64,000 nt of DNA, taken from NCBI RefSeq assembly GCF_029760955.1, contig NZ_CP121682.1:5022001-5086000 (forward strand), given 5' to 3'. Below the pieces are notes generated by a model that did no database searches, was not told the DNA's origin, and was given only the letters and a program-made list of their open reading frames with translations. A program made the position numbers and the translations under genes. Below, one piece after another: positions 1-64,000 of this stretch. The DNA comes from Streptomyces cathayae. GTDB taxonomy: Bacteria > Actinomycetota > Actinomycetes > Streptomycetales > Streptomycetaceae. How positions within the stretch are numbered: the first letter of the stretch is position 1; each line of letters opens with the position of its first letter.

Positions 1-26
1 CGGGGAGGCGGAATCGGTTCCGCTAT

Positions 27-78
27 TGGTATGGACATGCTCAATCCGCGGTCATAATCTGAGACTTGGTCTAGACCT
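27..78 (+). promoter_or_regulatory. Chitin-type promoter region with 12-bp operator-like repeats
   Basis: TGGTCTAGACCT at 67-78 matches the 12-bp element seen in Streptomyces chitinase promoters and the core of the DasR-responsive element. A weaker copy, TGGTATGGACAT, lies at 27-38. A possible -10, CATAAT (53-58), sits between them, with TGGACA at 32-37 as a candidate -35, although the 15-bp spacing is short. The site lies just upstream of the chitin-active oxidase, so chitin or N-acetylglucosamine control is the natural inference. Confidence 0.6.
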
Positions 79-126
79 ACCTGCACAGCTCAGTGAAACT
101 CCCCCACGTTCTCCAGGAGCGGCAGC

Positions 127-732
127 ATGCGCACACGGACCAAGCTGTACGCAGCCGCGGTAGGACTGGCCACGACCGGAGCGTTCGTGCTCTCCTCCGG
201 CGGTGCCAGCAGCCACGGCTACACCGATCTGCCCATCAGCAGGCAGAAGCTCTGCCAGAACGGCAGTGTGACGAACTGCGGCGACATCCAGTGGGAGCCG
301 CAGAGCGTCGAGGGCCCCAAGGGCTTCCCCGGCTCCGGCGCCGCGGACGGCCGGCTCTGTTCGGCCAACAACACGCGGTTCGCCCAGCTCGACAGCCCGA
401 AGACGCCCTCGGGCGGCGCCTGGCCGACGACCAGGGTGACGGGCGGCCAGAACTACACCTTCCGGTGGCAGTTCACGGCCATGCACGCCACCAGCGACTT
501 CTCGTACTACATCACCAAGCCAGGCTGGAACCAGAACCACAACCTGGCCCGGTCCGACCTCAACCTCACCCCGTTCCTGAAGGTGCCCTACAACGGGCAG
601 CGCCCGCCGCAGACCCTCTCGCACAGCGGCACCCTGCCGTCCGGGCTGAGCGGGCGCCACGTCATCCTCGCGGTGTGGTCGGTCGCCGACACGGGCAACG
701 CGTTCTACGCCTGCTCGGACGTCACCTTCTGA
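127..732 (+). CDS. Secreted AA10 lytic polysaccharide monooxygenase (chitin-binding protein)
   Basis: This 201-residue exported copper enzyme probably cleaves crystalline chitin (or cellulose) oxidatively outside the cell. Residues 1-29 form a signal peptide with a basic start and hydrophobic core. Cleavage before His30 would expose the N-terminal His of the copper histidine brace. His120 (in AMHATSDF) fits the second brace ligand, and Phe193 near the C-terminus fits the axial aromatic. Four Cys residues could form disulphides. There is no extra carbohydrate-binding module, so it is a single-domain enzyme. AGGAG at 115-119 supports the start. The upstream TGGTCTAGACCT element suggests regulation by chitin. 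Substrate (chitin rather than cellulose) is inferred from size, promoter and family. Confidence 0.9.
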   Translation: MRTRTKLYAAAVGLATTGAFVLSSGGASSHGYTDLPISRQKLCQNGSVTNCGDIQWEPQSVEGPKGFPGSGAADGRLCSANNTRFAQLDSPKTPSGGAWPTTRVTGGQNYTFRWQFTAMHATSDFSYYITKPGWNQNHNLARSDLNLTPFLKVPYNGQRPPQTLSHSGTLPSGLSGRHVILAVWSVADTGNAFYACSDVTF

Positions 733-778
733 CAGCACCTTCCGGGGTCGCCTCCCGGGGTGCGGCGCCGGACACGTC

Positions 779-810
779 GAAGGGCCTCCCGCTGGTGCGA
801 GAGGCCCTTC
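779..810. terminator. Bidirectional hairpin between the oxidase gene and tRNA-Lys
   Basis: GAAGGGCCTC (779-788) pairs perfectly with GAGGCCCTTC (801-810) across a 12-nt loop. No T-run follows on either strand, which is normal for Streptomyces. It can serve both the oxidase gene (+) and the convergent tRNA-Lys (-). Confidence 0.75.
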
Positions 811-814
811 ACCG

Positions 815-888
815 TGCGCCGCCAGGGACTCGAACCCCGGACCCGCTGATTAAGAGTCAGCTGCTCTAACCAACTGAGCTAGCGGCGC
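815..888 (-). tRNA. tRNA-Lys (anticodon CTT)
   Basis: Read on the minus strand, the sequence starts GCGCCGC at 888 and ends with the matching GCGGCGC plus a discriminator A at 815. The anticodon arm GCTGA-CTCTTAA-TCAGC gives CTT, which reads AAG. The T arm contains GGTTCGAGTCC. CCA is not encoded. An identical copy lies at 15088-15161. Confidence 0.97.
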
Positions 889-941
889 ATGACTCCCGCC
901 GTCCGCTTCCCGCGACCGGCGACTCGAAAATAATACCCGGT

Positions 942-1000
942 CCCGGGGGTGCTCCGGCCACGGCGGCGCCCGCCGTGGCCGTGGCCGGAGCACCCCCGGG
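942..1000 (-). terminator. Long perfect inverted repeat after the IclR gene
   Basis: The 22-base arm 942-963 is perfectly complementary to 979-1000, with a 15-nt loop that itself contains CGGCG/CGCCG. It begins 18 bp beyond the IclR-family stop codon and lies upstream of tRNA-Lys. It is probably the IclR terminator. The stem is longer than usual for this genus. Confidence 0.75.
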
Positions 1001-1018
1001 ACTGCCGGACCGGAGGCC

Positions 1019-1783
1019 TCAGATCGCCATCGACAGCAGGACCGGCGCCGCGTTGCGGTTGAGGGCGTCGGCGGCGTGGCGCAGACGGTGGGCGTGTTCG
1101 ACGGGCAGGGACAGGGCCAGGCAGCCCACCGAGGAACCGGCGGTGATCGGGACGGCCGCGCAGACCGTGCCGATCGCGTACTCCTGGAGGTCCAGGACCG
1201 GCACCGTGGGCGGGTGCGCCGCCAGCTGGGAGAGCAGCAGCCGGTCGCTGGTGACGGTGCGCGAGGTGAGCCGGACCGTCCGGTGCCGGTCGAGGTGCTC
1301 GCGCCGGCCGTTGTGGTCGAGCTGGGACAGCAGGCTCTTGCCGAGCGCGGTGGCGTGCGCCGCGTCACGGAAGTCGACCCACTCGTTGACCTTCGGGGTG
1401 GCCGGCCCGTCGGCGTACTGGGTGACCTTGACCTCGCCGTCCACGTACCGGCTCATGTAGACGGCGGCTCCGACGGAGTCGCGGAGCCGGTCCAGGGTGC
1501 GCTGGAGCTTGTCGTGCAGGGCCTCCTCGTGTTCCTGTTCCTGGGCCGAGCAGAGGCGGGCGAACGCCTCCCCGGCGACGTACGCGCCGTCGGCGCCCTG
1601 TTCGACGTAGGCCTCGCGACACAGCATGGGCAGGAGCGTGGTCAGTCGCTCCCGGCCCAGGCCGCTCTCGCGGGCGAGTTGGGTGCCGGTGATCCCGGTG
1701 GTGTGCCGCGACACCGTGTCCAGGACGCGCAGGGCGTCCTGGACCGAGTGGTACGGAGCGGTCGGCTTGTGCTTCAGCGCCAC
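1019..1783 (-). CDS. IclR-family transcriptional regulator
   Basis: The 254-residue protein has an N-terminal winged-helix region (about residues 10-75, with a GTQLARESGLGRERLTTLL recognition-helix region). A C-terminal IclR-type effector domain follows (about 85-250, with ATALGKSLLSQL and the AIGTVCAAVPI segment). The start is a GTG preceded by AGGGGG. It lies downstream of and in the same direction as the Ehu-like transporter, so it probably controls that cluster in response to a small molecule. The ligand is unknown. The gene sits between two very long perfect inverted repeats (942-1000 and 1809-1865). Confidence 0.85.
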   Translation of the reverse strand: MALKHKPTAPYHSVQDALRVLDTVSRHTTGITGTQLARESGLGRERLTTLLPMLCREAYVEQGADGAYVAGEAFARLCSAQEQEHEEALHDKLQRTLDRLRDSVGAAVYMSRYVDGEVKVTQYADGPATPKVNEWVDFRDAAHATALGKSLLSQLDHNGRREHLDRHRTVRLTSRTVTSDRLLLSQLAAHPPTVPVLDLQEYAIGTVCAAVPITAGSSVGCLALSLPVEHAHRLRHAADALNRNAAPVLLSMAI

Positions 1784-1808
1784 GGTGTTTCCCCCTGCGC
1801 TCGCTTGT

Positions 1809-1865
1809 AGGTCCTGTCGTCACCTTCCCGCCCGCCCGGCGGGCGGGAAGGTGACGACAGGACCT
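1809..1865. repeat. 57-bp perfect palindrome upstream of the IclR gene
   Basis: Every base from 1809 to 1836 is complementary to its partner from 1865 back to 1838 around a single central base (1837). This gives a 28-bp stem with essentially no loop. It starts 26 bp before the IclR start codon and about 180 bp beyond the end of the ABC ATPase gene on the same strand. It could be the transporter operon terminator, a leader hairpin of the IclR mRNA, a cruciform, or an assembly fold-back artefact. Confidence 0.9.
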
Positions 1866-2047
1866 GGGGCCGCAATCCGGTCAGCGAATCCCTTCCACGA
1901 TAGCCGTCAAGCGGCTGTCCAGGAGAGAGTGTTGACGAGATCGCGGCCTTCCCAACTGCGGAACCGGTCCTCGGGCATATGCCAGAGGAATGCCCCGGTG
2001 CGTCCACCTCGGACGTTCCGGAGCCCTCCCCCGAACACGCCCCGTCA

Positions 2048-2875
2048 TCACAGGACCGCGCTGAGGAACTCCCGGGTGCGGTCGTGCTCCGGCTCGCTGA
2101 AGATCTTCTCCGGGGCGCCGGCCTCGATGATCCGGCCCGAGTCGAACATCAGGACGCGGTCGGAGATGTCCCGGGCGAAGTTCATCTCGTGGGTGACGCA
2201 GAGCATGGTGATGTCGGTGGAGCGGGCGATGTCCCGCAGCACGTCCAGGACACCCGCGACCAGCTCCGGGTCCAGCGCCGAGGTCACCTCGTCCAGCAGC
2301 AGCACCTGCGGCCGCATGGCCAGCGCCCGCGCGATCGCCACCCGCTGCTGCTGACCGCCGGACAGCTGCGCGGGGTGCTTGTCGACGTGCTCGGTCAGCC
2401 CGACCATCTCCAGCAGCTCCCGCGCCCGCTCCTCGGCCTCGTCCTTCGACATGCCGAGCACGGTGACCGGGGCCTCGGTGATGTTCCGCAGCACCGTCAT
2501 GTTCGGGAACAGGTTGAACTGCTGGAAGACCATGCCGATCTTCTTGCGGATCTCGCGGACCTGCTTCTCGGGTGCGGGGTACAGCTGGTCCCCGTCGACG
2601 GTGACCGTGCCCTCGTCGGGCTTCAGCAGGGTCATCAGCAGGCGCAGGATCGTGGTCTTGCCCGACCCGGACGGCCCGATCAGGGTGACGTGCTTGCCGG
2701 CGTCCACGGAGAAGTCCAGGTTGTCGAGGACCGTGTGGTGACCGAACCGCTTGGTGACCCGCTCCAGCCGGATCAGCTCGTTGCCGTTGGACCGGCCGAC
2801 GCCCGCGGGGGTCTTCCCGGTGCTGACACCGGCACCGACACCGGTGTCGGACGTGGGGGTGTGTTCAGTGGACAA
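2048..2875 (-). CDS. ehuA: Polar amino-acid/ectoine-type ABC transporter ATP-binding protein
   Basis: This is the ATPase of an import complex. It has Walker A GPSGSGKT, the ABC signature LSGGQQQR, Walker B LLLDEVTSALD and a switch His (CVTHEM). A roughly 30-residue N-terminal extension is poorly conserved. The start is uncertain: TTG at 2875 has GGAG seven bases upstream and overlaps the permease gene by only 11 bp, while an in-frame ATG lies at 2902. It is the last gene of the B-C-D-A operon. The Ehu name reflects resemblance to the ectoine/hydroxyectoine transporter layout. The substrate is not shown by the sequence. Confidence 0.85.
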   Translation of the reverse strand: MSTEHTPTSDTGVGAGVSTGKTPAGVGRSNGNELIRLERVTKRFGHHTVLDNLDFSVDAGKHVTLIGPSGSGKTTILRLLMTLLKPDEGTVTVDGDQLYPAPEKQVREIRKKIGMVFQQFNLFPNMTVLRNITEAPVTVLGMSKDEAEERARELLEMVGLTEHVDKHPAQLSGGQQQRVAIARALAMRPQVLLLDEVTSALDPELVAGVLDVLRDIARSTDITMLCVTHEMNFARDISDRVLMFDSGRIIEAGAPEKIFSEPEHDRTREFLSAVL

Positions 2876-3515
2876 GGCGTCGCTCCAGGGCTCGCAGGGC
2901 AAGGGAGGCCAGGTAGGAGATGACGATGAAGGCGATGCCGATCACCGTCAGGGGCTCGGTGAACTGGAAGTGCTGCTGGGCGAAGAGGCGCGCCTCACCG
3001 AGCATCTCCAGCACGGTGATCGCCATCAGCAGGGGCGTGTCCTTCAGCATCGAGATGACGTAGTTGCCGAGCGCGGGCACGACCCTGCGCACGGCCTGCG
3101 GCAGGATCACCGCGGTCCACGTCCGGCGCAGCGGCAGGTTCAGTGCCGTCGCCGCCTCCCACTGGCCCACCGGCACGGCCTCGATGCCCGCGCGGTAGAC
3201 CTGCATCGTGTACGTCGAGTAGTGCAGACCGATGGCGAAGACACCCGTGGCCAGCGCCGAGAAGGTCAGGCCCCACTCGGGCAGCACGTAGAACAGGAAG
3301 AACAGCTGCACCAGCAGCGGGGTGTTGCGGACGAACTCCGTCACCGCGCCGACCGGCCAGGTCACCCAGCGGGACGGCACCCGCATCAGCAGGGCCCACA
3401 CCAGGCCGAGGACGAACGAGATCAGTGAGCCGAACACCAGGATCTGCAGGGTGACCAGCAGACCGTCCCAGAAGTACGGCATGAACTCGGAGACCGCGTT
3501 CCAGTCCCACTTCAT
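2865..3515 (-). CDS. ehuD: Amino-acid ABC transporter permease (EhuD-like)
   Basis: The 216-residue membrane protein belongs to the HisM/GlnP permease family. It has about five hydrophobic helices and the EAA-type loop (QWEAATALNLPLRRTW) that docks on the ATPase. FVRNTPLLVQLFFL is the usual second-helix signature. The ATG overlaps the preceding permease stop by one base (TGATG), indicating translational coupling. It forms the membrane pore with the EhuC-like partner. Confidence 0.88.
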   Translation of the reverse strand: MKWDWNAVSEFMPYFWDGLLVTLQILVFGSLISFVLGLVWALLMRVPSRWVTWPVGAVTEFVRNTPLLVQLFFLFYVLPEWGLTFSALATGVFAIGLHYSTYTMQVYRAGIEAVPVGQWEAATALNLPLRRTWTAVILPQAVRRVVPALGNYVISMLKDTPLLMAITVLEMLGEARLFAQQHFQFTEPLTVIGIAFIVISYLASLALRALERRLVH

Positions 3516-4228
3516 CAGACCGCACCTCCCGCGTTGGTGGTCTCGGCCCGCTTCAGCTCCACGTCCGGGTCGTGCTTCGGCGTCCTGCCGACCCCGGCCT
3601 TCAGCTTCTTCTCCAGACCGCGCATGACCCGGGTGAGCAGGAAGGCGATCACGAAGTAGATCACCAGGATGTACGTGTAGATCTCGGCGCTCTCCTGCAG
3701 CGCGAGGCGCACCAGGTTGCCGCTGAACGCCAGATCGCCCATGCCCATGATGGACACCAGGGCGGTGCCCTTGAGCAGCTCGATCAGCAGGTTGGAGAAC
3801 GGCGGGATCATCTCCGGCACCGCCTGCGGCAGCAGGATCAGCCGCAGCCGCTGGGTGGGCGTGAAGCTGAGCGCGATGCCGCCCTCGCGCTGGGCGGGAT
3901 CGACGGCGGCCAGCGCACCGCGCACGATCTCCGAACCGTAGGCGCCGTAGGTCAGGCCCAGGGCCAGCGTGCCCGCCCACAGCGGCACCAGCTGCCAGCC
4001 GAAGGCCGGGGGCAGCACGAAGAACACCCAGAAGATCATCACCAGTGCCGAGGTACCGCGGAACACCTCGGTGTAGAAGCCCGCGAGGAAGCGGACGAAC
4101 TTCAGCCGGTGGGTGCGCGCGACGCCCACCACGAAGGAGACCGCCGTCGCCAGCAGCGCGCTGAGGACCAGCAGCTGGATCGTGACCCAGACGCCCTTGA
4201 GTACGAGTTCCCAGAGTCCTGAGGTCAT
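3515..4228 (-). CDS. ehuC: Amino-acid ABC transporter permease (EhuC-like)
   Basis: The 237-residue permease has the FRGTSALVMIFW helix and an EAA loop near AQREGGIALSFTPTQRL. The C-terminus is polar and cytoplasmic. The ATG at 4228 overlaps the binding-protein stop (ATGA), which is why this start is chosen over the in-frame start nine bases upstream. It is the heterodimer partner of the EhuD-like permease. Confidence 0.88.
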   Translation of the reverse strand: MTSGLWELVLKGVWVTIQLLVLSALLATAVSFVVGVARTHRLKFVRFLAGFYTEVFRGTSALVMIFWVFFVLPPAFGWQLVPLWAGTLALGLTYGAYGSEIVRGALAAVDPAQREGGIALSFTPTQRLRLILLPQAVPEMIPPFSNLLIELLKGTALVSIMGMGDLAFSGNLVRLALQESAEIYTYILVIYFVIAFLLTRVMRGLEKKLKAGVGRTPKHDPDVELKRAETTNAGGAV

Positions 4229-5151
4229 CCGCCGCACAGCTCCTTCGCGGTCAGATCCGTCATCTCGTCCTCGGTGAAACCGAACGGCCTGAGGATGCGC
4301 AGCAGCTCGCCGCTCTCCTTCAGTTTGCCCAGCTCGACGTTGAACGCGTCCCGCAGATTCGTCTCGGTCGGCCGGAAGGCGAACGCGCCGCCGTCGACGT
4401 GCGGCTTGCCGTCGACGATCGGCTTGAAGGGCTCCGTGACCTCGGCCTTGGCCGACTTCTTGACCACCTCGCGGGTGGTGAGCGCCGTACCGGCGAAGAC
4501 GTCGACCCGCCCGGCCTCCACCGCGTTCAGCCCGGCGACCTGGTCGGGGACGATCAGGATGTCGCCCTCCGGATACCCGGCCTCGACCGCGTACGCGATC
4601 TCCGCGTACCCGGTGCCGGTGGCGAACTTCGCCTTCTTCTCGACGACGTCCCGGTAACTGGTCAGCCCCTTCGGGTTGCCCTTGCGCACGATGAACGAAT
4701 CGAGCATCTGGTAGTCGGGGTCGGAGAATATGACCTGCTCGCAGCGGGCGGGGTTGACGTACATCCCGGCGGCCACGACGTCGAACTGCTGCGAGTTCAG
4801 CCCCGGGATCAGCGAGCCGAACTCGGTGGGCACGGGCTGGACCCGGTCCACCCCGAGCCGTTTGAAGATGACCTTGGCGAGTTCCGGTGCCTCGCCGGTC
4901 AGTCTGCCGTTCCTGTCGATGTAGCCGAAGGGGATCTCGCCGGCGATGCCCAGGCGGACCACGCCCGCCGCCTTGAGCCGGGACAGCAGGTCACCGCCGT
5001 TGGTACTTGCCTCGGTGGGCACGCGCGAGCAGCCCGCCGCGCCGAGTGCGCCGAGCGCCGCGACCCCCGCGAGCAGCGATCGGCGTGAGGGCCCGGTCGG
5101 GCCGGAAGTGTCTCCGCGTCGTCTCAGTGGTCTTGCCAGTGGTGGAGCCAT
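4225..5151 (-). CDS. ehuB: Extracellular solute-binding lipoprotein (EhuB-like)
   Basis: The 308-residue SBP-bac-3 protein has an N-terminal RRSLLAGVAALGALGAAGC segment. The paired Arg residues hint at Tat export, and GAAGC is a lipobox with the lipidated Cys. The mature domain has the family features GIAGEIPFGYID, AGMYVNPARC and the hinge ATGTGYAEIAYAVE. It captures a polar amino-acid-like ligand outside the membrane and delivers it to the permeases. It is the first gene of the transporter operon and is divergent from the DUF3830 gene about 90 bp away. An upstream start (up to 5334) is possible but would add a non-signal-like extension. Confidence 0.85.
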   Translation of the reverse strand: MAPPLARPLRRRGDTSGPTGPSRRSLLAGVAALGALGAAGCSRVPTEASTNGGDLLSRLKAAGVVRLGIAGEIPFGYIDRNGRLTGEAPELAKVIFKRLGVDRVQPVPTEFGSLIPGLNSQQFDVVAAGMYVNPARCEQVIFSDPDYQMLDSFIVRKGNPKGLTSYRDVVEKKAKFATGTGYAEIAYAVEAGYPEGDILIVPDQVAGLNAVEAGRVDVFAGTALTTREVVKKSAKAEVTEPFKPIVDGKPHVDGGAFAFRPTETNLRDAFNVELGKLKESGELLRILRPFGFTEDEMTDLTAKELCGG

Positions 5152-5239
5152 GGCGGCGCGGCTACCCCAGAAGACACCGGTTATGCCCGCTGCTTTCGGC
5201 CCCGTTCGGCGGTCGGGCGGTCTTGACCGGTGCGGGACG

Positions 5240-5743
5240 ATGGGTCTCATGATGGACCGATATGTCGAGGTCTCGCTGGCCAAACGCGGAATCACCTGTA
5301 CGGCCCGGTTGCTCGACGACCGTGCGCCGATCACCTGCGCGGCCGTCTGGGACGCCCTGCCCCTGTCCGGCGACGTCTACCACGCCAAATACGCGCGCAA
5401 CGAGGTCTACGCCCTGTTCCCGCCCTTCGCGAAGGCGGAACCGCCGCTGGAGAACCCGACCGTCACACCCGTCCCGGGAGACCTCTGCTACTTCTCCTTC
5501 GCGGGCGCGGAACTGGGCACCAGGGCCTACGGCTACGACCGCGAGGTCGGCCCGGGTGCCACGGTCGTCGACCTGGCCCTGTTCTACGAGCGGAACAACC
5601 TGCTGCTGAACGGCGACGTGGGCTGGGTGCCCGGCATCGTCTGGGGCCAGGTCGTGGAGGGCCTGGCGGAGATGGCCGACGGGTGCAACGACCTGTGGCG
5701 CGGCGGCGCGCAGGGGGAGACGCTCAGCTTCCGGCGGGCGTGA
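5240..5743 (+). CDS. DUF3830 (cyclophilin-like fold) protein
   Basis: The 167-residue protein matches the DUF3830 pattern: VxLAKRGITCTARLLDD at the start, then HAKYARNEVYALFPPF, a PGDLCYFSF strand and a FYERNNLLLNGDVGWVPG segment. ATGs at 5240, 5249 and 5252 are all in frame, and the first is used. The biochemical role is unknown. In other genomes the family sits with amidases, hydantoin/pyrimidine enzymes and amino-acid transporters, as here. The 3' end overlaps the convergent amidase gene by 20 bp. Confidence 0.75.
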   Translation: MGLMMDRYVEVSLAKRGITCTARLLDDRAPITCAAVWDALPLSGDVYHAKYARNEVYALFPPFAKAEPPLENPTVTPVPGDLCYFSFAGAELGTRAYGYDREVGPGATVVDLALFYERNNLLLNGDVGWVPGIVWGQVVEGLAEMADGCNDLWRGGAQGETLSFRRA

Positions 5744-7160
5744 TCCCGGGCGGCCGGACGGCTTCGGCGGCTCCGCTCCCGAAGAGCGCGTGGGCCGCCC
5801 GCAGCACCAGCGCGTCGGCGTGGCGGGCGCCCACGAGCTGCACCCCGATCGGCAGACCGGCCGCGTCGGTGCCCACGGGGACGCTCGCCGCGGGCTGCTG
5901 GGTCAGGTTGAACGGATAGGTGAACGGGGTCCAGCCCGTCCAGCGTCGGTGGCCGGAACCTTTCGGTACCTCCACGCCCGCCTCGAACGCCGTCCGCGGC
6001 AGGGCCGGGGTGACGAGGAGGTCGTGGGTGTCGTGGAAGAGACCCATGCGCCGGCCCAGGTCCATCCGGACGTCCACCGCCGCCAGGTAGTCCAGCGCCG
6101 ACCGGCGGGCGCCTTCGCCGCAGATCTCCCGCAGCCCGGGGTCCAGCAGTTCCCGCCGCTCCCGCGTGAGGTGCTGCACCACCCGGGCGGCCCCGGCGAA
6201 CCACAGGGTGTGGAAGGCGTCCACCGGGTCGGTGAGGTCCGGGTCGGTCTCCTCCACGTACGCGCCGAGCGCGGCCAGTCGCTCCACCGTCCGCCGTACC
6301 GCCGCCGCCACTTCGGGCTCCACCGCCACCTGGCCGCCCAGCGACGGCGAGTACGCCACCCGCAGCCCCCGCACCCCGCCGTCCAGCCCCTCCCGGAAGG
6401 AGCCGGGGGCCGGCGCGAGCGCCGACCAGTCGCGGGAGTCCGGCCCGCCGATCACGTCCATCAGCAGCGCCGCGTCCGCCGCGTCCCGCGTCATCGGGCC
6501 GACGTGCGCCAGCGTGCCGAAGGCGCTCGCCGGATACAGCGGCACCCTCCCGTACGTCGGCTTCAGCGCGAAGATCCCGCAGAACGCCGCCGGGATGCGG
6601 ACACTGCCGCCGCCGTCCGTCCCCAGGGCCAGCGGTCCCGCGCCCAGCGCCACCGCCGCCGCCGCGCCCCCGCTGGAACCGCCCGCGGTCCGCGCGGGGT
6701 CGTGCGGGTTGCGGGTGACACCGCTGAGCGGGGAGTCCGTCACCCCCTTCCAGCCGAACTCGGGGGTCGTCGTCTTGCCGAGGAAGACGGCGCCGTGCTC
6801 CCGCAGCCGCGCCACCGACGGGGCGTCCTCGTCCCAGCGGCCCGCCGGGTCGACGGAGCGCGAGCCGCGCAGCGTCGGGGCGCCGCGCAGCAGCAGGATG
6901 TCCTTCACCGTGACCGGCACCCCGTCCAGCAGCCCGCGCGGCTCACCGCGCCGCCACCGTTCCTCGGAGGCGGCGGCCCGCTCCAGAGCCTCCTCGGCGA
7001 ACAGCCGGACGAACGCGTTCACCTCCGGCTGGACCGCCTCGGCCCGCTCCAGTGCCGCGCGGGTCACCGCCACGGGACCGAACTCGCCCCGGCGGTAACC
7101 GTCGAGGAGCCGCACGGCGGTCAGGTCGGTGAGCCCGGTGGGCTCGGTGGACTCGGACAT
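5724..7160 (-). CDS. Amidase signature family enzyme
   Basis: The 478-residue Ser-cisSer-Lys hydrolase probably cleaves an amide of the transported compound or of an intermediate. The catalytic Lys lies in VTVKDILL. The cis-Ser lies in the Gly/Ser loop AGGSSGGAAAAVA, and the nucleophile lies in TDGGGSVRIPAAFCG. ATG 7160 has GGGAGAG just upstream. A GTG at 7175 that almost abuts the dehydrogenase stop is the alternative. It is co-directional with the 2-hydroxyacid dehydrogenase upstream (gap 16 bp) and so probably co-transcribed. Substrate unknown. Confidence 0.9.
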   Translation of the reverse strand: MSESTEPTGLTDLTAVRLLDGYRRGEFGPVAVTRAALERAEAVQPEVNAFVRLFAEEALERAAASEERWRRGEPRGLLDGVPVTVKDILLLRGAPTLRGSRSVDPAGRWDEDAPSVARLREHGAVFLGKTTTPEFGWKGVTDSPLSGVTRNPHDPARTAGGSSGGAAAAVALGAGPLALGTDGGGSVRIPAAFCGIFALKPTYGRVPLYPASAFGTLAHVGPMTRDAADAALLMDVIGGPDSRDWSALAPAPGSFREGLDGGVRGLRVAYSPSLGGQVAVEPEVAAAVRRTVERLAALGAYVEETDPDLTDPVDAFHTLWFAGAARVVQHLTRERRELLDPGLREICGEGARRSALDYLAAVDVRMDLGRRMGLFHDTHDLLVTPALPRTAFEAGVEVPKGSGHRRWTGWTPFTYPFNLTQQPAASVPVGTDAAGLPIGVQLVGARHADALVLRAAHALFGSGAAEAVRPPGITPAGS

Positions 7161-7176
7161 CGGCTCTCCCGCCACA

Positions 7177-8184
7177 TCAGTGCCCGGGTACGTACCCGCG
7201 CTGTTTGTCGACCACGTTCACCAGCGGCTTGCCCGCCTCCCAGAGCTCGTACAACTCCACGAACTGGGCGGCGAGTTCGTCGCGCCAGCCGATCGTGTCC
7301 CCGCTCATGTGCGGCGACACGATCAGCCCGGGGGCCCGCCACAGCGGGCTGTCCGGGGGGAGCGGCTCGGCCTCGAAGACGTCCAGGGCGGCGCCCGCGA
7401 TCCGGTGTTGCCCGAGGGCCTCGGCGAGCGCCTCCTCGACGACCAGCGGCCCGCGCCCGACGTTGACGAAGTGGGCGGACGGCTGCATCACCCCGAAGCG
7501 GCGGGCGTCGAACATGCCCCGGGTCTGCTCGGTCAGCGGCGCGGCGGAGATCACCCAGTCCGCGCGGGCGATCAGCCGGTCCAGGTCCTCGGAGCCGTGC
7601 ACCCCCGCGCGCGGGGTGCGGCCGACCAGCGCGGTGGTGACGCCGAGCGCCTCGAGCGTGCCGGCGATCGCCCGGCCGATCGGCCCCGACCCGACGACGC
7701 AGGCACGGGTCCCGGCGACCTTGCGCGACTCGCGGTGGAGCCAGGTCCGCTCCCGCTGGAACTCCAGCGTCCGCGGCAGGTCCTTCGCCAGCGCCAGCAC
7801 GAGAGCGGCGACGTACTCGGCGATCGGCAGGTCGAAGACGCCCCGCGCGTTGGTGACCACCGTGTCGGAGGCGGCGAGTTCCGGACAGAGAAGGTGATCC
7901 ACTCCGGCGCTCGCGGTGTGCACCCAGCGCGGCCGCGGCCCCCCGCCCGGCCAGGCGGAACGCACCGCGTGCGAGGTGAAGTCCCAGACCAGCAGCACGT
8001 CGGCGTGCGGGAGGCGCTCGGCGAGCGTCGAGGCGTCCGCGTGCTCGATCCGGACCCTGCCGGTCAGCCCGCCCAGCCGGGGCGGCGGGTCGGCGTCCAG
8101 GACGAGCAGCGTGGGGACGGCCCCCGGCGTGGGCGAAGAGGCGGTCGAGGCGGTGGTCGCGGGGGTGGGCGAGGGGGTGGACAT
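7177..8184 (-). CDS. D-2-hydroxyacid dehydrogenase family protein
   Basis: The 335-residue NAD(P)-dependent oxidoreductase interconverts a 2-hydroxy acid and a 2-oxo acid. The Rossmann motif is GSGPIGRAIAGTLEALG. The catalytic Arg lies in ISAAPLTEQTRG, the Glu in FEAEPLPPDSPLW and the His in IVSPHMSGDT. Residues 1-20 are Ser/Thr/Pro-rich and probably disordered. The start at 8184 avoids a long upstream extension that is a shadow of the opposite strand. It lies upstream of the amidase and is divergent from the maleate-isomerase-like pair, suggesting one catabolic pathway. Confidence 0.87.
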   Translation of the reverse strand: MSTPSPTPATTASTASSPTPGAVPTLLVLDADPPPRLGGLTGRVRIEHADASTLAERLPHADVLLVWDFTSHAVRSAWPGGGPRPRWVHTASAGVDHLLCPELAASDTVVTNARGVFDLPIAEYVAALVLALAKDLPRTLEFQRERTWLHRESRKVAGTRACVVGSGPIGRAIAGTLEALGVTTALVGRTPRAGVHGSEDLDRLIARADWVISAAPLTEQTRGMFDARRFGVMQPSAHFVNVGRGPLVVEEALAEALGQHRIAGAALDVFEAEPLPPDSPLWRAPGLIVSPHMSGDTIGWRDELAAQFVELYELWEAGKPLVNVVDKQRGYVPGH

Positions 8185-8322
8185 GGGCCGCCGTTTCCCC
8201 GGATGACCGGAAGTCTGAGATGTACGGATTGACCACGCTGGCACCCCGAACCTACCGTCGTCAACACGGGCGTTTCGGCGAACCGTTGCGTGCTCGTCTC
8301 TCACCGTGAGGCCGGTGCTGAC

Positions 8323-9309
8323 ATGGACGTCTCCTTCATCGGCGGTCCCGGCCCGCAGCGCGGTGTCGGCGTGGTCGCCCCCTTCGACTTCGCGCTGGAC
8401 CGCGAGCTCTGGCGCTGGACGCCGGACGACGTGTCCCTGCATCTCACCCGAACGCCGTACGTGCCGGTCGAGGTCAGCCTGGACCTCGCCCGGCTGATCA
8501 GCGAACACGAGACCCTCGGCAACGCGGTGAGCACGCTCACCGCGGTCGGTCCCGAGGTCGTCGCCTACGCCTGCACGTCCGGCAGTTTCGTCGGCGGGGT
8601 CCTGGGGGAGCGCGCCATGTGCGAGGCGATGAGCAGGACCGGCGCGGTCCCGGCGATCACCACCTCCGGCGCGCTGCTGGAGGCGCTGGTGGAACTGGAC
8701 GTACGGCGGGTGGCGCTGGTGACGCCGTACACCGTGTCGGTGACCCGGTCGCTGGAGCAGTACGTGGCGCAGGCCGGGGTCACGGTGACAGGCTGTGCGT
8801 ACATGGGTCTGACCCGGCAGATCTGGCGGGTCGCCTACCGGGAGGTGGTGGACATGGCCCGGCGGGCGACGGCGCGCGGCCGGCTCGGCGCGGCGGACGC
8901 GCTGTTCCTCTCCTGCACCAACCTGCCGACGTACGACGTGATCCCGCAGCTGGAGGCGGAACTGCGCATACCGGTCATCTCGGCCAACCAGGTGACCATG
9001 TGGGCGGCGTTGCGCCGATTGGGTACCCGGGCGGTGGGACCGTATCAGGCGCTGATCGACACGTCGGCGCGTGTCACGACCGGGCCCGGGAACGAGACCG
9101 GGACCGGCGCCGAGGCCGTACTGCCGGACCGGACGTCCGGCGCGGTGCTGCCGCGGAGCCCGGTGCCGCCGCCCGCTCCGGTACTGCCGGACGGGCCCCG
9201 GGCGCCGGGCGTGCAAGGTGCTCAGGGCGTGCAAGGTGCTCAGGGCGTTCCGGGCGCGCAGGGTGTGTCGGGGGTGCCGGACGAGAAGCAGCAGGAAGGC
9301 TGGACATGA
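8323..9309 (+). CDS. Maleate isomerase / Asp-Glu racemase superfamily protein with collagen-like tail
   Basis: The 328-residue protein has the two-Cys layout of maleate cis-trans isomerase and EutA-type proteins: one Cys in YACTSGSFVGG and one in FLSCTNLPTYD, followed by the conserved SANQVTMWAALR. The enzyme domain ends near residue 245. A Pro/Gly-rich tail follows, including eight consecutive Gly-X-Y triplets (9208-9279), which is highly unusual for this family. ATG 8323 is chosen; GTG 8290 is an alternative. The stop overlaps the next gene's ATG (ATGA), so the two are translationally coupled. It probably acts on a C4-type dicarboxylate or related acid in the surrounding pathway. Confidence 0.85.
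   Translation: MDVSFIGGPGPQRGVGVVAPFDFALDRELWRWTPDDVSLHLTRTPYVPVEVSLDLARLISEHETLGNAVSTLTAVGPEVVAYACTSGSFVGGVLGERAMCEAMSRTGAVPAITTSGALLEALVELDVRRVALVTPYTVSVTRSLEQYVAQAGVTVTGCAYMGLTRQIWRVAYREVVDMARRATARGRLGAADALFLSCTNLPTYDVIPQLEAELRIPVISANQVTMWAALRRLGTRAVGPYQALIDTSARVTTGPGNETGTGAEAVLPDRTSGAVLPRSPVPPPAPVLPDGPRAPGVQGAQGVQGAQGVPGAQGVSGVPDEKQQEGWT
9208..9279 (+). repeat. Collagen-like Gly-X-Y repeat in the isomerase C-terminus
   Basis: The DNA contains two exact copies of an 18-bp unit (GGCGTGCAAGGTGCTCAG) followed by decayed copies. They encode GVQ GAQ GVQ GAQ GVP GAQ GVS GVP in frame. Slippage-type expansion is likely. Confidence 0.9.
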
Positions 9310-10037
9310 CCGCACTGGGATTCCTCTATCCGGGACACGCCGCCGAGGACGACTATCCGCGCGCCGAGCAGCTGCTGGGCAGTGACATCCGGGTGGACCT
9401 GGTGCACACCGACATCGGTGAGGACGCGCACCGGGTCGACGCGCTGCTCGCGATGGGCGACGCCGACCGGCTCGCGGCCGGCGTCGGGGAGCTGCGGCGC
9501 GCGGGCGTCGACGCGGTGGTGTGGGCCTGCACCAGCGGCAGCTTCGTACGCGGCTGGGAGGGCGCGCAGGAGCAGGTGCGCGCCCTCGCCCGGACGGCGG
9601 GCACCCCGGCCTCCTCCACCTCGTTCGCCTTCGTGCACGCGGCCCGGGAGATCGGGGCGCGGCGGGTCGCCGTCGGCGCGACCTACCCGGACGACGTGGC
9701 CGCGCTCTTCGCCGACTTCCTGGCCGCCGGCTCGGTGACGGTGACGGGGGTGACCAGTTCCGGGATCATCACGGCGGCGGAGGTAGGCACCTGGGGCGAG
9801 GCCGAGCTGTTCGCCCTGGCCCGCGCGGCCGACCACCCGGACGCCCGGGCGGTCCTCCTGCCCGACACGGCCCTGCACACGCTCGCCCACCTCCCGGCCC
9901 TGGAGAAGGAGCTCGGCAAACCGGTCCTCACCGCCAACCAGGTCACCGTCTGGGAGGCCCTGCGCCTGGCCGACCGCAGGGTGAACGCCCCTTCCCTGGG
10001 CGCCCTGTTCACCCGGGAGCCGATCGTGCAGGTGTGA
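9306..10037 (+). CDS. Maleate isomerase/arylmalonate decarboxylase-like paralogue
   Basis: The 243-residue protein is a tandem paralogue of the preceding gene. It shares WACTSGSF and the C-terminal TANQVTVWEALR signature, but the second catalytic position reads LLPDTALH, with Asp where the upstream protein has Cys. Only the first catalytic-type Cys therefore remains, so two-Cys maleate isomerase chemistry is unlikely. A decarboxylase-like or structural role with the partner is possible. The start ATG overlaps the previous stop. The pair may form a heteromer. Confidence 0.83.
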   Translation: MTALGFLYPGHAAEDDYPRAEQLLGSDIRVDLVHTDIGEDAHRVDALLAMGDADRLAAGVGELRRAGVDAVVWACTSGSFVRGWEGAQEQVRALARTAGTPASSTSFAFVHAAREIGARRVAVGATYPDDVAALFADFLAAGSVTVTGVTSSGIITAAEVGTWGEAELFALARAADHPDARAVLLPDTALHTLAHLPALEKELGKPVLTANQVTVWEALRLADRRVNAPSLGALFTREPIVQV

Positions 10038-10336
10038 GCGGTGCGACGGCGTCCCGCCAGGTGGTGCGGGGGATCAAGACGTCGGAATCCGCAGGCCGGG
10101 GACGGCGGTCCCGCCGGTTCGGGTGTTCGACCCGCCTCCACGAAGACCGTCACGGGCCCTGTACCGGAACGCGAAGCGCTTGACTCCCGCACCACGCCGC
10201 GGGACACGACCAGCGGTTCGGGCGGACACGCACGGCCGCGGCGGCGGGGGCGGTGCGGCGAGGCGAGGGGAACAAACGGGGACACCTCCCTGTTGGTGGC
10301 CGGTGAGACGTCACCCGAAACAGGAGGCACCCCGCC
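10038..10336. other. Intergenic stretch, no gene recognised
   Basis: About 300 bp between the isomerase pair and the flavin oxidoreductase. No convincing reading frame or RNA is seen. It presumably carries the promoter of the downstream gene, whose AGGAGG ribosome site lies at 10322-10327. Confidence 0.6.
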
Positions 10337-11446
10337 GTGGCCGCAGACGACACCGCAGCCGACGAGATCCGAGGCACGGCACAGGGCACCGCCCCCGTGC
10401 CGCTGTCCGTCCTCGACCTGGTCACCGTGGGTGCCGGCCACACCGCCACCGAGGCGCTGCGCACGGGTGTCGACCTCGCCCGGCTCGCCGAGGCACGCGG
10501 CTTCCACCGGTTCTGGGTCGCCGAGCACCACTCCATGCCGGGTGTGGCGTCCTCGTCCCCGGCGGTGATCCTGGCCCACCTCGCCGCGCACACCGACCGC
10601 ATCCGGCTCGGCTCGGGCGGGGTGATGCTGCCCAACCACGCCCCGCTCGTCATCGCCGAGCAGTTCGGCACGCTCGAGGCCATGGCCCCCGGCCGGATCG
10701 ACCTCGGCCTCGGCCGCGCCCCCGGCACCGACGGCGCCACCGCCGCCGCCCTGCGCCGCACCGAGAGGCTGAACGAGGGCGCCGACGACTTCCCCCAGCA
10801 GCTCGCCGAGCTGACCCGCTTCCTGGACGACGACTTCCCCGACGGCCACCGCTACCGCCGCATCCACGCCGTCCCCGGCCCGGTCCAGGCGACCTCGCCC
10901 GGCGGGGTGCAGTCGACGCACCGGCCGCCGGTCTGGCTGCTCGGCTCCTCCGGCTTCAGCGCCCGGCTGGCCGGCCTGCTCGGCCTGCCGTTCGCCTTCG
11001 CCCACCACTTCTCCGCGCAGAACACCGTCCCCGCGCTGGACCTCTACCGCGAGTCGTTCACCCCGAGCGACGTCCTCGAGGCGCCCTACGCCCTGATCGG
11101 GGTCTCCGCGCTCGCGACCGACGACGAGAAGGAGGCCCGGCGCCAGGTCCTGGCCGCCGCGCTCAACATGGTCCGGCTGCGCACCGGCCGCCCCGGCCTG
11201 GTGCCCACCCCCGAGGAGGCGGAGGCGTACCCGTTCTCGCCGATGGAGCAGGACTTCGTCGAGTCCTGGAACGCCAACGTCGTGCACGGCACCCCGGACG
11301 AGGTCCGCGCCGGTCTGGACGACCTGCAGAAGCGCACCGGCGCCGACGAGCTGATGATCACGGCCAACGCGCACAGCGGTGACATACGCCTGCGTTCCTA
11401 CGAACTCATCGCCGACGCCTACGGGTTGCCCACGACGTCCGCCTGA
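10337..11446 (+). CDS. LLM-class (luciferase-like) flavin-dependent oxidoreductase
   Basis: The 369-residue TIM-barrel flavoprotein has the [12 protein letters not shown] start strand, [25 protein letters not shown], the ERF-type [12 protein letters not shown] and [11 protein letters not shown] segments. This matches the alkanal-monooxygenase-like group that lacks a second subunit. It would use reduced FMN and O2 on an unknown substrate. GTG 10337 is preceded by AGGAGG at a spacing of nine. The 3' end overlaps the convergent cdgA gene by 28 bp. It may belong to the upstream catabolic cluster or stand alone. Confidence 0.88.
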
Positions 11447-13365
11447 ACCCCGGGCGTGCCCAGCAGTTCGGAGATGCGGTCCGGCGACACCGGACGGGAG
11501 TACAGCCAGCCCTGGCCGGTGTCGCACCCGATCCGGCGCAGCCGGGTGGCCTGCGCCGTGGTCTCCACGCACTCCGCGGTGACCGTCAGCCCCAGCCGGT
11601 GGGCGAGCTGCACCATCGCCTCGACGATGGCCTCGTCCGCCGGGCTGGGCGTCTGGTCCCGGTCCTCGTAGGGGAAGCCCCGGACGAAGGCGCCGTCCAG
11701 TTTCAGGACCGACACCGGCAGCCGGCTGAGGTAGGCCAGGTTCGAGTAGCCGGTGCCGAAGTCGTCGATGGCGATGCGCACGCCCATGTCGCTGAGCGCC
11801 TTCAGCGCCTGGAGGGGCCGGCCCGAGGAGCCCATCACCGCCGACTCGGTCAGCTCCAGCTGGAGGAGCTCCGGGGCGAGGCCCGTCTCCGTCAGGGTCT
11901 CGGCGACGTCCGCGACCAGATCGGAGTCCCAGACCTGCCGGACCGCCACATTGACGCTGACGAAGATCGGCGGCTCGGTGGGGTGCTCGACCTGCCAGTG
12001 GCGGGCCTGCCGGCAGGCGGTGCGCAGCACCCAGCGCCCGAGCTGGACGATCGAGCCGTCCTCCTCGGCGATGGAGATGAACCGATTCGGTGTCAGGGTG
12101 CCGAACTGCGGGTGGTTCCAGCGGACCAGGGCCTCCACACCGTGCACCCGGTCGTCCTCCATGCCGACCAGCGGCTGGTACTCCAGCGTGAACTCGCCCC
12201 GTTCGACGGCGGGGCGCAGCGTGGAGGCGAGGGCCTGGCGGGTCATGCGGTGCGCGTTGCGTTCCGGGTCGAACAGCGTCCAGCGGGACTTGCCGTCGGC
12301 CTTCGCCCAGTAGAGCGTCGTGTCGGCGGCCTGCATCAGCGCGGTGGGCGTGGTCCCGGCCGCGTGCCGTTCGACCACCCCGATGGACGCCGAGACCGAC
12401 AGCCGCCGGCCGTCCACGTCGAAGGGGTCCTGGATCGCCCCGAGCACCGACTCGGCGAGGTCGGCGAGCTGTTCGGTGCCCGTGGAGTCCTCGACCAGCA
12501 GCGCGAACTCGTCCCCGCCGAGCCGGGCCACCAGCGGGGTGCCGGCCCTGGACCGGCCCGCCTCCTCGGCGCACAGCGTCAGCCGTTCGGCGACGGCGGC
12601 CAGCAGCCGGTCGCCGACGCGGTGGCCCAGGGCGTCGTTGATGGCCTTGAACCCGTCGAGGTCCAGGGAGCAGAGCCCGATCCGGCCGGTGCCGCTCTGC
12701 TCGTAGGACTCCGCCTCCAGGGCGGCCGTCAGCCGTTCGAAGAACAGGGTGCGGTTGGGCAGCCGGGTCACCGGGTCGTGCATCTGCAAGTAGTGGAGCC
12801 GGGACTGGAGTTCGCGGCGGGCGCTGACGTCGGCGACGGACAGCAGGACGCCGGGCGCCTCGGCCGCGGGGGGTGCGTCCCCCGCGTCCCCCGCCTCAGG
12901 GGGGAGTGGCGCGACCGACACCTGCACCCACAGCGAGTGCCCCTCGGGGTGCTTGAGCCGGCGGGTGCAGCGCAGCCGCGCCTGCCGGCCGCACAGCACC
13001 TCGCGGTAGGAGTGCCAGGCGCGCGCGTCGGAGGAGAGGTCCACCAGGTCGGCGGCGGCGGCCCCGACCAGGGTGTCCGGTGCGCGGCCCAGCAGGGTGG
13101 CGAGGGTGCTGTTGGCGCTGACCACCCTGCCCTCGCGGTCGACCACCGCCATGGCGAGCGGAGCGGCCGTGAAGACGGAGCGGTACGACGGAGGCGGCGC
13201 CAGGGGGGACGCCGGCAGGGGCGCCAGAGGCGAGGTCGGCGGGGGCGCCGGGGGTGAGGCCGGTTCTTCACGTTCGGCACGGGATGGGGCAGAGGTGTCA
13301 CTCTCCGTGACGATCGGCCGGTTGAGGTCTGCTGCGGGCGTCGGCCCTTCGGACGTTCCGCTCAC
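11419..13365 (-). CDS. cdgA: CdgA: PAS-GGDEF-EAL c-di-GMP turnover protein
   Basis: The 648-residue protein has a Pro-rich N-terminus, a PAS sensor (about 60-185), a GGDEF domain (about 190-355) with intact [10 protein letters not shown], and an EAL domain (about 375-635) with intact EALVRW and [10 protein letters not shown]. Both catalytic signatures are present, so it may both make and degrade cyclic di-GMP. The inhibitory-site position reads RAGT rather than RxxD, so product inhibition may be absent. No membrane segment is seen. Position in the locus and domain order match S. coelicolor CdgA (SCO2817), a known BldD target that affects development. The start is a GTG with GGAGC upstream. 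I did not find a convincing BldD box by eye. Confidence 0.92.
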
Positions 13366-13701
13366 CGCTCGCTCCCGCCGTGCACTCGATCGCTGTCCGT
13401 GCCGGAAAGCCTCAGGAATGTCTCAGGAAAGTGTGCCGATCATAGAGGCCGACCCGGAGCCCTTCCAGTCACTGTCCAGTGTCCAGCACGGTCACGCATC
13501 TCTGCCAGATCGTTTCTGCTCGGAGGTGGACGGCTTCTTCAGGCCTGAGACCGGTTGTGACGTTCCGTAAGTGGTTCGAGGCGCCGAACGTGAACGGAAA
13601 CCTCGGCCTCTCACCCGTCCGGTGTAGATAAACAGGGCGCAGTATGACAATCCATCTCATTCTGGGTGCGGTGTCCTGCGAACCGTCTCCCGGAGGTCCT
13701 A
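13366..13701. other. Divergent intergenic region between cdgA and the metalloprotease
   Basis: 336 bp that must hold both promoters. TAGATA near 13625 is a possible -10 for the protease gene. GGAGGT at 13692-13697 is the protease ribosome site. No gene or RNA is recognised. Confidence 0.5.
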
Positions 13702-15048
13702 GTGCCGCGCCAGCTCCCCCTGAGACGACTCGGACATGAGGCTCTCAGGGGATTGGGCCGACAGGGTGGTGAGTACGGCCGCCCTCGGCTGCGCAGCGCG
13801 GCGGCCGTACTCACCACCCTGTCGGCGCTCGCGGCCACGTCCCTGGTGACAGGCATCTCCGACGCCGAGCCCTTCTCCGCGGACCCCTGCGCCCTGACCC
13901 GCACCGACACGCACCACTCGGAGGGCCTGGACACCTGGAACGCCGCCTACCCCCGGCCGACCGGCCGGCTGGACGCCGTCATGGTGTTCCTGTCCTTCCC
14001 GGACTCGCACCCCCTGACCACCCCCGACGACATCGCCGCCGACCACTTCCCCGCCACCAGCGACTTCTTCCACCGGGCCTCCTACGGCAGATTCACCCTG
14101 CGCCCGCACGTCCTGCGTGGCTGGATTCCGATGCCGCGCCCGTCCACCGCGTACGCCATACGGCGTGACTGGTCCCTGCGGGACCGGTCCGCCTACCTGC
14201 GCGACGCGCTCGCCGCCGTCGATCCGAAGGTCGACTTCTCGCGCTACGACGTCGTGTACTTCGTCGCCGACCCGGACGCGCCCGGGGTGGACTCCGACGC
14301 CACGAAGGTCGTCAACCTGGAGACCCCGCTGCGGGCGGACGGCACCGACATCCGCCGGGTCGTCACCGTGTTCGAGGACCATCCCCCGGACCGGCTGGTC
14401 CTCGCCCATGAGACCGGCCACGTCTTCGACCTCCCCGACCTCTACAACCGGCCTGTGGACGGCAAGAGCGACTGGGACACCCACGTCGGCGACTGGGACC
14501 TGATGGGCAGCCAGTTCGCCCTCGCCCCCGACCTGTTCGGCTGGCACAAGTGGAAGCTGGGCTGGCTGGCGCCCCGCCAGGTGCGGTGCGTGCAGGGCGC
14601 GGGGCCCGTGCGGCTGACGCTGGAACCGCTCGGGGCGGGGCCCGGCGTACCGGTGACCGGCGCGGCCGGGGCGCCCTCCTTCGGGCTGGGCCGGGGCACC
14701 AAGCTCGCCGTGGTGCGCACCGGCCCGGACAGCGTGCTCGCCTTCGAGGCGCGCGGTCCCGTCGGCGACGACGCGGGCGCCTGCCGGTCGGGGGTGCTGG
14801 TCTACAGGGTGCGCGGCACCACCCGGTCCGCTGAGGGGCCGATCGAGGTCGTCGACGCCCACCCGCACACGGAGGCCTGCTGGGGGGAGTCGGTCTACCC
14901 GCCCCTCGCGGACGCCCCGGTCGCCCTCGGCGAGAGCTTCACGGTGCCGGGGGAGGGCGTGCGGGTGCAAGTGCTGGGGCGTACGGATTCGGGGGCGTGG
15001 ACGGTGCAGATCAGCATCGGGGCCGGAGAGGGGACCGAAGACGCGTAA
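13702..15048 (+). CDS. Secreted M6-like zinc metalloprotease
   Basis: The 448-residue exported protein starts at GTG 13702, which has GGAGGT at ideal spacing. An earlier start at 13666 lacks one. Residues 1-55 form a long signal peptide with a basic front and a Leu/Ala-rich core ending near the SDAEP segment. The catalytic motif HETGHVFDLPDLY fits the immune-inhibitor-A (M6) pattern of zinc-binding His residues with the catalytic Glu, and WDLMGSQ follows, as in that family. A C-terminal beta-rich part (about 300-448) has four Cys. The probable role is degradation of extracellular protein. A perfect 26-bp inverted repeat lies in the signal-peptide coding region. Confidence 0.83.
   Translation: MPRQLPLRRLGHEALRGLGRQGGEYGRPRLRSAAAVLTTLSALAATSLVTGISDAEPFSADPCALTRTDTHHSEGLDTWNAAYPRPTGRLDAVMVFLSFPDSHPLTTPDDIAADHFPATSDFFHRASYGRFTLRPHVLRGWIPMPRPSTAYAIRRDWSLRDRSAYLRDALAAVDPKVDFSRYDVVYFVADPDAPGVDSDATKVVNLETPLRADGTDIRRVVTVFEDHPPDRLVLAHETGHVFDLPDLYNRPVDGKSDWDTHVGDWDLMGSQFALAPDLFGWHKWKLGWLAPRQVRCVQGAGPVRLTLEPLGAGPGVPVTGAAGAPSFGLGRGTKLAVVRTGPDSVLAFEARGPVGDDAGACRSGVLVYRVRGTTRSAEGPIEVVDAHPHTEACWGESVYPPLADAPVALGESFTVPGEGVRVQVLGRTDSGAWTVQISIGAGEGTEDA
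13758..13825. repeat. 26-bp perfect inverted repeat inside the protease signal-peptide region
   Basis: Arm 13758-13783 is exactly complementary to 13800-13825 around a 16-nt loop. It starts 56 nt after the start codon, so the mRNA would form a very stable hairpin near the start of translation. The two arms encode RQGGEYGR-like and AAVLTTLS-like residues. Confidence 0.9.
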
Positions 15049-15076
15049 AAGGCCCCTTGCTTTCGCAAGGAGCCTT
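15049..15076. terminator. Bidirectional hairpin between protease gene and tRNA-Lys
   Basis: AAGGCCCCTTGC (15049-15060) pairs with GCAAGGAGCCTT (15065-15076) with one mismatch and a TTTC loop, immediately after the protease stop codon. It can also end transcription of the convergent tRNA. Confidence 0.75.
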
Positions 15077-15087
15077 CCACGTGTCTG

Positions 15088-15161
15088 TGCGCCGCCAGGG
15101 ACTCGAACCCCGGACCCGCTGATTAAGAGTCAGCTGCTCTAACCAACTGAGCTAGCGGCGC
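15088..15161 (-). tRNA. tRNA-Lys (anticodon CTT), second copy
   Basis: Identical over 74 bases to the tRNA at 815-888, with the same acceptor stem, CTT anticodon loop and T arm. Both copies point the same way, forming a direct repeat about 14.3 kb apart. The 5' ten bases overlap the end of the gene at 15152-15769. Confidence 0.97.
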
Positions 15162-15769
15162 CTGCTGACGTCGTAGACATTAGCACCCTGGTCGGCAGGA
15201 GGAAAAATCGATATCCGCACGGCCGCGCGCGCCGCCCGTACGGCCGCCCAGAGCAGCACCTCCGGGCCCGGCAGCCAGGGGTGACGCGTGTCCGGGGCGA
15301 CCAGCCAGCGCGCGTCGGAGCGGTCCGCCCGCTCGCCCGGATCCGGCGCCGGAACGGTCACCGCGTCGCCGGTGCCGTGGCACAGCAGGGGCGGAACGGC
15401 GCCGGTGCGACCCGCCTCCCCGGCCTTCCTGCCGCGGGCGTCCCACTCCTCCCACTCCAGCAGCGCCGGCAGCCGCTGGGCGGTGCCGGGCGTCGAGAAC
15501 AGCAGCATCCGGCCACGGAACTCGGCCACCGGACCGGAGCCCGGCCCCTCGTCCCACATCCGGTCCAGCATCCGGCGCCCGAAGGTCGAGGGGGCGCTCG
15601 CCACGTCGAAGGCGGAACCGCAGGGCAGCACGACGGGAGCGTGCGGCCGCTCCTCCCAGAGCGAGAGGGTGCTGCGCGGATACGTTCCTGCGGAGGCGAG
15701 CCAGGCGGCGCCGTCCGGGGTGACACCGCTGACGTCGGATGCCTTGCGTGCACTGCGTGTGCTGCTCAT
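15152..15769 (-). CDS. Prim-pol-like (bifunctional DNA primase/polymerase N-terminal family) protein, tentative
   Basis: The 205-residue protein begins with a short polar leader followed by GVTPDGAAWLASAGTYP. The segments RPHAPVVLPCGSAFDVASAP, GRMLLFSTPGT and APDTRHPWLPGPEVLLWAAV follow the layout of small Streptomyces proteins annotated as bifunctional DNA primase/polymerase domain proteins. I see no clear catalytic acidic triad, so it may be a non-catalytic or regulatory member. The last codons and stop (TAG at 15154-15152) lie inside the tRNA-Lys gene, an overlap of ten bases. Family assignment is by pattern recall only. Confidence 0.65.
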   Translation of the reverse strand: MSSTRSARKASDVSGVTPDGAAWLASAGTYPRSTLSLWEERPHAPVVLPCGSAFDVASAPSTFGRRMLDRMWDEGPGSGPVAEFRGRMLLFSTPGTAQRLPALLEWEEWDARGRKAGEAGRTGAVPPLLCHGTGDAVTVPAPDPGERADRSDARWLVAPDTRHPWLPGPEVLLWAAVRAARAAVRISIFPPADQGANVYDVSRRR

Positions 15770-15932
15770 GCAGTCTGTCTACCCGCGGTGAGGGAACGGT
15801 TTCCCAGGGTTGCGGGAATCCGGGACACCGGGGCGGGGAGGGAGGTATCTTGCCCACCTGGCATATGCCACGCCTGTTCGAGGGGGTGGCGGCCGACCGA
15901 CCACGCAGGGCACACGACCGTGCCCACACCGC

Positions 15933-16298
15933 TCACACCGGGTCGGCGGACCCCCGGCCCTCACCCCCGTGCAGCAGCTCCCGACCGAACTCGATCATCT
16001 TCTTCGCGTAGTCCTCGGTCCACTCGGCCCGCTCGGCGATGGCGGCCGGCGTCAGCCGGTCGAAGCGCCGCGGATCGGCCAGCTGCGCCGCCGCCACCGC
16101 CTGGAACTCCACCGCCCGGTCCGTCGCCGCGCGGAACGCGAGCGTCAGCTCCGTCGCCCGCTCCAGCAGCGCGCGCGGATCGTCGATCGACTCCAGGTCG
16201 AAGAAGTGCTCCGGATCGGCGGCCGCCTCCGCGGGCTCGAACAGCAGGGGCGCGGGGCGTAGCCGCGGTCGGTCCCGGTGCGGCGTGGGCTCCGCCAT
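15933..16298 (-). CDS. Small conserved hypothetical protein
   Basis: The 121-residue, probably cytoplasmic and mostly helical protein has an acidic, Ala-rich centre (FDLESIDDPRALLERATEL, AAIAERAEWTEDYAKKMIEF). No signal peptide, Cys pair or known catalytic motif is seen. ATG 16298 has GGGAGA six bases upstream. A longer in-frame extension to 16439 lacks support. Function unknown. Confidence 0.65.
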   Translation of the reverse strand: MAEPTPHRDRPRLRPAPLLFEPAEAAADPEHFFDLESIDDPRALLERATELTLAFRAATDRAVEFQAVAAAQLADPRRFDRLTPAAIAERAEWTEDYAKKMIEFGRELLHGGEGRGSADPV

Positions 16299-16431
16299 GT
16301 CGTCTCCCTTGTGCTCGTCCTTCTCGTCACACGCGCCGCACACACCTACACGTACGTCACGCCGGCCCGCGGGCAAGCGGACCACCGTCCATTGTCCCGC
16401 GCCCTGACAAGAGGGCCCGAGGCCCATGTCC

Positions 16432-17715
16432 TCAGGCACCGGCAGAATGGCTTCCCAGCCCTCCGGACCATATGCGTGTGCCGCTTATTCCCAGCCGGGG
16501 GGCCTTGAGAGCACCTGCCGAACCCGGGGCGCCTCCGTGTCTGTCAAGCACCTTCCGGACCGCTTCGGTCAGTGAAGCCGCCCGCGCGTCGTCGGAGCCG
16601 CTGACGATGTGGTTCATCACGTAGCCGAAGGCGATGCCGTGCTCGGGATCGGCGAGGGCGAGTGAGCCGCCACGGCCGGTGTGGCCGAAGGCGTTCGGCC
16701 CGGTCATGGGGTTGTCGTCCGTGGGCAGCATGTAGCCGCTGCTGAAACGGCTCGGGATCACCATTACCCGGTCTTTCCCGCCGGCCTGTTCCTCGGTCGC
16801 CGACGCCAGTTTCTCCGGGGTGAGCAGGCGCACGCCGTCGACCTCGCCGATCAGCGCGGCGTACATGCGGGCCAGGGCCCGTGCGGTGCCGATGCCGTTT
16901 GAGGACGGGAGCTCGGCGGCCTGCACTTCCGGGGAGTCGAAATCGATCGCGGCGGGGTCGGTGACCGCGAACGCACGGTTGCTGAAGGATTTCGGTCGCG
17001 CCAGGCGGAGACCTGTTCGCGGAGTTCCTCGGGAACGGACTCGACAGGGACGGTGGTGAGATCGACGGTCGGTCGCCGGTACACCATGCGGCTGACCCGG
17101 CTCCGTTCACTCGCCGGCAAGCCGATGAAGAAGTCCGACCCCAGGGGTTCCGCGATCTCCTGGGCGACGAGGCGGCCCGGCGAGCGGCCGGAGACCCGGC
17201 GGATCACCTCACCGACCAGCCACCCCCCCCCAGGTTCGGCCGTGGTACCCGTGTGCGGTGCCCGGAGTCCACAGGGGGCGCTGGTTCGCCAGGGCCGCTG
17301 CCATGGGATCCCAGGCCAACGCTTCTGTCAGTGGCAGCGGTTGATCAAGCGCGACCAGGCCGACCCGGTGGGACAGGAGCCAGCGCACGGGGATGTCTGC
17401 CTTGCCGTTCGCCGCGAACTCCGGCCAGTACTTCACCACCGGTGCGTCGAGGTCCAGCAAGCCGCGCTCGACGAGCAGGTGTGCTGCGGTCGCAGTGACT
17501 CCCTTGGTCGCCGAGTAGACCAGTTGCAGGGTGTCCCGTGTCCACGGTCGGCCGGTCTCGGGGTCGGCGACGCCGCCCCAGAGGTCCACCACCGGCCGAC
17601 CGTGCTGGTAGACGCACACGGCCGCGCCGATGTCCCCGTGCTGGGTGAAGTTCTTCACGAACGCTTCGCGGACCGGCTCGAATCCGGGTGCCACCTCACC
17701 GTCGATCGTCGTCAT
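16432..17715 (-). pseudogene. Frameshifted beta-lactamase-family serine hydrolase
   Basis: Three reading-frame pieces assemble into one EstB/LACTB-like hydrolase. Piece 1 (17715 to about 17221) has the nucleophile motif SATKG and GYHGRTWG. Piece 2 (about 17230-16995) continues EVIRRVSGRSPGRLVAQEI. Piece 3 (about 16990-16432) contains the SNGIGTARALARMYA helix and the HTGRGG (KTG-like) box. The first break lies at a run of nine G on the coding strand (17223-17231), where eight would restore the frame. The second lies near 16990-17000. Two separate breaks make a true pseudogene more likely than one sequencing error. It marks the start of an accessory patch next to an IS remnant. Confidence 0.75.
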
Positions 17716-17756
17716 GCGCTCATCCTGGCTGCCTCCCTTGCTGGAGTAGCCGATGT

Positions 17757-18036
17757 CCCCCTCTTGGACCTGCCCGCCGCCTGCGGAACCCGGAACCGGC
17801 CCGACGGCCCGATTTCCTCCTCCACCCGGGCCCGGCCGGCCTCGGCGGCCAGGTGCTCGTCCATCTCCGCCTCCAATGCGGCCTGCATCAGGTGCTGGGC
17901 CGGTTCGTGCAGCAGCCCGCCCCGCCCATCAGCCGCAGCCCTGCCCACGGGCCTTCTCGGCCGCGAGCGCGGCCAGCTCCTCCAGCAGCTCGCCGGACAG
18001 ACCGTTCGGCGACACCGGCATCGACTTCACGTCGGT
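17757..18036 (-). mobile_element. IS256/mutator-family transposase remnant
   Basis: The translation GLLHEPAQHLMQAALEAEMDEHL (around 17915-17850) resembles the N-terminal segment of IS256-family transposases. Just upstream, in another frame, lies LSGELLEELAALAAEKARG. Frames are broken and the catalytic core is absent, so it is inactive. No inverted termini were identified by eye. It sits in the 550-bp gap between the hydrolase pseudogene and the hypothetical gene at 18270; the rest of that gap shows nothing else. Confidence 0.5.
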
Positions 18037-18269
18037 GCCCTGAACACTTCTGTCAGCCGCGGCAAGCGACACGCAGCCCAAGGTCTCGATCCGGTGATCC
18101 GTCGTCGTACTCCTCGGATGACTCCTTCGGGGAGGCTCACACCTGATGATTCATGACACTCCCCGGCACGCGGGCTGGACGGTAAAGGTGGCGCTGTGTA
18201 CGGCGCACGAACATCGGCGAAGCAGTCCGGCGGGATGGGCGGGCCTGGTAATGGCAACGGGCGATCAGT

Positions 18270-19604
18270 TCAGGCGGCGGCTGGATGCCCGGCGGCCTTG
18301 CCGGTGGCGTCCCGTCGCATGGCGGTCATGCCCAGGTCCGCCATGCGGGGCACGAAGGCGACGTCGAGTTCGTCGACCGGGTGGATCAGGCCCCGCTCGC
18401 ACGTCTCCCCCAGCCACACCGTGCAGTCGGCGGGGTAGGCAGGGTTGACGCCGATCTCGCCCTTGGGGAGGAACCCGTTGAACGGCGCCCGGATCTGGTG
18501 GTGGTTCCAGTAGTTCCAGGCCCGAAGGGCCTTGGCCTGCTCGAAGGCGAGGTAGAGCTGCGGGTAGCGCTGAAGAATGCGCATTTCGCGGAAGAGTGTC
18601 TGCCCCAGCAGGGACGGCGCAGCCTTGGCAAGGCTGTCGAAGTCCTGGTCGCGGAAGGTGAAGATGGTCGCGTCCTGGCCGGGGTCGACGGCCAGAGCGG
18701 TGAGTAGGTGGGAGAGGCGGTCTCGGGTGTACTCCGCTGCTCCGGGGGCGAGCGGGGGCTCGATGTCGGCGATCAGGTCGTGTAGGCGCTGGTGGTCGGG
18801 GTGGAAGCGGGACAGGTCGAACAGCTTGTCCATGCCGCTGACCGCGGAGAACGCCAGACGCTTGTAGAGGCGGTTGTTCATCTCGCCGACCTCCGCGAGT
18901 GCCTTCGTCTCGGTGCTGGTGGAGTGGAGCATCAGGTACTCCGACAGCACCTCGAAGTACACGTAGCCCAGGAACGGCAGATTCTGGACGGCAGCGGCGA
19001 GCTGGTCCACAAACGTGCCCGGCGCCGTCCGGCGTCCGGCAGCGCCTGCCAGGGCCACGTCCAGGAAGGGGGCGGCCGTACGGATCTGATGCAGCGCTCT
19101 CCTGCGCAGCCGGAGGTCCTCGGCCTTGGTGAGGAAACTGCGGTGATCCAGGTAGGTGCCCAGGTGGACGCGGCCGAGCCGCAGGTAGTCGATGCCCCTG
19201 GCCGGCGCAGGGGCGGTGGGCTTGATCTCGATCATCAGAGTCTGAGTGTGCGACTTGGTCTGTAGCAGGTAGGCGCCGAGGTTGTGCGGGCGCAGGCCGG
19301 CGGGGGTCTCGGTCAGCGGTGCGCAGTACAGCGCGGCGAGCAGGCATCCGGAGGAGGAGTAGAGCTGGCCGCTGGCCCGGATGGCGTCCAGGGCTGTCGT
19401 GGTGTGCATCAGATGGATCGGGCGACCGCTGGTGAGCGCCTGGATCATGGCGTTGTGGGCGAGCAGATGGCCGCCGGGGGTGTCGTGCTGGAGTCGGCGC
19501 CGCCAGTCGTCCTCGCTCTCGGCGCACCCGGCCGGGACGGGGCGGATGCGGGGGTGGGTGTAGTCGGTGTGGGCGTCGTCGAGGTCGGTGTCCACAAGAG
19601 GCAC
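18270..19604 (-). CDS. Hypothetical protein with possible ADP-ribosyltransferase-like N-terminal motif
   Basis: The 444-residue protein belongs to no family I recognise. The N-terminal part (about residues 60-130) reads PIHLMHTTTALDAIRASGQLYSSSG and then NLGAYLLQ. This resembles the first NAD-binding strand and helix of ART/DarT-like folds (H-T-T...I..SG.L.S). The middle is helical with many aromatic residues, and the C-terminus has YWNHHQIRAPFNGF and CERGLIHPVDELDVAF. GTG 19604 has AGGAG seven bases upstream. It lies ten bp downstream of the HD-domain gene, so the two are almost certainly co-transcribed. The ART idea is an inference that needs profile comparison. Confidence 0.6.
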   Translation of the reverse strand: MPLVDTDLDDAHTDYTHPRIRPVPAGCAESEDDWRRRLQHDTPGGHLLAHNAMIQALTSGRPIHLMHTTTALDAIRASGQLYSSSGCLLAALYCAPLTETPAGLRPHNLGAYLLQTKSHTQTLMIEIKPTAPAPARGIDYLRLGRVHLGTYLDHRSFLTKAEDLRLRRRALHQIRTAAPFLDVALAGAAGRRTAPGTFVDQLAAAVQNLPFLGYVYFEVLSEYLMLHSTSTETKALAEVGEMNNRLYKRLAFSAVSGMDKLFDLSRFHPDHQRLHDLIADIEPPLAPGAAEYTRDRLSHLLTALAVDPGQDATIFTFRDQDFDSLAKAAPSLLGQTLFREMRILQRYPQLYLAFEQAKALRAWNYWNHHQIRAPFNGFLPKGEIGVNPAYPADCTVWLGETCERGLIHPVDELDVAFVPRMADLGMTAMRRDATGKAAGHPAAA

Positions 19605-19614
19605 GAGAGGTCTC

Positions 19615-20373
19615 CTACTGGCCGGGCGTGAGGAAGCGTCGGGCATCGGCGAGGGCGTGCTGGGAGTCGGCTCCGTCAAGGGCGGCCTGCTCGCTGCGCA
19701 CGACGAGGGCAAAGGCGGCCGGGGGCAGCCAGTCGGGCACCGGAATGCGCAGCCGGGCCAGGTCCGGCCACCACCGCTGAAGCGGCAGGCGATAGCGGTC
19801 CAGGCAGTCGGCCGCCTTGAGGACGTCGACGAGATGCGGAGCGCGCCGGTAGGCGCACTTCTGCTGTGCGGTGAAGTTTTCGTAGGGCACGTCGTGCACG
19901 GCGATCGCCTGCGCCGCCCGGTGCAGCGCGGCCGCCGGGACCTCGCGGCCCATCGCGCGGGTGACCGTGTCGGTGCGGCGGCGGAACCACGCCGCCGCTC
20001 GTTGTCCGTGACCGAGGTCGGTCCGATCATCGCGCCGCCGGCAGTCGTGGACTGCCCCGGCGGCACAGAGCGCCGCGACGTCGTCGCCCTCCAGCCCGTA
20101 CTCCTGGGCCAGGAGTACGGCGAGCAGGCTGACGCGGGCGTTGTGACGGACGCCGTGGTTGGAATCGGCCTGGCGCTCGGTGGTGAACCACGACCTGGCC
20201 GGTACGAGCATGCGTCCCGGGCGTGGGAAGCTGGGCGCGGCGTCGAAGTTCGCCGGACGGTTGTCCGTAATCCACCCAAGCGTCATCTGGTCCATCGGCT
20301 GGTGGGCGGGCAGTCGGTGCTGGGAGGCGAGTTCATGCAGGCAGGCGCGGCCGGGCACAGTGGTATCGGTCAT
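19615..20373 (-). CDS. HD-domain phosphohydrolase-like protein
   Basis: The 252-residue protein shows the HD metal-binding pattern: RHNARVS, then GAVHDCRRRDDRTDLGHGQRAA, then a later AVHDVPYENF. It is predicted to hydrolyse a phosphate ester or nucleotide with a divalent metal. An N-terminal stretch of about 80 residues precedes the HD core. ATG 20373 is preceded by AAGGA at good spacing. Only 33 bp separates it from the divergent glycosyltransferase start. It is the first gene of a two-gene unit with the ART-like hypothetical. Substrate unknown. Confidence 0.75.
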   Translation of the reverse strand: MTDTTVPGRACLHELASQHRLPAHQPMDQMTLGWITDNRPANFDAAPSFPRPGRMLVPARSWFTTERQADSNHGVRHNARVSLLAVLLAQEYGLEGDDVAALCAAGAVHDCRRRDDRTDLGHGQRAAAWFRRRTDTVTRAMGREVPAAALHRAAQAIAVHDVPYENFTAQQKCAYRRAPHLVDVLKAADCLDRYRLPLQRWWPDLARLRIPVPDWLPPAAFALVVRSEQAALDGADSQHALADARRFLTPGQ

Positions 20374-20406
20374 GGCGTCCTTCACACAGATGGGTACGGA
20401 ACAGGC

Positions 20407-21264
20407 GTGAAGCTGGGCGTGGCGATCCTGACTATGGGCACCCGGCCCAAGGAGCTGGCGGAGCTGCTGGCCTCGGTCCATGCGCAGACGACCGGGGCGG
20501 CGCGGACGGTGGTGGTGGCCAACGGGTGTGCGATGCCCGATCTGCCGCCGTGGGTCGAGACGGTGCAGCTGGCGGAGAACCTGGGGGTGACCGGCGGCCG
20601 CAACGCCGCCCTGGAGCACCTGTCGGACATGGACCTGGTGCTGGACCTGGACGACGACGGCCTGCTGGTTTCCGACGACGTCTTCGCCACGATCACCGCG
20701 CTGTACGCGGCGGATGCGCGGCTGGGGATCGTCGGCTTCCGTATCGCCGACGAGAGTGGAGTGACCCAGCGCCGCCACGTGCCCCGGCTGCGGGCCGGTG
20801 ACTCGATGCGCGGCGGGGAGGTGACCGGCTTCCTCGGCGGAGCCCACGTCCTGTCCGTGAAGATGCTGCAGGAGGTCGGCCACTGGCCGGACATGTTCTT
20901 CTTCGCGCACGAAGAGACCGACATGGCCTGGCGGGCGATCGACGCCGGCTGGCGGGTGCGTTACGCGCCCCAGCTGCTGCTCCAGCACCCGCGGACCTCC
21001 CCGGCCCGGCACGCGTTCTTCTACCAGGTCAACGCCCGTAACCGGGTCTACCTGGCACGCCGTCACCTGCCCGCGCTGCTCGTCCCCGTCTACCTGGGGG
21101 TGTGGGTGGCCCTGACGCTGGCCCGCACCCGCAGCCTTTCCGGGCTGCGGGCCTGGTTCGGCGGCTTCGCCGAGGGCTGGCGCACCGAGTGCGGGCGCCG
21201 GAAGCCGATGCGCTGGCGCACCGTGTTCCGACTGGCCCGCCTCGGCCGCCCCCCGGTGATCTGA
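20407..21264 (+). CDS. Family 2 glycosyltransferase
   Basis: The 285-residue GT-A fold enzyme has the N-terminal strand LGVAILTMGTRPKELAELL, NLGVTGGRNAAL, a DLDDDG (DxD-type) metal/nucleotide-sugar site, GFLGGAHVLS and HEETDMAWRAIDAGW with the acid/base-type ED pair. A hydrophobic segment near residues 220-235 could contact the membrane. It probably transfers a sugar to a carrier or small molecule. GTG 20407 is chosen. It is divergent from the HD gene and convergent with the epimerase, with a 5-bp gap. Confidence 0.85.
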   Translation: MKLGVAILTMGTRPKELAELLASVHAQTTGAARTVVVANGCAMPDLPPWVETVQLAENLGVTGGRNAALEHLSDMDLVLDLDDDGLLVSDDVFATITALYAADARLGIVGFRIADESGVTQRRHVPRLRAGDSMRGGEVTGFLGGAHVLSVKMLQEVGHWPDMFFFAHEETDMAWRAIDAGWRVRYAPQLLLQHPRTSPARHAFFYQVNARNRVYLARRHLPALLVPVYLGVWVALTLARTRSLSGLRAWFGGFAEGWRTECGRRKPMRWRTVFRLARLGRPPVI

Positions 21265-21269
21265 GCGAC

Positions 21270-22316
21270 TCACGCAGCGGCCTGGGCCTCGGTGTGCAGC
21301 CACGCCGGAATCGCCCGTGGGGTCCGCTCCAGCCACTTCAGGTAGCGGCTCACCCCGTCCTCGATGTCCACCTGCGGAGCCCAGTCCAGCACGCTGCGCA
21401 TGCGGGTGATGTCGGCGCAGGCGCCGAGCGGGTCGCCCTGTGGCCGCGGGGTCTCGATGATCCGCGCACCAGGGTGCCGGCGGCGCACCAGGTCGGCGAC
21501 CTGCCGAATGGAGGTGGCGCGGCCGGTTCCGACGTTGAGCGTCGTACGGTCCGCGCGCTCGGTCACCGCTGACAGCAGGGTCGCTTCCGCGATGTCGTCG
21601 ACGTGCACGAAGTCCCGCACCTGGTGGCCCCCGCCGTTGAGGTGCAGCGGCAGACCGAGCGCGGCCCGCATGGCGAACCAAGCCACCACCCAGCTGTGAC
21701 TGTTCTCCTTGACCACCTGCGGCTCCCCGTAGACGGAGAAGTACCGCACGATCGCGTACGAGTTGTCGGCGCCGCCCAAGGCCAGGGCGGTCTGATGCTC
21801 GCCCCACAGCTTGGTGTTGGCGTAGACCGACCCGGGCGTCAGCACGTCCTCCTCGCTGAAGCGGGCCCCCGCATCTGGCGAACCGTTGCCGACGCCGTAG
21901 ACGCTGGCCGAGGAGACGAAGACCAGCCGCCTCAGCATGCCGCTGTGCCGGGCCGCGGCATCCAGCACGGTCTGGGTACCGCGGATATTGGCTTCCAGCG
22001 CCGCAGCCGGATTGCGGGTGCACTCCGCGACGTCGGCCAGCGCCGCGGCGTGGATGACGTAATCACTGCGCGAGATCAGGTCGTTCATCAGCGCGGCGTC
22101 GGTGATGTCGCCGGCGACGACGTCCGGGTCCCCGGGCGAGATGCCGAACACGGAGGAGCAGACGGAACTGCCATAGGCGTCCAGTCGGCCCACGGCAAGC
22201 GGTTTGGCGCCCAGTGCGCGGAGTTTGTGCACGATGCGGCTGCCGACCAGTCCGAAGCCTCCGGTCACGGTGACGGTGGCGTTGGACAGATCAGCGAAGC
22301 GCTCCCTGGTGTTCAC
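21270..22316 (-). CDS. NAD-dependent epimerase/dehydratase (extended SDR)
   Basis: The 348-residue protein has the Rossmann motif TGGFGLVGSRIV (GxxGxxG), SSASVYG with the catalytic Ser, the YANTK (YxxxK) pair, and the downstream VRYFSVYGEP and VRDFVHVDDIA segments typical of GalE/RmlB-like sugar-nucleotide epimerases. It would supply a modified nucleotide sugar, plausibly to the neighbouring GT2. GTG 22316 is chosen; no strong ribosome site is visible, and a stable hairpin (22333-22373) lies just upstream. Confidence 0.87.
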   Translation of the reverse strand: MNTRERFADLSNATVTVTGGFGLVGSRIVHKLRALGAKPLAVGRLDAYGSSVCSSVFGISPGDPDVVAGDITDAALMNDLISRSDYVIHAAALADVAECTRNPAAALEANIRGTQTVLDAAARHSGMLRRLVFVSSASVYGVGNGSPDAGARFSEEDVLTPGSVYANTKLWGEHQTALALGGADNSYAIVRYFSVYGEPQVVKENSHSWVVAWFAMRAALGLPLHLNGGGHQVRDFVHVDDIAEATLLSAVTERADRTTLNVGTGRATSIRQVADLVRRRHPGARIIETPRPQGDPLGACADITRMRSVLDWAPQVDIEDGVSRYLKWLERTPRAIPAWLHTEAQAAA

Positions 22317-22332
22317 GCGAGGATCAGCCCTT

Positions 22333-22373
22333 CTCGACGGCGCCGCGCGGATACGCGGCGTCACGCCGTCGAG
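22333..22373 (-). repeat. Stable hairpin in the epimerase leader
   Basis: CTCGACGGCG (22333-22342) pairs with CGCCGTCGAG (22364-22373), and an inner CCGCG/CGCGG stem (22343-22347 with 22354-22358) extends it. It lies 16 bp before the epimerase start. It could limit translation or be a leader element. Confidence 0.6.
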
Positions 22374-22506
22374 GACACCACCAGGCCCCGCCGGGCTCCA
22401 GGGGACGACTGTGTGGCCGGTGTGTGCCCGGCCTCGGTGAAGCCTCCTCAACCCCCGTCCGAGTACGGCATGGTGGAGGGGCGGCGTCAGTATCGGAGGG
22501 GGCGAC

Positions 22507-23820
22507 ATGGATCTGGACCGTCATCCGCTGGCGCACCTGCGCCGCAGTCACCACTGGTCCGGAGAGGACCTCGCCCGTCTGCTCCGTGCGCAGGCCCGTA
22601 GGCGTGGCCTGCGCAGCGGTATCGACCGAAACCGGATCTGGCTCTGGGAGACAGGAACTACACCGAGCGAGGAGAGCCAGTTGCTGCTGGCAGAGGTCCT
22701 CGATGTTCCCACCGCCGCGATCGAACATCTCCGATGGCCCGACTGGCTGCCCGCCTTCGAACAGCCCGCCCCATTCAGCGCTTCGGGAAGCCGGGCCGCC
22801 CTGAGAGAGGTGCAGATCACCCGCATGGACCGACGATCCTTCCTGGTCCTCAGCAGCAGCACCCTCATCGAGGTCGCTGCCGACTGGGCCCGCATCGAGC
22901 CACAGCACCTGTCCCAGGCCCTGAGTGGACAACAGATCGACGAGGAACTCCTGAGGTGGTTGGAGCAGCGTTCCAGCGAACTGCGCACCCTTGCAACCGG
23001 GCCGCACCGGCAGGTCTCTGGCCTCATCGACGCCCATCTGAACACTGCGATCGACCTGATCACCCAGGACCGCTACAGGTCAGCAATCGGCCGCCGCCTC
23101 CACGCCGTGGCCGCCGACCTCGCGCACTGCGCCGCATGGCTGCGCTTCGATGCCGACCGGCACGCCGACGCCCAACGCCACTGGCAGGCCGCCGTCCACG
23201 CCGCGCATCAGGCCGGGGACCGCGATCTCGCCGCGGTCGCACTGTCCGACCTCGGTTACCAGGCAACCTGGTTGTCCAGGCCCGCCGACGCGATCGAAGT
23301 GCTGGAACATGCCCGCTCCCGGACCCGTACGCCGGCCGCCCGCTCCCTGCTCGACGTACGCCGCGCACGGGCTTGCGCCGTACTCCGAGACCACACTGGA
23401 ACCGGGCGTGCCCTGGCATCCGCCGAGGCCGAGCTGGACCGGATTCGCCCGCAGGAGACACCCCCCGTGGTGTCCTGGATGTCGATGGCAGATGTCAACG
23501 CCGACGCCGGACGCTGCTGGCTCGATCTCGGCGACCCCGGTCGTGCCGGCAACGCAATCGACTCCGGACTGGGCGAGCTCGATCCACGCCGGTCCCGTAC
23601 CAGAGCGGTGTTCCTGACTTACCGGGCCGAGGGCTCGCTCCATGACCGCGACGCCTCAGCTGCCGCGGCCGATGCCCGCGCCGCTCTCGACACCGCCCTC
23701 GACTCCGGGGCCACTCGCTGCATCGACCTCGCTTCCGCACGCATCCGCCGCCTGGACGACCGGACCGAGCAACCGATGATCGAGCTGCGCGAGTACGCCC
23801 GGGAACGACTCGCGGGGTGA
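22507..23820 (+). CDS. HTH/TPR-type transcriptional regulator
   Basis: The 437-residue protein starts with an Xre-like helix-turn-helix (about 8-70, with RNRIWLWETGTTPSEESQLLLAEVL). A long helical region of TPR-like repeats follows (about 150-420, e.g. AAVALSDLGYQATWLSRPADAIEVLEHA). An RRSFLVLSSS segment links the two parts. ATG 22507 has GGAGGG six bases upstream. It is divergent from the epimerase, so it is a candidate regulator of the HD/GT2/epimerase cassette. The ligand or partner is unknown. Confidence 0.8.
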   Translation: MDLDRHPLAHLRRSHHWSGEDLARLLRAQARRRGLRSGIDRNRIWLWETGTTPSEESQLLLAEVLDVPTAAIEHLRWPDWLPAFEQPAPFSASGSRAALREVQITRMDRRSFLVLSSSTLIEVAADWARIEPQHLSQALSGQQIDEELLRWLEQRSSELRTLATGPHRQVSGLIDAHLNTAIDLITQDRYRSAIGRRLHAVAADLAHCAAWLRFDADRHADAQRHWQAAVHAAHQAGDRDLAAVALSDLGYQATWLSRPADAIEVLEHARSRTRTPAARSLLDVRRARACAVLRDHTGTGRALASAEAELDRIRPQETPPVVSWMSMADVNADAGRCWLDLGDPGRAGNAIDSGLGELDPRRSRTRAVFLTYRAEGSLHDRDASAAAADARAALDTALDSGATRCIDLASARIRRLDDRTEQPMIELREYARERLAG

Positions 23821-24183
23821 TCCGACAGCGGCCGGGGGCTGGCCCTGAGTGTCGGCAAACGACGGCCAGTTCGTCCGGTGAGCGCACCAGGGCGATGCCG
23901 TCGAGTTCAGGTTCGCGGCCCTGGGCGCACTCGGCTGCCGCGGCAGCGGTGAAGTCCGCGCACAGCGTTGCCTCGGGGAGGGCCGGGGCGAGGTAGGTCA
24001 GACCGACACTGCCGTTCTCGCCGCGGGTGACGACCCACAGCTTCAGGTCCTCGGGGGCCGCGCAGGTCCCCGACGCCTCGACCAGTTCCCGCGCGGCCTG
24101 GCCGGCCAGTGCCGACTCGTCCAGCACCGCCCGGCCCTGGGGAGGCTCCAGGGACCCCCGGGCAGCGGCCCGGGGCGGCCGTA
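23821..24183. other. Decayed coding region, no intact gene
   Basis: The stretch has high coding-like composition but no clean start-to-stop gene. The minus-strand reading around 24140-23870 (APEDLKLWVVTRGENGSVGL, LPEATLCADFTAAAAAECA) looks protein-like and may be a remnant. No family is recognised. It joins directly to the truncated DUF5753 gene. Confidence 0.4.
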
Positions 24184-24534
24184 GATGCACGCCGGTTCTC
24201 GTTCGTGCTGGAGGAGTCGGTGTTGCGGTACCGGCTGTGCAGCGCGGAGACCATGGCGGCACAGCTTGGTCACCTGCTCGGGGTCATGGGTCTCCAGAAC
24301 GTTGCCGTGGGGCTCATCCCGTTCTCAGCTCAACGAGCCGTGTGGCCCATGCCCACCTTCACGATCTTCGACGACGCCAGGGTGCACGCCGACACCCTGG
24401 ACGCTGCCGTCACCCTCACGCAGCCCGGCCAGGTGGAGCTGTACAGCCGAGCCTTCGAACGGTTGTCACAGGAAGCAGTGAGGGGAGCGGCTGCACGTGC
24501 TCTCATAGCGGGTGCGTTGGCATCCCTGGACTGA
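24184..24534 (+). pseudogene. Truncated DUF5753 (Scr1-family antitoxin-like) regulator, C-terminal half only
   Basis: About 116 residues match the DUF5753 sensor domain: FVLEESVLRYRL, MAAQLGHLLGVM, VGLIPFSAQRAVWPMPTFTIFDD and VELYSRAFERLSQEAVRGAAARAL. Full-length members have an N-terminal Xre helix-turn-helix and about 280 residues; that half is missing, and upstream in-frame codons are low-complexity. No DUF397 partner gene, which usually follows, is seen. It probably marks the right edge of the accessory patch. Confidence 0.75.
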
Positions 24535-24555
24535 CTGTCTGTGCGTTGTCGCAGC

Positions 24556-25944
24556 TCAGGGCCGCCATTCGATCCGGTGTTCCGTGAGGTGGGCCAGGAG
24601 TGAATGGTTGGCCTCCCAGCCGTCCGGGAACTTCACGAGGGTGCCCAGCTGGACCGGTTCCGTCGACGGGTAGGCGTCCAGCAGGTCGCTCACGCCCGCC
24701 CGGCACACCACGATGCAGGCGTGCCGGTGGCGGGAGGCCAGGACGCACAGTCTGCCGGTCTCCAGGTGGAAGGCGGTGGCGTCGGGGCGGCCGGAGAGGG
24801 GGTGGAGTACGACGGTGACGTCGTACTCGCGGCCCTGGAGCCGGTTCGCCGTGTCGACGACCACGTCCGTCACACCGAGTTCCGTGAGCGCCGACCGGAC
24901 CGCCGCCGCCTGGTCGCGGTGGGCGGTGCCGACGGCGATGCGGTCGGCGGTGAGCGGGACGGGGTCGGGGGTGGGGCGCTCGGAGGTCGTGGCGCCTTCC
25001 CTGTCCAGCAGGCGGCGGACCACCAGGGCCACCGCCCGGACCGCCTCCGGATCGGTGCGCGGGGTGTGCCGGGCGGGCAGCTCCAGCAGGCCCCAGCCGG
25101 ACTCGGCCGCCTCGTCGATCACCCGGTCCGGACCCGAGCCGTCCGACGGCACGGCGAGGGCGAGCCGCCGGTCGCCGGGGCCGGTGCCGCTGCGGAACGG
25201 CGTGTACGGGTAGAACGCGTCCGACACCAGGGGCGCCGCCGAGGCGGGCAGCCGCCACGACACCGGCAGGCGGTGCTGCGGCAGTTCGGGATTGTGGGCG
25301 AGCAGGGTCGTCACGGCGGACGCGGACGGGTCGTAGGACAGGCCCGCCCACTGCTCGCTACCCACGATCGAGAACGGGTCCAACTGCCCCGGATCGCCCA
25401 CGAACAGCGCCCGCTCGAACAGCCCCGCCACGGCGAGCAGCGCGTCCGAGCGCATCTGGTACGCCTCGTCGACGATCGCGTGCGCCCATGGTTCGACGCC
25501 CTTGACGTGCGCCCACTTGGCGGCCGTGGAGATGACCACGTCGAGCCCGGCGAGATCGGCGGCCTTCGCCGACTTGCGGACGTTGTCCAGCCCGTCGAGC
25601 GCCTTGTCGTACGGGTCGGTGTCGCTGCTGTGCAGCCGGCCGACCGGCAGGTCCGGGCTCTTCTCGGCGAGCCGCAGGACCAGGTCGTCGACCTGGGCGT
25701 TGGTCTGCGCCACCACCATCAACGGGCGCCCCGCCTCGGCGAGTTCCAGCGCAGCGCGGACAACCAGCGTGGACTTGCCGGCGCCGGGCGGGGAGTCGAC
25801 GACCACACCGCGCGCGGTGCCGTGCAGGGTGTCGCGCAGGATCGCGTCGGTGGCACGGGCGGCCGCCGCGCCGGGGTCGAAGCCCGCGTCGGCGGTTGCC
25901 GCCCCGGTGGTCACGGTCTCGGGGGGCATGGCCTCGGTGGTCAC
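24556..25944 (-). CDS. UPF1-like SF1 AAA helicase/ATPase
   Basis: The 462-residue NTPase has Walker A DSPPGAGKST, the motif Ia-like VVAQTNAQVDDL, motif II VDEAYQ, motif III VGDPGQLDPFS, motif V-like DTANRLQGREYDVTVV and the motif VI-like LASRHRHACIVV. This is the SF1 superfamily-1B/UPF1-like arrangement, expected to translocate on DNA or RNA. No nuclease domain is fused. The GTG start overlaps the stop of the preceding gene (GTGA), with AGGAGG upstream, so the three-gene unit is tightly coupled. It is the last gene of that unit, and the role is probably in DNA processing, repair or defence. Confidence 0.85.
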   Translation of the reverse strand: MTTEAMPPETVTTGAATADAGFDPGAAAARATDAILRDTLHGTARGVVVDSPPGAGKSTLVVRAALELAEAGRPLMVVAQTNAQVDDLVLRLAEKSPDLPVGRLHSSDTDPYDKALDGLDNVRKSAKAADLAGLDVVISTAAKWAHVKGVEPWAHAIVDEAYQMRSDALLAVAGLFERALFVGDPGQLDPFSIVGSEQWAGLSYDPSASAVTTLLAHNPELPQHRLPVSWRLPASAAPLVSDAFYPYTPFRSGTGPGDRRLALAVPSDGSGPDRVIDEAAESGWGLLELPARHTPRTDPEAVRAVALVVRRLLDREGATTSERPTPDPVPLTADRIAVGTAHRDQAAAVRSALTELGVTDVVVDTANRLQGREYDVTVVLHPLSGRPDATAFHLETGRLCVLASRHRHACIVVCRAGVSDLLDAYPSTEPVQLGTLVKFPDGWEANHSLLAHLTEHRIEWRP

Positions 25945-27593
25945 AGCAGGTCCTCCTCGGTCACCGGGTCGGCGGCCTCCGGTGTGGCGGCTGATGCGCC
26001 GGGCGGGCCGCCGTGGGTCCACGGGGTCTCCTCCGGGTCGGGGAGCTTCGCCCCGCCGCGCGGCTCGTGCTCGAACAGGGTGAAGCAGAGCCGGTCGCCC
26101 TTCTCCGGCACCGAACCCGCCTCGGGCTCCTTGCCGCGGCCCATCTTGTCCAGGATCCGCAGGACGAGCAGGGACCCGCCCGCTTCCGCAGCTTCCGCAG
26201 CCTCTACGGCTTCCCCGGCTTCCCCGGCTTCCGTGGCCTCCATGGCCACGAACTCGGCCGTCTGCGGCTTGCCGCCCAGGGAGCGGTACACCCTGGTCCG
26301 CTCGCCCAGGTACGGGCGGTCGTCCGTCCGGACGGTGACCAGCGGGCGGGGGCTCGGCCGCTTGCTCTCGCTGTACGCCATGACGACATCGACGACCTCG
26401 CCCGCGAACGCCTCCCCGGACAGCCGCCGGCCCGCCATCACCAGCGGGTCGTCCAGGGCCTCCTGGGCCTCCAGCCGGGCCTGCTCCCGCTCGCGCGTGG
26501 CGAGCTTGTTGGCCGCCGTCACCGCGTCGTCGCGGCGCGGCTGCGGCGGCTCACCGGCCAGTACCCGGTCCCGGTGACCGGTGAACGACCAGCGGTCGCG
26601 CGTCCACCGCTCCTCGACGCGCGCGCCCTCCGGCAGCGCGCGCAGCAGGTCCAGGCCCCGCCACACCGCGTCCCAGGTGGGCCGGGTACGGCTCTGGACC
26701 AGCGCGCGGATCTCCCGCTCGGCGGCGGCCAGCGCGCCGAGCCGGTCGTCGGCCTCCAGACCGTCCTCCGCGGCGGCGAGCGCGCTGCGGGCGCGGTCGT
26801 ACCGCTCGACGGCCGGGGCGAGCAGCTTGTTGTCGAACGCGGGGTCGGTCGCCGGGCCCGCGGGCGGACACAGCAACTGTCCGCCGGCGTCCCGCGCCAG
26901 CTCCGCCTCCTGCGCCGCCTCGGCCCCGGAGCGTCCCTCGGGCGGGTCGATCCAGGCGAGCAGTGCCCCCAGGTGCTGGTCCTCCAGTGTGGACTGGCCG
27001 GTCGCCCAGTGCCGGCCCAGCAGATCCGTCATGGCGGTCAGGAGCGATGAGCCGGGCACCCGGGCCCGCTCCCCGAAGTGGGTCAGCCACCGGCCCAGCA
27101 ACGGCACCCGGGGCGGCGCCGGGAAGGGCGCTTCCGGGTCCTGCTCCGCGGTGCGCCGGAACCGGGTGGAACGGCCGAGGAGCCGCACGAGGTCCACACC
27201 GGCCCGGCTCGGCACGATCAGCTGCGGCGCGTCCGCGCACAGCTCGACCTCGACCTTGACCCGCTTTCCGGTCTCCGGATCGGTCTCGCTGCGTTCCGCG
27301 GCCTCCACCGCCTCGGCGCAGTCGTCCACGTACGGCAGGACCACGTCGGCCAGTTCGGCCAGGAACGCGAACCTGAGGTCCCGGTCGCGCGGCTGCGGCA
27401 CGGCCAGCAGCCGCGGCGCGTCCCGGTCGGTGCCCACCAGCGCGCCGAGCGGGGCGCCCGCCTCACCGGCGGTGATCAGCGGCACGAACACCAGCGGCCG
27501 CGCGGACAGGTGCCGGTGCCGGACGGTGGCGGCGGGCTGGGCGCGGCCGGTGCTGACGGCCTCGAGGCGGGCCAGGGTGGCGATCAGCGACAA
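25941..27593 (-). CDS. Uncharacterised middle protein of the nuclease-helicase operon
   Basis: The 550-residue protein belongs to no family I recognise. It starts at TTG with GGAGGT six bases upstream and overlaps the nuclease gene by ten bases. Features: an N-terminal mixed region with RHLSARPLVFVPLI, a helical Ala/Arg-rich middle (RYDRARSALAAAEDG, TREREQARLEAQEAL, likely coiled coil), a 25-residue Glu/Ala repeat near residue 460 encoded by 9-bp DNA repeats, and an acidic C-terminus (PVTEEDLL). No catalytic motif or Cys cluster is seen. It may be a scaffold linking nuclease and helicase. Confidence 0.75.
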   Translation of the reverse strand: MSLIATLARLEAVSTGRAQPAATVRHRHLSARPLVFVPLITAGEAGAPLGALVGTDRDAPRLLAVPQPRDRDLRFAFLAELADVVLPYVDDCAEAVEAAERSETDPETGKRVKVEVELCADAPQLIVPSRAGVDLVRLLGRSTRFRRTAEQDPEAPFPAPPRVPLLGRWLTHFGERARVPGSSLLTAMTDLLGRHWATGQSTLEDQHLGALLAWIDPPEGRSGAEAAQEAELARDAGGQLLCPPAGPATDPAFDNKLLAPAVERYDRARSALAAAEDGLEADDRLGALAAAEREIRALVQSRTRPTWDAVWRGLDLLRALPEGARVEERWTRDRWSFTGHRDRVLAGEPPQPRRDDAVTAANKLATREREQARLEAQEALDDPLVMAGRRLSGEAFAGEVVDVVMAYSESKRPSPRPLVTVRTDDRPYLGERTRVYRSLGGKPQTAEFVAMEATEAGEAGEAVEAAEAAEAGGSLLVLRILDKMGRGKEPEAGSVPEKGDRLCFTLFEHEPRGGAKLPDPEETPWTHGGPPGASAATPEAADPVTEEDLL

Positions 27594-28882
27594 GGGGCCA
27601 CCTCCGGGCGGCCGGTGAGGGCCGGCGCGTCGGCGGAAGCCCGCGCGCCGACGGGGGCCTGCGCGTCGACGGGGGCCTGTGCGCCGGCGAGGGCCTCCGC
27701 CCGCAGCGCCGCCGCCCGGCGCAGGGCGGCCACCGTCGGATCGTCGGGATCACCGATCTCACCGCGGGCCGCGGCCAGCACGTCCTCGACCGTCGTCAGG
27801 GAGCCCAGTTCGGCGCGGACCGGGCGGCCCAGGGAGGTCACCGCGCCCTGCGCGCGGGAACGGTCCCGGCAGTGGAAGGCCAGCTCGCACGCGGACAGGC
27901 ACTCCGGCGCGTAGCTCGCCGGGACCGACTCCACGGCCTCCGTGAGCCGCTCGCGGGGCAGCCCGGGTGCGAAGCAGATGCCCTCGGGGAGCGCGCCGGC
28001 GATGTCCTCGATCCGGGTGAGCCGGGCCAGCTGGCGGGCGGTCACCGCGCGCTGCTTGCGCACGTCCACGGCGGACGCGGTCGGCAGGTTGGAGAAGTCC
28101 TTCGGGCACACCAGCAGGATCCTGTGCCGCACGCGGGGGGCCGGGACGGCGGTGAGGCGGGCGGCGACTTGCTCCAGCGCCAGCACGTACACCGCCGCCT
28201 GCCGGGCCGCCGCGCCGACCTTCGCCGGGTCCGCCGCCCCGTCCAGCAGGGGGAAGGACTTGATCTCCACGACCGTCCAGCTGCCGTCCGGGTGCACCAC
28301 CACCGCGTCCGGTTCCAGGAAGGCCGGCGAGCCCGCGACGTCCAGCGCGAGCAGGGGATGGTCGAGCAGGGTCCACTCGCCCCGCGCCCGGGAGGCCTCG
28401 TCCAGCGCCAACTCGGTGCGCGCGGCGCGCCCCTGGGGGCCGGACGCGGTCAGGTCCGGCACCCGCGCGCCGGCGGGCGGTTCCGCGGAGCGGTCCAGCC
28501 TCTCGTGGACGAGCCGCAGCAGCTCCGTACCGCCGTCCGCCTTGACCCGGGCCTCGAACGCGTTGCCCCGGACGAACGCGAACTGGGACTGGCCGAAGAC
28601 CGAGGGGGAGCCCAGCGCGCCCGCCAGTCTCGCCTTGTCCACGCCCGCGCCGTCGAGGATCGCGCGGCGCGCGCAGCCCGGGTTGGCGGCCAGGGCGGCC
28701 AGGGCGCGTGCGTCCAGCGCCTTCGCCGACACGTCCGGACCGCGCAGCTCAGCGAGTCGGTGCCGGAGCGGCCTGGGCTCCTTCCCCCCGGCCGGAGGGG
28801 GAAGCGCCGCCCGGCTCGGCTTCCGGGGCGGGCCCTGGCTCGAACTGCCGCTGCCGTGGCCGCTGTCGTGGAAAGTGCTCAC
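27584..28882 (-). CDS. Cas4/AddB-like PD-(D/E)XK nuclease with predicted Fe-S cluster
   Basis: The 432-residue protein shows a RecB-type nuclease core: Asp192 in EPDAVVV and Glu206-x-Lys208 in VVEIKSF, followed by the QAAVYVLALE helix. One N-terminal Cys (Cys70, NPGCARR) and a C-terminal C328-x3-C332-x5-C338 set reproduce the four-Cys 4Fe-4S arrangement of Cas4 and AddB. It probably has exonuclease activity on DNA ends. The start is uncertain: GTG 28882, or TTG 28912. Its 5' end overlaps the 3' end of the PAP2 gene by about 130 bp. It is the first gene of the nuclease / unknown / helicase operon. Confidence 0.82.
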   Translation of the reverse strand: MSTFHDSGHGSGSSSQGPPRKPSRAALPPPAGGKEPRPLRHRLAELRGPDVSAKALDARALAALAANPGCARRAILDGAGVDKARLAGALGSPSVFGQSQFAFVRGNAFEARVKADGGTELLRLVHERLDRSAEPPAGARVPDLTASGPQGRAARTELALDEASRARGEWTLLDHPLLALDVAGSPAFLEPDAVVVHPDGSWTVVEIKSFPLLDGAADPAKVGAAARQAAVYVLALEQVAARLTAVPAPRVRHRILLVCPKDFSNLPTASAVDVRKQRAVTARQLARLTRIEDIAGALPEGICFAPGLPRERLTEAVESVPASYAPECLSACELAFHCRDRSRAQGAVTSLGRPVRAELGSLTTVEDVLAAARGEIGDPDDPTVAALRRAAALRAEALAGAQAPVDAQAPVGARASADAPALTGRPEVAPCR

Positions 28883-29786
28883 CCGCGGAAGTCTGGCATC
28901 CGGCACTGACAATCGGGGAACCCGGGACGGGAGAGGCCACCGGGACCGGCGCCGGACGCGGCAGCAGACGGGCCCTCACCCGGTCCGAGTACCGCGTCAC
29001 CACGGGGGCGAGCAGCAGTCCGGCGCCCATCACGGCGGCACCCGCGACCGCGTCCAGGAAGTAGTGGTTGGCGGTGCCCATCACCACGACGACCGTCACC
29101 AGCGGGTAGACGACGGCGGCCGTCCTCGCCGCTCGCGCCGCCCACGTCGCTTGCGCTGTCTGTGCTGTCTGTGCCGTCTGTGCCGTTCGGGTTCTGCCGA
29201 TCTGCCACAGGATCACACCGCACCACAGGGCCCAGCCCACATGCAGGCTCGGCATCGCCGCGTACTGGTTGGTCAGCCCGCCCAGGCCCCGCGGGGCGCT
29301 GGCCTCACCGGCCCACCAGCCGTAGGAGCTGTACTGGGCCATGGTGTCGACGAAGCCGTGGCTCGCGTCGAGCAGCCTGGGCGGGCAGGTGGGCAGCAGG
29401 GTGAAGCCGATCAGCCCGATGAAGGTGGACGTCATCAGCCAGGTGCGGGCGGCGCGGTAGCGCACCGCGTGGGAGCGGAACAGCCAGACCAGGAGCGCGG
29501 GCGTCACCAGGTAGTGCAGCGACGCGTACCAGAAGTCGGCCGGTACGCCCAGCCACGGTTCGCGCGTGAACAGCCGGTTGAGCGGGTGCTCGGCGTTGAG
29601 GTGGAGCGCCTGCTCGATGCGGAGGATCGCCAGTCCGTGGTCCACGGCGTCGGTGACGTCGCCCCGGACCAACAGGCGCCCCGCCGAGTAGCAGGCGTAC
29701 ACGAGGAGGATCAGCGGCAGCTCGGTCCACCAGCGCAGCCGGATCGCCGGGGCCCCTTCGGTACCCGGTGTCTCGGTGTGCGGCAT
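28749..29786 (-). CDS. PAP2-superfamily membrane phosphatase
   Basis: The 345-residue integral membrane protein has about six hydrophobic segments. It contains the phosphatase-like motifs LLPTCPPRLL, AAMPSLHVGWAL (PSxH) and GTANHYFLDAVAG (H...D), as in the Ipt/Aur1-like PAP2 group. It is predicted to dephosphorylate or transfer a lipid phosphate at the membrane. An AQT repeat encoded by about 9-bp DNA repeats (around 29155-29195) lies between two helices. ATG 29786 with a GGGGGAGG leader is preferred over ATG 29867. The Pro/Gly-rich tail overlaps the nuclease gene and may be dispensable. Confidence 0.85.
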   Translation of the reverse strand: MPHTETPGTEGAPAIRLRWWTELPLILLVYACYSAGRLLVRGDVTDAVDHGLAILRIEQALHLNAEHPLNRLFTREPWLGVPADFWYASLHYLVTPALLVWLFRSHAVRYRAARTWLMTSTFIGLIGFTLLPTCPPRLLDASHGFVDTMAQYSSYGWWAGEASAPRGLGGLTNQYAAMPSLHVGWALWCGVILWQIGRTRTAQTAQTAQTAQATWAARAARTAAVVYPLVTVVVVMGTANHYFLDAVAGAAVMGAGLLLAPVVTRYSDRVRARLLPRPAPVPVASPVPGSPIVSAGCQTSAGEHFPRQRPRQRQFEPGPAPEAEPGGASPSGRGEGAQAAPAPTR

Positions 29787-29975
29787 CCGATCGCCCTCCC
29801 CCTTCACACTCACTCCCGCCCCCATGGCGATCCGGTCAGCCACTGTAGGCGTACTCGTGCCCCTCATGAGGTGCCTTCGGCCCTGATAGACGTTGAGATC
29901 GCCCCCCGGGTTGCCCGTCTTGGGGGTGCGCGATGATGGAGGGGCCCGCCCCCGATTTCTCCCGGAAGGTCTCTC

Positions 29976-30572
29976 ATGGCACCGCGCATCCTGCTGGCCC
30001 GGCACGGACAGACCTCATGGTCGTTGTCCGGCAAGCACACCGGCAGGACCGACGTGCCGCTCCTGGACGAGGGCCGACAGGGCGCCAAGCTGCTCGGCGA
30101 GCGCCTGCACCGGCCGCCGTACGACGGGATGCCGGGTGTCGAGGTGCGCACCAGTCCGCTGGTCCGCGCGCGGGAGACCTGCGAACTCGCCGGGTTCGGC
30201 GAGCGCGCGCAGACCTGGGACACCCTCATGGAGTGGCACTACGGGGCGTACGAGGGCATGACCCCCGACGAGATACGGGCGGACCGCCCCGGCTGGCTGA
30301 TCTGGCGCGACGGCGTGCCCGAGGGGGAGACCCTCGCCGAGGTGACGGCCCGCGCGGACGAGGTGGTCGCCTGGGCGCGCTCCGCCGACCGGGACGTGCT
30401 GGTCTTCGCCCACGGGCACATCCTGCGCTCGATCGGCGCCCGCTGGCTGGGGCTGCCGCTCGACTTCGCGGCCCGCATCCGCCTCAACCCGACGTCCCTG
30501 TCGGTCCTGGGCTGGGCGTACGGGGAACCGGCCGTCGAGAGCTGGAACGACCTGGGGCACCTGGCGGGATGA
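29976..30572 (+). CDS. Histidine phosphatase (phosphoglycerate mutase-like) family protein
   Basis: The 198-residue cytoplasmic enzyme has the catalytic [10 protein letters not shown] near the N-terminus, the Arg in [10 protein letters not shown], Glu in [11 protein letters not shown] and the second His in VFAHGHILR. These four active-site elements define the family, which covers sugar-phosphate and small-molecule phosphatases. GGAAGG precedes the ATG. It is divergent from the PAP2 gene, and the substrate cannot be told from sequence. Confidence 0.93.
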
Positions 30573-30674
30573 GCCGACCCGGTGGCGGGCCCGAGGCCCG
30601 GGCCTGCCTCCGGCCCGGGGGCTGACGCCGGTCCGGACCCGATACCGGCCCAGGCCCGATATCGGCCCGGGGGG

Positions 30675-30709
30675 CGGTCACGTCATGTGGGGCCGGTCAC
30701 GTCATGCGG
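30675..30709. repeat. Tandem GC-rich duplication at the end of the Nsd-like gene
   Basis: GGTCACGTCATG followed by YGGGG occurs twice, about 18 bp apart. One copy contains the stop codon of the minus-strand regulator gene and the other lies just beyond it. Upstream lies a further pair of CCCGATAYCGGCCC units (about 30637-30670). It is a small tandem duplication in the convergent intergenic zone. Confidence 0.7.
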
Positions 30710-32148
30710 GGGAGGGAGTCGTGGCGGTCCAGGAAGGCCGACACGTCCGAGGCGCGGCGGTGCGGGAGGAGTACGCGGGCCGTGCCCGCCAGCATCGTGC
30801 GGACCCGGGACGACTGGACCTCGGGCAGCAGGTCCAGCACCCGCATCCCCGCGGCCGCCGCCTCGTCCGGGTACCCGCCGCGGGCCAGGTCGTCCGCCAG
30901 CTCCGCCGTGTACAGCGCGATGTTGCGGGTGAAGTGCGGGTCCTGGAGCTCGGCGGCCCGCCGCGCGTGCCGGGCCGCCCGCGGCCAGTCGCCCAGGGCC
31001 GACCAGCACTGTGCCTTCAGGCCCTCCAGTTCGGCCTCCCCGTAGAAGGTCATCCACTCGGGGTCGGCCGGTGCGGGACCGCGGTCGAAGTAGGCCTGCG
31101 CGCGGGCCAGCGCCTGCTCGCAGCCGGACCGGTCGGCGAGCCCGGCCCAGCCGCCCGCCTCGCGCAGCGCCAGCAGCGACATCAGCCGGGCGGAACCGAG
31201 CGGGCGCGCGGCCCGCTGCGCGGCCTGCGCCGCCCGCACCGCCTCCCGGGGGCGGCCCGAGTCCCGGGCGAGGAACGCCGTGTTGCAGAAGGCGTGCGCC
31301 TCCAGCCCCGGGTCCCCGGTCACCCGCGCGGTCGCCAGCGCCTCCGCGTAGTGCGAGCGGGCGTCGTCGAACCGGCCCGAGTCGTGCGCCAGCCAGCCCA
31401 CCGAGATGGCCAGTTCACCGGCGCCCGCGTACAGCCGGTCCGCCGTCCGCTGCCGGGTCGCCCCGGCGTCGAGCAGGGCGTAGGCGGCGCGCAGCGGTGC
31501 CGCCGCCCTGCGGTAGAGGCCGTCGGCCCCGTGCCGGTCGTCGAGCAGCCTGATCCGGCGGACGGCGTCTTCCAGGGCACCCGCGTCGCTCGCTCCGGGG
31601 CGGCGCACGGCGCGCTGTGCCGCCGAGGCGTCCGGGGCCAGGGCGAGCGGGCCCAGTGAGGCGGCGGCCACCGTGGCGCCCCCGCCGGTCATGAATGCGC
31701 GACGCAGCACGTCGCTCTCCTCGTAGTTGTGGTGCGTGTGGTACGGGTCGTACGGGTTCTGCTGGTCATACGGTTCGGGGGCCCCGCCGGTCTCACGCGT
31801 GACGAGTGCCGGGGCCGCGTCGGGCGCCGGGGGGGTGCCCCCGTCGTCCCGCGTCCGGCGCCCGCGGACCGACGCGCGGGGCGCGAAACCCAGGTCGGTC
31901 AGCGTGCGGCCGGGGAACATGTGCAGGAAGACTCGTTCGTAGGCGTAGTTGGGGCAGCGGATCTCGCCTGCCTCCACCCGGTGCACGTACCGCGCGTCAC
32001 AGCTGACCCGCTCGCCTATCTCGCGAGCGGCCCTGCGGACCGACGCGGCGAACTCGGCCGGCGAGCGCGTTCCGCGCAGTTGCCGGAAGACGAGATTCGG
32101 CCGGGGTGGCCGGTCGGGCTGGGACGAGGGCACCGTTGACGACGCCAT
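30697..32148 (-). CDS. Nsd-like TPR regulator with N-terminal helix-turn-helix
   Basis: The 483-residue protein has an N-terminal DNA-binding-like region (about 15-90, REIGERVSCDARYVHRVEAGEIRCP). A Pro/Tyr-rich linker follows, then an internal RRAFMTGGGATVAAASLG segment and about 300 residues of TPR-like helices (e.g. YAGAGELAISVGWLAHDSGRFDDARSHY-type repeats). This matches Streptomyces NsdA/NsdB-type proteins that repress antibiotic production and sporulation, although it is not nsdA itself by position. ATG 32148 has GAGGA upstream. Role inferred from family only. Confidence 0.8.
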   Translation of the reverse strand: MASSTVPSSQPDRPPRPNLVFRQLRGTRSPAEFAASVRRAAREIGERVSCDARYVHRVEAGEIRCPNYAYERVFLHMFPGRTLTDLGFAPRASVRGRRTRDDGGTPPAPDAAPALVTRETGGAPEPYDQQNPYDPYHTHHNYEESDVLRRAFMTGGGATVAAASLGPLALAPDASAAQRAVRRPGASDAGALEDAVRRIRLLDDRHGADGLYRRAAAPLRAAYALLDAGATRQRTADRLYAGAGELAISVGWLAHDSGRFDDARSHYAEALATARVTGDPGLEAHAFCNTAFLARDSGRPREAVRAAQAAQRAARPLGSARLMSLLALREAGGWAGLADRSGCEQALARAQAYFDRGPAPADPEWMTFYGEAELEGLKAQCWSALGDWPRAARHARRAAELQDPHFTRNIALYTAELADDLARGGYPDEAAAAGMRVLDLLPEVQSSRVRTMLAGTARVLLPHRRASDVSAFLDRHDSLPRMT

Positions 32149-32415
32149 GGCCGGGTCCTCTCTGCGAACCGTCGAACCATGCCGGAAGCAGAGCGGTCCA
32201 TCCATCGCGCCGCTCTGTTGCCGGCGGGCAAGAACGTACCTGCTGTGACGGAGTCGCCACGCAGAGTTTGGCAACAAACCGGATATCTCGTCCGTGATCC
32301 GCCATGAACTGCCATTCTGTGCTATTGGGTTTCGCCGTAGCCCAGGTCGGTCCGCCGCGTTGAACCCCGTGTGAGGAACGCCCGTGTGTGGTGGAGCCGG
32401 AACAGGGAGGCGGGG

Positions 32416-32838
32416 ATGGTGACCAGCCGGAGCAGTGAACCCCGAACGCCGTCGGGCGGACTGTCGGGCGGGCCGCCGGGCTGCTGCGACGTGGTGACGG
32501 TTCCGGCCCGGCAGGGCCTGGAGGCGGTGGACATCCTCCGGCGCGGCGCGGCCGGGGCGGGGGACGCGGTGGGGCCCGTACTGCACGGCGACGGCGGGAG
32601 CACCCTCGGGTTCCTGGTGCCGCCGGGGACGGCCGCCGCGTGGGACGTGCCGGGCAGCACCTGCACGGAGACCGACGGCCGCGGGCTGAGCCTGGCGCCC
32701 GAGGCGCCGCCGGTGGAGGGATCGGACTGGCTGCTGCCGCCCGAGGACGACACCGGCCTCGCCACCGATCCCGCGGTCCTGCGGGAGGCGCTGGACGAGG
32801 CGCGACGCCTGCTCGACGTGGCGGACGGCTGCCGCTGA
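32416..32838 (+). CDS. Conserved hypothetical protein
   Basis: The 140-residue acidic cytoplasmic protein has VVTVPARQGLEAVDILRRG, a Gly/Asp-rich turn and LGFLVPPGTAAAWDVPGSTC. ATG 32416 with GGGAGG six bases upstream is clearly better than the earlier in-frame ATG at 32371. No known motif. It is divergent from the Nsd-like regulator, with a 267-bp gap that shows no further gene. Confidence 0.7.
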   Translation: MVTSRSSEPRTPSGGLSGGPPGCCDVVTVPARQGLEAVDILRRGAAGAGDAVGPVLHGDGGSTLGFLVPPGTAAAWDVPGSTCTETDGRGLSLAPEAPPVEGSDWLLPPEDDTGLATDPAVLREALDEARRLLDVADGCR

Positions 32839-32915
32839 GCCCGCCGGGTCGGGACAGGCGCTGCTCGGGACGACCGGGAGTGGGCCGGTCCGTGGCGGCT
32901 TGCGACAATGCCCTC

Positions 32916-33785
32916 ATGGGAAGGTCCAGGAACTCCGGACGCGGGCGGTCCGCCGCCGAAGCCGTCGTCGAGAGCGTCGACGGAGGGCTCGCCCGGCTCG
33001 TCCCCGACCGGGAACGGCCGAGGGCCTGGACACTGCTGATCGACGACGCCCCGCAGTCGCACGTCGACCTGGACGATCCGGCGTACCTCTCCTTCGAGTA
33101 CCAGCGGCGGATCGGACACGTCATCGACACCGCCGGGCCGGCCGGCCGCCCCGTGCAGGCGGTGCATCTCGGCGGCGGCGCGTTCACCCTCGCCCGGTAC
33201 GTCGCCGCCACCCGGCCCCGCTCCACCCAGCAGGTCGTCGAGCGGGACGCGCGGCTGGTGCAACTGGTCCGCCGGGAGTTGCCGCCGGCCCCCGGGGCGC
33301 GGATCCGGGTGCGCTCGGCGGACGCCCGGGAGGGGCTCGCGAAGGTGCGGGACGGATGGGCCGGCCTCGTCGTCGCCGACGTGTTCAGCGGGGCCCGCAC
33401 CCCCGCCCACCTGACCTCGACCGAGTTCCTGGACGACGTCCGCAGAGCCCTCGCCCCCGGCGGGGTCTACGTCGCCAACCTCGCGGACGGGCCGCCGCTG
33501 GCCCATCTGCGCGGCCAGATCGCCACCGCCGCCGCCCGGTTCGCCGAACTCGCGCTGATCGCCGACCCGGCGGTGCTGCGCGGCAGGCGCTTCGGCAACT
33601 CCGTGCTGGTCGCCTCCGACGCGCCCCTGCCGATCGCCGAGCTGACCCGCCGCGCCGCCTCCGACCCGCACCCCGGGCGCGTCCAGCACGGGCGGGAACT
33701 CAGGGACTTCACAGGCGGGGCCGCCCCGGTCGGCGACCTGGGGGCGGTCGACTCCCCGGCGCCACCACCGTCGGTGTTCCGGTGA
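32916..33785 (+). CDS. Spermidine synthase-like SAM-fold protein
   Basis: The 289-residue protein has a Rossmann-type methyltransferase core. VQAVHLGGGAFTLARYV is the SAM/decarboxy-SAM glycine loop, VERDARLVQLVR holds the acidic ribose ligand, and VVADVFSGARTP resembles the spermidine-synthase DxFxG segment. The N-terminal strand region (LLIDDAPQSHVDLDDPAYLSFEY) also fits. Key polyamine-binding residues are not confirmed, so it could be a methyltransferase instead. The ATG was chosen after removing a long upstream shadow extension. Confidence 0.8.
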   Translation: MGRSRNSGRGRSAAEAVVESVDGGLARLVPDRERPRAWTLLIDDAPQSHVDLDDPAYLSFEYQRRIGHVIDTAGPAGRPVQAVHLGGGAFTLARYVAATRPRSTQQVVERDARLVQLVRRELPPAPGARIRVRSADAREGLAKVRDGWAGLVVADVFSGARTPAHLTSTEFLDDVRRALAPGGVYVANLADGPPLAHLRGQIATAAARFAELALIADPAVLRGRRFGNSVLVASDAPLPIAELTRRAASDPHPGRVQHGRELRDFTGGAAPVGDLGAVDSPAPPPSVFR

Positions 33786-33842
33786 CGCCGACGTTCCGGT
33801 GACAGGGTGACAGGCGGGGCGCGAGGGGGCCGGGCCGCCCGG

Positions 33843-34526
33843 TCAGTAGGTGTTGATCTCCACGCGCGGCGGGCCGTCGTGCCAGGTGCAGAAGACCGAC
33901 ACCCGGTCCGCGCCCGCCGCGAACTCCACCCGGATCCACGACTCCGTCTTCCACACCTGCATCGACCAGCCCGCCCCGGGCGTCGCCGACACCAGTGACG
34001 CGGAGCTCTCGCCGAGGTCGAAGACCGCCCGGCCGCCGTCGGTGTCGTACGCCTTGACCTCGCCGGAGGTGGCCGGGGCGGGGTCGGCCGGCGCGGGGGC
34101 GGCCCCGCCCGGGGCGGGATCGGGGGAGCCCCCGCCGGGCCCGCCCGCCGACTCCTGCTCCCGCGCGTCCCGCGCGCCACCCGTGTCCGCGGCTGTGTCG
34201 CCGGTGCCTCTGGAGTTCCCGGTGCCCCCGGAGTTCCGGGAACTCCCGGAGCCCTTGGGAGCCTCGGTCCCCTGACCGCCCTTCGAGCCCTCGGAGTCCG
34301 CCGCGTCGTCGGCGGTTTCCGGCGCTCCCGCGTCGGTCGGGCGCCGGGTCGAGGACGACACCGGCCGCGACTCCTGCGTCGTCGTGTCGGCCGCAGTGAT
34401 GGGCAGCGCACGGGGCGGGTCGTAGGCCGTGCCCGCCATCACCGTGTCCACACCCCACCACGACAGCGTGACCGCCGCGCCCGTGGCGAGCAGCCAGGCC
34501 AGTACGTGTACGAGTCCTCTGCGCAT
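33843..34526 (-). CDS. Membrane-anchored secreted protein with disordered linker
   Basis: The 227-residue protein has an N-terminal hydrophobic segment (about 5-30, LVHVLAWLLATGAAVTLSW). A 110-residue Ser/Gly/Pro/Asp-rich linker and a C-terminal beta-rich domain follow (about 150-227, FDLGESSASLVSATPGAGWSMQ and RVSVFCTWHDGPPRVEI). No catalytic motif is recognised. It is divergent from the response regulator gene (about 110 bp), so it may be an output or sensor partner of that two-component system. Confidence 0.72.
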   Translation of the reverse strand: MRRGLVHVLAWLLATGAAVTLSWWGVDTVMAGTAYDPPRALPITAADTTTQESRPVSSSTRRPTDAGAPETADDAADSEGSKGGQGTEAPKGSGSSRNSGGTGNSRGTGDTAADTGGARDAREQESAGGPGGGSPDPAPGGAAPAPADPAPATSGEVKAYDTDGGRAVFDLGESSASLVSATPGAGWSMQVWKTESWIRVEFAAGADRVSVFCTWHDGPPRVEINTY

Positions 34527-34635
34527 CGTCGGCCCATCCTGCCTCACCCGCCCCGCACGTGTCGCGCCCGCGGCGGTGTCCGGAGTTGTCCACAGGCCCG
34601 CACCGGGTCGCCCGGCATGGCGTACGGTGCCGCCC

Positions 34636-35373
34636 ATGGCACGTGTTCTCGTAGTCGAGGACGACCCCTTCGTACGCTCGGCGCTCATCCGGCAACTGAC
34701 CGACGCCGCACACCTGGTGCGCAGCGTCGGGACGGCGCTGGAAGCGCTGCGCGAGGTCGCCCATTTCCGTTTCGACGTCGTCGTCCTGGACCTCGGACTG
34801 CCCGATCTCGACGGCTCCGAGGCGCTGAAGATGCTGCGCGGCATCACGGACGTGCCGGTGATCATCGCCACCGCGCGGGACGACGAGGCGGAGATCGTGC
34901 GGCTGTTGAACGCCGGCGCGGACGACTACCTGATCAAGCCCTTCTCGGTGGAGCACCTGTCGGCCCGGATGGCGGCCGTACTACGCCGGTCCCGTTCCCT
35001 CGCGGGAGAGCCGGCCGAGCCCCCGGTGCTCCGGGTCGGCGGGCTGACCGTCGACCCGCTGCGCCGCCAGGCCGAACTGGACGGCGCCCGACTGGACCTC
35101 ACCCGGCGGGAGTTCGACCTGCTCGCCTTCCTGGCCGGGCGGCCCGGAGTCGTCGTGCCCCGCAGGGAACTCCTCGCCGAGGTGTGGCAGCAGTCCTACG
35201 GCGACGACCAGACCATAGACGTCCATCTGTCGTGGCTGCGGCGGAAGCTGGGCGAGACCGCCGCCCGGCCGCGCTATCTGCACACCCTGCGGGGCGTCGG
35301 CGTGAAGCTGGAACCCCCGGCCACGGAACTGCCCCCGGCCACGGGACCGCTCGCGGCGGAGCCACCGCGATGA
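34636..35373 (+). CDS. OmpR/PhoB-family response regulator
   Basis: The 245-residue protein has a receiver domain with an acidic pocket (VVEDD), phospho-acceptor Asp52 (VVVLDLGLPDLDG), a Thr switch (IIATARDD) and Lys101 (LIKPFS). The DNA-binding winged helix follows (about 130-230), with LTRREFDLLAFLAGRPG, DQTIDVHLSWLRRKLGE and LHTLRGVGVKL. The kinase gene follows with an ATGA overlap. Targets unknown. Confidence 0.94.
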   Translation: MARVLVVEDDPFVRSALIRQLTDAAHLVRSVGTALEALREVAHFRFDVVVLDLGLPDLDGSEALKMLRGITDVPVIIATARDDEAEIVRLLNAGADDYLIKPFSVEHLSARMAAVLRRSRSLAGEPAEPPVLRVGGLTVDPLRRQAELDGARLDLTRREFDLLAFLAGRPGVVVPRRELLAEVWQQSYGDDQTIDVHLSWLRRKLGETAARPRYLHTLRGVGVKLEPPATELPPATGPLAAEPPR

Positions 35374-36767
35374 GATGGGCCCTGGTGAAGGTGTCGGTGG
35401 CGGTGACCGCGATGGTCGTGATCGCCTTCGCGGTACCGCTCGGCCTCGTCATCCGCGAGATGGCCCGCGACCGTGCCTTCTCCAACGCCGAACGGGAAGC
35501 CGCGGCCGTCGCCCCCGCGCTGTCCATCACCACCGACCGCGACCAGCTCGAACGCGTCGTCGCCTCCGCCGGGTCCGACGCCGCGATGGCCGTGCACATA
35601 CCCGTCGGCGCCGACGCCGAGCCCCTCGACATCGGGCGCCGCCGCGCCACCGCCGAGGACGTCGAGGCGGTACGGAGACTGGGGCGGGCCTCCACCTCCA
35701 AGGTGTCCGGCGGCTCGACGCTGCTCCAGCCGGTCGCGCTCAGCACCGGTGAGATCGCCGTGGTCGAGGTGTTCGTCCCCGAGTCCGAGGTCACCAACGG
35801 GGTGGGCACGGCCTGGGCGGTGCTCGCGGCGGTCGGCGTCGCCCTCGTCCTCGGCTCGGTCGCGGTCGCCGACCGGCTGGGCGTGCGGATGGTGCGGCCC
35901 GCGCAGCGGTTGGTCGAGGGGGCGCAGGAACTGGGGGAGGGCAAGCTGGGCGCGCGGGTGCCCGAGAAGGGGCCGACCGAACTGCGGCTGGCGGCCGTGG
36001 CGTTCAACTCCATGGCCGACCAGGTCGTCCAACTCCTCGCCAACGAGAGGGAACTGGCCGCCGACCTGTCCCACCGGCTGCGCACCCCGCTGACCGTGCT
36101 GCGGCTGAACGCCGCCTCCCTCGGCGACGGGCCGGCCGCCGAGCAGACCCGCGCGGCGGTCGAGCAGCTGGAGCGTGAGGTCGACACCATCATCCGCACC
36201 GCGCGGGACGCCAAACCGCAGACGGCGGCGGCCGGCCCCGGCGCCGGCTGCGACGCGGCCGAAGTGGTCCGGGAACGGATGGCGTTCTGGTCGGCGCTCG
36301 CCGAGGACGAGGGCCGCACATGGAGGGTGGCCGGAGCGGACGGCCCGGTCCGCATCCCCGTGGCCCGCGCCGACCTGGCCGCCGCCCTCGACGCCCTGCT
36401 CGGCAACGTGTTCCGGCACACCGCCGAGGGCACCGCCTTCGCCGTGGACCTGCACAACGGCGAGGACGCGGTGATCGTGCTCGTCTCCGACGCGGGCCCC
36501 GGCATACCCGACCCTAAGGCGGCGATGGCCCGCGGCCGGGGCTCCGGCAGCGACGGCTCCACCGGCCTCGGCCTGGACATCGTGCGCCGGCTCGCGGAGG
36601 CCACCGGCGGGGACGCACGGATCGGCTCGTCGGTGCTCGGCGGGACCGAGGTGCGCATCTGGATCCAGCTCGACGGCCGGGAGGGGGCGCCCCGGCGGCG
36701 GCGCGGGCACCGGGGGACCGTACGTCGGCGCGGGCCCGGCCGGCTGATACCGACCTTCAGGTCCTGA
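35370..36767 (+). CDS. Sensor histidine kinase
   Basis: The 465-residue membrane kinase has two membrane segments (about 8-28 and 148-170) enclosing a short extracellular sensor of about 120 residues, then a HAMP-like region. The phospho-acceptor His235 lies in LSHRLRTPLTVLRL. ATP-binding boxes follow: NVFRHTAEG (N box), SDAGPGIPD (G1) and GLGLDIVRRLAEATGG (G2). The basic C-terminal tail is probably dispensable. It is coupled to the upstream response regulator. The signal is unknown. Confidence 0.93.
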   Translation: MRWALVKVSVAVTAMVVIAFAVPLGLVIREMARDRAFSNAEREAAAVAPALSITTDRDQLERVVASAGSDAAMAVHIPVGADAEPLDIGRRRATAEDVEAVRRLGRASTSKVSGGSTLLQPVALSTGEIAVVEVFVPESEVTNGVGTAWAVLAAVGVALVLGSVAVADRLGVRMVRPAQRLVEGAQELGEGKLGARVPEKGPTELRLAAVAFNSMADQVVQLLANERELAADLSHRLRTPLTVLRLNAASLGDGPAAEQTRAAVEQLEREVDTIIRTARDAKPQTAAAGPGAGCDAAEVVRERMAFWSALAEDEGRTWRVAGADGPVRIPVARADLAAALDALLGNVFRHTAEGTAFAVDLHNGEDAVIVLVSDAGPGIPDPKAAMARGRGSGSDGSTGLGLDIVRRLAEATGGDARIGSSVLGGTEVRIWIQLDGREGAPRRRRGHRGTVRRRGPGRLIPTFRS

Positions 36768-36840
36768 TCTTCCTGGCCCCCTGGTCCCTCTGGTTCCCCT
36801 GGTCCTTTTGGCTCCCCCTGACCCACGGCGGACCGGCCGA

Positions 36841-36875
36841 CGGGGCGCGGCCCTCCCCCAGAGCGCCGCGCCCCG
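36841..36875. terminator. Hairpin between kinase and beta-glucosidase genes
   Basis: CGGGGCGCGGC (36841-36851) pairs with GCCGCGCCCCG (36865-36875) over a 13-nt loop. It lies between two convergent genes. The preceding 36765-36835 is a pyrimidine-rich tract of repeated CTGGTYCC units on the plus strand. Confidence 0.7.
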
Positions 36876-36916
36876 CTTCCCCCGCCCCGTTCCCCCGTCC
36901 CCCGTTCTCGGGAGGG

Positions 36917-38356
36917 TCAGATGGCCTCCGGCCCCGGCAGGGCGCCCGACTTGGCCGCCCGGCTGTACCAGAGGGCGCTGGCCTTCGGGGTCCGCTCCTG
37001 GGACGCGTAGTCGACGTGGATCGCGCCGAAGCGCTTCTCGTAGCCGTACGCCCACTCGAAGTTGTCCAGCAGGGACCACAGGTAGTAGCCGCGCACGTCC
37101 GCGCCGTCGGTGATGGCCCGGCGGACCGCGGCGAGGTGGCCGTGCAGGTAGGCGATCCGCTCCGGGTCGTGCACCGCGCCGTCGGCGCCGGGCTTGTCGT
37201 CGTAGGCGGCGCCGTTCTCGGTGACGTAGAGCGGCAGGCCGGGCGCGTCCCGGGTGTACCGCATGATCAGCTCGTGCAGCCCGGTCGGGTCGACGGACCA
37301 GCCCATCTCGGTGCGCTCCCCGGGCACCTGATGGAAGGCCACGTCGTCCGCGGCCGGCCACGGCGAGTGCTCGCTCGCCCCGTGGCCGTCGGCCCGCGGT
37401 CCCTCCGCGTCCGGGTCCGCCGCCGACACCAGGGTGGGCGTGTAGTAGTTGAGGCCGAGCGCGTCCAGCGGCTGGTGGATCAGGTCCAGGTCGCCGTCCT
37501 GGATGCACGACCAGTCCGTCAGCGACGAGGTCGCCGTCAGCAGCGACTCGGGGTAGGCGCCTTTCAGGATCGGGCCGTGGAAGATACCGCTGGCCAGGTC
37601 GTCGATCTTGCGCGCCGCCGCCAGGTCCGCCGGGTCGTCGGGGGAGAGGGGCCGGACCGCCGCGGAGTTGAGGCTGATCGCGATCGAGTTGCGGGCGGGC
37701 ATCACCGACCGCAGCGCCTTGGCACCCAGTCCGTGCGCCAGGTTCAGGTGGTGGGCGGCCCGCAGCGAGGCCGCCGGGTCGGTACGGCCCGGCGCGTGCA
37801 CACCGGAGGCGTAGCCCAGGAACGCGCTGCACCACGGCTCGTTGAGCGTGATCCACTGCTCCACCCGGTCGCCGAGCGCCTCACCGACGAGCTGCGCGTA
37901 CTCGGCGAAGCGGTACGCGGTGTCACGCTCCGGCCAGCCGCCCGCGTCCTCCAGCTCCTGCGGCAGGTCCCAGTGGTACAGGGTGGCGGCCGGCTTGATG
38001 CCGTGGGCCAGCAGTTCGTCGACCAGCCGGCGGTAGAAGTCCAGGCCGCGCTGGACGGCCGGGCCGCGGCCGGTCGGCTGCACCCGGGGCCAGGCGATGG
38101 AGAAGCGGTAGGCGCCCAGGCCCAGTTCCGCCATCAGCGCCACGTCGTCGCGGTAGCGGTGGTAGTGGTCGACAGCGATGTCACCGGTGTCGCCACCGGC
38201 GGTCTTGCCCGGCGTGTGGCTGAAGGTGTCCCAGATGGACGGCGTACGACCGTCCTCCCGCACCGCGCCCTCGATCTGGTAGGCGGAGGTCGCGGCACCC
38301 CAGAGGAAGGCGGGGGGGAAGGCCGCCGGGGTCACCGGCGTGGTGGAGTCAGTCAT
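36917..38356 (-). CDS. GH1 beta-glucosidase (cellobiose cluster)
   Basis: The 479-residue intracellular enzyme has [15 protein letters not shown] at the N-terminus, the acid/base Glu173 in [10 protein letters not shown], nucleophile Glu380 in [11 protein letters not shown], and the C-terminal [13 protein letters not shown], all hallmarks of glycoside hydrolase family 1. There is no signal peptide. It would split imported cellobiose or other cello-oligosaccharides into glucose. Its start codon overlaps a near-perfect CebR-type operator (38356-38369), and it lies downstream of the cebEFG-like genes, about 200 bp from the last permease. Confidence 0.93.
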
Positions 38357-38369
38357 GGAAGCGCTCCCA
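38356..38369. promoter_or_regulatory. CebR-like operator at the beta-glucosidase start codon
   Basis: TGGAAGCGCTCCCA differs by one base from the perfect palindrome TGGGAGCGCTCCCA found before cebE. Its first base is the A of the ATG on the minus strand. Binding there would block initiation or elongation, so the glucosidase is probably controlled independently by the same LacI-family repressor. Confidence 0.8.
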
Positions 38370-38409
38370 TAGGCGGTCGTGGAGGAACCTGCGAGTCAGG
38401 GCCGGAGGT

Positions 38410-38485
38410 GAGAAGAGGGAGAAGAGGGAGAAGGGGAGAGAAGAGGGGAGAAGAAGGCGAGAGGCGAGAGGGGGACAGCGAGGGG
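38410..38485 (+). repeat. Long polypurine tract between cebG and the beta-glucosidase
   Basis: Positions 38410-38457 are 48 uninterrupted purines (GAGAAGAGGGA-type repeats), and the purine-rich stretch continues to about 38485 with a few C. In this G+C-rich genome it stands out. It could form triplex DNA or act as a polypyrimidine element in the minus-strand transcript. Confidence 0.85.
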
Positions 38486-38557
38486 CGGCACGGGGACGAG
38501 CAGGGGCCGAGGCGTCGGTGACCCGGCCCCCTGGTGGGAGGTATCGGCGGACGGAGC

Positions 38558-39469
38558 TCAGCCCTTGACCGCGCCCTGCATGATGCCGCCCACGATCTGC
38601 TTGCCGAAGACCGCGAAGACCAGCAGCAGCGGCAGTGTGCCCAGCAGGGCACCCGCCATGATCAGGGACTGGTCCGGGGTGAATCCGCGGCCGAGGCCCG
38701 CGACCGCGACCTGCACGGTCGGATTGCCGGACTGGGTCAGGACGAGGAACGGCCACAGGAAGTCGTTCCAGGTCTGCACGAAGATCAGCATGCCCAGCAC
38801 GGCCATCGCCGGCCGCGCCGCCGGGAACACCACGTGCCACACCACGCGCCAGCTGCTCGCGCCGTCGACCCGGGCGGCCTCGATGATCTCGTCGGGCAGC
38901 GCCTGGAGCAGGTACTGCCGCATGAAGAACACGCCGAAGGCGCTCACCAGCGACGGGAAGATGACCGCCTGCAGCTGATCGGTCCAGTCCAGCTTGGCGA
39001 CCATCATGTACAGCGGGATGATGCTCAGCTGCGGCGGGACCATCATGGTGCCGATCACGAGCAGCATCAGCGCGCCCCGGCCCCGGAAGCGCAGCTTGGC
39101 GAAGGCGAAACCGGCGATCGTCGACAGGATGACGACGGTCACCGCCGAAATGCCCGCCACGATCGTGGTGTTGAGGAACGCCTCCCCGAGGTTGGCTTCG
39201 GTCCAGGCGATCTCCAGGTTCTTGAACAGGTTCGAGCCGAACCAGAACGGCGGCGGGGTCTGTGCGAGACGCTGGGTGTCCCGGGAGGCGGCGATCGCGG
39301 TCCACACCAGCGGGAACAGCGAGACGATCGTGAACACGATCAGGATCGCGTACGCGATCGGGCCGCCGTGCAGGGTGCCGCCGGCCCGCGCGGACTTCGG
39401 CAGACGGGAGCGGACCTGCTCCTTGGCGGACGTGGTCTCGGGGGGCGGGGGCGTCACAGTCGTCGTCAC
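38558..39469 (-). CDS. Carbohydrate ABC transporter permease (CebG-like)
   Basis: The 303-residue MalG-type permease has six predicted helices. Its EAA loop reads EIIEAARVDGASSWRVVWHVVFP, the ATPase-docking motif. The partly charged N-terminus is cytoplasmic. GTG 39469 gives AGGAG a workable spacing, whereas GTG 39475 is only two bases from it. It pairs with the CebF-like permease and the CebE-like lipoprotein. No ATPase gene is present, as expected for Streptomyces sugar importers that use the shared MsiK. Confidence 0.9.
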   Translation of the reverse strand: MTTTVTPPPPETTSAKEQVRSRLPKSARAGGTLHGGPIAYAILIVFTIVSLFPLVWTAIAASRDTQRLAQTPPPFWFGSNLFKNLEIAWTEANLGEAFLNTTIVAGISAVTVVILSTIAGFAFAKLRFRGRGALMLLVIGTMMVPPQLSIIPLYMMVAKLDWTDQLQAVIFPSLVSAFGVFFMRQYLLQALPDEIIEAARVDGASSWRVVWHVVFPAARPAMAVLGMLIFVQTWNDFLWPFLVLTQSGNPTVQVAVAGLGRGFTPDQSLIMAGALLGTLPLLLVFAVFGKQIVGGIMQGAVKG

Positions 39470-39481
39470 GGCCACAACTCC

Positions 39482-40504
39482 TTAACTGCTGGCGCGCAGC
39501 CGGCGCGAGATGACGTAGTTGATGATGCCGATGACGATCAGGATCAGGAACATCATCCAGGCGATCGCCGAGGCGCGGCCCAGGTGCTGGTTGATCCAGC
39601 CCTGTTCGTACAGGTACAGGCCGAGCGTCTGGAACTGGTGCTCCGCACCGCCGGACGCGCCCTTGTTGGGGTCGAACAGCAGCGGCTCGCCGAAGACCTG
39701 GCTGGCGCCGATGGTGGAGACGACCACCGTGAACAGGATCGTCGGGCGCAGCGAGGGCAGCGTCACGTGCAGGAACTGCTGCCAGCGGTTGGCGCCGTCC
39801 AGCGCCGCCGACTCGTACAGGTCCTGCGGGATCGCCTGCATCGCGGCCAGGTAGATCAGCGCGTTGTAACCGGTCCAGCGCCAGATGATGATCGTCGAGA
39901 CCGCGAACTGTCCGGGCCACTTGTCGTCCTGCCAGGCGACCGGGTCGATCCCGACGAGGTCCAGCGCCCAGTTGATCATCCCGTAGTCACGCCCGAAGAG
40001 CAGCACGAACACCAGGGAGGCGGCGGCGATCGAGGTGGCGTACGGGGCGAGCATCGCGACCCGGTAGAAGGTCGAGGCGCGCAGCTTGTAGTTGAGGATG
40101 TGGGCGATGCCCATCGCCATCAGCAGCTGCGGGACGGTCGAGATGATGCCGATGGTCAGGGTGTTCCGCGCCGCGTTCCAGAAGAAGTCGTCGTCGAAGA
40201 TCCGGGTGTAGTTCTTCAGCCCGACCCAGTTCATGTCGGTCGGGGCGGTCAGCTCCACCTGGTGCAGCGAGGCCCAGCCGGTGTAGATCAGCGGGAACAG
40301 GCCGAAGGCGAGGAACAGCAGGAAGAACGGTGCGACGAAGGCGTACGGGCTCCAGCGCATGTCGCGCTGCCAGCGGCGGGACAGCTTCTTCCGGCGCCGC
40401 TCCTCCCTGTCCTTCGCGCTCGCGGACGCGGTGCCCCGGGGCGGGCGGCCCGGGGCCGCGCCCCCCTTGAGGGGGGACGCGGCGGTGTCGTGACGGGTGG
40501 ACAT
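39482..40504 (-). CDS. Carbohydrate ABC transporter permease (CebF-like)
   Basis: The 340-residue MalF-type permease has a charged N-terminal region (about 1-45), then WSPYAFVAPFFLLFLAFGLFP and six helices. The EAA loop is DLYESAALDGANRWQQFLHVTLP. ATG 40504 is chosen; a GTG at 40513 overlapping the cebE-like stop is the alternative. It is the second gene of the uptake operon. Confidence 0.9.
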   Translation of the reverse strand: MSTRHDTAASPLKGGAAPGRPPRGTASASAKDREERRRKKLSRRWQRDMRWSPYAFVAPFFLLFLAFGLFPLIYTGWASLHQVELTAPTDMNWVGLKNYTRIFDDDFFWNAARNTLTIGIISTVPQLLMAMGIAHILNYKLRASTFYRVAMLAPYATSIAAASLVFVLLFGRDYGMINWALDLVGIDPVAWQDDKWPGQFAVSTIIIWRWTGYNALIYLAAMQAIPQDLYESAALDGANRWQQFLHVTLPSLRPTILFTVVVSTIGASQVFGEPLLFDPNKGASGGAEHQFQTLGLYLYEQGWINQHLGRASAIAWMMFLILIVIGIINYVISRRLRASS

Positions 40505-40509
40505 CCAGG

Positions 40510-41868
40510 TCACTTGTCCAGGTTGTTGTCGATGGTCTTGACGGCCGTCTCCCAGGCTTCCTTCGGCGACTTGCCCTTGGTCACCAGAATGACGCCGTTG
40601 TCGCCCAGGCCCTGCGAGATGATCTGGTCCTTCGGGCCGATGACCTGGACCGGGATCTGCTGGGCGGCCTCGGCGAAGACCTCACCGATCGGAGCGTCGC
40701 CGGTCATGTCGTTGACCGCGCCGGTCACCTCGGGGCTGTCGAAGATGCTCTGGGCGCTCGGGAAGCTGCCCTGCACCTTGAACAGCTTCGCCTGCTGTGC
40801 GGGTGCGGTCAGCCAGGCGACGAGCTTCTTGGCCTCCTCGGCGTTCTTGGCGCTCTTGGGCACGGCCAGGAAGGAGCCGCCCCAGTTGCCGGCCTTGGGG
40901 GGCAGGGCCACGTCCCACTTGCCCGCGGCGTCCGGCTGGGACTTGCCCTTGATGTAGCCGAGCATCCAGGGCGGGCAGGACATCGCGGCGAACTTGTTGT
41001 TGGCGATCGTCTGGTCCCACGAGGGCTGGAACTGCGTCTGGGCGCCGACCAGTCCGTCCTCGGCGGCCTTCGCGGTCATGTCGAAGGCCTTCTTGACGGC
41101 GGGGTTGGTCTTGTAGATCACCTCGCCGGAGGAGTCGTAGAACCGCTTCTCCTCACTGCTGAGGACGGCGCTCATCAGGCCGCCGGGGGAGTCGAAGAAG
41201 GTGGTGCCCTTGGGCGCCTTCTTCTGGTAGTCCTCACCGACCTCGATCAGCTTGGCCCAGTCGCCGGCCCACAGCTTGCCGAGCTCTTCGCGGTCGGTCG
41301 GCAGGCCCGCCTTCTCGAACAGGTCCTTGCGGTAGCAGATCGCCATCGGGCCGATGTCGGTGCCCAGGCCGACGGTCTGGCCGTCCTTGGTGGTGGCCTG
41401 CTCCCACTTCCACCCGAGCCAGTCGCTCTTGTTCACGCCCTCGACCTTGGAGAGGTCCTCGAGCTTGCCGGCCTGGGTCTCCACGATCTCGGCGATGTTG
41501 CCGACCTCGACGGCCTGGACGTCCTGCAGGCCGCTGTTGGTGGTGAGGTGGTTGAGCAGCGCCGGGTAGTAGTTCTCGTTGCGCTCGACGACGTTCTCGG
41601 CGATCTTGATGTCCGGGTTCAGCTTCTCGTACTCGGCGTAGAGCCCGGCCTCCTTGAAGCCGAAGGTGCCGAACAGACCCAGCGTGACCGTCGTCTTGCC
41701 CTTGCCGTCCGACGAGGAGTCGGAGTCCTTGTCTCCGCCGTCGTCGGCGCAGCCGGCCAGCAGCCCTGTGCCCAGCGACACCACGGCCGCGACGGCCAGT
41801 GCCTTGCGGGTGAAGAGCTTCCCCCCGTTCGTGCGCTGCCGGGAGAGGGGGAGGGTACGTGCTCGCAT
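40510..41868 (-). CDS. Cello-oligosaccharide-type solute-binding lipoprotein (CebE-like)
   Basis: The 452-residue extracellular binding protein has a signal peptide ending in the lipobox LLAGC. An acidic Ser/Asp-rich linker follows, then an SBP-bac-1 fold with YYPALLNHLTTNSG, GLGTDIGPMAICYRKDLF and NNKFAAMSCPPWMLGYI. ATG 41868 has AGGAGG five bases upstream. It is the first gene of the cebEFG-like operon and lies downstream of a perfect CebR-type operator. The ligand is probably cellobiose or cellotriose, from the operator, the GH1 neighbour and the operon layout. Confidence 0.9.
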   Translation of the reverse strand: MRARTLPLSRQRTNGGKLFTRKALAVAAVVSLGTGLLAGCADDGGDKDSDSSSDGKGKTTVTLGLFGTFGFKEAGLYAEYEKLNPDIKIAENVVERNENYYPALLNHLTTNSGLQDVQAVEVGNIAEIVETQAGKLEDLSKVEGVNKSDWLGWKWEQATTKDGQTVGLGTDIGPMAICYRKDLFEKAGLPTDREELGKLWAGDWAKLIEVGEDYQKKAPKGTTFFDSPGGLMSAVLSSEEKRFYDSSGEVIYKTNPAVKKAFDMTAKAAEDGLVGAQTQFQPSWDQTIANNKFAAMSCPPWMLGYIKGKSQPDAAGKWDVALPPKAGNWGGSFLAVPKSAKNAEEAKKLVAWLTAPAQQAKLFKVQGSFPSAQSIFDSPEVTGAVNDMTGDAPIGEVFAEAAQQIPVQVIGPKDQIISQGLGDNGVILVTKGKSPKEAWETAVKTIDNNLDK

Positions 41869-41985
41869 TGCGTCCTCCTGATTGCCCTGACGTACCGACC
41901 CCCGGCCAACGGCTTTGTCAGGCCTGGCTGTTGCGTGCTGCGGCTCGGGCGGGGAACGTGCGGGTTGTGTATGTGTCAGGTACCG

Positions 41986-41999
41986 TGGGAGCGCTCCCA
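41986..41999. promoter_or_regulatory. Perfect CebR-type operator before the cebE-like gene
   Basis: TGGGAGCGCTCCCA is an exact 14-bp palindrome (16 bp counting the flanking G/C) and equals the known CebR box of cellobiose genes. It lies between the divergent binding-protein and LacI genes, about 120 bp before the cebE-like start, where it can control the operon and possibly the repressor. The 350-bp region holds no other gene. Confidence 0.93.
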
Positions 42000-42219
42000 C
42001 AAGTGATGTGTTGAAGGGTCGCGGGTCCGGGCGGGGGTGTCAAGGGACCGAACGTGGAGAACTGCGTTCAGTTATCGGGCTGTTAGCCGGCCACCCGGCC
42101 CTCACCGGGGGTGCCCGGGGTCCGGACGGCGGTCCCGGCGGCGGTCGCCGCCGCTGGTGGGGCTGTTAGATTCCAGGCCAGCAGGCCTGGCGGGACACAG
42201 GACGGAAGGCGGGGCGCAG

Positions 42220-43275
42220 ATGGCAAGCCACGGAGCGCGGGGCCGCAGCGGCGGCCGGCCCACCCTCGAAGAGGTGGCGGTGCGCGCCGGTGTCGGCCGG
42301 GGCACGGTCTCCCGGGTGATCAACGGGTCACCTCGGGTGAGCGACGCCACCCGGGCCGCCGTGGAGGCCGCCGTCGCCGAACTCGGTTACGTCCCGAACA
42401 CGGCCGCCCGCGCGCTGGCCGCCAACCGCACCGACGCGATCGCGCTGGTCGTGCCCGAACCGGAGACCCGGTTCTTCGCCGAACCGTACTTCTCGGACAT
42501 GCTGCGCGGGGTGGGGGCGGCGCTCTCCGACACCGAGATGCAGCTGCTGCTGATCTTCGCGGGCAGCGACCGGGAGCGGCAGCGGCTCGCCGACTATCTG
42601 GCCGCGCATCGCGTGGACGGGGTGCTGCTGGTCTCGGTGCACGCCGACGACCCGCTGCCCGACATGCTCGCCCGGCTGGAGATCCCGGCCGTGATCAGCG
42701 GCCCCCGGTCGGCCGCGGAGACCCTGACCTCGGTCGACTCGGACAACTACGGCGGCGCCCGGCAGGCCGTCGAGCACCTCCTCGGCCGGGGCCGGCGCCG
42801 TATCGCCCACATCACCGGCCGCCTCGACGTGTACGGCGCCCAGCGGCGCATCGACGGCTACCGTGACGCCCTGCGGGACGCGGGCCACGAGGTGGACGAC
42901 CTGCTGGTCGAGGCGGGCGACTTCTCCGAGGAGGGCGGCCGGCACGCGATGGCGGCCCTGCTGGAACGCCGCCCCGACCTGGACGCGGTCTTCGCCGCCT
43001 CCGACGTGACCGCCGCCGGCGCCCGGCACGCGCTGCGCGAGGCGGGCCGCCGCATCCCCGACGACGTGGCCCTGGTCGGCTACGACGACTCCGCCATCGC
43101 CCGCCACATGGACCCGCCGCTGACCAGCGTGCGCCAGCCCATAGAGGAGATGGGGCACCGGATGATCGACCTCCTCCTCGCCGAGATCGCCGACCGCCGC
43201 CCGTCCGCCTCGCGCGGGCTGGAACGACGCCAGGTGGTCCTGGCCACGGAGCTGGTGGAGCGGACCTCCTCGTAG
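42220..43275 (+). CDS. LacI-family repressor, CebR-like
   Basis: The 351-residue repressor has an N-terminal helix-turn-helix (about 13-60, PTLEEVAVRAGVGRGTVSRVINGSPRVS) with the hinge helix AARALAANRT. The periplasmic-binding-protein-like core has VDSDNYGGARQAVEHL and the dimer-contact GYDDSAIARHMDPPLTSV. ATG 42220 has GGAAGG upstream. A short CCAGGCC/GGCCTGG palindrome (42173-42190) lies in its own leader. It is divergent from the cebE-like operon and very probably binds the 41986 and 38356 boxes, with cellobiose as inducer. Confidence 0.92.
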   Translation: MASHGARGRSGGRPTLEEVAVRAGVGRGTVSRVINGSPRVSDATRAAVEAAVAELGYVPNTAARALAANRTDAIALVVPEPETRFFAEPYFSDMLRGVGAALSDTEMQLLLIFAGSDRERQRLADYLAAHRVDGVLLVSVHADDPLPDMLARLEIPAVISGPRSAAETLTSVDSDNYGGARQAVEHLLGRGRRRIAHITGRLDVYGAQRRIDGYRDALRDAGHEVDDLLVEAGDFSEEGGRHAMAALLERRPDLDAVFAASDVTAAGARHALREAGRRIPDDVALVGYDDSAIARHMDPPLTSVRQPIEEMGHRMIDLLLAEIADRRPSASRGLERRQVVLATELVERTSS

Positions 43276-43314
43276 CCCCGCCCGGTGTGACCATGGGCGG
43301 GGGAGGGTACGGGG

Positions 43315-45489
43315 GTGGGTATGCGCCATGATCACCAGCACTTTTCGGACCCGGCCGAGGACACCCGGCCCACCGGTCACCACGACGGACCTGAGGGGAA
43401 CGGGGAGCCCGCGGCGCACGGCGCTCACCACGGGCCGGCCGATCACGCCGGTCGTGCGGATCACGGTGGTCATGCGGATCACGCCGACCACGCCGGTCAT
43501 GCCGACCACGCCGGTCATGCCGACCACGCCGGTCACGGTGACCACGGTGATCACGTGGAGCAGTTCCGGCGGCTGTTCTGGTTCATGCTCGTCCTGGCGG
43601 TCCCGGTGGTGGGGTTCAACGGGATGTTCGCCCACCTCGTCGGCTACGACCTGCCCGAGGCGGGGTGGGTGCGGTGGATCTCCCCGGTGCTGGGCACCGT
43701 GGTCTACGTCTGGGGCGGCCGGCCGTTCCTGACCGGAGCCGCCTCGGAGATCCGCTCCCGCGCGCCCGGCATGATGCTGCTCATCGGCCTGGCCATCACC
43801 GTCGCGTTCGTCGCCTCCTGGAGTGCGACCCTCCACCTGGTCGACGACGAACTGGACTTCTGGTGGGAGCTGGCCCTGCTGGTGGTCATCATGCTCCTGG
43901 GCCACTGGATCGAGATGCGCTCCCTGGCCCGGACCACGTCCGCGCTCGATTCCCTGGCCGCCCTGCTGCCCGACGAGGCCGAGCGGGTCGAGGGCGACGA
44001 CGTCGTGACGGTCGCTCCGGCCGACCTGGCCGTCGGCGACGTCGTCCTGGTCCGGCCCGGCGCCTCGGTGCCCGCCGACGGGAAGATCGTCGACGGTTCG
44101 GCGAGCATGGACGAGTCCATGGTCACCGGTGAGTCCAGGCCGGTCCGCCGGGAGCCCGGTGAGCAGGTGGTCGCCGGCACCGTGGCCACCGACTCCGGGC
44201 TGCGCGTGGAGGTCACGGCCGTCGGTGAGGACACCGCTCTGGCCGGCATCCGGAAACTGGTCGCCGACGCCCAGTCGTCCTCCTCGCGCGCCCAGCGCGT
44301 CGCCGACACCGCGGCGGGGTGGCTGTTCTGGTTCGCGCTGGGCTCGGCCGCGCTCACCGCGGCCGTGTGGAGCCTCGTGGGCCTGCCCGACACCGCCGTC
44401 GTACGGACCATCTCCGTGCTGGTCATCGCCTGCCCCCACGCCCTGGGCCTGGCGATCCCGCTGGTGGTGTCCATCGCGACCGAGCGGGCCGCCCGCGCCG
44501 GCGTCCTGGTCAAGGACCGGCTGGCGCTGGAGTCGATGCGCACCGTCGACGCGGTCCTGTTCGACAAGACCGGCACCCTGACCAAGGGCGAGCCCACGGT
44601 GACCGGGATCGAACCCGCCGGCGGCCGTACCGAGGACGAGGTGCTGGCCCTGGCCGCCGCGGCGGAGAACTCCAGCGAGCACCCCCTGGCCACGGCCGTC
44701 GTCGGGGCGGCACGGACACGCGGGCTGGAGGTGCCCGGGTCCACCGACTTCTCCTCCTCCCCGGCCGTGGGGGTGCGGGCGGTGGTGGACGGCACCGTGA
44801 TCGCCGTGGGCGGCCCCTACCTCCTCGAGGAGCACGGCCTCGACGAGCTGCCCGTCGCCGACACGTGGCGGAAGGAGGGCGCGATCATCCTGCACGTCCT
44901 CGCCGACGGCCGGGTGATCGGTGCGCTGCGGCTGGCCGACGAGATCCGGCCGGAGTCCCGCGAGGCGGTGGACGCTCTGCACGCGGCGGGCGCCCAGGTC
45001 GTGATGATCACCGGCGACGCCCGTGCGGTGGCCGCCACCGTCGCCGGGGAACTGGGCATCGACCGCGTGTTCGCCGGGGTGCGGCCCGAGGACAAGGCGG
45101 CCAAGGTCGCGGAGCTCCAGGCGGAGGGGCTGAAGGTCGCCATGGTCGGCGACGGGGTCAACGACGCCCCGGCCCTCGCCCAGGCCGACGTCGGTATCGC
45201 CATCGGCGCCGGCACCGATGTCGCGATCGGCTCGGCCGGGGTCGTCCTGGCCTCCTCCGATCCGCGCGCGGTGCTCTCGGTCGGGAAGCTGTCGCGGGCG
45301 AGCTACCACAAGATGAAGCAGAACCTGTGGTGGGCCGCCGGCTACAACCTCTTCTCGGTGCCCCTGGCCGCCGGTGTGCTCGCGCCGCTCGGGTTCGTCC
45401 TGCCCATGAGCGTCGGCGCGATCCTCATGTCCGCGTCCACCGTCGTGGTGGCCCTCAACGCCCAACTGCTGCGCCGACTGGAACTGTGA
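43315..45489 (+). CDS. CopB-type (P1B-3) heavy-metal ATPase with His-rich N-terminus
   Basis: The 724-residue membrane pump has a His/Asp/Gly-rich N-terminal tail (about 1-80, with HADHAG repeats from 18-bp DNA units) as a likely metal-binding tail. Helices, the actuator loop MVTGESRPV, the membrane metal site Cys373-Pro-His375, the phosphorylated Asp417 in DKTGTLTKG and the hinge GDGVNDAPAL follow. CPH rather than CPC marks the copper(II)/silver CopB group. GTG 43315 is chosen; ATG 43321 is also possible. It lies between the ceb regulator and tRNA-His/orn. I do not recall a pump there in S. coelicolor, so it may be an insertion. Confidence 0.92.
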   Translation: MGMRHDHQHFSDPAEDTRPTGHHDGPEGNGEPAAHGAHHGPADHAGRADHGGHADHADHAGHADHAGHADHAGHGDHGDHVEQFRRLFWFMLVLAVPVVGFNGMFAHLVGYDLPEAGWVRWISPVLGTVVYVWGGRPFLTGAASEIRSRAPGMMLLIGLAITVAFVASWSATLHLVDDELDFWWELALLVVIMLLGHWIEMRSLARTTSALDSLAALLPDEAERVEGDDVVTVAPADLAVGDVVLVRPGASVPADGKIVDGSASMDESMVTGESRPVRREPGEQVVAGTVATDSGLRVEVTAVGEDTALAGIRKLVADAQSSSSRAQRVADTAAGWLFWFALGSAALTAAVWSLVGLPDTAVVRTISVLVIACPHALGLAIPLVVSIATERAARAGVLVKDRLALESMRTVDAVLFDKTGTLTKGEPTVTGIEPAGGRTEDEVLALAAAAENSSEHPLATAVVGAARTRGLEVPGSTDFSSSPAVGVRAVVDGTVIAVGGPYLLEEHGLDELPVADTWRKEGAIILHVLADGRVIGALRLADEIRPESREAVDALHAAGAQVVMITGDARAVAATVAGELGIDRVFAGVRPEDKAAKVAELQAEGLKVAMVGDGVNDAPALAQADVGIAIGAGTDVAIGSAGVVLASSDPRAVLSVGKLSRASYHKMKQNLWWAAGYNLFSVPLAAGVLAPLGFVLPMSVGAILMSASTVVVALNAQLLRRLEL

Positions 45490-45524
45490 GGTGCGGCGCT
45501 CCACGGGAGGGGGCGCCTCGCACG

Positions 45525-45554
45525 CGAAAGAGGCCCCCGAGGGGGCCTCTTTCG
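45525..45554. terminator. Bidirectional terminator between copB-like gene and tRNA-His
   Basis: CGAAAGAGGCCCCC (45525-45538) is complementary to GGGGGCCTCTTTCG (45541-45554), with GA between. The stem ends in CTTTC on the + strand. It can stop the ATPase transcript and the convergent tRNA-His transcript. Confidence 0.85.
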
Positions 45555-45559
45555 ATCAG

Positions 45560-45633
45560 GGTGAGTGACGGGACTTGAACCCGCGGCATCCTGGACCACA
45601 ACCAGGTGCTCTACCAGCTGAGCTACACCCACC
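45560..45633 (-). tRNA. tRNA-His (anticodon GTG)
   Basis: On the minus strand the acceptor GTGGGTG (45632-45626) pairs with CACTCAC, one G-U pair included. The extra 5' G (-1, 45633) faces C73 (45560), the His-specific feature. The anticodon arm CCTGG-TTGTGGT-CCAGG gives GTG. Confidence 0.97.
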
Positions 45634-45752
45634 ATGGCCGGTACCGGTGAAGATCGGTGTCTTCCCCGACCAGCCGAGAAAAAGTGTACCTGGTCCGAAG
45701 GGGTGCTCGCGCCAGGGTTTCGCGGCGCCCCTCGGACGGCGGCCTCACACGC

Positions 45753-46355
45753 CTACTGAGCAGGCAGGACGTGCTTGGCGGCGATCTTCTTCGCGGTGTC
45801 GGAGTCGGGGCCGGGCTGCGGTACGAAGACGGCCTCGCGGTAGTAGCGCAGCTCCGCGATGGACTCGCGGATGTCGGCCAGCGCGCGGTGGTTGCCGTTC
45901 TTCTCGGGGCTGTTGTAGTACGCCCTCGGGTACCAGCGGCGCGACAGCTCCTTGATGCTGGAGACGTCCACGATGCGGTAGTGCAGGTAGTCCTCCAGCG
46001 TCGGCATGTCCCGCAGCAGGAATCCGCGGTCCGTGCCGACGGAGTTGCCGCACAGGGGCGCCTTGCCGGGCTCCTTGACGTGCTCCTTCACATAGGCGAG
46101 GACGCGCCGCTCGGCGTCCTCGAGCGTCGTGCCGTCCGCCAGTTCGGCGAGCAGCCCGGACGCGGTGTGCATCTCCCGCACCACCTCCGGCATCGTCTCC
46201 AGGGCCCCTTCCGGGGGGCGGATGACGATGTCCACACCGTCGCCGAGCACGTTCAGCTCGGAGTCGGTGACGAGGGCGGCCACCTCGATGAGCGCGTCGT
46301 CGGACAGCGAGAGGCCGGTCATCTCGCAGTCGATCCACACCATGCGATCGTTCAT
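45753..46355 (-). CDS. orn: Oligoribonuclease
   Basis: The 200-residue DEDD exoribonuclease degrades 2-5 nt RNA fragments, including pGpG from c-di-GMP turnover. It has WIDCEMTGL (Exo I, DxE), CGNSVGTDRGFL (Exo II) and NHRALADIRESIAELRYY (Exo III, H...D). ATG 46355 is chosen, with AAGGTGA upstream. A GTG nine bases earlier is possible. It lies downstream of adpA in the same direction, the classic Streptomyces adpA-ornA order. Confidence 0.97.
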   Translation of the reverse strand: MNDRMVWIDCEMTGLSLSDDALIEVAALVTDSELNVLGDGVDIVIRPPEGALETMPEVVREMHTASGLLAELADGTTLEDAERRVLAYVKEHVKEPGKAPLCGNSVGTDRGFLLRDMPTLEDYLHYRIVDVSSIKELSRRWYPRAYYNSPEKNGNHRALADIRESIAELRYYREAVFVPQPGPDSDTAKKIAAKHVLPAQ

Positions 46356-46484
46356 GTGTCTCACCTTACGGCGCGCGGAAGGGTGGGTGACCCGTCGGGG
46401 ACCGGGTGAGTGATGCGGGCGGGAAGCGGGCGGCGGGCGGGGGGAACCGGGCGGGGGGAACCGGGCGGAGAGCGGGCAGAGAAG

Positions 46485-46522
46485 CGGGCCGGGCCGGAGA
46501 CGGAAGTCTCCGGCCCGGCCCG
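46485..46522 (-). terminator. Strong hairpin between adpA and orn
   Basis: A 17-bp perfect stem (46485-46501 with 46506-46522) and a GGAA tetraloop. It lies 50 bp beyond the adpA stop and upstream of orn, so orn probably has its own promoter or depends on readthrough. Confidence 0.87.
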
Positions 46523-46571
46523 TCGGCCGATCCTTGTCGCGCGGCCCTGTCTCAGGTGCTCCAGGTCCGCC

Positions 46572-47852
46572 TCACGGCGCGCTGCGCTGCCCCGGCACGC
46601 CCGCCCGCGGGACGTACGCCTCGCGGCCCGGGTCCGCCGAGGCCGCCAGGGACGGCCCGCCCAGGGCGCTCGCGGCCGCCGCACGCCGGGACTGGTGCGG
46701 GACGGGGTTGTCCGGGTGCGGCGCGGTGGACGCCGGGCCGGCCTGCCCCGGGTGCCCGTACGGGTGCGCCGGGCCGGACGGGACGGCTCCCGGGGTGTTC
46801 GGGATGCCGTCGGCGCCCTGGTTCCGCTCGGTCTGGGGGCGTCGCGCGCGGTACGCGGCCCGGTAGGCGGCCGGGGACGAACCCAGCTGGCGCCGGAAGT
46901 GGCCCCGCAGCGCGACCGGTGAGCGGAAGCCGCAGCGGCCCGCGACCTCGTCCACCGAGTAGTCCGACGTCTCCAGCAGGCGCTGGGCCTGCAGCACCCG
47001 CTGCGTGATCAGCCACTGCAGCGGCGCGCTGCCGGTCAGCGAGCGGAAGCGGCGGTCGAACGTACGACGGCTCATGTACGCGCGTGCCGCCAGCGTCTCC
47101 ACGTCGAACTGTTCGTGGAGGTGCTCCAGCGCCCAGGCGACGACCTCGGCGAGCGGGTCGGCGCCGATCTCCTCGGGTAAAGACCTGTCGAGATAGCGCT
47201 CCTGACCGCCCGTCCGGCGCGGCGGGACGACGAGGCGCCGGGCGAGTGCCCCCGCTGCCTCGTTGCCGTGATCCGCGCGCACGATGTGCAGGCACAGATC
47301 GATTCCGGCCGCCGTACCCGCCGATGTCAGCACGTCGCCGTCGTCCACGAAGAGTTCGCGCGGATCGACGTGGACCGACGGATAGCGTTTCGCCAGCGTC
47401 GGCGCGTACATCCAGTGGGTGGTCGCCGGACGGCCGTCCAGCAGGCCGGCCGCCGCGAGCACGAAGGCGCCGGTGCACAGGCCGACGATGCGGGCGCCCT
47501 CCTCGTGGGCACGGCGCAGCGCCTCGAGCGCGTCGTCCGGTGGCGGCGAGGTGATCGAACGCCAGGCGGGCACGACGACGGTGCCCGCGCGGGCGATCGC
47601 CTCCAGGCCGTGCGGCGCGGTGAGTTCGAGACCCCCCGTGGTCCGCAGCGGGCCCCCCTCGCCGGCACTCACCAGCAGTCGGTAGCGCGGTACGCCGGCG
47701 TCCTGGCGGTCAATCCCGAACACCGACAGCGGTATGGAACTCTCGAAGATGGGACCGCCGCTGAACAGCAGTACGGCGACGATCTCCTTGCGACGTCGCC
47801 CGGCGAGTTTCCGGGCCGCGATCTCCGGCGCGGCAGTGGAGTCGTGGCTCAT
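46572..47852 (-). CDS. adpA: AdpA, pleiotropic developmental regulator
   Basis: The 426-residue regulator has an N-terminal DJ-1/PfpI-like dimerisation domain (about 20-200, with GLCTGAFVLAAAGLL). An AraC-type double helix-turn-helix DNA-binding domain follows (about 235-335, ETLAARAYMSRRTFDRRF and DEVAGRCGFRSPVALRGHF), and then a Pro/Ala-rich tail. A TTA leucine codon is present at codon 225 (47180-47178, DRSLPEE). This is the bldA-dependent codon between the two domains. ATG 47852 starts the protein. It is followed by a terminator and orn. AdpA activates morphological and secondary metabolism genes; a consensus AdpA box at 47992 suggests autoregulation. Confidence 0.96.
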   Translation of the reverse strand: MSHDSTAAPEIAARKLAGRRRKEIVAVLLFSGGPIFESSIPLSVFGIDRQDAGVPRYRLLVSAGEGGPLRTTGGLELTAPHGLEAIARAGTVVVPAWRSITSPPPDDALEALRRAHEEGARIVGLCTGAFVLAAAGLLDGRPATTHWMYAPTLAKRYPSVHVDPRELFVDDGDVLTSAGTAAGIDLCLHIVRADHGNEAAGALARRLVVPPRRTGGQERYLDRSLPEEIGADPLAEVVAWALEHLHEQFDVETLAARAYMSRRTFDRRFRSLTGSAPLQWLITQRVLQAQRLLETSDYSVDEVAGRCGFRSPVALRGHFRRQLGSSPAAYRAAYRARRPQTERNQGADGIPNTPGAVPSGPAHPYGHPGQAGPASTAPHPDNPVPHQSRRAAAASALGGPSLAASADPGREAYVPRAGVPGQRSAP

Positions 47853-48822
47853 ACTGCTAAGCCCCCCTCGGTGGTCGCGGCGCCTCGATCCTTTCGGGTC
47901 TGTCGCTCCAACACGTTTCCCCTCGGTCCTGCACGAGTCCCCCGCCGTAAGACAGTCAAGATCGAATCTACTGTGTCCCGTCGCGTCCGGGTGGCCAGTT
48001 CGGCTCCGGCGCATTGTCGACTTGGCAACTTGGCGTGAAGCATTCGATCACGAAGGGTCGCACTCGTGGGCCGTGCAGGGAAGTGCGCCTCGTCGCGGTG
48101 GCCAATCCCCGTAGGGTGCGCGGGGGTCGCCGACCCCTTTTTGTGCAGGTCGAACGGGGGTTGGGGGGTGGCCACGGCAGGAGATGCACAGGTTGCGGAA
48201 GTTGGCTGAAAAGATACGCCCGTGGGCGCGGAAACCGGTCACGCGACCGGTGTATCCCGGCCGCCCCGCGCCGCCCGCCCGGAACCGCACCGGAACCGCA
48301 CCGGAACCTCACCGGAACGGGGTGACCGGCGCCGGCGGGGACCCGGAGGCCGCCGGGCGGACCACGCCGGTGACCCGGCCCCGGGAGGACTCCCGGCGCG
48401 AAGGCCCCCCGGGGGCCCGGCGCACGGTCCGCCCCCGGCGGCGGGACGGGGCCCGGAGGCGAGGCGCTCCCTGTGGCGTGGCTCACGGGGGTCAACGCGC
48501 GGCAGGGGTGCCGGTCACTGCGGTTCCGGGACGGAACCCCGGATCAGGGGATCCCCGGGCCTTCGGAACCACGGCGTACGGCGACCCCCTCGCGGCTCGG
48601 TCCACCCCGCGCAAACCGTCTGTACAGCGCAGCGACCGTTGCGTGCCGGGTGCCCCCTCGGGCATGCTCCGGGAAACCCGTCGGCCCGCTCGGGCAGGGG
48701 TCTGGGCCGATAACGCGTACCGCCGTACCCTTGGGGGTATGGGGTGGGGAAGATGATTCCCGGACACAGCTCCGACGCACCCTGTCGTCACCCATCACAA
48801 GGATCACAACGCCGAGACAGCC
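47853..48822. promoter_or_regulatory. Long adpA upstream region
   Basis: Nearly 1 kb without a supported gene, divergent between adpA and the universal stress protein. It holds an AdpA-type box (47992-48001), a near-match TGGCGTGAAG preceded by a second CTTGGC (about 48020-48040), and GC-rich repeats such as tandem ACCGGAACC units around 48290-48315. Reading frames here have atypical composition and no family resemblance. A long complex regulatory region is typical for adpA. Confidence 0.6.
47992..48001 (+). promoter_or_regulatory. AdpA-binding consensus site
   Basis: TGGCCAGTTC fits the AdpA consensus TGGCSNGWWY at all ten positions. It lies 140 bp upstream of the adpA start codon, consistent with self-control. 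A 10-bp degenerate motif can occur by chance. Confidence 0.5.
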
Positions 48823-49365
48823 ATGGCCGGTCACGAATTCTTCGAACCCGCGGATCGTAAGCGCCCCCTCGCCGACCCCACGGCGGCCGAGTCGCTCGGG
48901 GCCGATCCCCTGGGCGCGGAAAAGTCGCGCCAACCGTGCGATCCCGCGTTCCGGCACGGTGTGGTCGTCGGCTTCGACGGCTCCACCTCCAGCGAGCGGG
49001 CCCTCGCCTACGCGATCGGCATGGCCCGCCGCTTCGGCTCCGCGCTGATCATCGTCCATGTCGCCAACCGGCTGCCCACCACCGTGTGGGCGGGCTGCGA
49101 GCCGCCGGTCTTCGTCGACGTCCCGGACCACCGCACCGAGGTCCTCGGCCTCGAACTGGCCTGCGCGGACCACCTCACCGAGGTGCCCTGGATCCTGGTC
49201 GAACGCGGCGGCGACATCTGCCACGAACTCGAGGAGGTCGGCCGGGAGTACGAGGCCGACGCGATCGTCGTCGGCTCCACCCACGGCCTGGTGGGCCGGC
49301 TCTTCGGCTCCGTCGCCGGCCGGCTCGCCAAGCGGGCCCAGCGCCCCGTGGTGGTCATCCCCTGA
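48823..49365 (+). CDS. Universal stress protein (UspA family)
   Basis: The 180-residue single-domain protein has a start strand VVVGFDGSTSSERAL and the ATP-binding motif GSTHGLVGRLFGSVAGRLAKRAQRPVVVIP (G-2x-G-9x-G-S/T type) at the C-terminus. A 40-residue polar N-terminal extension precedes the fold. It is predicted to bind ATP and act in stress or dormancy physiology. Its ribosome site is weak. It is divergent from adpA and convergent with glmS. Confidence 0.93.
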   Translation: MAGHEFFEPADRKRPLADPTAAESLGADPLGAEKSRQPCDPAFRHGVVVGFDGSTSSERALAYAIGMARRFGSALIIVHVANRLPTTVWAGCEPPVFVDVPDHRTEVLGLELACADHLTEVPWILVERGGDICHELEEVGREYEADAIVVGSTHGLVGRLFGSVAGRLAKRAQRPVVVIP

Positions 49366-49398
49366 GGCGCCGGCCCGCCGGACGGCTTGGGCCCGTCG

Positions 49399-51216
49399 CT
49401 ATTCGACCGTGACCGACTTGGCCAGGTTCCGCGGCTTGTCGATGTCCCGGCCCAGGGCCAGCGCCGTGTGGTAGGCGAGGAGTTGCAGCGGGATGCCCAT
49501 CAGGATGGGGTCCAGCTCGTTCTCGTTCTTCGGGACGACGATCGTGTGGTCGGCCTTCTCCTGCTCCCGGTGGGCGACGGCCATGATCGGGCCGCTGCGG
49601 GCCTTGATCTCCTCCAGGGCCGCGCGGTTCTTCTCCAGCAGGTCGTCGTCGGGGACGATCGCCACCGTGGGCAGCGCGGGCTCGATCAGGGCCAGCGGGC
49701 CGTGCTTGAGCTCGGACGCCGGGTAGGCCTCCGCGTGGATGTAGGAGACCTCCTTGAGCTTCAGGGACGCCTCACGGGCCACCGGGTAGCCCCGGACCCG
49801 GCCGATGAAGAGCATCGAGCGGGCCTCCGCGTACTGCAGGGCCAGCTTCCTGATCTCCTCCTCCTGCTCCAGGATCTCGGTGATCTGCTCCGGCAGCCTG
49901 CGCAGCCCCTCGATGATCCGCTTGCCGTCGCTCACCGACAGGTCGCGGGTGCGGCCCAGGTGCAGGGCGAGGAGGGCGAAGGCGACCGTGGTGTTGGTGA
50001 AGCACTTCGTGGACACCACGCAGACCTCGGGACCGGCGTGCACGTACATGCCGCCGTCCGCCTCGCGGGCGATCGCCGAACCGACGACGTTCACCACGCC
50101 CAGCACCCGCGCGCCCTTGCGCTTCAGCTCCTGCACCGCCGCCAGCACGTCGTACGTCTCACCGGACTGGGACACCGCGATGTACAGCGCGTCGGGGTCG
50201 ACGACCGCGTTGCGGTAGCGGAACTCGGAGGCCGGCTCGGCGTCGGCCGGGATGCGGGCCAGCTCCTCGATCATCTGGGCGCCGATCAGCCCCGCGTGGT
50301 ACGAGGTGCCGCAGCCGAGGATCTTCACCCGGCGGATCCGGCGCGCCTCACGGGCGTCCAGGTTCAGGCCGCCCAGGCGCACTGTGGAGAACCGGTCGTC
50401 GATCCGGCCCCGCAGTACCCGGTCCACGGCCTCGGCCTGCTCGTGGATCTCCTTGTGCATGTAGGTGTCGTGGCCGCCCATGTCGTACGAGGCGGCCTCC
50501 CACTCCACGGTGGTCGGCTCGGCCGTCGTACGGGTGCCCTCGGTGGTGTAGGTGCGGAAGTCGTCGGCCTTGAGGGTGGCCATCTCGCCGTCGCCGAGGG
50601 TGACGACCTGTCGGGTGTGGGTGACCAGGGCGGCTATGTCCGAGGCGACGAACATCTCCTTCTCGCCGATGCCGAGCACGACGGGCGAACCGTTGCGGGC
50701 CACCACGATGCGGTCCGGGAAGTCGGCGTGCAGCACGGCGATGCCGTAGGTGCCCTCGACGACCCGCAGCGTCTCGCGGACCTTGTCCTCCAGCTTGACG
50801 GCCTGCGAGCGGGCGATCAGGTGGGTGAGGACCTCGGTGTCCGTCTCCGAGAGGAACTCGACGCCGTCCGCCTCCAGCTTGCGGCGCAGGTCGGCGGCGT
50901 TGTCGATGATGCCGTTGTGGACGACGGCGACCTTGCCCTCGGCGTCCAGGTGCGGGTGGGCGTTCACGTCGGACGGGGCGCCGTGGGTGGCCCAGCGGGT
51001 GTGGGCGATGCCCGTGGTGCCCTTGAAGCGGGCCGGGACCTTCGCCTCCAGCTCGCGCACCCGGCCCTTGGCCTTGACCGTCCTCAGTCCGGCGGCCTTC
51101 GGCGACGTGATGGCGATGCCCGCCGAGTCGTAGCCCCGGTACTCCAGGCGCTGCAGGCCTTCGAGCAGCAGAGGGGCGACGTCACGCCTGCCGATGTATC
51201 CGACGATTCCGCACAT
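49399..51216 (-). CDS. glmS: Glucosamine-6-phosphate synthase (isomerising)
   Basis: The 605-residue enzyme makes glucosamine-6-phosphate from fructose-6-phosphate and glutamine, the first step of aminosugar and cell-wall precursor synthesis. The N-terminus MCGIVGYIG carries the nucleophile Cys2 of the glutaminase domain (about 1-230). Two SIS domains follow (CGTSYHAGLIG, SQSGETYDVLAAVQ, RGYPVAREASLKLKE) with the C-terminal KPRNLAKSVTVE. By position it corresponds to the S. coelicolor glmS2 paralogue. The small gene 51229-51486 lies 12 bp upstream. Confidence 0.97.
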   Translation of the reverse strand: MCGIVGYIGRRDVAPLLLEGLQRLEYRGYDSAGIAITSPKAAGLRTVKAKGRVRELEAKVPARFKGTTGIAHTRWATHGAPSDVNAHPHLDAEGKVAVVHNGIIDNAADLRRKLEADGVEFLSETDTEVLTHLIARSQAVKLEDKVRETLRVVEGTYGIAVLHADFPDRIVVARNGSPVVLGIGEKEMFVASDIAALVTHTRQVVTLGDGEMATLKADDFRTYTTEGTRTTAEPTTVEWEAASYDMGGHDTYMHKEIHEQAEAVDRVLRGRIDDRFSTVRLGGLNLDAREARRIRRVKILGCGTSYHAGLIGAQMIEELARIPADAEPASEFRYRNAVVDPDALYIAVSQSGETYDVLAAVQELKRKGARVLGVVNVVGSAIAREADGGMYVHAGPEVCVVSTKCFTNTTVAFALLALHLGRTRDLSVSDGKRIIEGLRRLPEQITEILEQEEEIRKLALQYAEARSMLFIGRVRGYPVAREASLKLKEVSYIHAEAYPASELKHGPLALIEPALPTVAIVPDDDLLEKNRAALEEIKARSGPIMAVAHREQEKADHTIVVPKNENELDPILMGIPLQLLAYHTALALGRDIDKPRNLAKSVTVE

Positions 51217-51228
51217 ATGGGTGTGTTC

Positions 51229-51486
51229 CTAGCCGTAGACGATGCGCCGCAGCTGGCGGAGCGAGAGCTCCGGCGGGGCCACCGCGCGATAGCGGAGATC
51301 CGCCTCGATCCGTTCGAAGATCGTCGCGTTCACCAGGCCCTGGGCCTGGAGCTCGCGGTGGCGGCGACGGACGTACTCCTCGGTCGTCTCGTCGAAGTAG
51401 GCGAGCACGTCCTGGACCACGCGCAGCGCCTCGCCCCGGCTGAGGGGTGTGGACCGCGTCAGATGATCGACCAGTTCGTCGTGCAC
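51229..51486 (-). CDS. Small conserved protein upstream of glmS
   Basis: The 85-residue helical, charged protein contains SRGEALRVVQDVLAYFDET, EEYVRRRHRELQAQG and LRQLRRIVYG. It starts at GTG with AGGA upstream and is probably co-transcribed with glmS. No known motif; it may be a regulatory or nucleic-acid-binding partner. Confidence 0.75.
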   Translation of the reverse strand: MHDELVDHLTRSTPLSRGEALRVVQDVLAYFDETTEEYVRRRHRELQAQGLVNATIFERIEADLRYRAVAPPELSLRQLRRIVYG

Positions 51487-51616
51487 CCGATGATCCTGAG
51501 GTAACGGGGAGGCTCGCGCAAGAATCCTGCCCGATTTCGGGCAGGAAAGCGTACGGAGTGTCGGCAGTGGTGGACGGCGGTCGTAGACGGTCGACGGTAG
51601 ACGGAGGCGGGGACGT

Positions 51617-52543
51617 TTACATGCGCTTCAGGACCGCCTGTTTGGCCAGGGTGAACTCCTCGTCCGTCAGGATGCCGGAGCGGTGCAGTTCGCCCAGCTC
51701 GCGCAGCCGGCGCAGCAGCGCGTCGTGCTCGTCCTCGGCGGTGGCGACGGAGGTGCCGGGGGCGGCCTCCGGTACTGCCGGGTGTGCGTGCCCGGCGCGG
51801 TCCTGGGCGGTGTCGCCCCCGAGGGCGGGCACGGAGTCCCTGGCGGCGGGGTGGGGCAGACGGGCCTGGACGGCGGCGGCGACGAGCGCCATCAGGGGGT
51901 CCTTCTTGAAGCCCCACAGCTCCACCGCGTTGGGGTCGTACTTGGCCGGGGCCTTGGTGGGCGCGCTGTGCACGAGGAAACGGAGGTGGCCGTTCTCCAG
52001 TCCGGTCGCCGGCACCCACTCCACGGCGGCTATGTCGGTCAGCGCGAGGGTGCGGGCGCCGGCGGCGGACTTGGCCTCCTCCGTCTTCCAGTTCCACTCC
52101 AGGCGGATCCGCTCCCCGTCGAAGCTCACCGAACCGTCCCCGGCGGAGGCGGACAGCGGTACGGACGGACCGGGCAGCAGGTACTCCGGGACCGGGTCGG
52201 AGGGGACCTGGTCCAGCAGCAGGGCGTTGCGCACCTCGTCTGCGAAGTACTCGGCGACGCCGTACCGGTCGGACTCCACGACCAGTTGGTACGGGTCGTG
52301 CGACTCGGCGAGTCGGCCGCCGGTCGCCTGCAACAGAGGGTCGGCGCCCTCGCGCAGCCGCAGCCTGAGCCGCCCTGTTTTCTTGCCCTGCTCGAACGAG
52401 ACCCCCGCCAGCGCGCCGAGCGGGACCAGCAGTTCGCCCAGGGTCCTGCGGAGCAGCCCGACGTTCTTGTCCCGTCCGGGGGTCAGTCGCAGGGCGTTCC
52501 CGTCGAAGACCCAGGTTCCGTCCTTCTGGATGATTTCCGCCAT
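51617..52543 (-). CDS. DUF4429 protein with C-terminal SHOCT domain
   Basis: The 308-residue cytoplasmic protein has two DUF4429-like beta-rich units (about 1-110 with WVFDGNALRLTPG, and about 125-220 with GSVSFDGERIRLEWNWK and WGFKKDPLMALVAAA). A disordered linker and a C-terminal SHOCT module follow (LRELGELHRSGILTDEEFTLAKQAVLKRM-type, about 278-308). SHOCT modules usually mediate oligomerisation or nucleic-acid contact. Function unknown. Confidence 0.85.
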   Translation of the reverse strand: MAEIIQKDGTWVFDGNALRLTPGRDKNVGLLRRTLGELLVPLGALAGVSFEQGKKTGRLRLRLREGADPLLQATGGRLAESHDPYQLVVESDRYGVAEYFADEVRNALLLDQVPSDPVPEYLLPGPSVPLSASAGDGSVSFDGERIRLEWNWKTEEAKSAAGARTLALTDIAAVEWVPATGLENGHLRFLVHSAPTKAPAKYDPNAVELWGFKKDPLMALVAAAVQARLPHPAARDSVPALGGDTAQDRAGHAHPAVPEAAPGTSVATAEDEHDALLRRLRELGELHRSGILTDEEFTLAKQAVLKRM

Positions 52544-52603
52544 GGGAGGGATTGTTTCACCCGATCGGGGGAGAGCGGTCCGCCCGGGCCAGGCCCCCTG
52601 CCG

Positions 52604-52639
52604 CCGGCCGGGGCCACCCCGGGCGGCGGCCCCGGCCGG
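52604..52639 (-). terminator. desABCD operon terminator
   Basis: CCGGCCGGGGCC (52604-52615) is complementary to GGCCCCGGCCGG (52628-52639), with a 12-nt loop. It starts six bases after the desD stop codon. Confidence 0.85.
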
Positions 52640-52644
52640 GCGGG

Positions 52645-54417
52645 TCAGAGTCCCGCGAGGGGGTTCTTCAGGGTGCCGACCAGCTGGAGCGCGCCGGACG
52701 GGTCCGCGAGGTCGACCATCTGCCGGTTGTCGCGCAGCTGGAGCCGGTTGAGGCAGGACAGCGCGAACTCGGGGGCGAACAGGTCGTACCGGGCGAACTT
52801 GTCGGCGAGTTCGGGCACCGACGCCTGGTACTCACGGGTGATCTCCGCGACCGTCCGCCAGAAGTCGTCCTCGGCCAGGACGCCCGCGGAGGCCAGGTCG
52901 GAGGCGAGGAAGCGGAAGAAGCAGTCGAAGACGTCCGTGAAGACCGACAGCAGCTTCTGGTCCTCCGGCACCTCCACGCGGATGCGGGAGACCTCCGGCG
53001 GCAGCACCGCGTCCGGGTCCAGCACCGCGATCTCCTCGGCGATGTCCTTGTAGACCGCGCGCCGCACCACCCCGTCCTCCAGCACCAGGACCACGTTCTC
53101 GCCGTGCGGCATGAACACCAGGTCGTAGGCGTAGAAACTGTGCAGCAGCGGGGTGTAGTAGGCGCGCAGGTAGTGCCGCAGCCAGTCCGCCGGGGCCAGC
53201 CCGGACCGCTCGATCAGCGCGCCCGCGAAGGACGTCCCCTCGTGGTCCACATGGAGCAGGGAGGCCATGGTGGCGAGGGACTCGCCGCCCTGCAGCGAGG
53301 GCACCGGGCTCTCCCGCCACAGCGCGGCCAGCATCTTGCGGTACGGCGAGTGGCGGTCGGTGGCCTGCTCGTACTCCAGGTGCCGGTAGCCGACCGCCGC
53401 CCGTTCCCGGATGATCGTCAGCCCCGTCGAGCTCAGTACCGGGTCGTTCTCGATCAGCCGCGCCAGCCAGTCGTTGATCGCCGGAGTGGCTTCCATGTAG
53501 GCGGCCGAGAGGCCGCGCATGAAGCCCATGTTGAGGACGGACAGGGCCGTCTTCACGTAGTGCTTCCGGGGGTCCGTCCGGTTGAAGAAGGTCCGGACGG
53601 ACTGCTGGGCCAGGTACTCGTCGTCGCCCTCGCCGAGGCACACCAGGTGGCGGCGGGCGACCTCGGCGGCGAAGGTGACGGTGAGCTTGTTCCACCACTG
53701 CCAGGGGTGGACGGGGATGAGGAGGTAGTCGGCCGGGTCGAGGCCCTGGCCGGTGAGCGTCCGGTGGAAGCGCTCGACGGTGTCCCCGCCCAGCTCCTGG
53801 CGCAGGAACGACTCGTACTCGATGCCCACGCCGGCCGTGAACGCCGCCCGTGAGCGGTGCGCGGCCAGCCACACCAGCCGGACCGGGTTCGCCGTCTCCG
53901 GCGCGTAGGCGCGGTACTCGTGGATGCCGAAGCCGAGCCGTCCGTTGTTGGCGACGAAGCAGGGGTGGCCCTCGGTCATGCCGGTCTCGACGGCTTGGAA
54001 GCCGGCGCCGACCAGCTCGGCCGAGGTGACCGGCGGCTTGGCGAGCTTGTAGCAGGTGCCGGAGAGGGTGGAGGAGATCTCCTCCAGGTACACCGGCAGG
54101 ACCTCGTCGCCCAGCCCGAGCGACTTGTGCAGCTCGATGAAGAAGTCCAGGGCGGCCAGGGGGAGTTCGGTGCCGTCACGGTGCCGGCTGATGGAGTCGG
54201 CGGCCACCTGCCAGTGGTCCAGGGCGCGGCGGACGGCGGTGAAGCGGTACTCGGTCAGGCCGTCGTCGCCGCGGACGACGTAGCCGTCCCCGCCGGTCTC
54301 CTCGGGGTGGATCAGCCGCTCGTGCGCGAACTCGGCGAGCGCCTTGCGGATCAGCAGGCGGTTGGCCCTCTCCCAGCGTTCGGGGGTGAGGTGGTCCACG
54401 GCGTCGGCGGGGCTCAT
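52645..54417 (-). CDS. desD: DesD, NIS siderophore synthetase for desferrioxamine
   Basis: The 590-residue IucA/IucC-family enzyme is ATP-dependent and links and cyclises three N-hydroxy-N-succinyl-cadaverine units into desferrioxamine E. Visible family features: GHPCFVANNGRLGFG, LLIPVHPWQWWNKL, TDPRKHYVKTALSVLNMGFMRG-type core and MPHGENVVLVLEDG. The ATG overlaps the desC stop (ATGA), so it is coupled. Length fits the family. Confidence 0.97.
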   Translation of the reverse strand: MSPADAVDHLTPERWERANRLLIRKALAEFAHERLIHPEETGGDGYVVRGDDGLTEYRFTAVRRALDHWQVAADSISRHRDGTELPLAALDFFIELHKSLGLGDEVLPVYLEEISSTLSGTCYKLAKPPVTSAELVGAGFQAVETGMTEGHPCFVANNGRLGFGIHEYRAYAPETANPVRLVWLAAHRSRAAFTAGVGIEYESFLRQELGGDTVERFHRTLTGQGLDPADYLLIPVHPWQWWNKLTVTFAAEVARRHLVCLGEGDDEYLAQQSVRTFFNRTDPRKHYVKTALSVLNMGFMRGLSAAYMEATPAINDWLARLIENDPVLSSTGLTIIRERAAVGYRHLEYEQATDRHSPYRKMLAALWRESPVPSLQGGESLATMASLLHVDHEGTSFAGALIERSGLAPADWLRHYLRAYYTPLLHSFYAYDLVFMPHGENVVLVLEDGVVRRAVYKDIAEEIAVLDPDAVLPPEVSRIRVEVPEDQKLLSVFTDVFDCFFRFLASDLASAGVLAEDDFWRTVAEITREYQASVPELADKFARYDLFAPEFALSCLNRLQLRDNRQMVDLADPSGALQLVGTLKNPLAGL

Positions 54418-54980
54418 ATGCCCACCCCCGTGGCCGCGGCGAACTGTTCGCGGGTGCAGAAGCTCAGCAACGCCTTTTTCTCCGGCTTGTCGATCTCGCG
54501 TACGGGGACGAAGCCCACGGCCTCGTTCAGGGCGTGCACCGCCTTGTTGGACACGTCCGGTTCGACGACGACGCGCCGGACCGCCGGGTCCCGGAAGAGG
54601 TGCGCCAGCACGGCGGTGATGACGGACCGGGTGAAACCGTGCACCGGGGTGTCGGTGGGCGCGACCAGGAAGTGCATGCCGACGTCCCCGGGCTCCGGCT
54701 CGTACAGTCCGGCCAGCTCGCGGTGGGCGGGGTCGTACGCCTCCATCAGGAAGGCGGGCCGGCCCTCGTGCAGCCCCAGGTGGGCGTGGTGGTGCTCGTC
54801 GGCCGCGATCCTCATGTACGCACGCTCGACGTCCTGGAGCCTCGCGTCCCGCATCATCCAGAACGCGGCCTTGGGGTCGGTGACCCAGGAGTGCAGCAGT
54901 TCGGCGTCCCGGAGCGGGTCGAGCGGCCGGACGGTGAAGGTGCCCAGTGCGCACCGGTAGCCGCTGTCGGTGATGCTCAT
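54414..54980 (-). CDS. desC: DesC, N-hydroxycadaverine acyltransferase (GNAT fold)
   Basis: The 188-residue protein acylates N-hydroxycadaverine with succinyl- or acetyl-CoA. It shows GNAT/IucB-like segments ([61 protein letters not shown]). The start overlaps desB stop (ATGA), and the end overlaps the desD start. Confidence 0.95.
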
Positions 54981-56269
54981 ACGGTGAACTCCTGGAAGGC
55001 GATGGACTTCTCCACGGGGTAGTACTCGGAGCCCAGCATCTCGCGGATGATGCAGCTGTTGCGGTACGGGCCCATGCCCAGGTCGGGGCTGGTGACGCTG
55101 TGCGTGTGGAGGCCGGCGTTCTGCAGGAACACGCCCCGGCCGGTCACGTCGACGGCGTAGTTGCGGGCCACGTCGAACCGGCCGTGGCCGTCGAAGCGGA
55201 GCCGGCCCTGGACCGGTTCGAGGAAGGCCGGCTGCTCGTAGTGGTAGCCGGTGGCCAGCACCAGTCCCTCGGTGCTCAGTTCGAAGTCCTTGCCCTGCTC
55301 GTCCTGGTGGAAGCCGAGGGTGTATCCGCCGTTCTCGTGGCGGGCGCTGACGAGCGAGGAGTTGGTGAGCAGCCGGGTGGGGACCGCGCGGTCGCCGCTC
55401 TCGATGTTCTTCTGGTAGAGCAGGTCGAAGATGGCGTCGACGAGGTCGGAGTTGATGCCCTTGTACAGGCCCTTCTGCTGCTTCTCCAGCCGGTAGCGGG
55501 TCTCCTCGGGCAGCGCGCGGAAGTAGTCGATGTAGTCCGGGGAGGTCATCTCCAGGGTCAGCTTGGTGTACTCCAGCGGGAAGAACCGCGGGGAGCGGGT
55601 GACCCAGTTGAGCGAGTAGCCGTGGACGTCGATCTCGGAGAGCAGCTCGTGGTAGATCTCGGCGGCGCTCTGCCCGCTGCCGACGATCGTGATCGACTTC
55701 TTCTGCCGCAGTTCCGCCTTGCGGTGCATGTACGCGGAGGTGTGCAGCAGGTCGCCGTCCAGGCCGCGGCACGGCTCGGGCACGGACGGCACGGTGCCGG
55801 TGCCGAGCACCAGCCGGCGGGCGCGGTAGGTGTCACCGGCCGCGGTCCGTACGGCGTACAGCTCGGTGCTCTCGTCGTACGTCACCTCGGTGACGGTCGC
55901 ACCGAAGCGGATGCTGCTCAGCCGGCCGGCGGCCCAGCGGCAGTAGTCGTCGTACTCGACGCGCAGCGGGTAGAAGTTCTCCCGGATGTAGAACGAGTAC
56001 AGACGGCCCTTCTCCTTCAGGTAGTTGAGGAAGGAGTAGGGGGAGGTCGGGTCGGCGAGGGTGACCAGGTCCGACATGAACGGTGTCTGGAGGTGGGCTC
56101 CGTCGAGGAACATCCCGGCGTGCCACTCGAAGTCCGGCTTGGACTCCAGGAAGACGCCGTCCAGGTCGTCGATGGGCTCGGTGAGGCAGGCGAGGCCGAG
56201 GTTGAAGGGGCCCAGCCCGATCCCCACGAAGTCGTGGGCGGTGTCAGGGGCTTCAGGAAGCGCGGTCAA
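54977..56269 (-). CDS. desB: DesB, cadaverine N-monooxygenase
   Basis: The 430-residue flavin N-hydroxylase has the FAD loop [11 protein letters not shown], the NADPH loop [15 protein letters not shown] and the C-terminal LATGYHY, as in lysine/ornithine N-monooxygenases. It starts at TTG with GGGAGAG upstream and overlaps the end of desA by 17 bases. It hydroxylates cadaverine in the desferrioxamine pathway. Confidence 0.96.
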
Positions 56270-57695
56270 GGGACTCTCCCAGGTACTGCTCGGCGTGGCC
56301 GGCGATCAGATCGAGGACGGCGGTGATGTCGGCGGTCGTGGTCTCGGGGTTCAGCAGGGTGAACTTCAGGTAGTGGCGGCCCGCCACCTTGGTGCCCGCG
56401 ACGACCGCGTCACCGGAGGCGAACAGGGCTTTGCGGGCGTAGAGGTTGGCCCGGTCGATCTCGGCGGGGTCGGTGACGGCGGCCGGGACGTAGCGGAAGA
56501 CGAGCGTGGACAGCGACGGTGCGACGACCACGTCGAAGCGCGGGTCGGCGGCCAGCAGCTCCCAGCCCTCGTGGGCCAGGTCGCAGACCTCGTCGAAGAG
56601 CCCGCCGATGCCGTCGGCGCCCATCACGCGCAGCGTCATCCACAGTTTCAGCGCGTCGAAGCGGCGGGTGGTCTGCAGGGACTTGTCGACCTGGTTGGGG
56701 ATGCGCTCGGTCACCATGCGGCGCGGGTTGAGGTACTCCGCGTGGTAGGTGGCGTGCCGCAGCGTGGCCGCGTCGCGGACCAGTACGGCCGACGAACTCA
56801 CCGGCTGGAAGAAGGACTTGTGGTAGTCGACGGTGACCGAGTCGGCGCGTTCGATGCCGTCGATCCGGTCCCGGTGCTTCAGCGAGGCGAGCAGTCCGCA
56901 GCCGTAGGCGGCGTCCACGTGCATCCAGACGCCGTACCGGGCGCACAGTTCGGCGATCTCGGGCAGCGGGTCGATGGAGCCGAAGTCGGTGCTTCCGGCG
57001 GTGGCGACGACGGCCATGGGGACGAGGCCGTCCTCGGCGCAGCGGGCCAGTTCGCGGGCGAGGGCGACGGTCTGCAGCCGCTTGTCGTGGTCGACGGGGA
57101 GCGGCACCACCGCGTCCGGGCCGAGGCCGAGCAGTTTCGCGGACTTCTGCACGCTGAAGTGGCTGACCTCGGAGGTGAGGACGCGCAGTGTCGCGAGGTC
57201 GCCGGTCTTGGCCTCCTCGCGGGCCAGCAGCAGCGCCTGGAGGTTGGACTGGGTGCCGCCGGAGGTGAACACCCCGTCGGCGGACGGCCCGAGGCCGATG
57301 CGGGCGGCCGTCCAGTCGATCAGTTTCCGCTCGATGAGGGTGCCGCCGGCCGACTGGTCCCAGGTGTCCAGGGAGGAGTTGACGGCACAGAGCACCGCCT
57401 CGCCGAGCACGGCCGGGATGACGACCGGGCAGTTGAGGTGGGCGAGGTAGCGGGGGTGGTGGAAGTAGACCGCGTCCCGGAGGTAGACCTCCTCCAGTTC
57501 GTCCAGCGCCGCGGTGGTGTCGTGCAGGGGCCGGTCGAGGTCGATCCGCTCGATGGCGGGGGCGAGGGCGTCGACCGTGACGCCGGTGAACGGGCGTTCG
57601 GTGGTGGCGAGTTTGGCTGCCACCCGCTCGACTCCTTCGGTCACGGAGCGGCGGTAGTGCTCCGCGGTGGTGTCGTTGAGCAGGTGCGAGCGCAT
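56253..57695 (-). CDS. desA: DesA, PLP-dependent lysine decarboxylase
   Basis: The 480-residue group II decarboxylase makes cadaverine from lysine. It has [15 protein letters not shown], the substrate-side DAAYGCGLL, the PLP lysine Lys293 in DYHKSFFQP, and a C-terminal SLDRAS. ATG 57695. First gene of desABCD, preceded by the iron box at 57770, so it is repressed when iron is plentiful. Confidence 0.97.
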
Positions 57696-57769
57696 GTGGG
57701 GGCCTCCGGTGGGGATGGTCCGGTGCGGGGAGGGAGCGGGGCGCGCGCCGCGGTGCGGCCCGCTTTTAC

Positions 57770-57788
57770 TTAGGTGAGCCTAGCCTAA
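57770..57788. promoter_or_regulatory. DmdR1-type iron box of desABCD
   Basis: On the minus strand the 19 bases read TTAGGCTAGGCTCACCTAA, close to the consensus TTAGGTTAGGCTAACCTAA with two differences. It lies 75 bp upstream of desA, the expected place for iron repression. Confidence 0.95.
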
Positions 57789-57915
57789 GTAGATTGGCTC
57801 TCTTCCTGCTCCGGCCGTGACCGTGATCACTCCGCCACGAGGTGTACGGGGCGCTCAACTGGCGTGATGGCCAACGCTGTTCGCGTAACCGCTCCGGTGC
57901 CGGGCTTCGGCGCCC

Positions 57916-57945
57916 CCGGCCCCGTCCGGGCCCGGGCGGGGCCGG
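57916..57945 (-). terminator. Probable desE terminator
   Basis: CCGGCCCCG (57916-57924) pairs with CGGGGCCGG (57937-57945), and the loop itself contains CCGGGCCCGG. It lies about 110 bp beyond the desE stop. Otherwise the 360 bp between desA and desE show only the iron box. Confidence 0.65.
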
Positions 57946-58055
57946 AAACGGACCGAGCCGCCTCGTTCCGTCGGCCTGGAGGGAGGGGAAACGGAACGGG
58001 GCGGCTGCGGGGACGGTCACGTAGGACTCCCGGGGGAGGGTTCAGGCGGGGGCGG

Positions 58056-59105
58056 TCAGCTGACCTTCTTCGCCTTCTCGATGGCCTCGGCGAGGTTGTC
58101 GAGCAGCGGGGTGCACTTGTCGTAGGACAGGATCGGCTCGGCGGAACGCGCGATGACCTGACCGGCCTTGACCGCGGGGAGCTTCTTCCAGGTCGCCTCG
58201 GCGATGTCGGCGGGCTGGATGGCCGAGCTGCGGTCGTCCATGATGATGACGTCGGCCTGGTGCTTGTCGACGTTCTCCCAGCTGAGGCTCTCGAACCAGC
58301 CGCCGGTCGGCTTCTTGGCCTCCTCGGTCGGCTCGACGAAGTTCACGCCGAGCGCCTTGAAGTACTCCAGGTCGGCGGAGAGATTTGTGCCGGAGACGTA
58401 GAACAGCTCCGGGCTCGCCGAGCCGGCCATCACCTTGATGTCGGGGTGGGCCTTCGCGGCCTTGCGCAGTCGCTCGGACGCCGCCTCGAAGCGCTTCTTC
58501 GCGTCGACGACCGCGGCGGCCTTCATGTCGCCGCCCAGCGACTCGGCCAGCTCCCACATGCGCTCGAGCGGCGCGGTCAACTGGCGGTCGTAGACGGATA
58601 TGGCGACACTCGGCGCGAGCTTGGCGATCTTGTCCTTGGACGCCTCGGGGACGTACCAGAGGGTGCCCGCGTCGTCGAAGGTGGTGGAGACGAGGACCTC
58701 GGGGGCGAGGGTCGCGTACTTCTCCACGTTGAACTGGTCCCAGACGTTGCCCAGGACGGTCACCTTGCTGACGTCCATGTCGCCGGCCTGGACGTCGGCC
58801 TTGCCGTCCTTGGTCCTCGTCGGGCCGAAGACGCCCTTGACCTGGACGCCGTAGTCGTACAGGGCCGCGGCGACACCGGTGAACGCGACGATGTTCGCGG
58901 GTACCTTGTCCAGCTTCACGGTGGTGCCGCGGTCGTCCTCGAAGGACCAGGGACCGGACTCGGGCCCGGCGGACCCCGGTGCGTCCGATCCGCCGCTCTT
59001 CGCGTCCTCGTCGCCGCAGGCCGCGAGCGCGGCACCGAGTCCGAGAGCGCCACCGGCGGCGAGCAGGCCGCGACGGGAGAAACGGGCGGTTCTGGCGTTC
59101 GACAT
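58056..59105 (-). CDS. desE: DesE, ferrioxamine-binding lipoprotein
   Basis: The 349-residue siderophore-binding lipoprotein has RFSRRGLLAAGG (Tat-like) and the lipobox ALAAC. A class III periplasmic-binding fold follows with NIVAFTGVAAALYDYG, GNVWDQFNVEKYATLAPEVLVSTTF and VIIMDDRSSAIQ. It captures ferrioxamine B/E for import. It has its own iron box at 59179 and lies next to the biosynthetic operon. Confidence 0.93.
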   Translation of the reverse strand: MSNARTARFSRRGLLAAGGALGLGAALAACGDEDAKSGGSDAPGSAGPESGPWSFEDDRGTTVKLDKVPANIVAFTGVAAALYDYGVQVKGVFGPTRTKDGKADVQAGDMDVSKVTVLGNVWDQFNVEKYATLAPEVLVSTTFDDAGTLWYVPEASKDKIAKLAPSVAISVYDRQLTAPLERMWELAESLGGDMKAAAVVDAKKRFEAASERLRKAAKAHPDIKVMAGSASPELFYVSGTNLSADLEYFKALGVNFVEPTEEAKKPTGGWFESLSWENVDKHQADVIIMDDRSSAIQPADIAEATWKKLPAVKAGQVIARSAEPILSYDKCTPLLDNLAEAIEKAKKVS

Positions 59106-59178
59106 GACGGGGTCTGCTTTCGTGCGTGCGGAGCAGGTGGGTGCGGGCGGGCCCGCGGGCCCCTGGCTGGAGCCAGAC

Positions 59179-59197
59179 TTAGGTTAGCCTAACCTCA
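59179..59197. promoter_or_regulatory. DmdR1-type iron box of desE
   Basis: TTAGGTTAGCCTAACCTCA is a near-perfect palindrome that differs from the iron-box consensus at two positions. It lies about 75 bp upstream of desE. Confidence 0.93.
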
Positions 59198-59235
59198 GAT
59201 TTTGTCCAGAGGTGCGGACCGCCCGCCCCGCGCCG

Positions 59236-60399
59236 TCAGCCCGCCGTCAGTCCCAACTCCCGGGCGATCAGCATCCGCTGGACCTCGCTCGTGCCCTCGC
59301 CGATCTCCAGGATCTTGGAGTCGCGCCACATACGGGCCACCGGATACTCGTTCATGAAGCCGTAGCCGCCGTGGATCTGGGTGGCCTCGCGGGCGTTGTC
59401 CACGGCGACCGTGGAGGAGTACAGCTTGGCCACCGCCGCCTCCTTCTTGAAGGGCTCACCGGCCACCAGCCGGCTCGCCGCGTCCCGCCACGCCAGACGG
59501 GCCGTGTGGGCCTTCATCTCCATGTCGGCGATCTTGAACTGGATGGCCTGGTTGGCGCCGATCGGACGGCCGAACGCGTGCCGCTCCCCGGCGTACTTCA
59601 CCGACTCGTCCACACAGCCCTGCGCCAGCCCCGTGCCCAGCGCCGCGATGGCGATCCGGCCCTCGTCGAGGATGCGCAGGAACTGGGCGTAGCCCCGGCC
59701 CTCCTCACCCAGCAGGTTCGCCGCCGGGACGCGGACGTCGGCGAACGACAGCTCCCGGGTGTCCGACGCGTTCCAGCCGACCTTCGAGTACGGGGCCGCC
59801 ACCGTGAAGCCCGGGGTGCCGGACGGGACGATGATCGCCGAGATCAGCGGCTTGCCGTCGGGCTTCCGGCCGGTGACCGCCGTGACCGTGACCAACCCGG
59901 TGATGTCCGTGCCCGAGTTGGTGATGAAGCACTTGGTGCCGTTGATCACCCACTCGTCCGTCGACTCGTCCAGCCGGGCCGTGGTGCGGGTCGCGCCCGC
60001 GTCGCTGCCGCCGTCCGGCTCCGTCAGCCCGAACGCGCCCAGGATCTCGCCCGAGCACAGCCGGGGCAGCCACGCGCGCTTCTGCTCCTCGGTGCCGAAG
60101 AGGTGGATCGGCATCGCGCCCAGCGAGACACCGGCCTCGAGCGTGATCGCCACCGACGAGTCCACCCGGGCCAGTTCCTCCAGGACCAGGCCCAGCGCCA
60201 GGTAGTCGCCGCCCATCCCGCCGTACTCCTCCGGGAAGGGCAGGCCGAACAGGCCCATGCGGCCCATCTCCCGGACGATCTCGTACGGGAACTCGTGCCG
60301 CTCGTAGAAGTCGCCGATCTTCGGCGCGACGACGTCGTGCGCGAACTCCTCGACCGTGCGGCGGAGTTCTTCCAGTTCGGGGGAGAGCTTGTGGTCCAT
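59236..60399 (-). CDS. acdH: Acyl-CoA dehydrogenase (isovaleryl-CoA type)
   Basis: The 387-residue flavoenzyme has GLPFPEEYGGMGGDYLA, FGLTEPDGGSDAGATRTTA (FAD/substrate loop), CFITNSG and the C-terminal QIHGGYGFMNEYPVARMWRDSKIL signature, with a Glu in IGEGTSE. With HMG-CoA lyase and a biotin-dependent carboxylase upstream, it probably oxidises isovaleryl-CoA in leucine breakdown. ATG 60399, six bp after hmgL. Confidence 0.93.
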   Translation of the reverse strand: MDHKLSPELEELRRTVEEFAHDVVAPKIGDFYERHEFPYEIVREMGRMGLFGLPFPEEYGGMGGDYLALGLVLEELARVDSSVAITLEAGVSLGAMPIHLFGTEEQKRAWLPRLCSGEILGAFGLTEPDGGSDAGATRTTARLDESTDEWVINGTKCFITNSGTDITGLVTVTAVTGRKPDGKPLISAIIVPSGTPGFTVAAPYSKVGWNASDTRELSFADVRVPAANLLGEEGRGYAQFLRILDEGRIAIAALGTGLAQGCVDESVKYAGERHAFGRPIGANQAIQFKIADMEMKAHTARLAWRDAASRLVAGEPFKKEAAVAKLYSSTVAVDNAREATQIHGGYGFMNEYPVARMWRDSKILEIGEGTSEVQRMLIARELGLTAG

Positions 60400-60405
60400 G
60401 GTCGT

Positions 60406-61353
60406 TCACGACTCCTGGTGGGAGAGGGCTCGGACGGTGCGGGACGGGCTCTGTCGGCCCAGGTGGGCGGCCATCCAGACGCTTGTGGCGACCAGACGGC
60501 CGAGATCGACACCGGTCTCGATGCCGAGACCCCGCAGCATCCATACGAGGTCTTCGGTGGCGAGGTTGCCGGTGGCGGACTTCGCGTACGGGCAGCCGCC
60601 CAGCCCGCCGGCGGAGGCGTCGACCGTGGTGACGCCCTGTTGGAGCGCGGCCAGTGTGTTGGACAGGGCCTGGCCGTAGGTGTCGTGGAAGTGGACGCCC
60701 AGGGCGGACACGGGGACGTCCGCCTCGGTGAGCGCGGTGAGCAGGGCCGTCACATGGCCCGGGGTGGCCACCCCGATGGTGTCGCCCAGGCTCAGTTCGT
60801 CGCAGCCCAGGTCGAGCAGGGCCCGGCAGACCCGCACCACCTGCGGGACGGGGACGGCGCCCTCCCAGGGGTCGCCGAAGCACATCGACAGATAGCCGCG
60901 GACGTGGACGCCCTCGGCCTTCGCCCGGCCCACCACCGGCGCGAACATCGCCAGCGCCTCGTCCACCGTGCGGTTGAGGTTGGCCTGGGCGAAGGACTCC
61001 GTGGCACTGGCGAACACCGCCACCCGGCGGGCGCCCAGCGCCAGCGCGCGGTCGAGGCCCCGCTCGTTCGGCACCAGGACCGGCAGCGACACCGGCAGGT
61101 CGGCCACCGCCGGGAACAGCTCCTCGGCGTCCGCCAGCTGGGGCACCCACCCGGGGTGGACGAAGCTCGTCGCCTCGATCGTGGTCAGGCCCGTGCCGGC
61201 CAGGCGGCGGATGAACTCCGCCTTCACCACCGCCGGGACGGTCGCCTTCTCGTTCTGCAGTCCGTCGCGCGCGCCGACCTCGTGGATCCGCACGCGGGCG
61301 GGCAGCCCTTCGGCCGGTACGACCATGGGCAGGACCGGTTCCGGGGCGTTCAT
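60406..61353 (-). CDS. hmgL: Hydroxymethylglutaryl-CoA lyase
   Basis: The 315-residue TIM-barrel lyase has the RIHEVGARDGLQNEK start (metal and catalytic Arg/Asp), TSFVHPGWVPQLADAEE, LSLGDTIGVATPG, HFHDTYGQALSN (metal His pair) and the Cys loop GGLGGCPYAKSATGN. It cleaves HMG-CoA into acetoacetate and acetyl-CoA. The ATG overlaps the carboxylase stop (ATGA), with AAGGAG upstream. Confidence 0.96.
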   Translation of the reverse strand: MNAPEPVLPMVVPAEGLPARVRIHEVGARDGLQNEKATVPAVVKAEFIRRLAGTGLTTIEATSFVHPGWVPQLADAEELFPAVADLPVSLPVLVPNERGLDRALALGARRVAVFASATESFAQANLNRTVDEALAMFAPVVGRAKAEGVHVRGYLSMCFGDPWEGAVPVPQVVRVCRALLDLGCDELSLGDTIGVATPGHVTALLTALTEADVPVSALGVHFHDTYGQALSNTLAALQQGVTTVDASAGGLGGCPYAKSATGNLATEDLVWMLRGLGIETGVDLGRLVATSVWMAAHLGRQSPSRTVRALSHQES

Positions 61354-63443
61354 GCCGTCTCCTTCTGCACGGGTGACTCCACAGGTGACTCCGCGGGTGT
61401 CTTTGCGGACGGCTCCACAGCTGTCTCCGCGGGCGCGATGACCGCCAGTACCTGGTCCATCGCGACCGTCGTGCCCGGGGACACGTCCAGCTCGGTGACC
61501 GTGCCGGCGTGCGGGGCGGAGATGACGTGCTCCATCTTCATCGCCTCCACCACCAGCAGGCTCTGGCCCGCGCTCACCTCGTCGCCGACGGCGACCTTCA
61601 CCACTGTCACCGTGCCGGGCATCGGCGCGGTCAGCGAGTCGGCGCCCGCCTGGCCCGCCCGGGTGAGGGACGCGGCCACCGGGTCGTGGTCGCGCACGTG
61701 CCAGGCGTCGCCGTCCCGGCCGAGCCAGGTGCCGTCCGGCAGGGCGGCGAAGGTGTGGGCGACGCCGTCGAGCGCGAAGGTGAACCGGTGCCCGTCCACC
61801 GGGCCCGCGGACCCCCGCAGCGGGATGTCCGCCCCGGGAAGCAGCAGTTCCGTGCCCCCGTCCGGGGTGCTGCGCACGCGCACGGTCACCGGGTCGTGGC
61901 CCGACACGTGCAGGTGGTGCGCCGTCCACGCCCGCTCACCGCCCATGCGCCAGCCGTCGGCGGCGGCGAACGGATCGGCCCAGCCGGAGCCGTCGGCGGG
62001 CGCGAGGGAGGCCTGGCGCAGCAGCGCCGCCGCCGCGTACGTCTCCGCGGGCACCCCGTCCGGTACGAGACCGTCCACCTCACGCTCGACCAGTCCCGTG
62101 TCCAGCTCGCCCGACACCACCGCCGGGTGCGCGAGCAGCCGCCGCAGGAACCCGGCGTTGGTCTGCACGCCCAGCGTCACCGTCTGAGCCAGCGCCGCCC
62201 GGAGCCTGCGCAGCGCGGTCGCGCGGTCGGGGCCGTGGGCGATCACCTTGGACAGCATCGGGTCGTAGAGGCTGCCGACCTCCGTGCCCTCGGTGAGGCC
62301 GGAGTCCGTGCGGACGCCCCCGCCCTGCGGTTCGCGCAGGTCCAGCACCGTGCCGCCGGAGGGGAGGAAGCCGCGCGCGCCCTCTTTCACAGATACGGTC
62401 TCCGCGCAGATGCGGGCCTCCACCGCGTGCCCGGTGAGCCGCACGTCCTCCTGCCCGAAGCCGAGCCGCTCGCCCGCCGCCACCCGCAGCTGCCACTCCA
62501 CCAGGTCCAGTCCCGTGATCAACTCGGTGACCGGGTGCTCCACCTGGAGGCGGGTGTTCATCTCCATGAAGTAGTACGAGGCCGGGTCGTTGCCCGGGAC
62601 GATGAACTCCACCGTGCCCGCGCCCCGGTAGCCGCAGGAGCGGGCCGCCTGCACGGCCGCCTCGCCCATCGCGGCCCGGGTCGCCTCGTCGAGGAGCACA
62701 CTGGGCGCCTCCTCGATGATCTTCTGGTGGCGCCGCTGGAGGGAGCACTCGCGCTCGCCCAGATGGACGACGCCCCCGTGGCCGTCGGCCAGGACCTGGA
62801 TCTCGATGTGCCGGGGGCGGTCGATCCACCGCTCGACCAGCAGCGTGTCGTCGCCGAAGGAGGCGCGGGCCTCGCGCCGCGCGGCGGCGATCTCGTCGGC
62901 CAGCACCGAGGCGTCCCGCACCAGCCGCATGCCCTTGCCGCCACCGCCCGCCGACGGCTTCAGCAGCACCGGCATGCCGATCCCGCGGGCGGCCTCGGCG
63001 AGCTGCTCGTCGGTGAGGCCGCTGCCGCTCGAACCCGGGACCACCGGGACCCCGGCCGCCCGTACCGTCTCCTTCGCGCGGATCTTGTCGCCCATCAGGG
63101 CGATCGCGTCGGCGCCCGGCCCGACGAAGACCAGCCCCGCCTCCGCGCACGCCCGCGCGAACCCCGCGTTCTCGGCGAGGAACCCGTACCCGGGGTGGAC
63201 GGCCCGGGCGCCGGTGCGGGCGGCGGCCGCCAGCAGCCGCTCCACCGACAGGTAGCTCTCCGCGGCGGCCGCCGGTCCGATCCGTACCGCCGTGTCGGCC
63301 TCCCGGACGTGCCGGGCGTCGGCGTCCGCGTCGGAGTACACGGCCACCGAGCGCACGCCCATCGACCGCAGGGTGCGGATGACCCGGACGGCGATCTCGC
63401 CCCGGTTGGCCACCAGCACCGTCTCGAACATCTGATCAGTCAT
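61350..63443 (-). CDS. Biotin-dependent acyl-CoA carboxylase alpha subunit (biotin carboxylase-BCCP)
   Basis: The 697-residue protein has an N-terminal biotin carboxylase (ETVLVANRGEIAVRVIRT, KPSAGGGGKGMRLV ATP loop, ERECSLQRRHQKIIEEAPS, EMNTRLQVEHPVTE). A linker/BT domain follows, and then a C-terminal biotinyl domain with VVEAMKMEHV, where the second Lys is biotinylated. In this operon it is most likely the methylcrotonyl-CoA carboxylase alpha chain. ATG 63443 is chosen; GTG 63461 overlaps the beta-subunit stop and is possible. Confidence 0.95.
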   Translation of the reverse strand: MTDQMFETVLVANRGEIAVRVIRTLRSMGVRSVAVYSDADADARHVREADTAVRIGPAAAAESYLSVERLLAAAARTGARAVHPGYGFLAENAGFARACAEAGLVFVGPGADAIALMGDKIRAKETVRAAGVPVVPGSSGSGLTDEQLAEAARGIGMPVLLKPSAGGGGKGMRLVRDASVLADEIAAARREARASFGDDTLLVERWIDRPRHIEIQVLADGHGGVVHLGERECSLQRRHQKIIEEAPSVLLDEATRAAMGEAAVQAARSCGYRGAGTVEFIVPGNDPASYYFMEMNTRLQVEHPVTELITGLDLVEWQLRVAAGERLGFGQEDVRLTGHAVEARICAETVSVKEGARGFLPSGGTVLDLREPQGGGVRTDSGLTEGTEVGSLYDPMLSKVIAHGPDRATALRRLRAALAQTVTLGVQTNAGFLRRLLAHPAVVSGELDTGLVEREVDGLVPDGVPAETYAAAALLRQASLAPADGSGWADPFAAADGWRMGGERAWTAHHLHVSGHDPVTVRVRSTPDGGTELLLPGADIPLRGSAGPVDGHRFTFALDGVAHTFAALPDGTWLGRDGDAWHVRDHDPVAASLTRAGQAGADSLTAPMPGTVTVVKVAVGDEVSAGQSLLVVEAMKMEHVISAPHAGTVTELDVSPGTTVAMDQVLAVIAPAETAVEPSAKTPAESPVESPVQKETA

Positions 63444-63457
63444 CGTCAGGGGTCCCC

Positions 63458-64000
63458 TCACATCCGGAAGACGCCGAACTGGGGCTCACCCAGGGGCGCG
63501 TTGGCGCACGCGGTCAGGGCCAGGCCCAGGACCTGCCGGGTGTCCATCGGGTCGATCACGCCGTCGTCCCAGAGACGGGCCGTCGCGTAGTAGGCGTTCC
63601 CCTGGTGCTCGTACTGCGCGCGGATCGGGGCCTTGAAGGCGTCCTCGTCCTCGGCCGGCCACTGCTCCCCGCGCCCCTCCAGCTGGTCCCGCTTGACGGT
63701 GGCGAGGACGGAGGCGGCCTGCTCACCGCCCATCACCGAGATCTTCGCGCCCGGCCACATCCACAGGAAGCGGGGCGAGTACGCCCGCCCGCACATCGAG
63801 TAGTTGCCCGCCCCGTACGACCCGCCGACCACCACCGTCAGCTTCGGCACGCGGGTGCAGGCCACCGCCGTCACCATCTTGGCGCCGTGCTTGGCGATGC
63901 CGCCCGCCTCGTAGTCCTTGCCGACCATGAAGCCGGAGATGTTCTGCAGGAAGACCAGCGGGATGCCGCGCTGGTCGCACAGCTCGATGAAGTGGGCGCC
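63458..64000 (-). CDS. Acyl-CoA carboxylase beta subunit (carboxyltransferase), partial
   Basis: The C-terminal part is present; the gene continues beyond the window. The readable segment has [27 protein letters not shown] sequence, [25 protein letters not shown], the [13 protein letters not shown] oxyanion region and a C-terminal [13 protein letters not shown]. This matches the methylcrotonyl-CoA/propionyl-CoA carboxyltransferase family, and the hmgL/acdH context favours methylcrotonyl-CoA. It is the upstream gene of the leucine catabolic operon. Confidence 0.93.

Follow-up and report, generated by a model that had tools for sequence, protein, structure and literature searches.

A conserved three-gene operon of Streptomyces cathayae predicted to encode a Dna2-like nuclease-helicase divided among three proteins

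The window analysed here, a 64,000-nucleotide stretch of Streptomyces cathayae DNA (NZ_CP121682.1, positions 5,022,001 to 5,086,000), contains at 24556..28882 a genuine operon, conserved as a unit, of three overlapping minus-strand open reading frames termed NUC, MID and HEL. The reading considered moderately probable is that the trio would form a three-chain DNA-end-processing machine resembling one Dna2 cut in three; the core copy, represented by this operon, would most likely serve chromosome maintenance, and accessory copies would act against invader DNA. This is regarded as the best explanation because the active residues of the core copies are intact, the unit is conserved, the core flanks are stable and the relatives lie in a defence context. 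A literature search found no description of the trio, and none of the profile libraries used (PADLOC, Pfam, NCBIfam) assigns it to a described system; the preliminary description could not name the split layout.

All features below lie on the minus strand. NUC (27584..28882) encodes a RecB/Cas4/AddB-type Fe-S nuclease of 432 amino acids from a GTG start, and an upstream TTG at 28912 is a possible alternative. MID (25941..27593) encodes a bridging protein of 550 amino acids from a TTG start, and HEL (24556..25944) a UPF1/DNA2-type SF1 helicase core of 462 amino acids from a GTG start; a longer HEL frame from 26022 (488 amino acids) was the form used in the Pfam scan. The preliminary description had placed the frames correctly and had reported start/stop overlaps throughout, as found here: the MID and NUC reading frames overlap by 10 nt, and the HEL start codon and the MID stop codon share a GTGA.

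Conservation of the operon as a unit, which the earlier work had made a test of its own proposal, is borne out. The order NUC, MID, HEL occurs in 33 of the 33 loci first fetched with MID, including the 24556..28882 copy and its paralogue. All three genes are present in each of the 57 long core Streptomyces loci (gene order displayed for 12 of them), and of 47 non-core loci, 45 show the ordered trio. The remaining two, L169 and L204 of one genus, at first seemed to lack HEL, but there the gene has been relocated, to a distance of about 36 and 49 kb within the respective genome. MID was found in 43 of 44 listed genomes of the same genus and, elsewhere in the class, in 33 of 349 genomes; this taxonomic depth excludes a chance operon. 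The proteins are encoded as separate genes in the loci examined, where simple gene calling at high GC content also yields some wrong-strand artefact frames. Core copies fall on one side of a tree branch, with active residues intact in 64/64 core loci.

NUC is, by its sequence and predicted fold, a RecB/Cas4-type Fe-S nuclease, for which both cluster and activity are predictions. The preliminary description had read a RecB-type catalytic core and a one-plus-three cysteine set, and both hold across 82 NUC sequences (residues numbered from the start at 28882). The catalytic Asp192 of an EPD motif (28307..28309) is found in 80/82, and in the E206-x-K208 pair of an EIK motif (28259..28267) the glutamate is kept in 81 and the lysine in 80. 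The first predicted Fe-S ligand, Cys70 (28673..28675), and the remaining three, C328-x3-C332-x5-C338 (27869..27901), are present in 82/82. This conservation argues that the nuclease and cysteine residues are not there by chance. Structural comparison matches the fold to Cas4, EXO5, AddB, AdnA and DNA2; the D...(E)xK core, the one N-terminal and three C-terminal cysteines and the fold are all those of a RecB/Cas4-type PD-(D/E)XK nuclease. No model in the PADLOC, NCBIfam or Pfam libraries covers NUC itself; among 68 homologues, Pfam PDDEXK_1 was matched by six and PADLOC gave weak, scattered matches only (commonest MTase_II, 4/68). Similarity to designed repeat proteins over a short stretch (residues ~60-94) was taken as a helical artefact.

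HEL is the separate-chain, UPF1-like helicase that had been proposed. Its Pfam matches over cut-off are AAA_11, AAA_30, AAA_12 and Viral_helicase1, its best PDB profile match is DNA2 (4.8e-10), and UvrD_C_2 appears at E 0.16 only; a UvrD/RecB-like motor of AddAB/AdnAB type was not recognised. Helicase motifs presumed to be I to VI are present, and seven motif residues are invariant in 64/64 core loci. By sequence reading and core-locus conservation, motif I is the Walker A stretch PPGAGKST at residues 52-59 (25768..25791) and motif II is D159-E160 (25465..25470). With motif I at 52-59 of 462 residues and motif II at 159, the ~50 residues before motif I leave no room for a stalk or barrel, and no stalk or 1B barrel was found on the HEL chain itself. 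Candidate system assignments were rejected. PADLOC 2.0.0 gave partial helicase matches only (at most 31 bits), among them Mokosh (MkoA/MkoC), and the top match, the "PLuB system" (NCBIfam NF040671, 54.6 bits), covers the helicase domain only and was without a paper in the literature search.

The missing elements appear to be supplied by MID. The middle protein had been said to match nothing known, and this stands at the sequence level only, since a fold can now be proposed. There is no PADLOC or NCBIfam match and no library model covers it; the sole Pfam match, Caa3_CtaG, is below cut-off (E 0.051, 13.4 bits vs 27.7). Pfam names drawn from 92 homologues were weak and inconsistent (Caa3_CtaG 15, TOBE_2 13, GST_C_2 8) and were set aside. 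A MID profile gave chance-level matches to PDB sequences, nothing below E 0.001 was returned by the viral fold library, and MID was not found in phage records. The AlphaFold model (pLDDT 87.5, pTM 0.86) predicts three parts. Residues ~31-240 (26874..27503) may adopt a DnaQ/RNase H-like exonuclease fold, one that lacks the Exo I acids: in the register read from the fold match, position 37 is V/I/A and position 39 L/V in 105/105 sequences, in place of D-x-E. Residues ~251-392 (26418..26843) form long helices (251-274, 278-318, 326-345, 357-381 and 383-392 by DSSP of the model), a predicted helicase stalk. Residues ~393-508 (26070..26417) form a predicted beta-barrel like domain 1B of UPF1-family helicases, which matches the barrels of Senataxin and Sen1, with other barrels scoring close to the UPF1-type one. 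MID is probably more than the scaffold first envisaged, and appears to provide the stalk and 1B barrel that HEL lacks together with a dead DnaQ-like exonuclease fold.

Dna2 is described as having a barrel on a two-helix stalk between the nuclease and helicase domain 1A (PMC4716839). The trio shares with eukaryotic DNA2 the order nuclease, stalk, barrel, helicase 1A-2A and a four-cysteine Fe-S nuclease with a D/ExK core; it differs in that DNA2 is a single chain, whereas here there are three frames, with nuclease and helicase apart. The Dna2-like layout is suggested by this domain order, by the MID model in which helices are followed by a barrel with HEL next after MID, by the lack of stalk and barrel in HEL, and by the DNA2 profile match of HEL and the likeness of NUC to Fe-S RecB-family nucleases including DNA2. 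In such a machine, NUC would be the Fe-S nuclease part, MID would contribute an inactive exonuclease-like domain for docking, followed by the stalk and 1B barrel, and HEL would be the RecA1-RecA2 motor. MID would hold motor and nuclease together, HEL would pull single-stranded DNA, and NUC would cut it as it threads through an Fe-S-stapled tunnel; complex formation, threading, polarity and substrate are all inferred.

The TM0106 family (TIGR03491), a RecB-like nuclease fused to an RNase H-like domain and a UPF1-like helicase, shows, in an alignment of nine actinobacterial proteins, apparently the same order of domains, and its helicase is homologous to HEL (hhalign 99.6%). TM0106 differs in being a single chain and in keeping the RNase H-like D-x-E that MID has lost. 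Homology of NUC or MID to TM0106 was not detectable, as hhalign slices scored no better than reversed controls, and TIGR03491 matched none of the three proteins. Its best match in the S. cathayae genome is 22.3 bits, elsewhere (NCBIfam cut-off 97.45), and none of six sampled Streptomyces genomes, its own included, has TM0106 over cut-off. Across 79 genomes, MID and TM0106 over cut-off occur together in one, MID only in nine, TM0106 only in 19 and neither in 50, a distribution that does not decide the matter. A literal split of TM0106 was rejected, and because the NUC and MID sequence profiles give fission no support, the family is kept as an architectural analogy.

The core copy and its relatives have different neighbourhoods. 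Among 57 core loci, the flanks include PAP2 in 57, a histidine phosphatase in 56 and a TPR regulator in 52, with downstream genes conserved in 47-51. PAP2 and the histidine phosphatase beside the 24556..28882 copy are not defence genes. Gene X (a fourth gene found with many relatives) and the tested defence genes adjoin the core copy in 0/57 loci, and there is no adjacent SbcCD. The extra stretch that the window carries beside tRNA-Lys showed no direct repeats of at least 18 bases. Many relatives, including the second copy of S. cathayae, carry X and defence-gene neighbours in the layout SbcC-SbcD, X-NUC-MID-HEL and Wadjet I or II; those without SbcCD adjoin Hma, Type III RM or DUF4011 proteins. 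Of 25 SbcCD-linked loci, 12 have Wadjet (JetABCD) after HEL and on its strand, directly in 11 (128-228 bases between match ends) and with an HA-domain helicase in between at L200. Nuclease residues are kept in all 25 SbcCD-linked copies and lost in 14/14 of one Streptomyces clade, where Fe-S cysteines and helicase motifs nonetheless persist. HmaA labels on L228, L229, L232 and L235 were rejected as weak helicase cross-matches, true Hma being present only at L199 (source locus of the query) and L236, and of four loci grouped under HA_hel, two (L219 and L239) are weak opposite-strand matches. As judged from sequence, the core copy represents the resident version of the trio in Streptomyces, inherited vertically and with its catalytic residues intact; X-bearing relatives in the genus, often with the SbcCD pair, are accessory copies, mostly beside changing defence systems.

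The preliminary description had seen the logic of AddAB-like repair complexes and of phage-defence systems in a nuclease, a helicase and a scaffold. The AddB-like Fe-S nuclease fold and the pairing of nuclease with SF1 motor are indeed shared with AddAB/AdnAB, and the trio could be a presynaptic resection complex of that type, with MID as an inactivated second subunit. That is improbable: the motor is UPF1/DNA2-like, not UvrD/RecB-like, and the same genome has a pair of long neighbouring frames (1157 and 1381 amino acids), each matching PDDEXK_1, that look like AdnAB, so the niche is probably filled. The trio also differs from AddAB/AdnAB in having motor and nuclease on separate small chains. 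A split Dna2 fits better, since MID appears to supply the helicase stalk and 1B barrel. It is likewise improbable that MID is an unrelated adaptor whose Dna2 likeness is convergent, NUC and HEL acting separately, e.g. on RNA or R-loops like some UPF1-family helicases. The missing sequence homology to TM0106 and the near scores of other barrels speak for it, but the colinearity with Dna2, the lack of a stalk and barrel in HEL, the strict co-conservation of the three proteins and the DNA-acting neighbours of relatives (SbcCD, Wadjet) argue against it.

Neighbourhood supports the phage-defence idea for many relatives, though not for the core copy with its ordinary conserved chromosomal flanks. 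That the core copy is a defence against phages or plasmids that became fixed in Streptomyces, rather than a repair enzyme, is unlikely: many relatives do stand beside Wadjet, Hma, Type III RM and SbcCD, but the core copy is near-universal in the genus, its flanks are stable, and X and the tested defence neighbours are absent from it. On the preferred split-Dna2 reading, the core copy would most likely process DNA ends in chromosome maintenance, X-bearing accessory copies would most likely load onto the DNA of invaders or degrade it, and a DNA-repair machine may also be used in defence against plasmids and phages.

In eukaryotes, pairing of Mre11-Rad50 with Dna2 starts end resection, as in MRN with DNA2, and archaea have Mre11-Rad50-HerA-NurA. 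In many accessory copies SbcC/SbcD (Rad50/Mre11) likewise adjoin the nuclease-helicase genes; the difference is that the place of HerA/NurA is taken by a split Dna2-like set in defence-associated cassettes. The trio is also distinct from Wadjet itself, having no PADLOC model and being found without Wadjet too. It is tentatively suggested, with rather less than even confidence, that SbcCD, X and the trisected Dna2-like nuclease-helicase constitute an undescribed actinomycete accessory module placed before defence systems that can be exchanged for one another (Wadjet I or II and, where another clade has a dead nuclease, Hma, Type III RM or DUF4011 proteins as well). Acting together with these systems, the module would be a common front end for sensing, loading on or degrading DNA ends, for example by resecting DNA linearised by Wadjet, and the 24556..28882 operon would be its resident chromosomal relative.

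If these proposals are true, bacteria would possess a Dna2 equivalent made of three subunits, with the helicase barrel and stalk provided by a separate protein, and its accessory form would unite Mre11-Rad50 and a Dna2-like machine in one cassette. Coupling to Wadjet would make the fate of cut DNA testable, and the natural pseudo-nuclease clade offers a built-in test of what role the Fe-S domain has beyond cutting. With the core copy, the question can be addressed in standard laboratory strains of Streptomyces.

Three minus-strand genes of the window run head to tail with overlapping ends, as the preliminary description had stated: NUC, a RecB/Cas4-type Fe-S nuclease (27584-28882), overlaps MID, a 550-aa putative bridging protein (25941-27593), which in turn overlaps HEL, a UPF1/DNA2-type SF1 helicase core (24556-25944). 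The NUC residues named there (catalytic D192, E206 and K208; predicted Fe-S ligands C70, C328, C332 and C338) were confirmed with exact numbering, given a NUC start at 28882. In its genome the window occupies positions 5,022,001-5,086,000 of contig C1, and Streptomyces supplies the closest named proteins. The operon is also conserved as a unit, with the gene order kept in 33/33 of the first loci. All three genes are present in 57/57 long loci of the core copy, the resident Streptomyces version, and stand in order in 45/47 non-core loci. In the two exceptions, from one genus, HEL lies ~36 and ~49 kb off in the same genome, and the trio therefore stays together despite the operon break. MID was matched in 25/25 genomes when 24 same-genus relatives and the own genome were searched (one match partial), and in 32/41 genomes of this first set overall, same-genus relatives included. 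In the wider class sample it occurs in 43/44 same-genus genomes as listed and 33/349 genomes outside the genus, and 14/296 genomes of the phylum sample match it. G512 (5.8 Mb) is the only one of the 44 without MID; it gave no full HEL either (best 24 bits), which points to a probable loss of all three genes together.

HEL is a complete motor that exceeds the Pfam cut-offs for AAA_11, AAA_30, AAA_12 and Viral_helicase1, and its best match among PDB profiles is DNA2, followed by SMUBP-2 and UPF1. The stalk and 1B barrel of UPF1-family helicases precede motif I, whereas the HEL chain is without both because only ~50 residues stand ahead of that motif. Nine actinobacterial proteins of the RecB-like nuclease family TM0106 (TIGR03491) share the apparent domain order of the trio, but on one polypeptide, and their RNase H-like domain has an intact D-x-E. 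HEL is homologous to the TM0106 helicase by profile (99.6%), whereas NUC and MID scored no better than reversed controls against TM0106 profiles. Since only the helicase is homologous, the trio is classed as functioning in the manner of Dna2 or TM0106, and not as a family member. The most conserved parts of MID include two near-invariant motifs, P-Q-x-x-V-P-N/S (123-129) and W-A-T-G-Q-S-x-x-E-D (196-205), in a protein without a known active site.

A 62-locus tree built on the concatenated NUC, MID and HEL sequences (brief IQ-TREE search with SH-aLRT as the sole support measure; some branches are long, e.g. L206) places all 15 core Streptomyces loci together on the same side of a branch that has support 100. 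The flanks of the core copy are conserved. All 57 long loci have PAP2 on the NUC side, 56 have a histidine phosphatase there and 52 a TPR-type regulator; the HEL-side flank, whose gene names were taken from Pfam, holds a 621-aa gene in 51, a 485-aa gene in 47 and a 368-aa gene in 47. The gene after HEL lies a median of 1.6 kb off in 51/57 core loci and 9.5 kb off in the window, where an extra HEL-side stretch (15162-24534) begins beside tRNA-Lys (15087-15161) and contains an NAD-epimerase and two fragments, one of DUF5753 and a short one of PF00144 type. This stretch looks like a strain-specific insertion; direct repeats of at least 18 bases were looked for and none was found.

Many non-core relatives carry a fourth gene, X, comprising a coiled coil and a conserved domain; the single X protein scanned matched no family over the cut-off. 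X stands immediately before NUC in 28/47 non-core loci versus 0/57 core loci. It occurs in 33/392 genomes of the genus sample and 25/393 of the class sample; 23 of these 25 are full-length, all 23 adjoining MID by coordinate comparison, whereas X in G393 and G545 is degenerate or fragmentary. SbcD (Mre11) is divergent beside X in 25 X-bearing loci, with SbcC (Rad50) too in 24; these 25 loci are not independent, some being near-copies. On the same strand after HEL they carry Wadjet I (JetA-D) in seven cases and Wadjet II (JetA2-B2-C2) in five, directly behind HEL in 11/12 and with an HA-domain helicase in between in L200. L197 and L201 have an HA-domain helicase, L219 and L239 only a weak match to one on the opposite strand, and the other nine have something else, unnamed genes or a contig end, one of them (L206) with JetA2-B2 on the SbcC side. 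An HA-domain SF2 helicase immediately behind HEL (L163:8910-11147, L168:2797-5043, L197) is possibly related to ttrA, which PMC8743542 mentions as a putative helicase located close to the ends of Streptomyces replicons. On plasmid NZ_CP108489.1 an SMC family ATPase, SbcD, X, NUC, MID, HEL and JetA-D form one run, the last four publicly annotated as DUF3375 (JetA), DUF4194 (JetB), ATP-binding protein (JetC) and JetD. Plasmid NZ_CP027023.1 has the same cassette with SbcC and SbcD in several pieces (L211:1-2251; intact copies are on other records), while X, NUC, MID, HEL and JetA-D each form a long open frame.

Defence genes are strongly associated with SbcCD-linked copies but only patchily with the rest, because several other loci (e.g. 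L225, L226, L234, L241, L242) yielded no defence gene or, in some, were not queried for one. One SbcCD-less Streptomyces clade accounts for the DUF4011 (L198, L231), HmaA plus HmaB (L236), HmaA (L199), HKD-SNF2 helicase with Type III Mod and Res (L228; L229 and L232 share its gene clusters) and PD-Lambda-1-like (L233, other strand) neighbours. It includes the own genome's second copy (L021:5082-9057/L198), a diverged NUC-MID-HEL set with X, 42-53% identical to the window's proteins, with nuclease residues lost and, downstream in L198, a DUF4011 protein that is PDC-S37/Hhe-like by PADLOC. Outside Streptomyces, the SbcCD, Wadjet, Hma, DUF4011 and HA-helicase queries matched nothing beside most copies of families f80 and f81 and of part of f3; gene calling, without library names, covered their other neighbours in some of the loci.

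The catalytic D, E and K of NUC are intact in 25/25 SbcCD-linked loci, in 19/19 X-less non-core loci (first Cys position unreadable in two, HEL absent from the locus in two, two helicase motif positions altered in one) and in 64/64 core loci, where the active-site residues are unaltered. Among 31 X-only loci, 15 keep them and the other 16 show losses, of which 14 are in Streptomyces (E to L plus K to R in nine, D to Q plus K to R in five) and two elsewhere (E to A). In a second tree, of 80 loci, built from MID and HEL only and leaving out NUC, the trait's own protein, a branch with support 100 separates the 14 Streptomyces loci from the others. All 16 retain the four Cys and the seven tested helicase residues. 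This suggests that a NUC without catalysis but with its Fe-S fold may have a structural or DNA-holding role, and that the neighbouring system would cut.

SbcCD-linked copies lie <25 kb from a contig end in 5/6 near-complete Streptomyces chromosomes (G756, G953, G716, G790, G620; three of the five at both ends) and ~0.5 Mb inward in the sixth (G771). Copies of the dead-nuclease clade are at least 0.98 Mb from an end in six near-complete chromosomes, and 1.55 Mb into a 4.5-Mb contig in G703, whose chromosome is in two contigs. Full-length MID lies ~4 and ~13 kb from the record end on two Streptomyces plasmids, the first labelled circular, and a third match, a partial one, begins 953 bases from the end. 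Cassettes near chromosome-contig ends include L219, L222, L239, L240 and L200, and those near plasmid-record ends L211 and L212. The cassettes may simply follow Wadjet in this, since it has been reported, like Lamassu, as enriched close to the ends of Streptomyces chromosomes (PMC10482375); alternatively, SbcCD-linked copies may act at telomeric ends.

Open-access titles and abstract openings, among the matches listed, held no description of a NUC-MID-HEL/SbcCD module, which does not imply absence from print. Sequence or models show the nuclease core and the motor, the predicted parts of MID and the co-conservation of the three genes. On the proposed mechanism, MID would hold NUC and HEL together while HEL threads DNA into NUC; movement would be 5' to 3' by analogy with the UPF1-like subfamily, which moves in that direction (PMC4716839). 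The core copy would process DNA ends in ordinary maintenance, and accessory copies, with SbcCD and the neighbouring system, may act on invader DNA.
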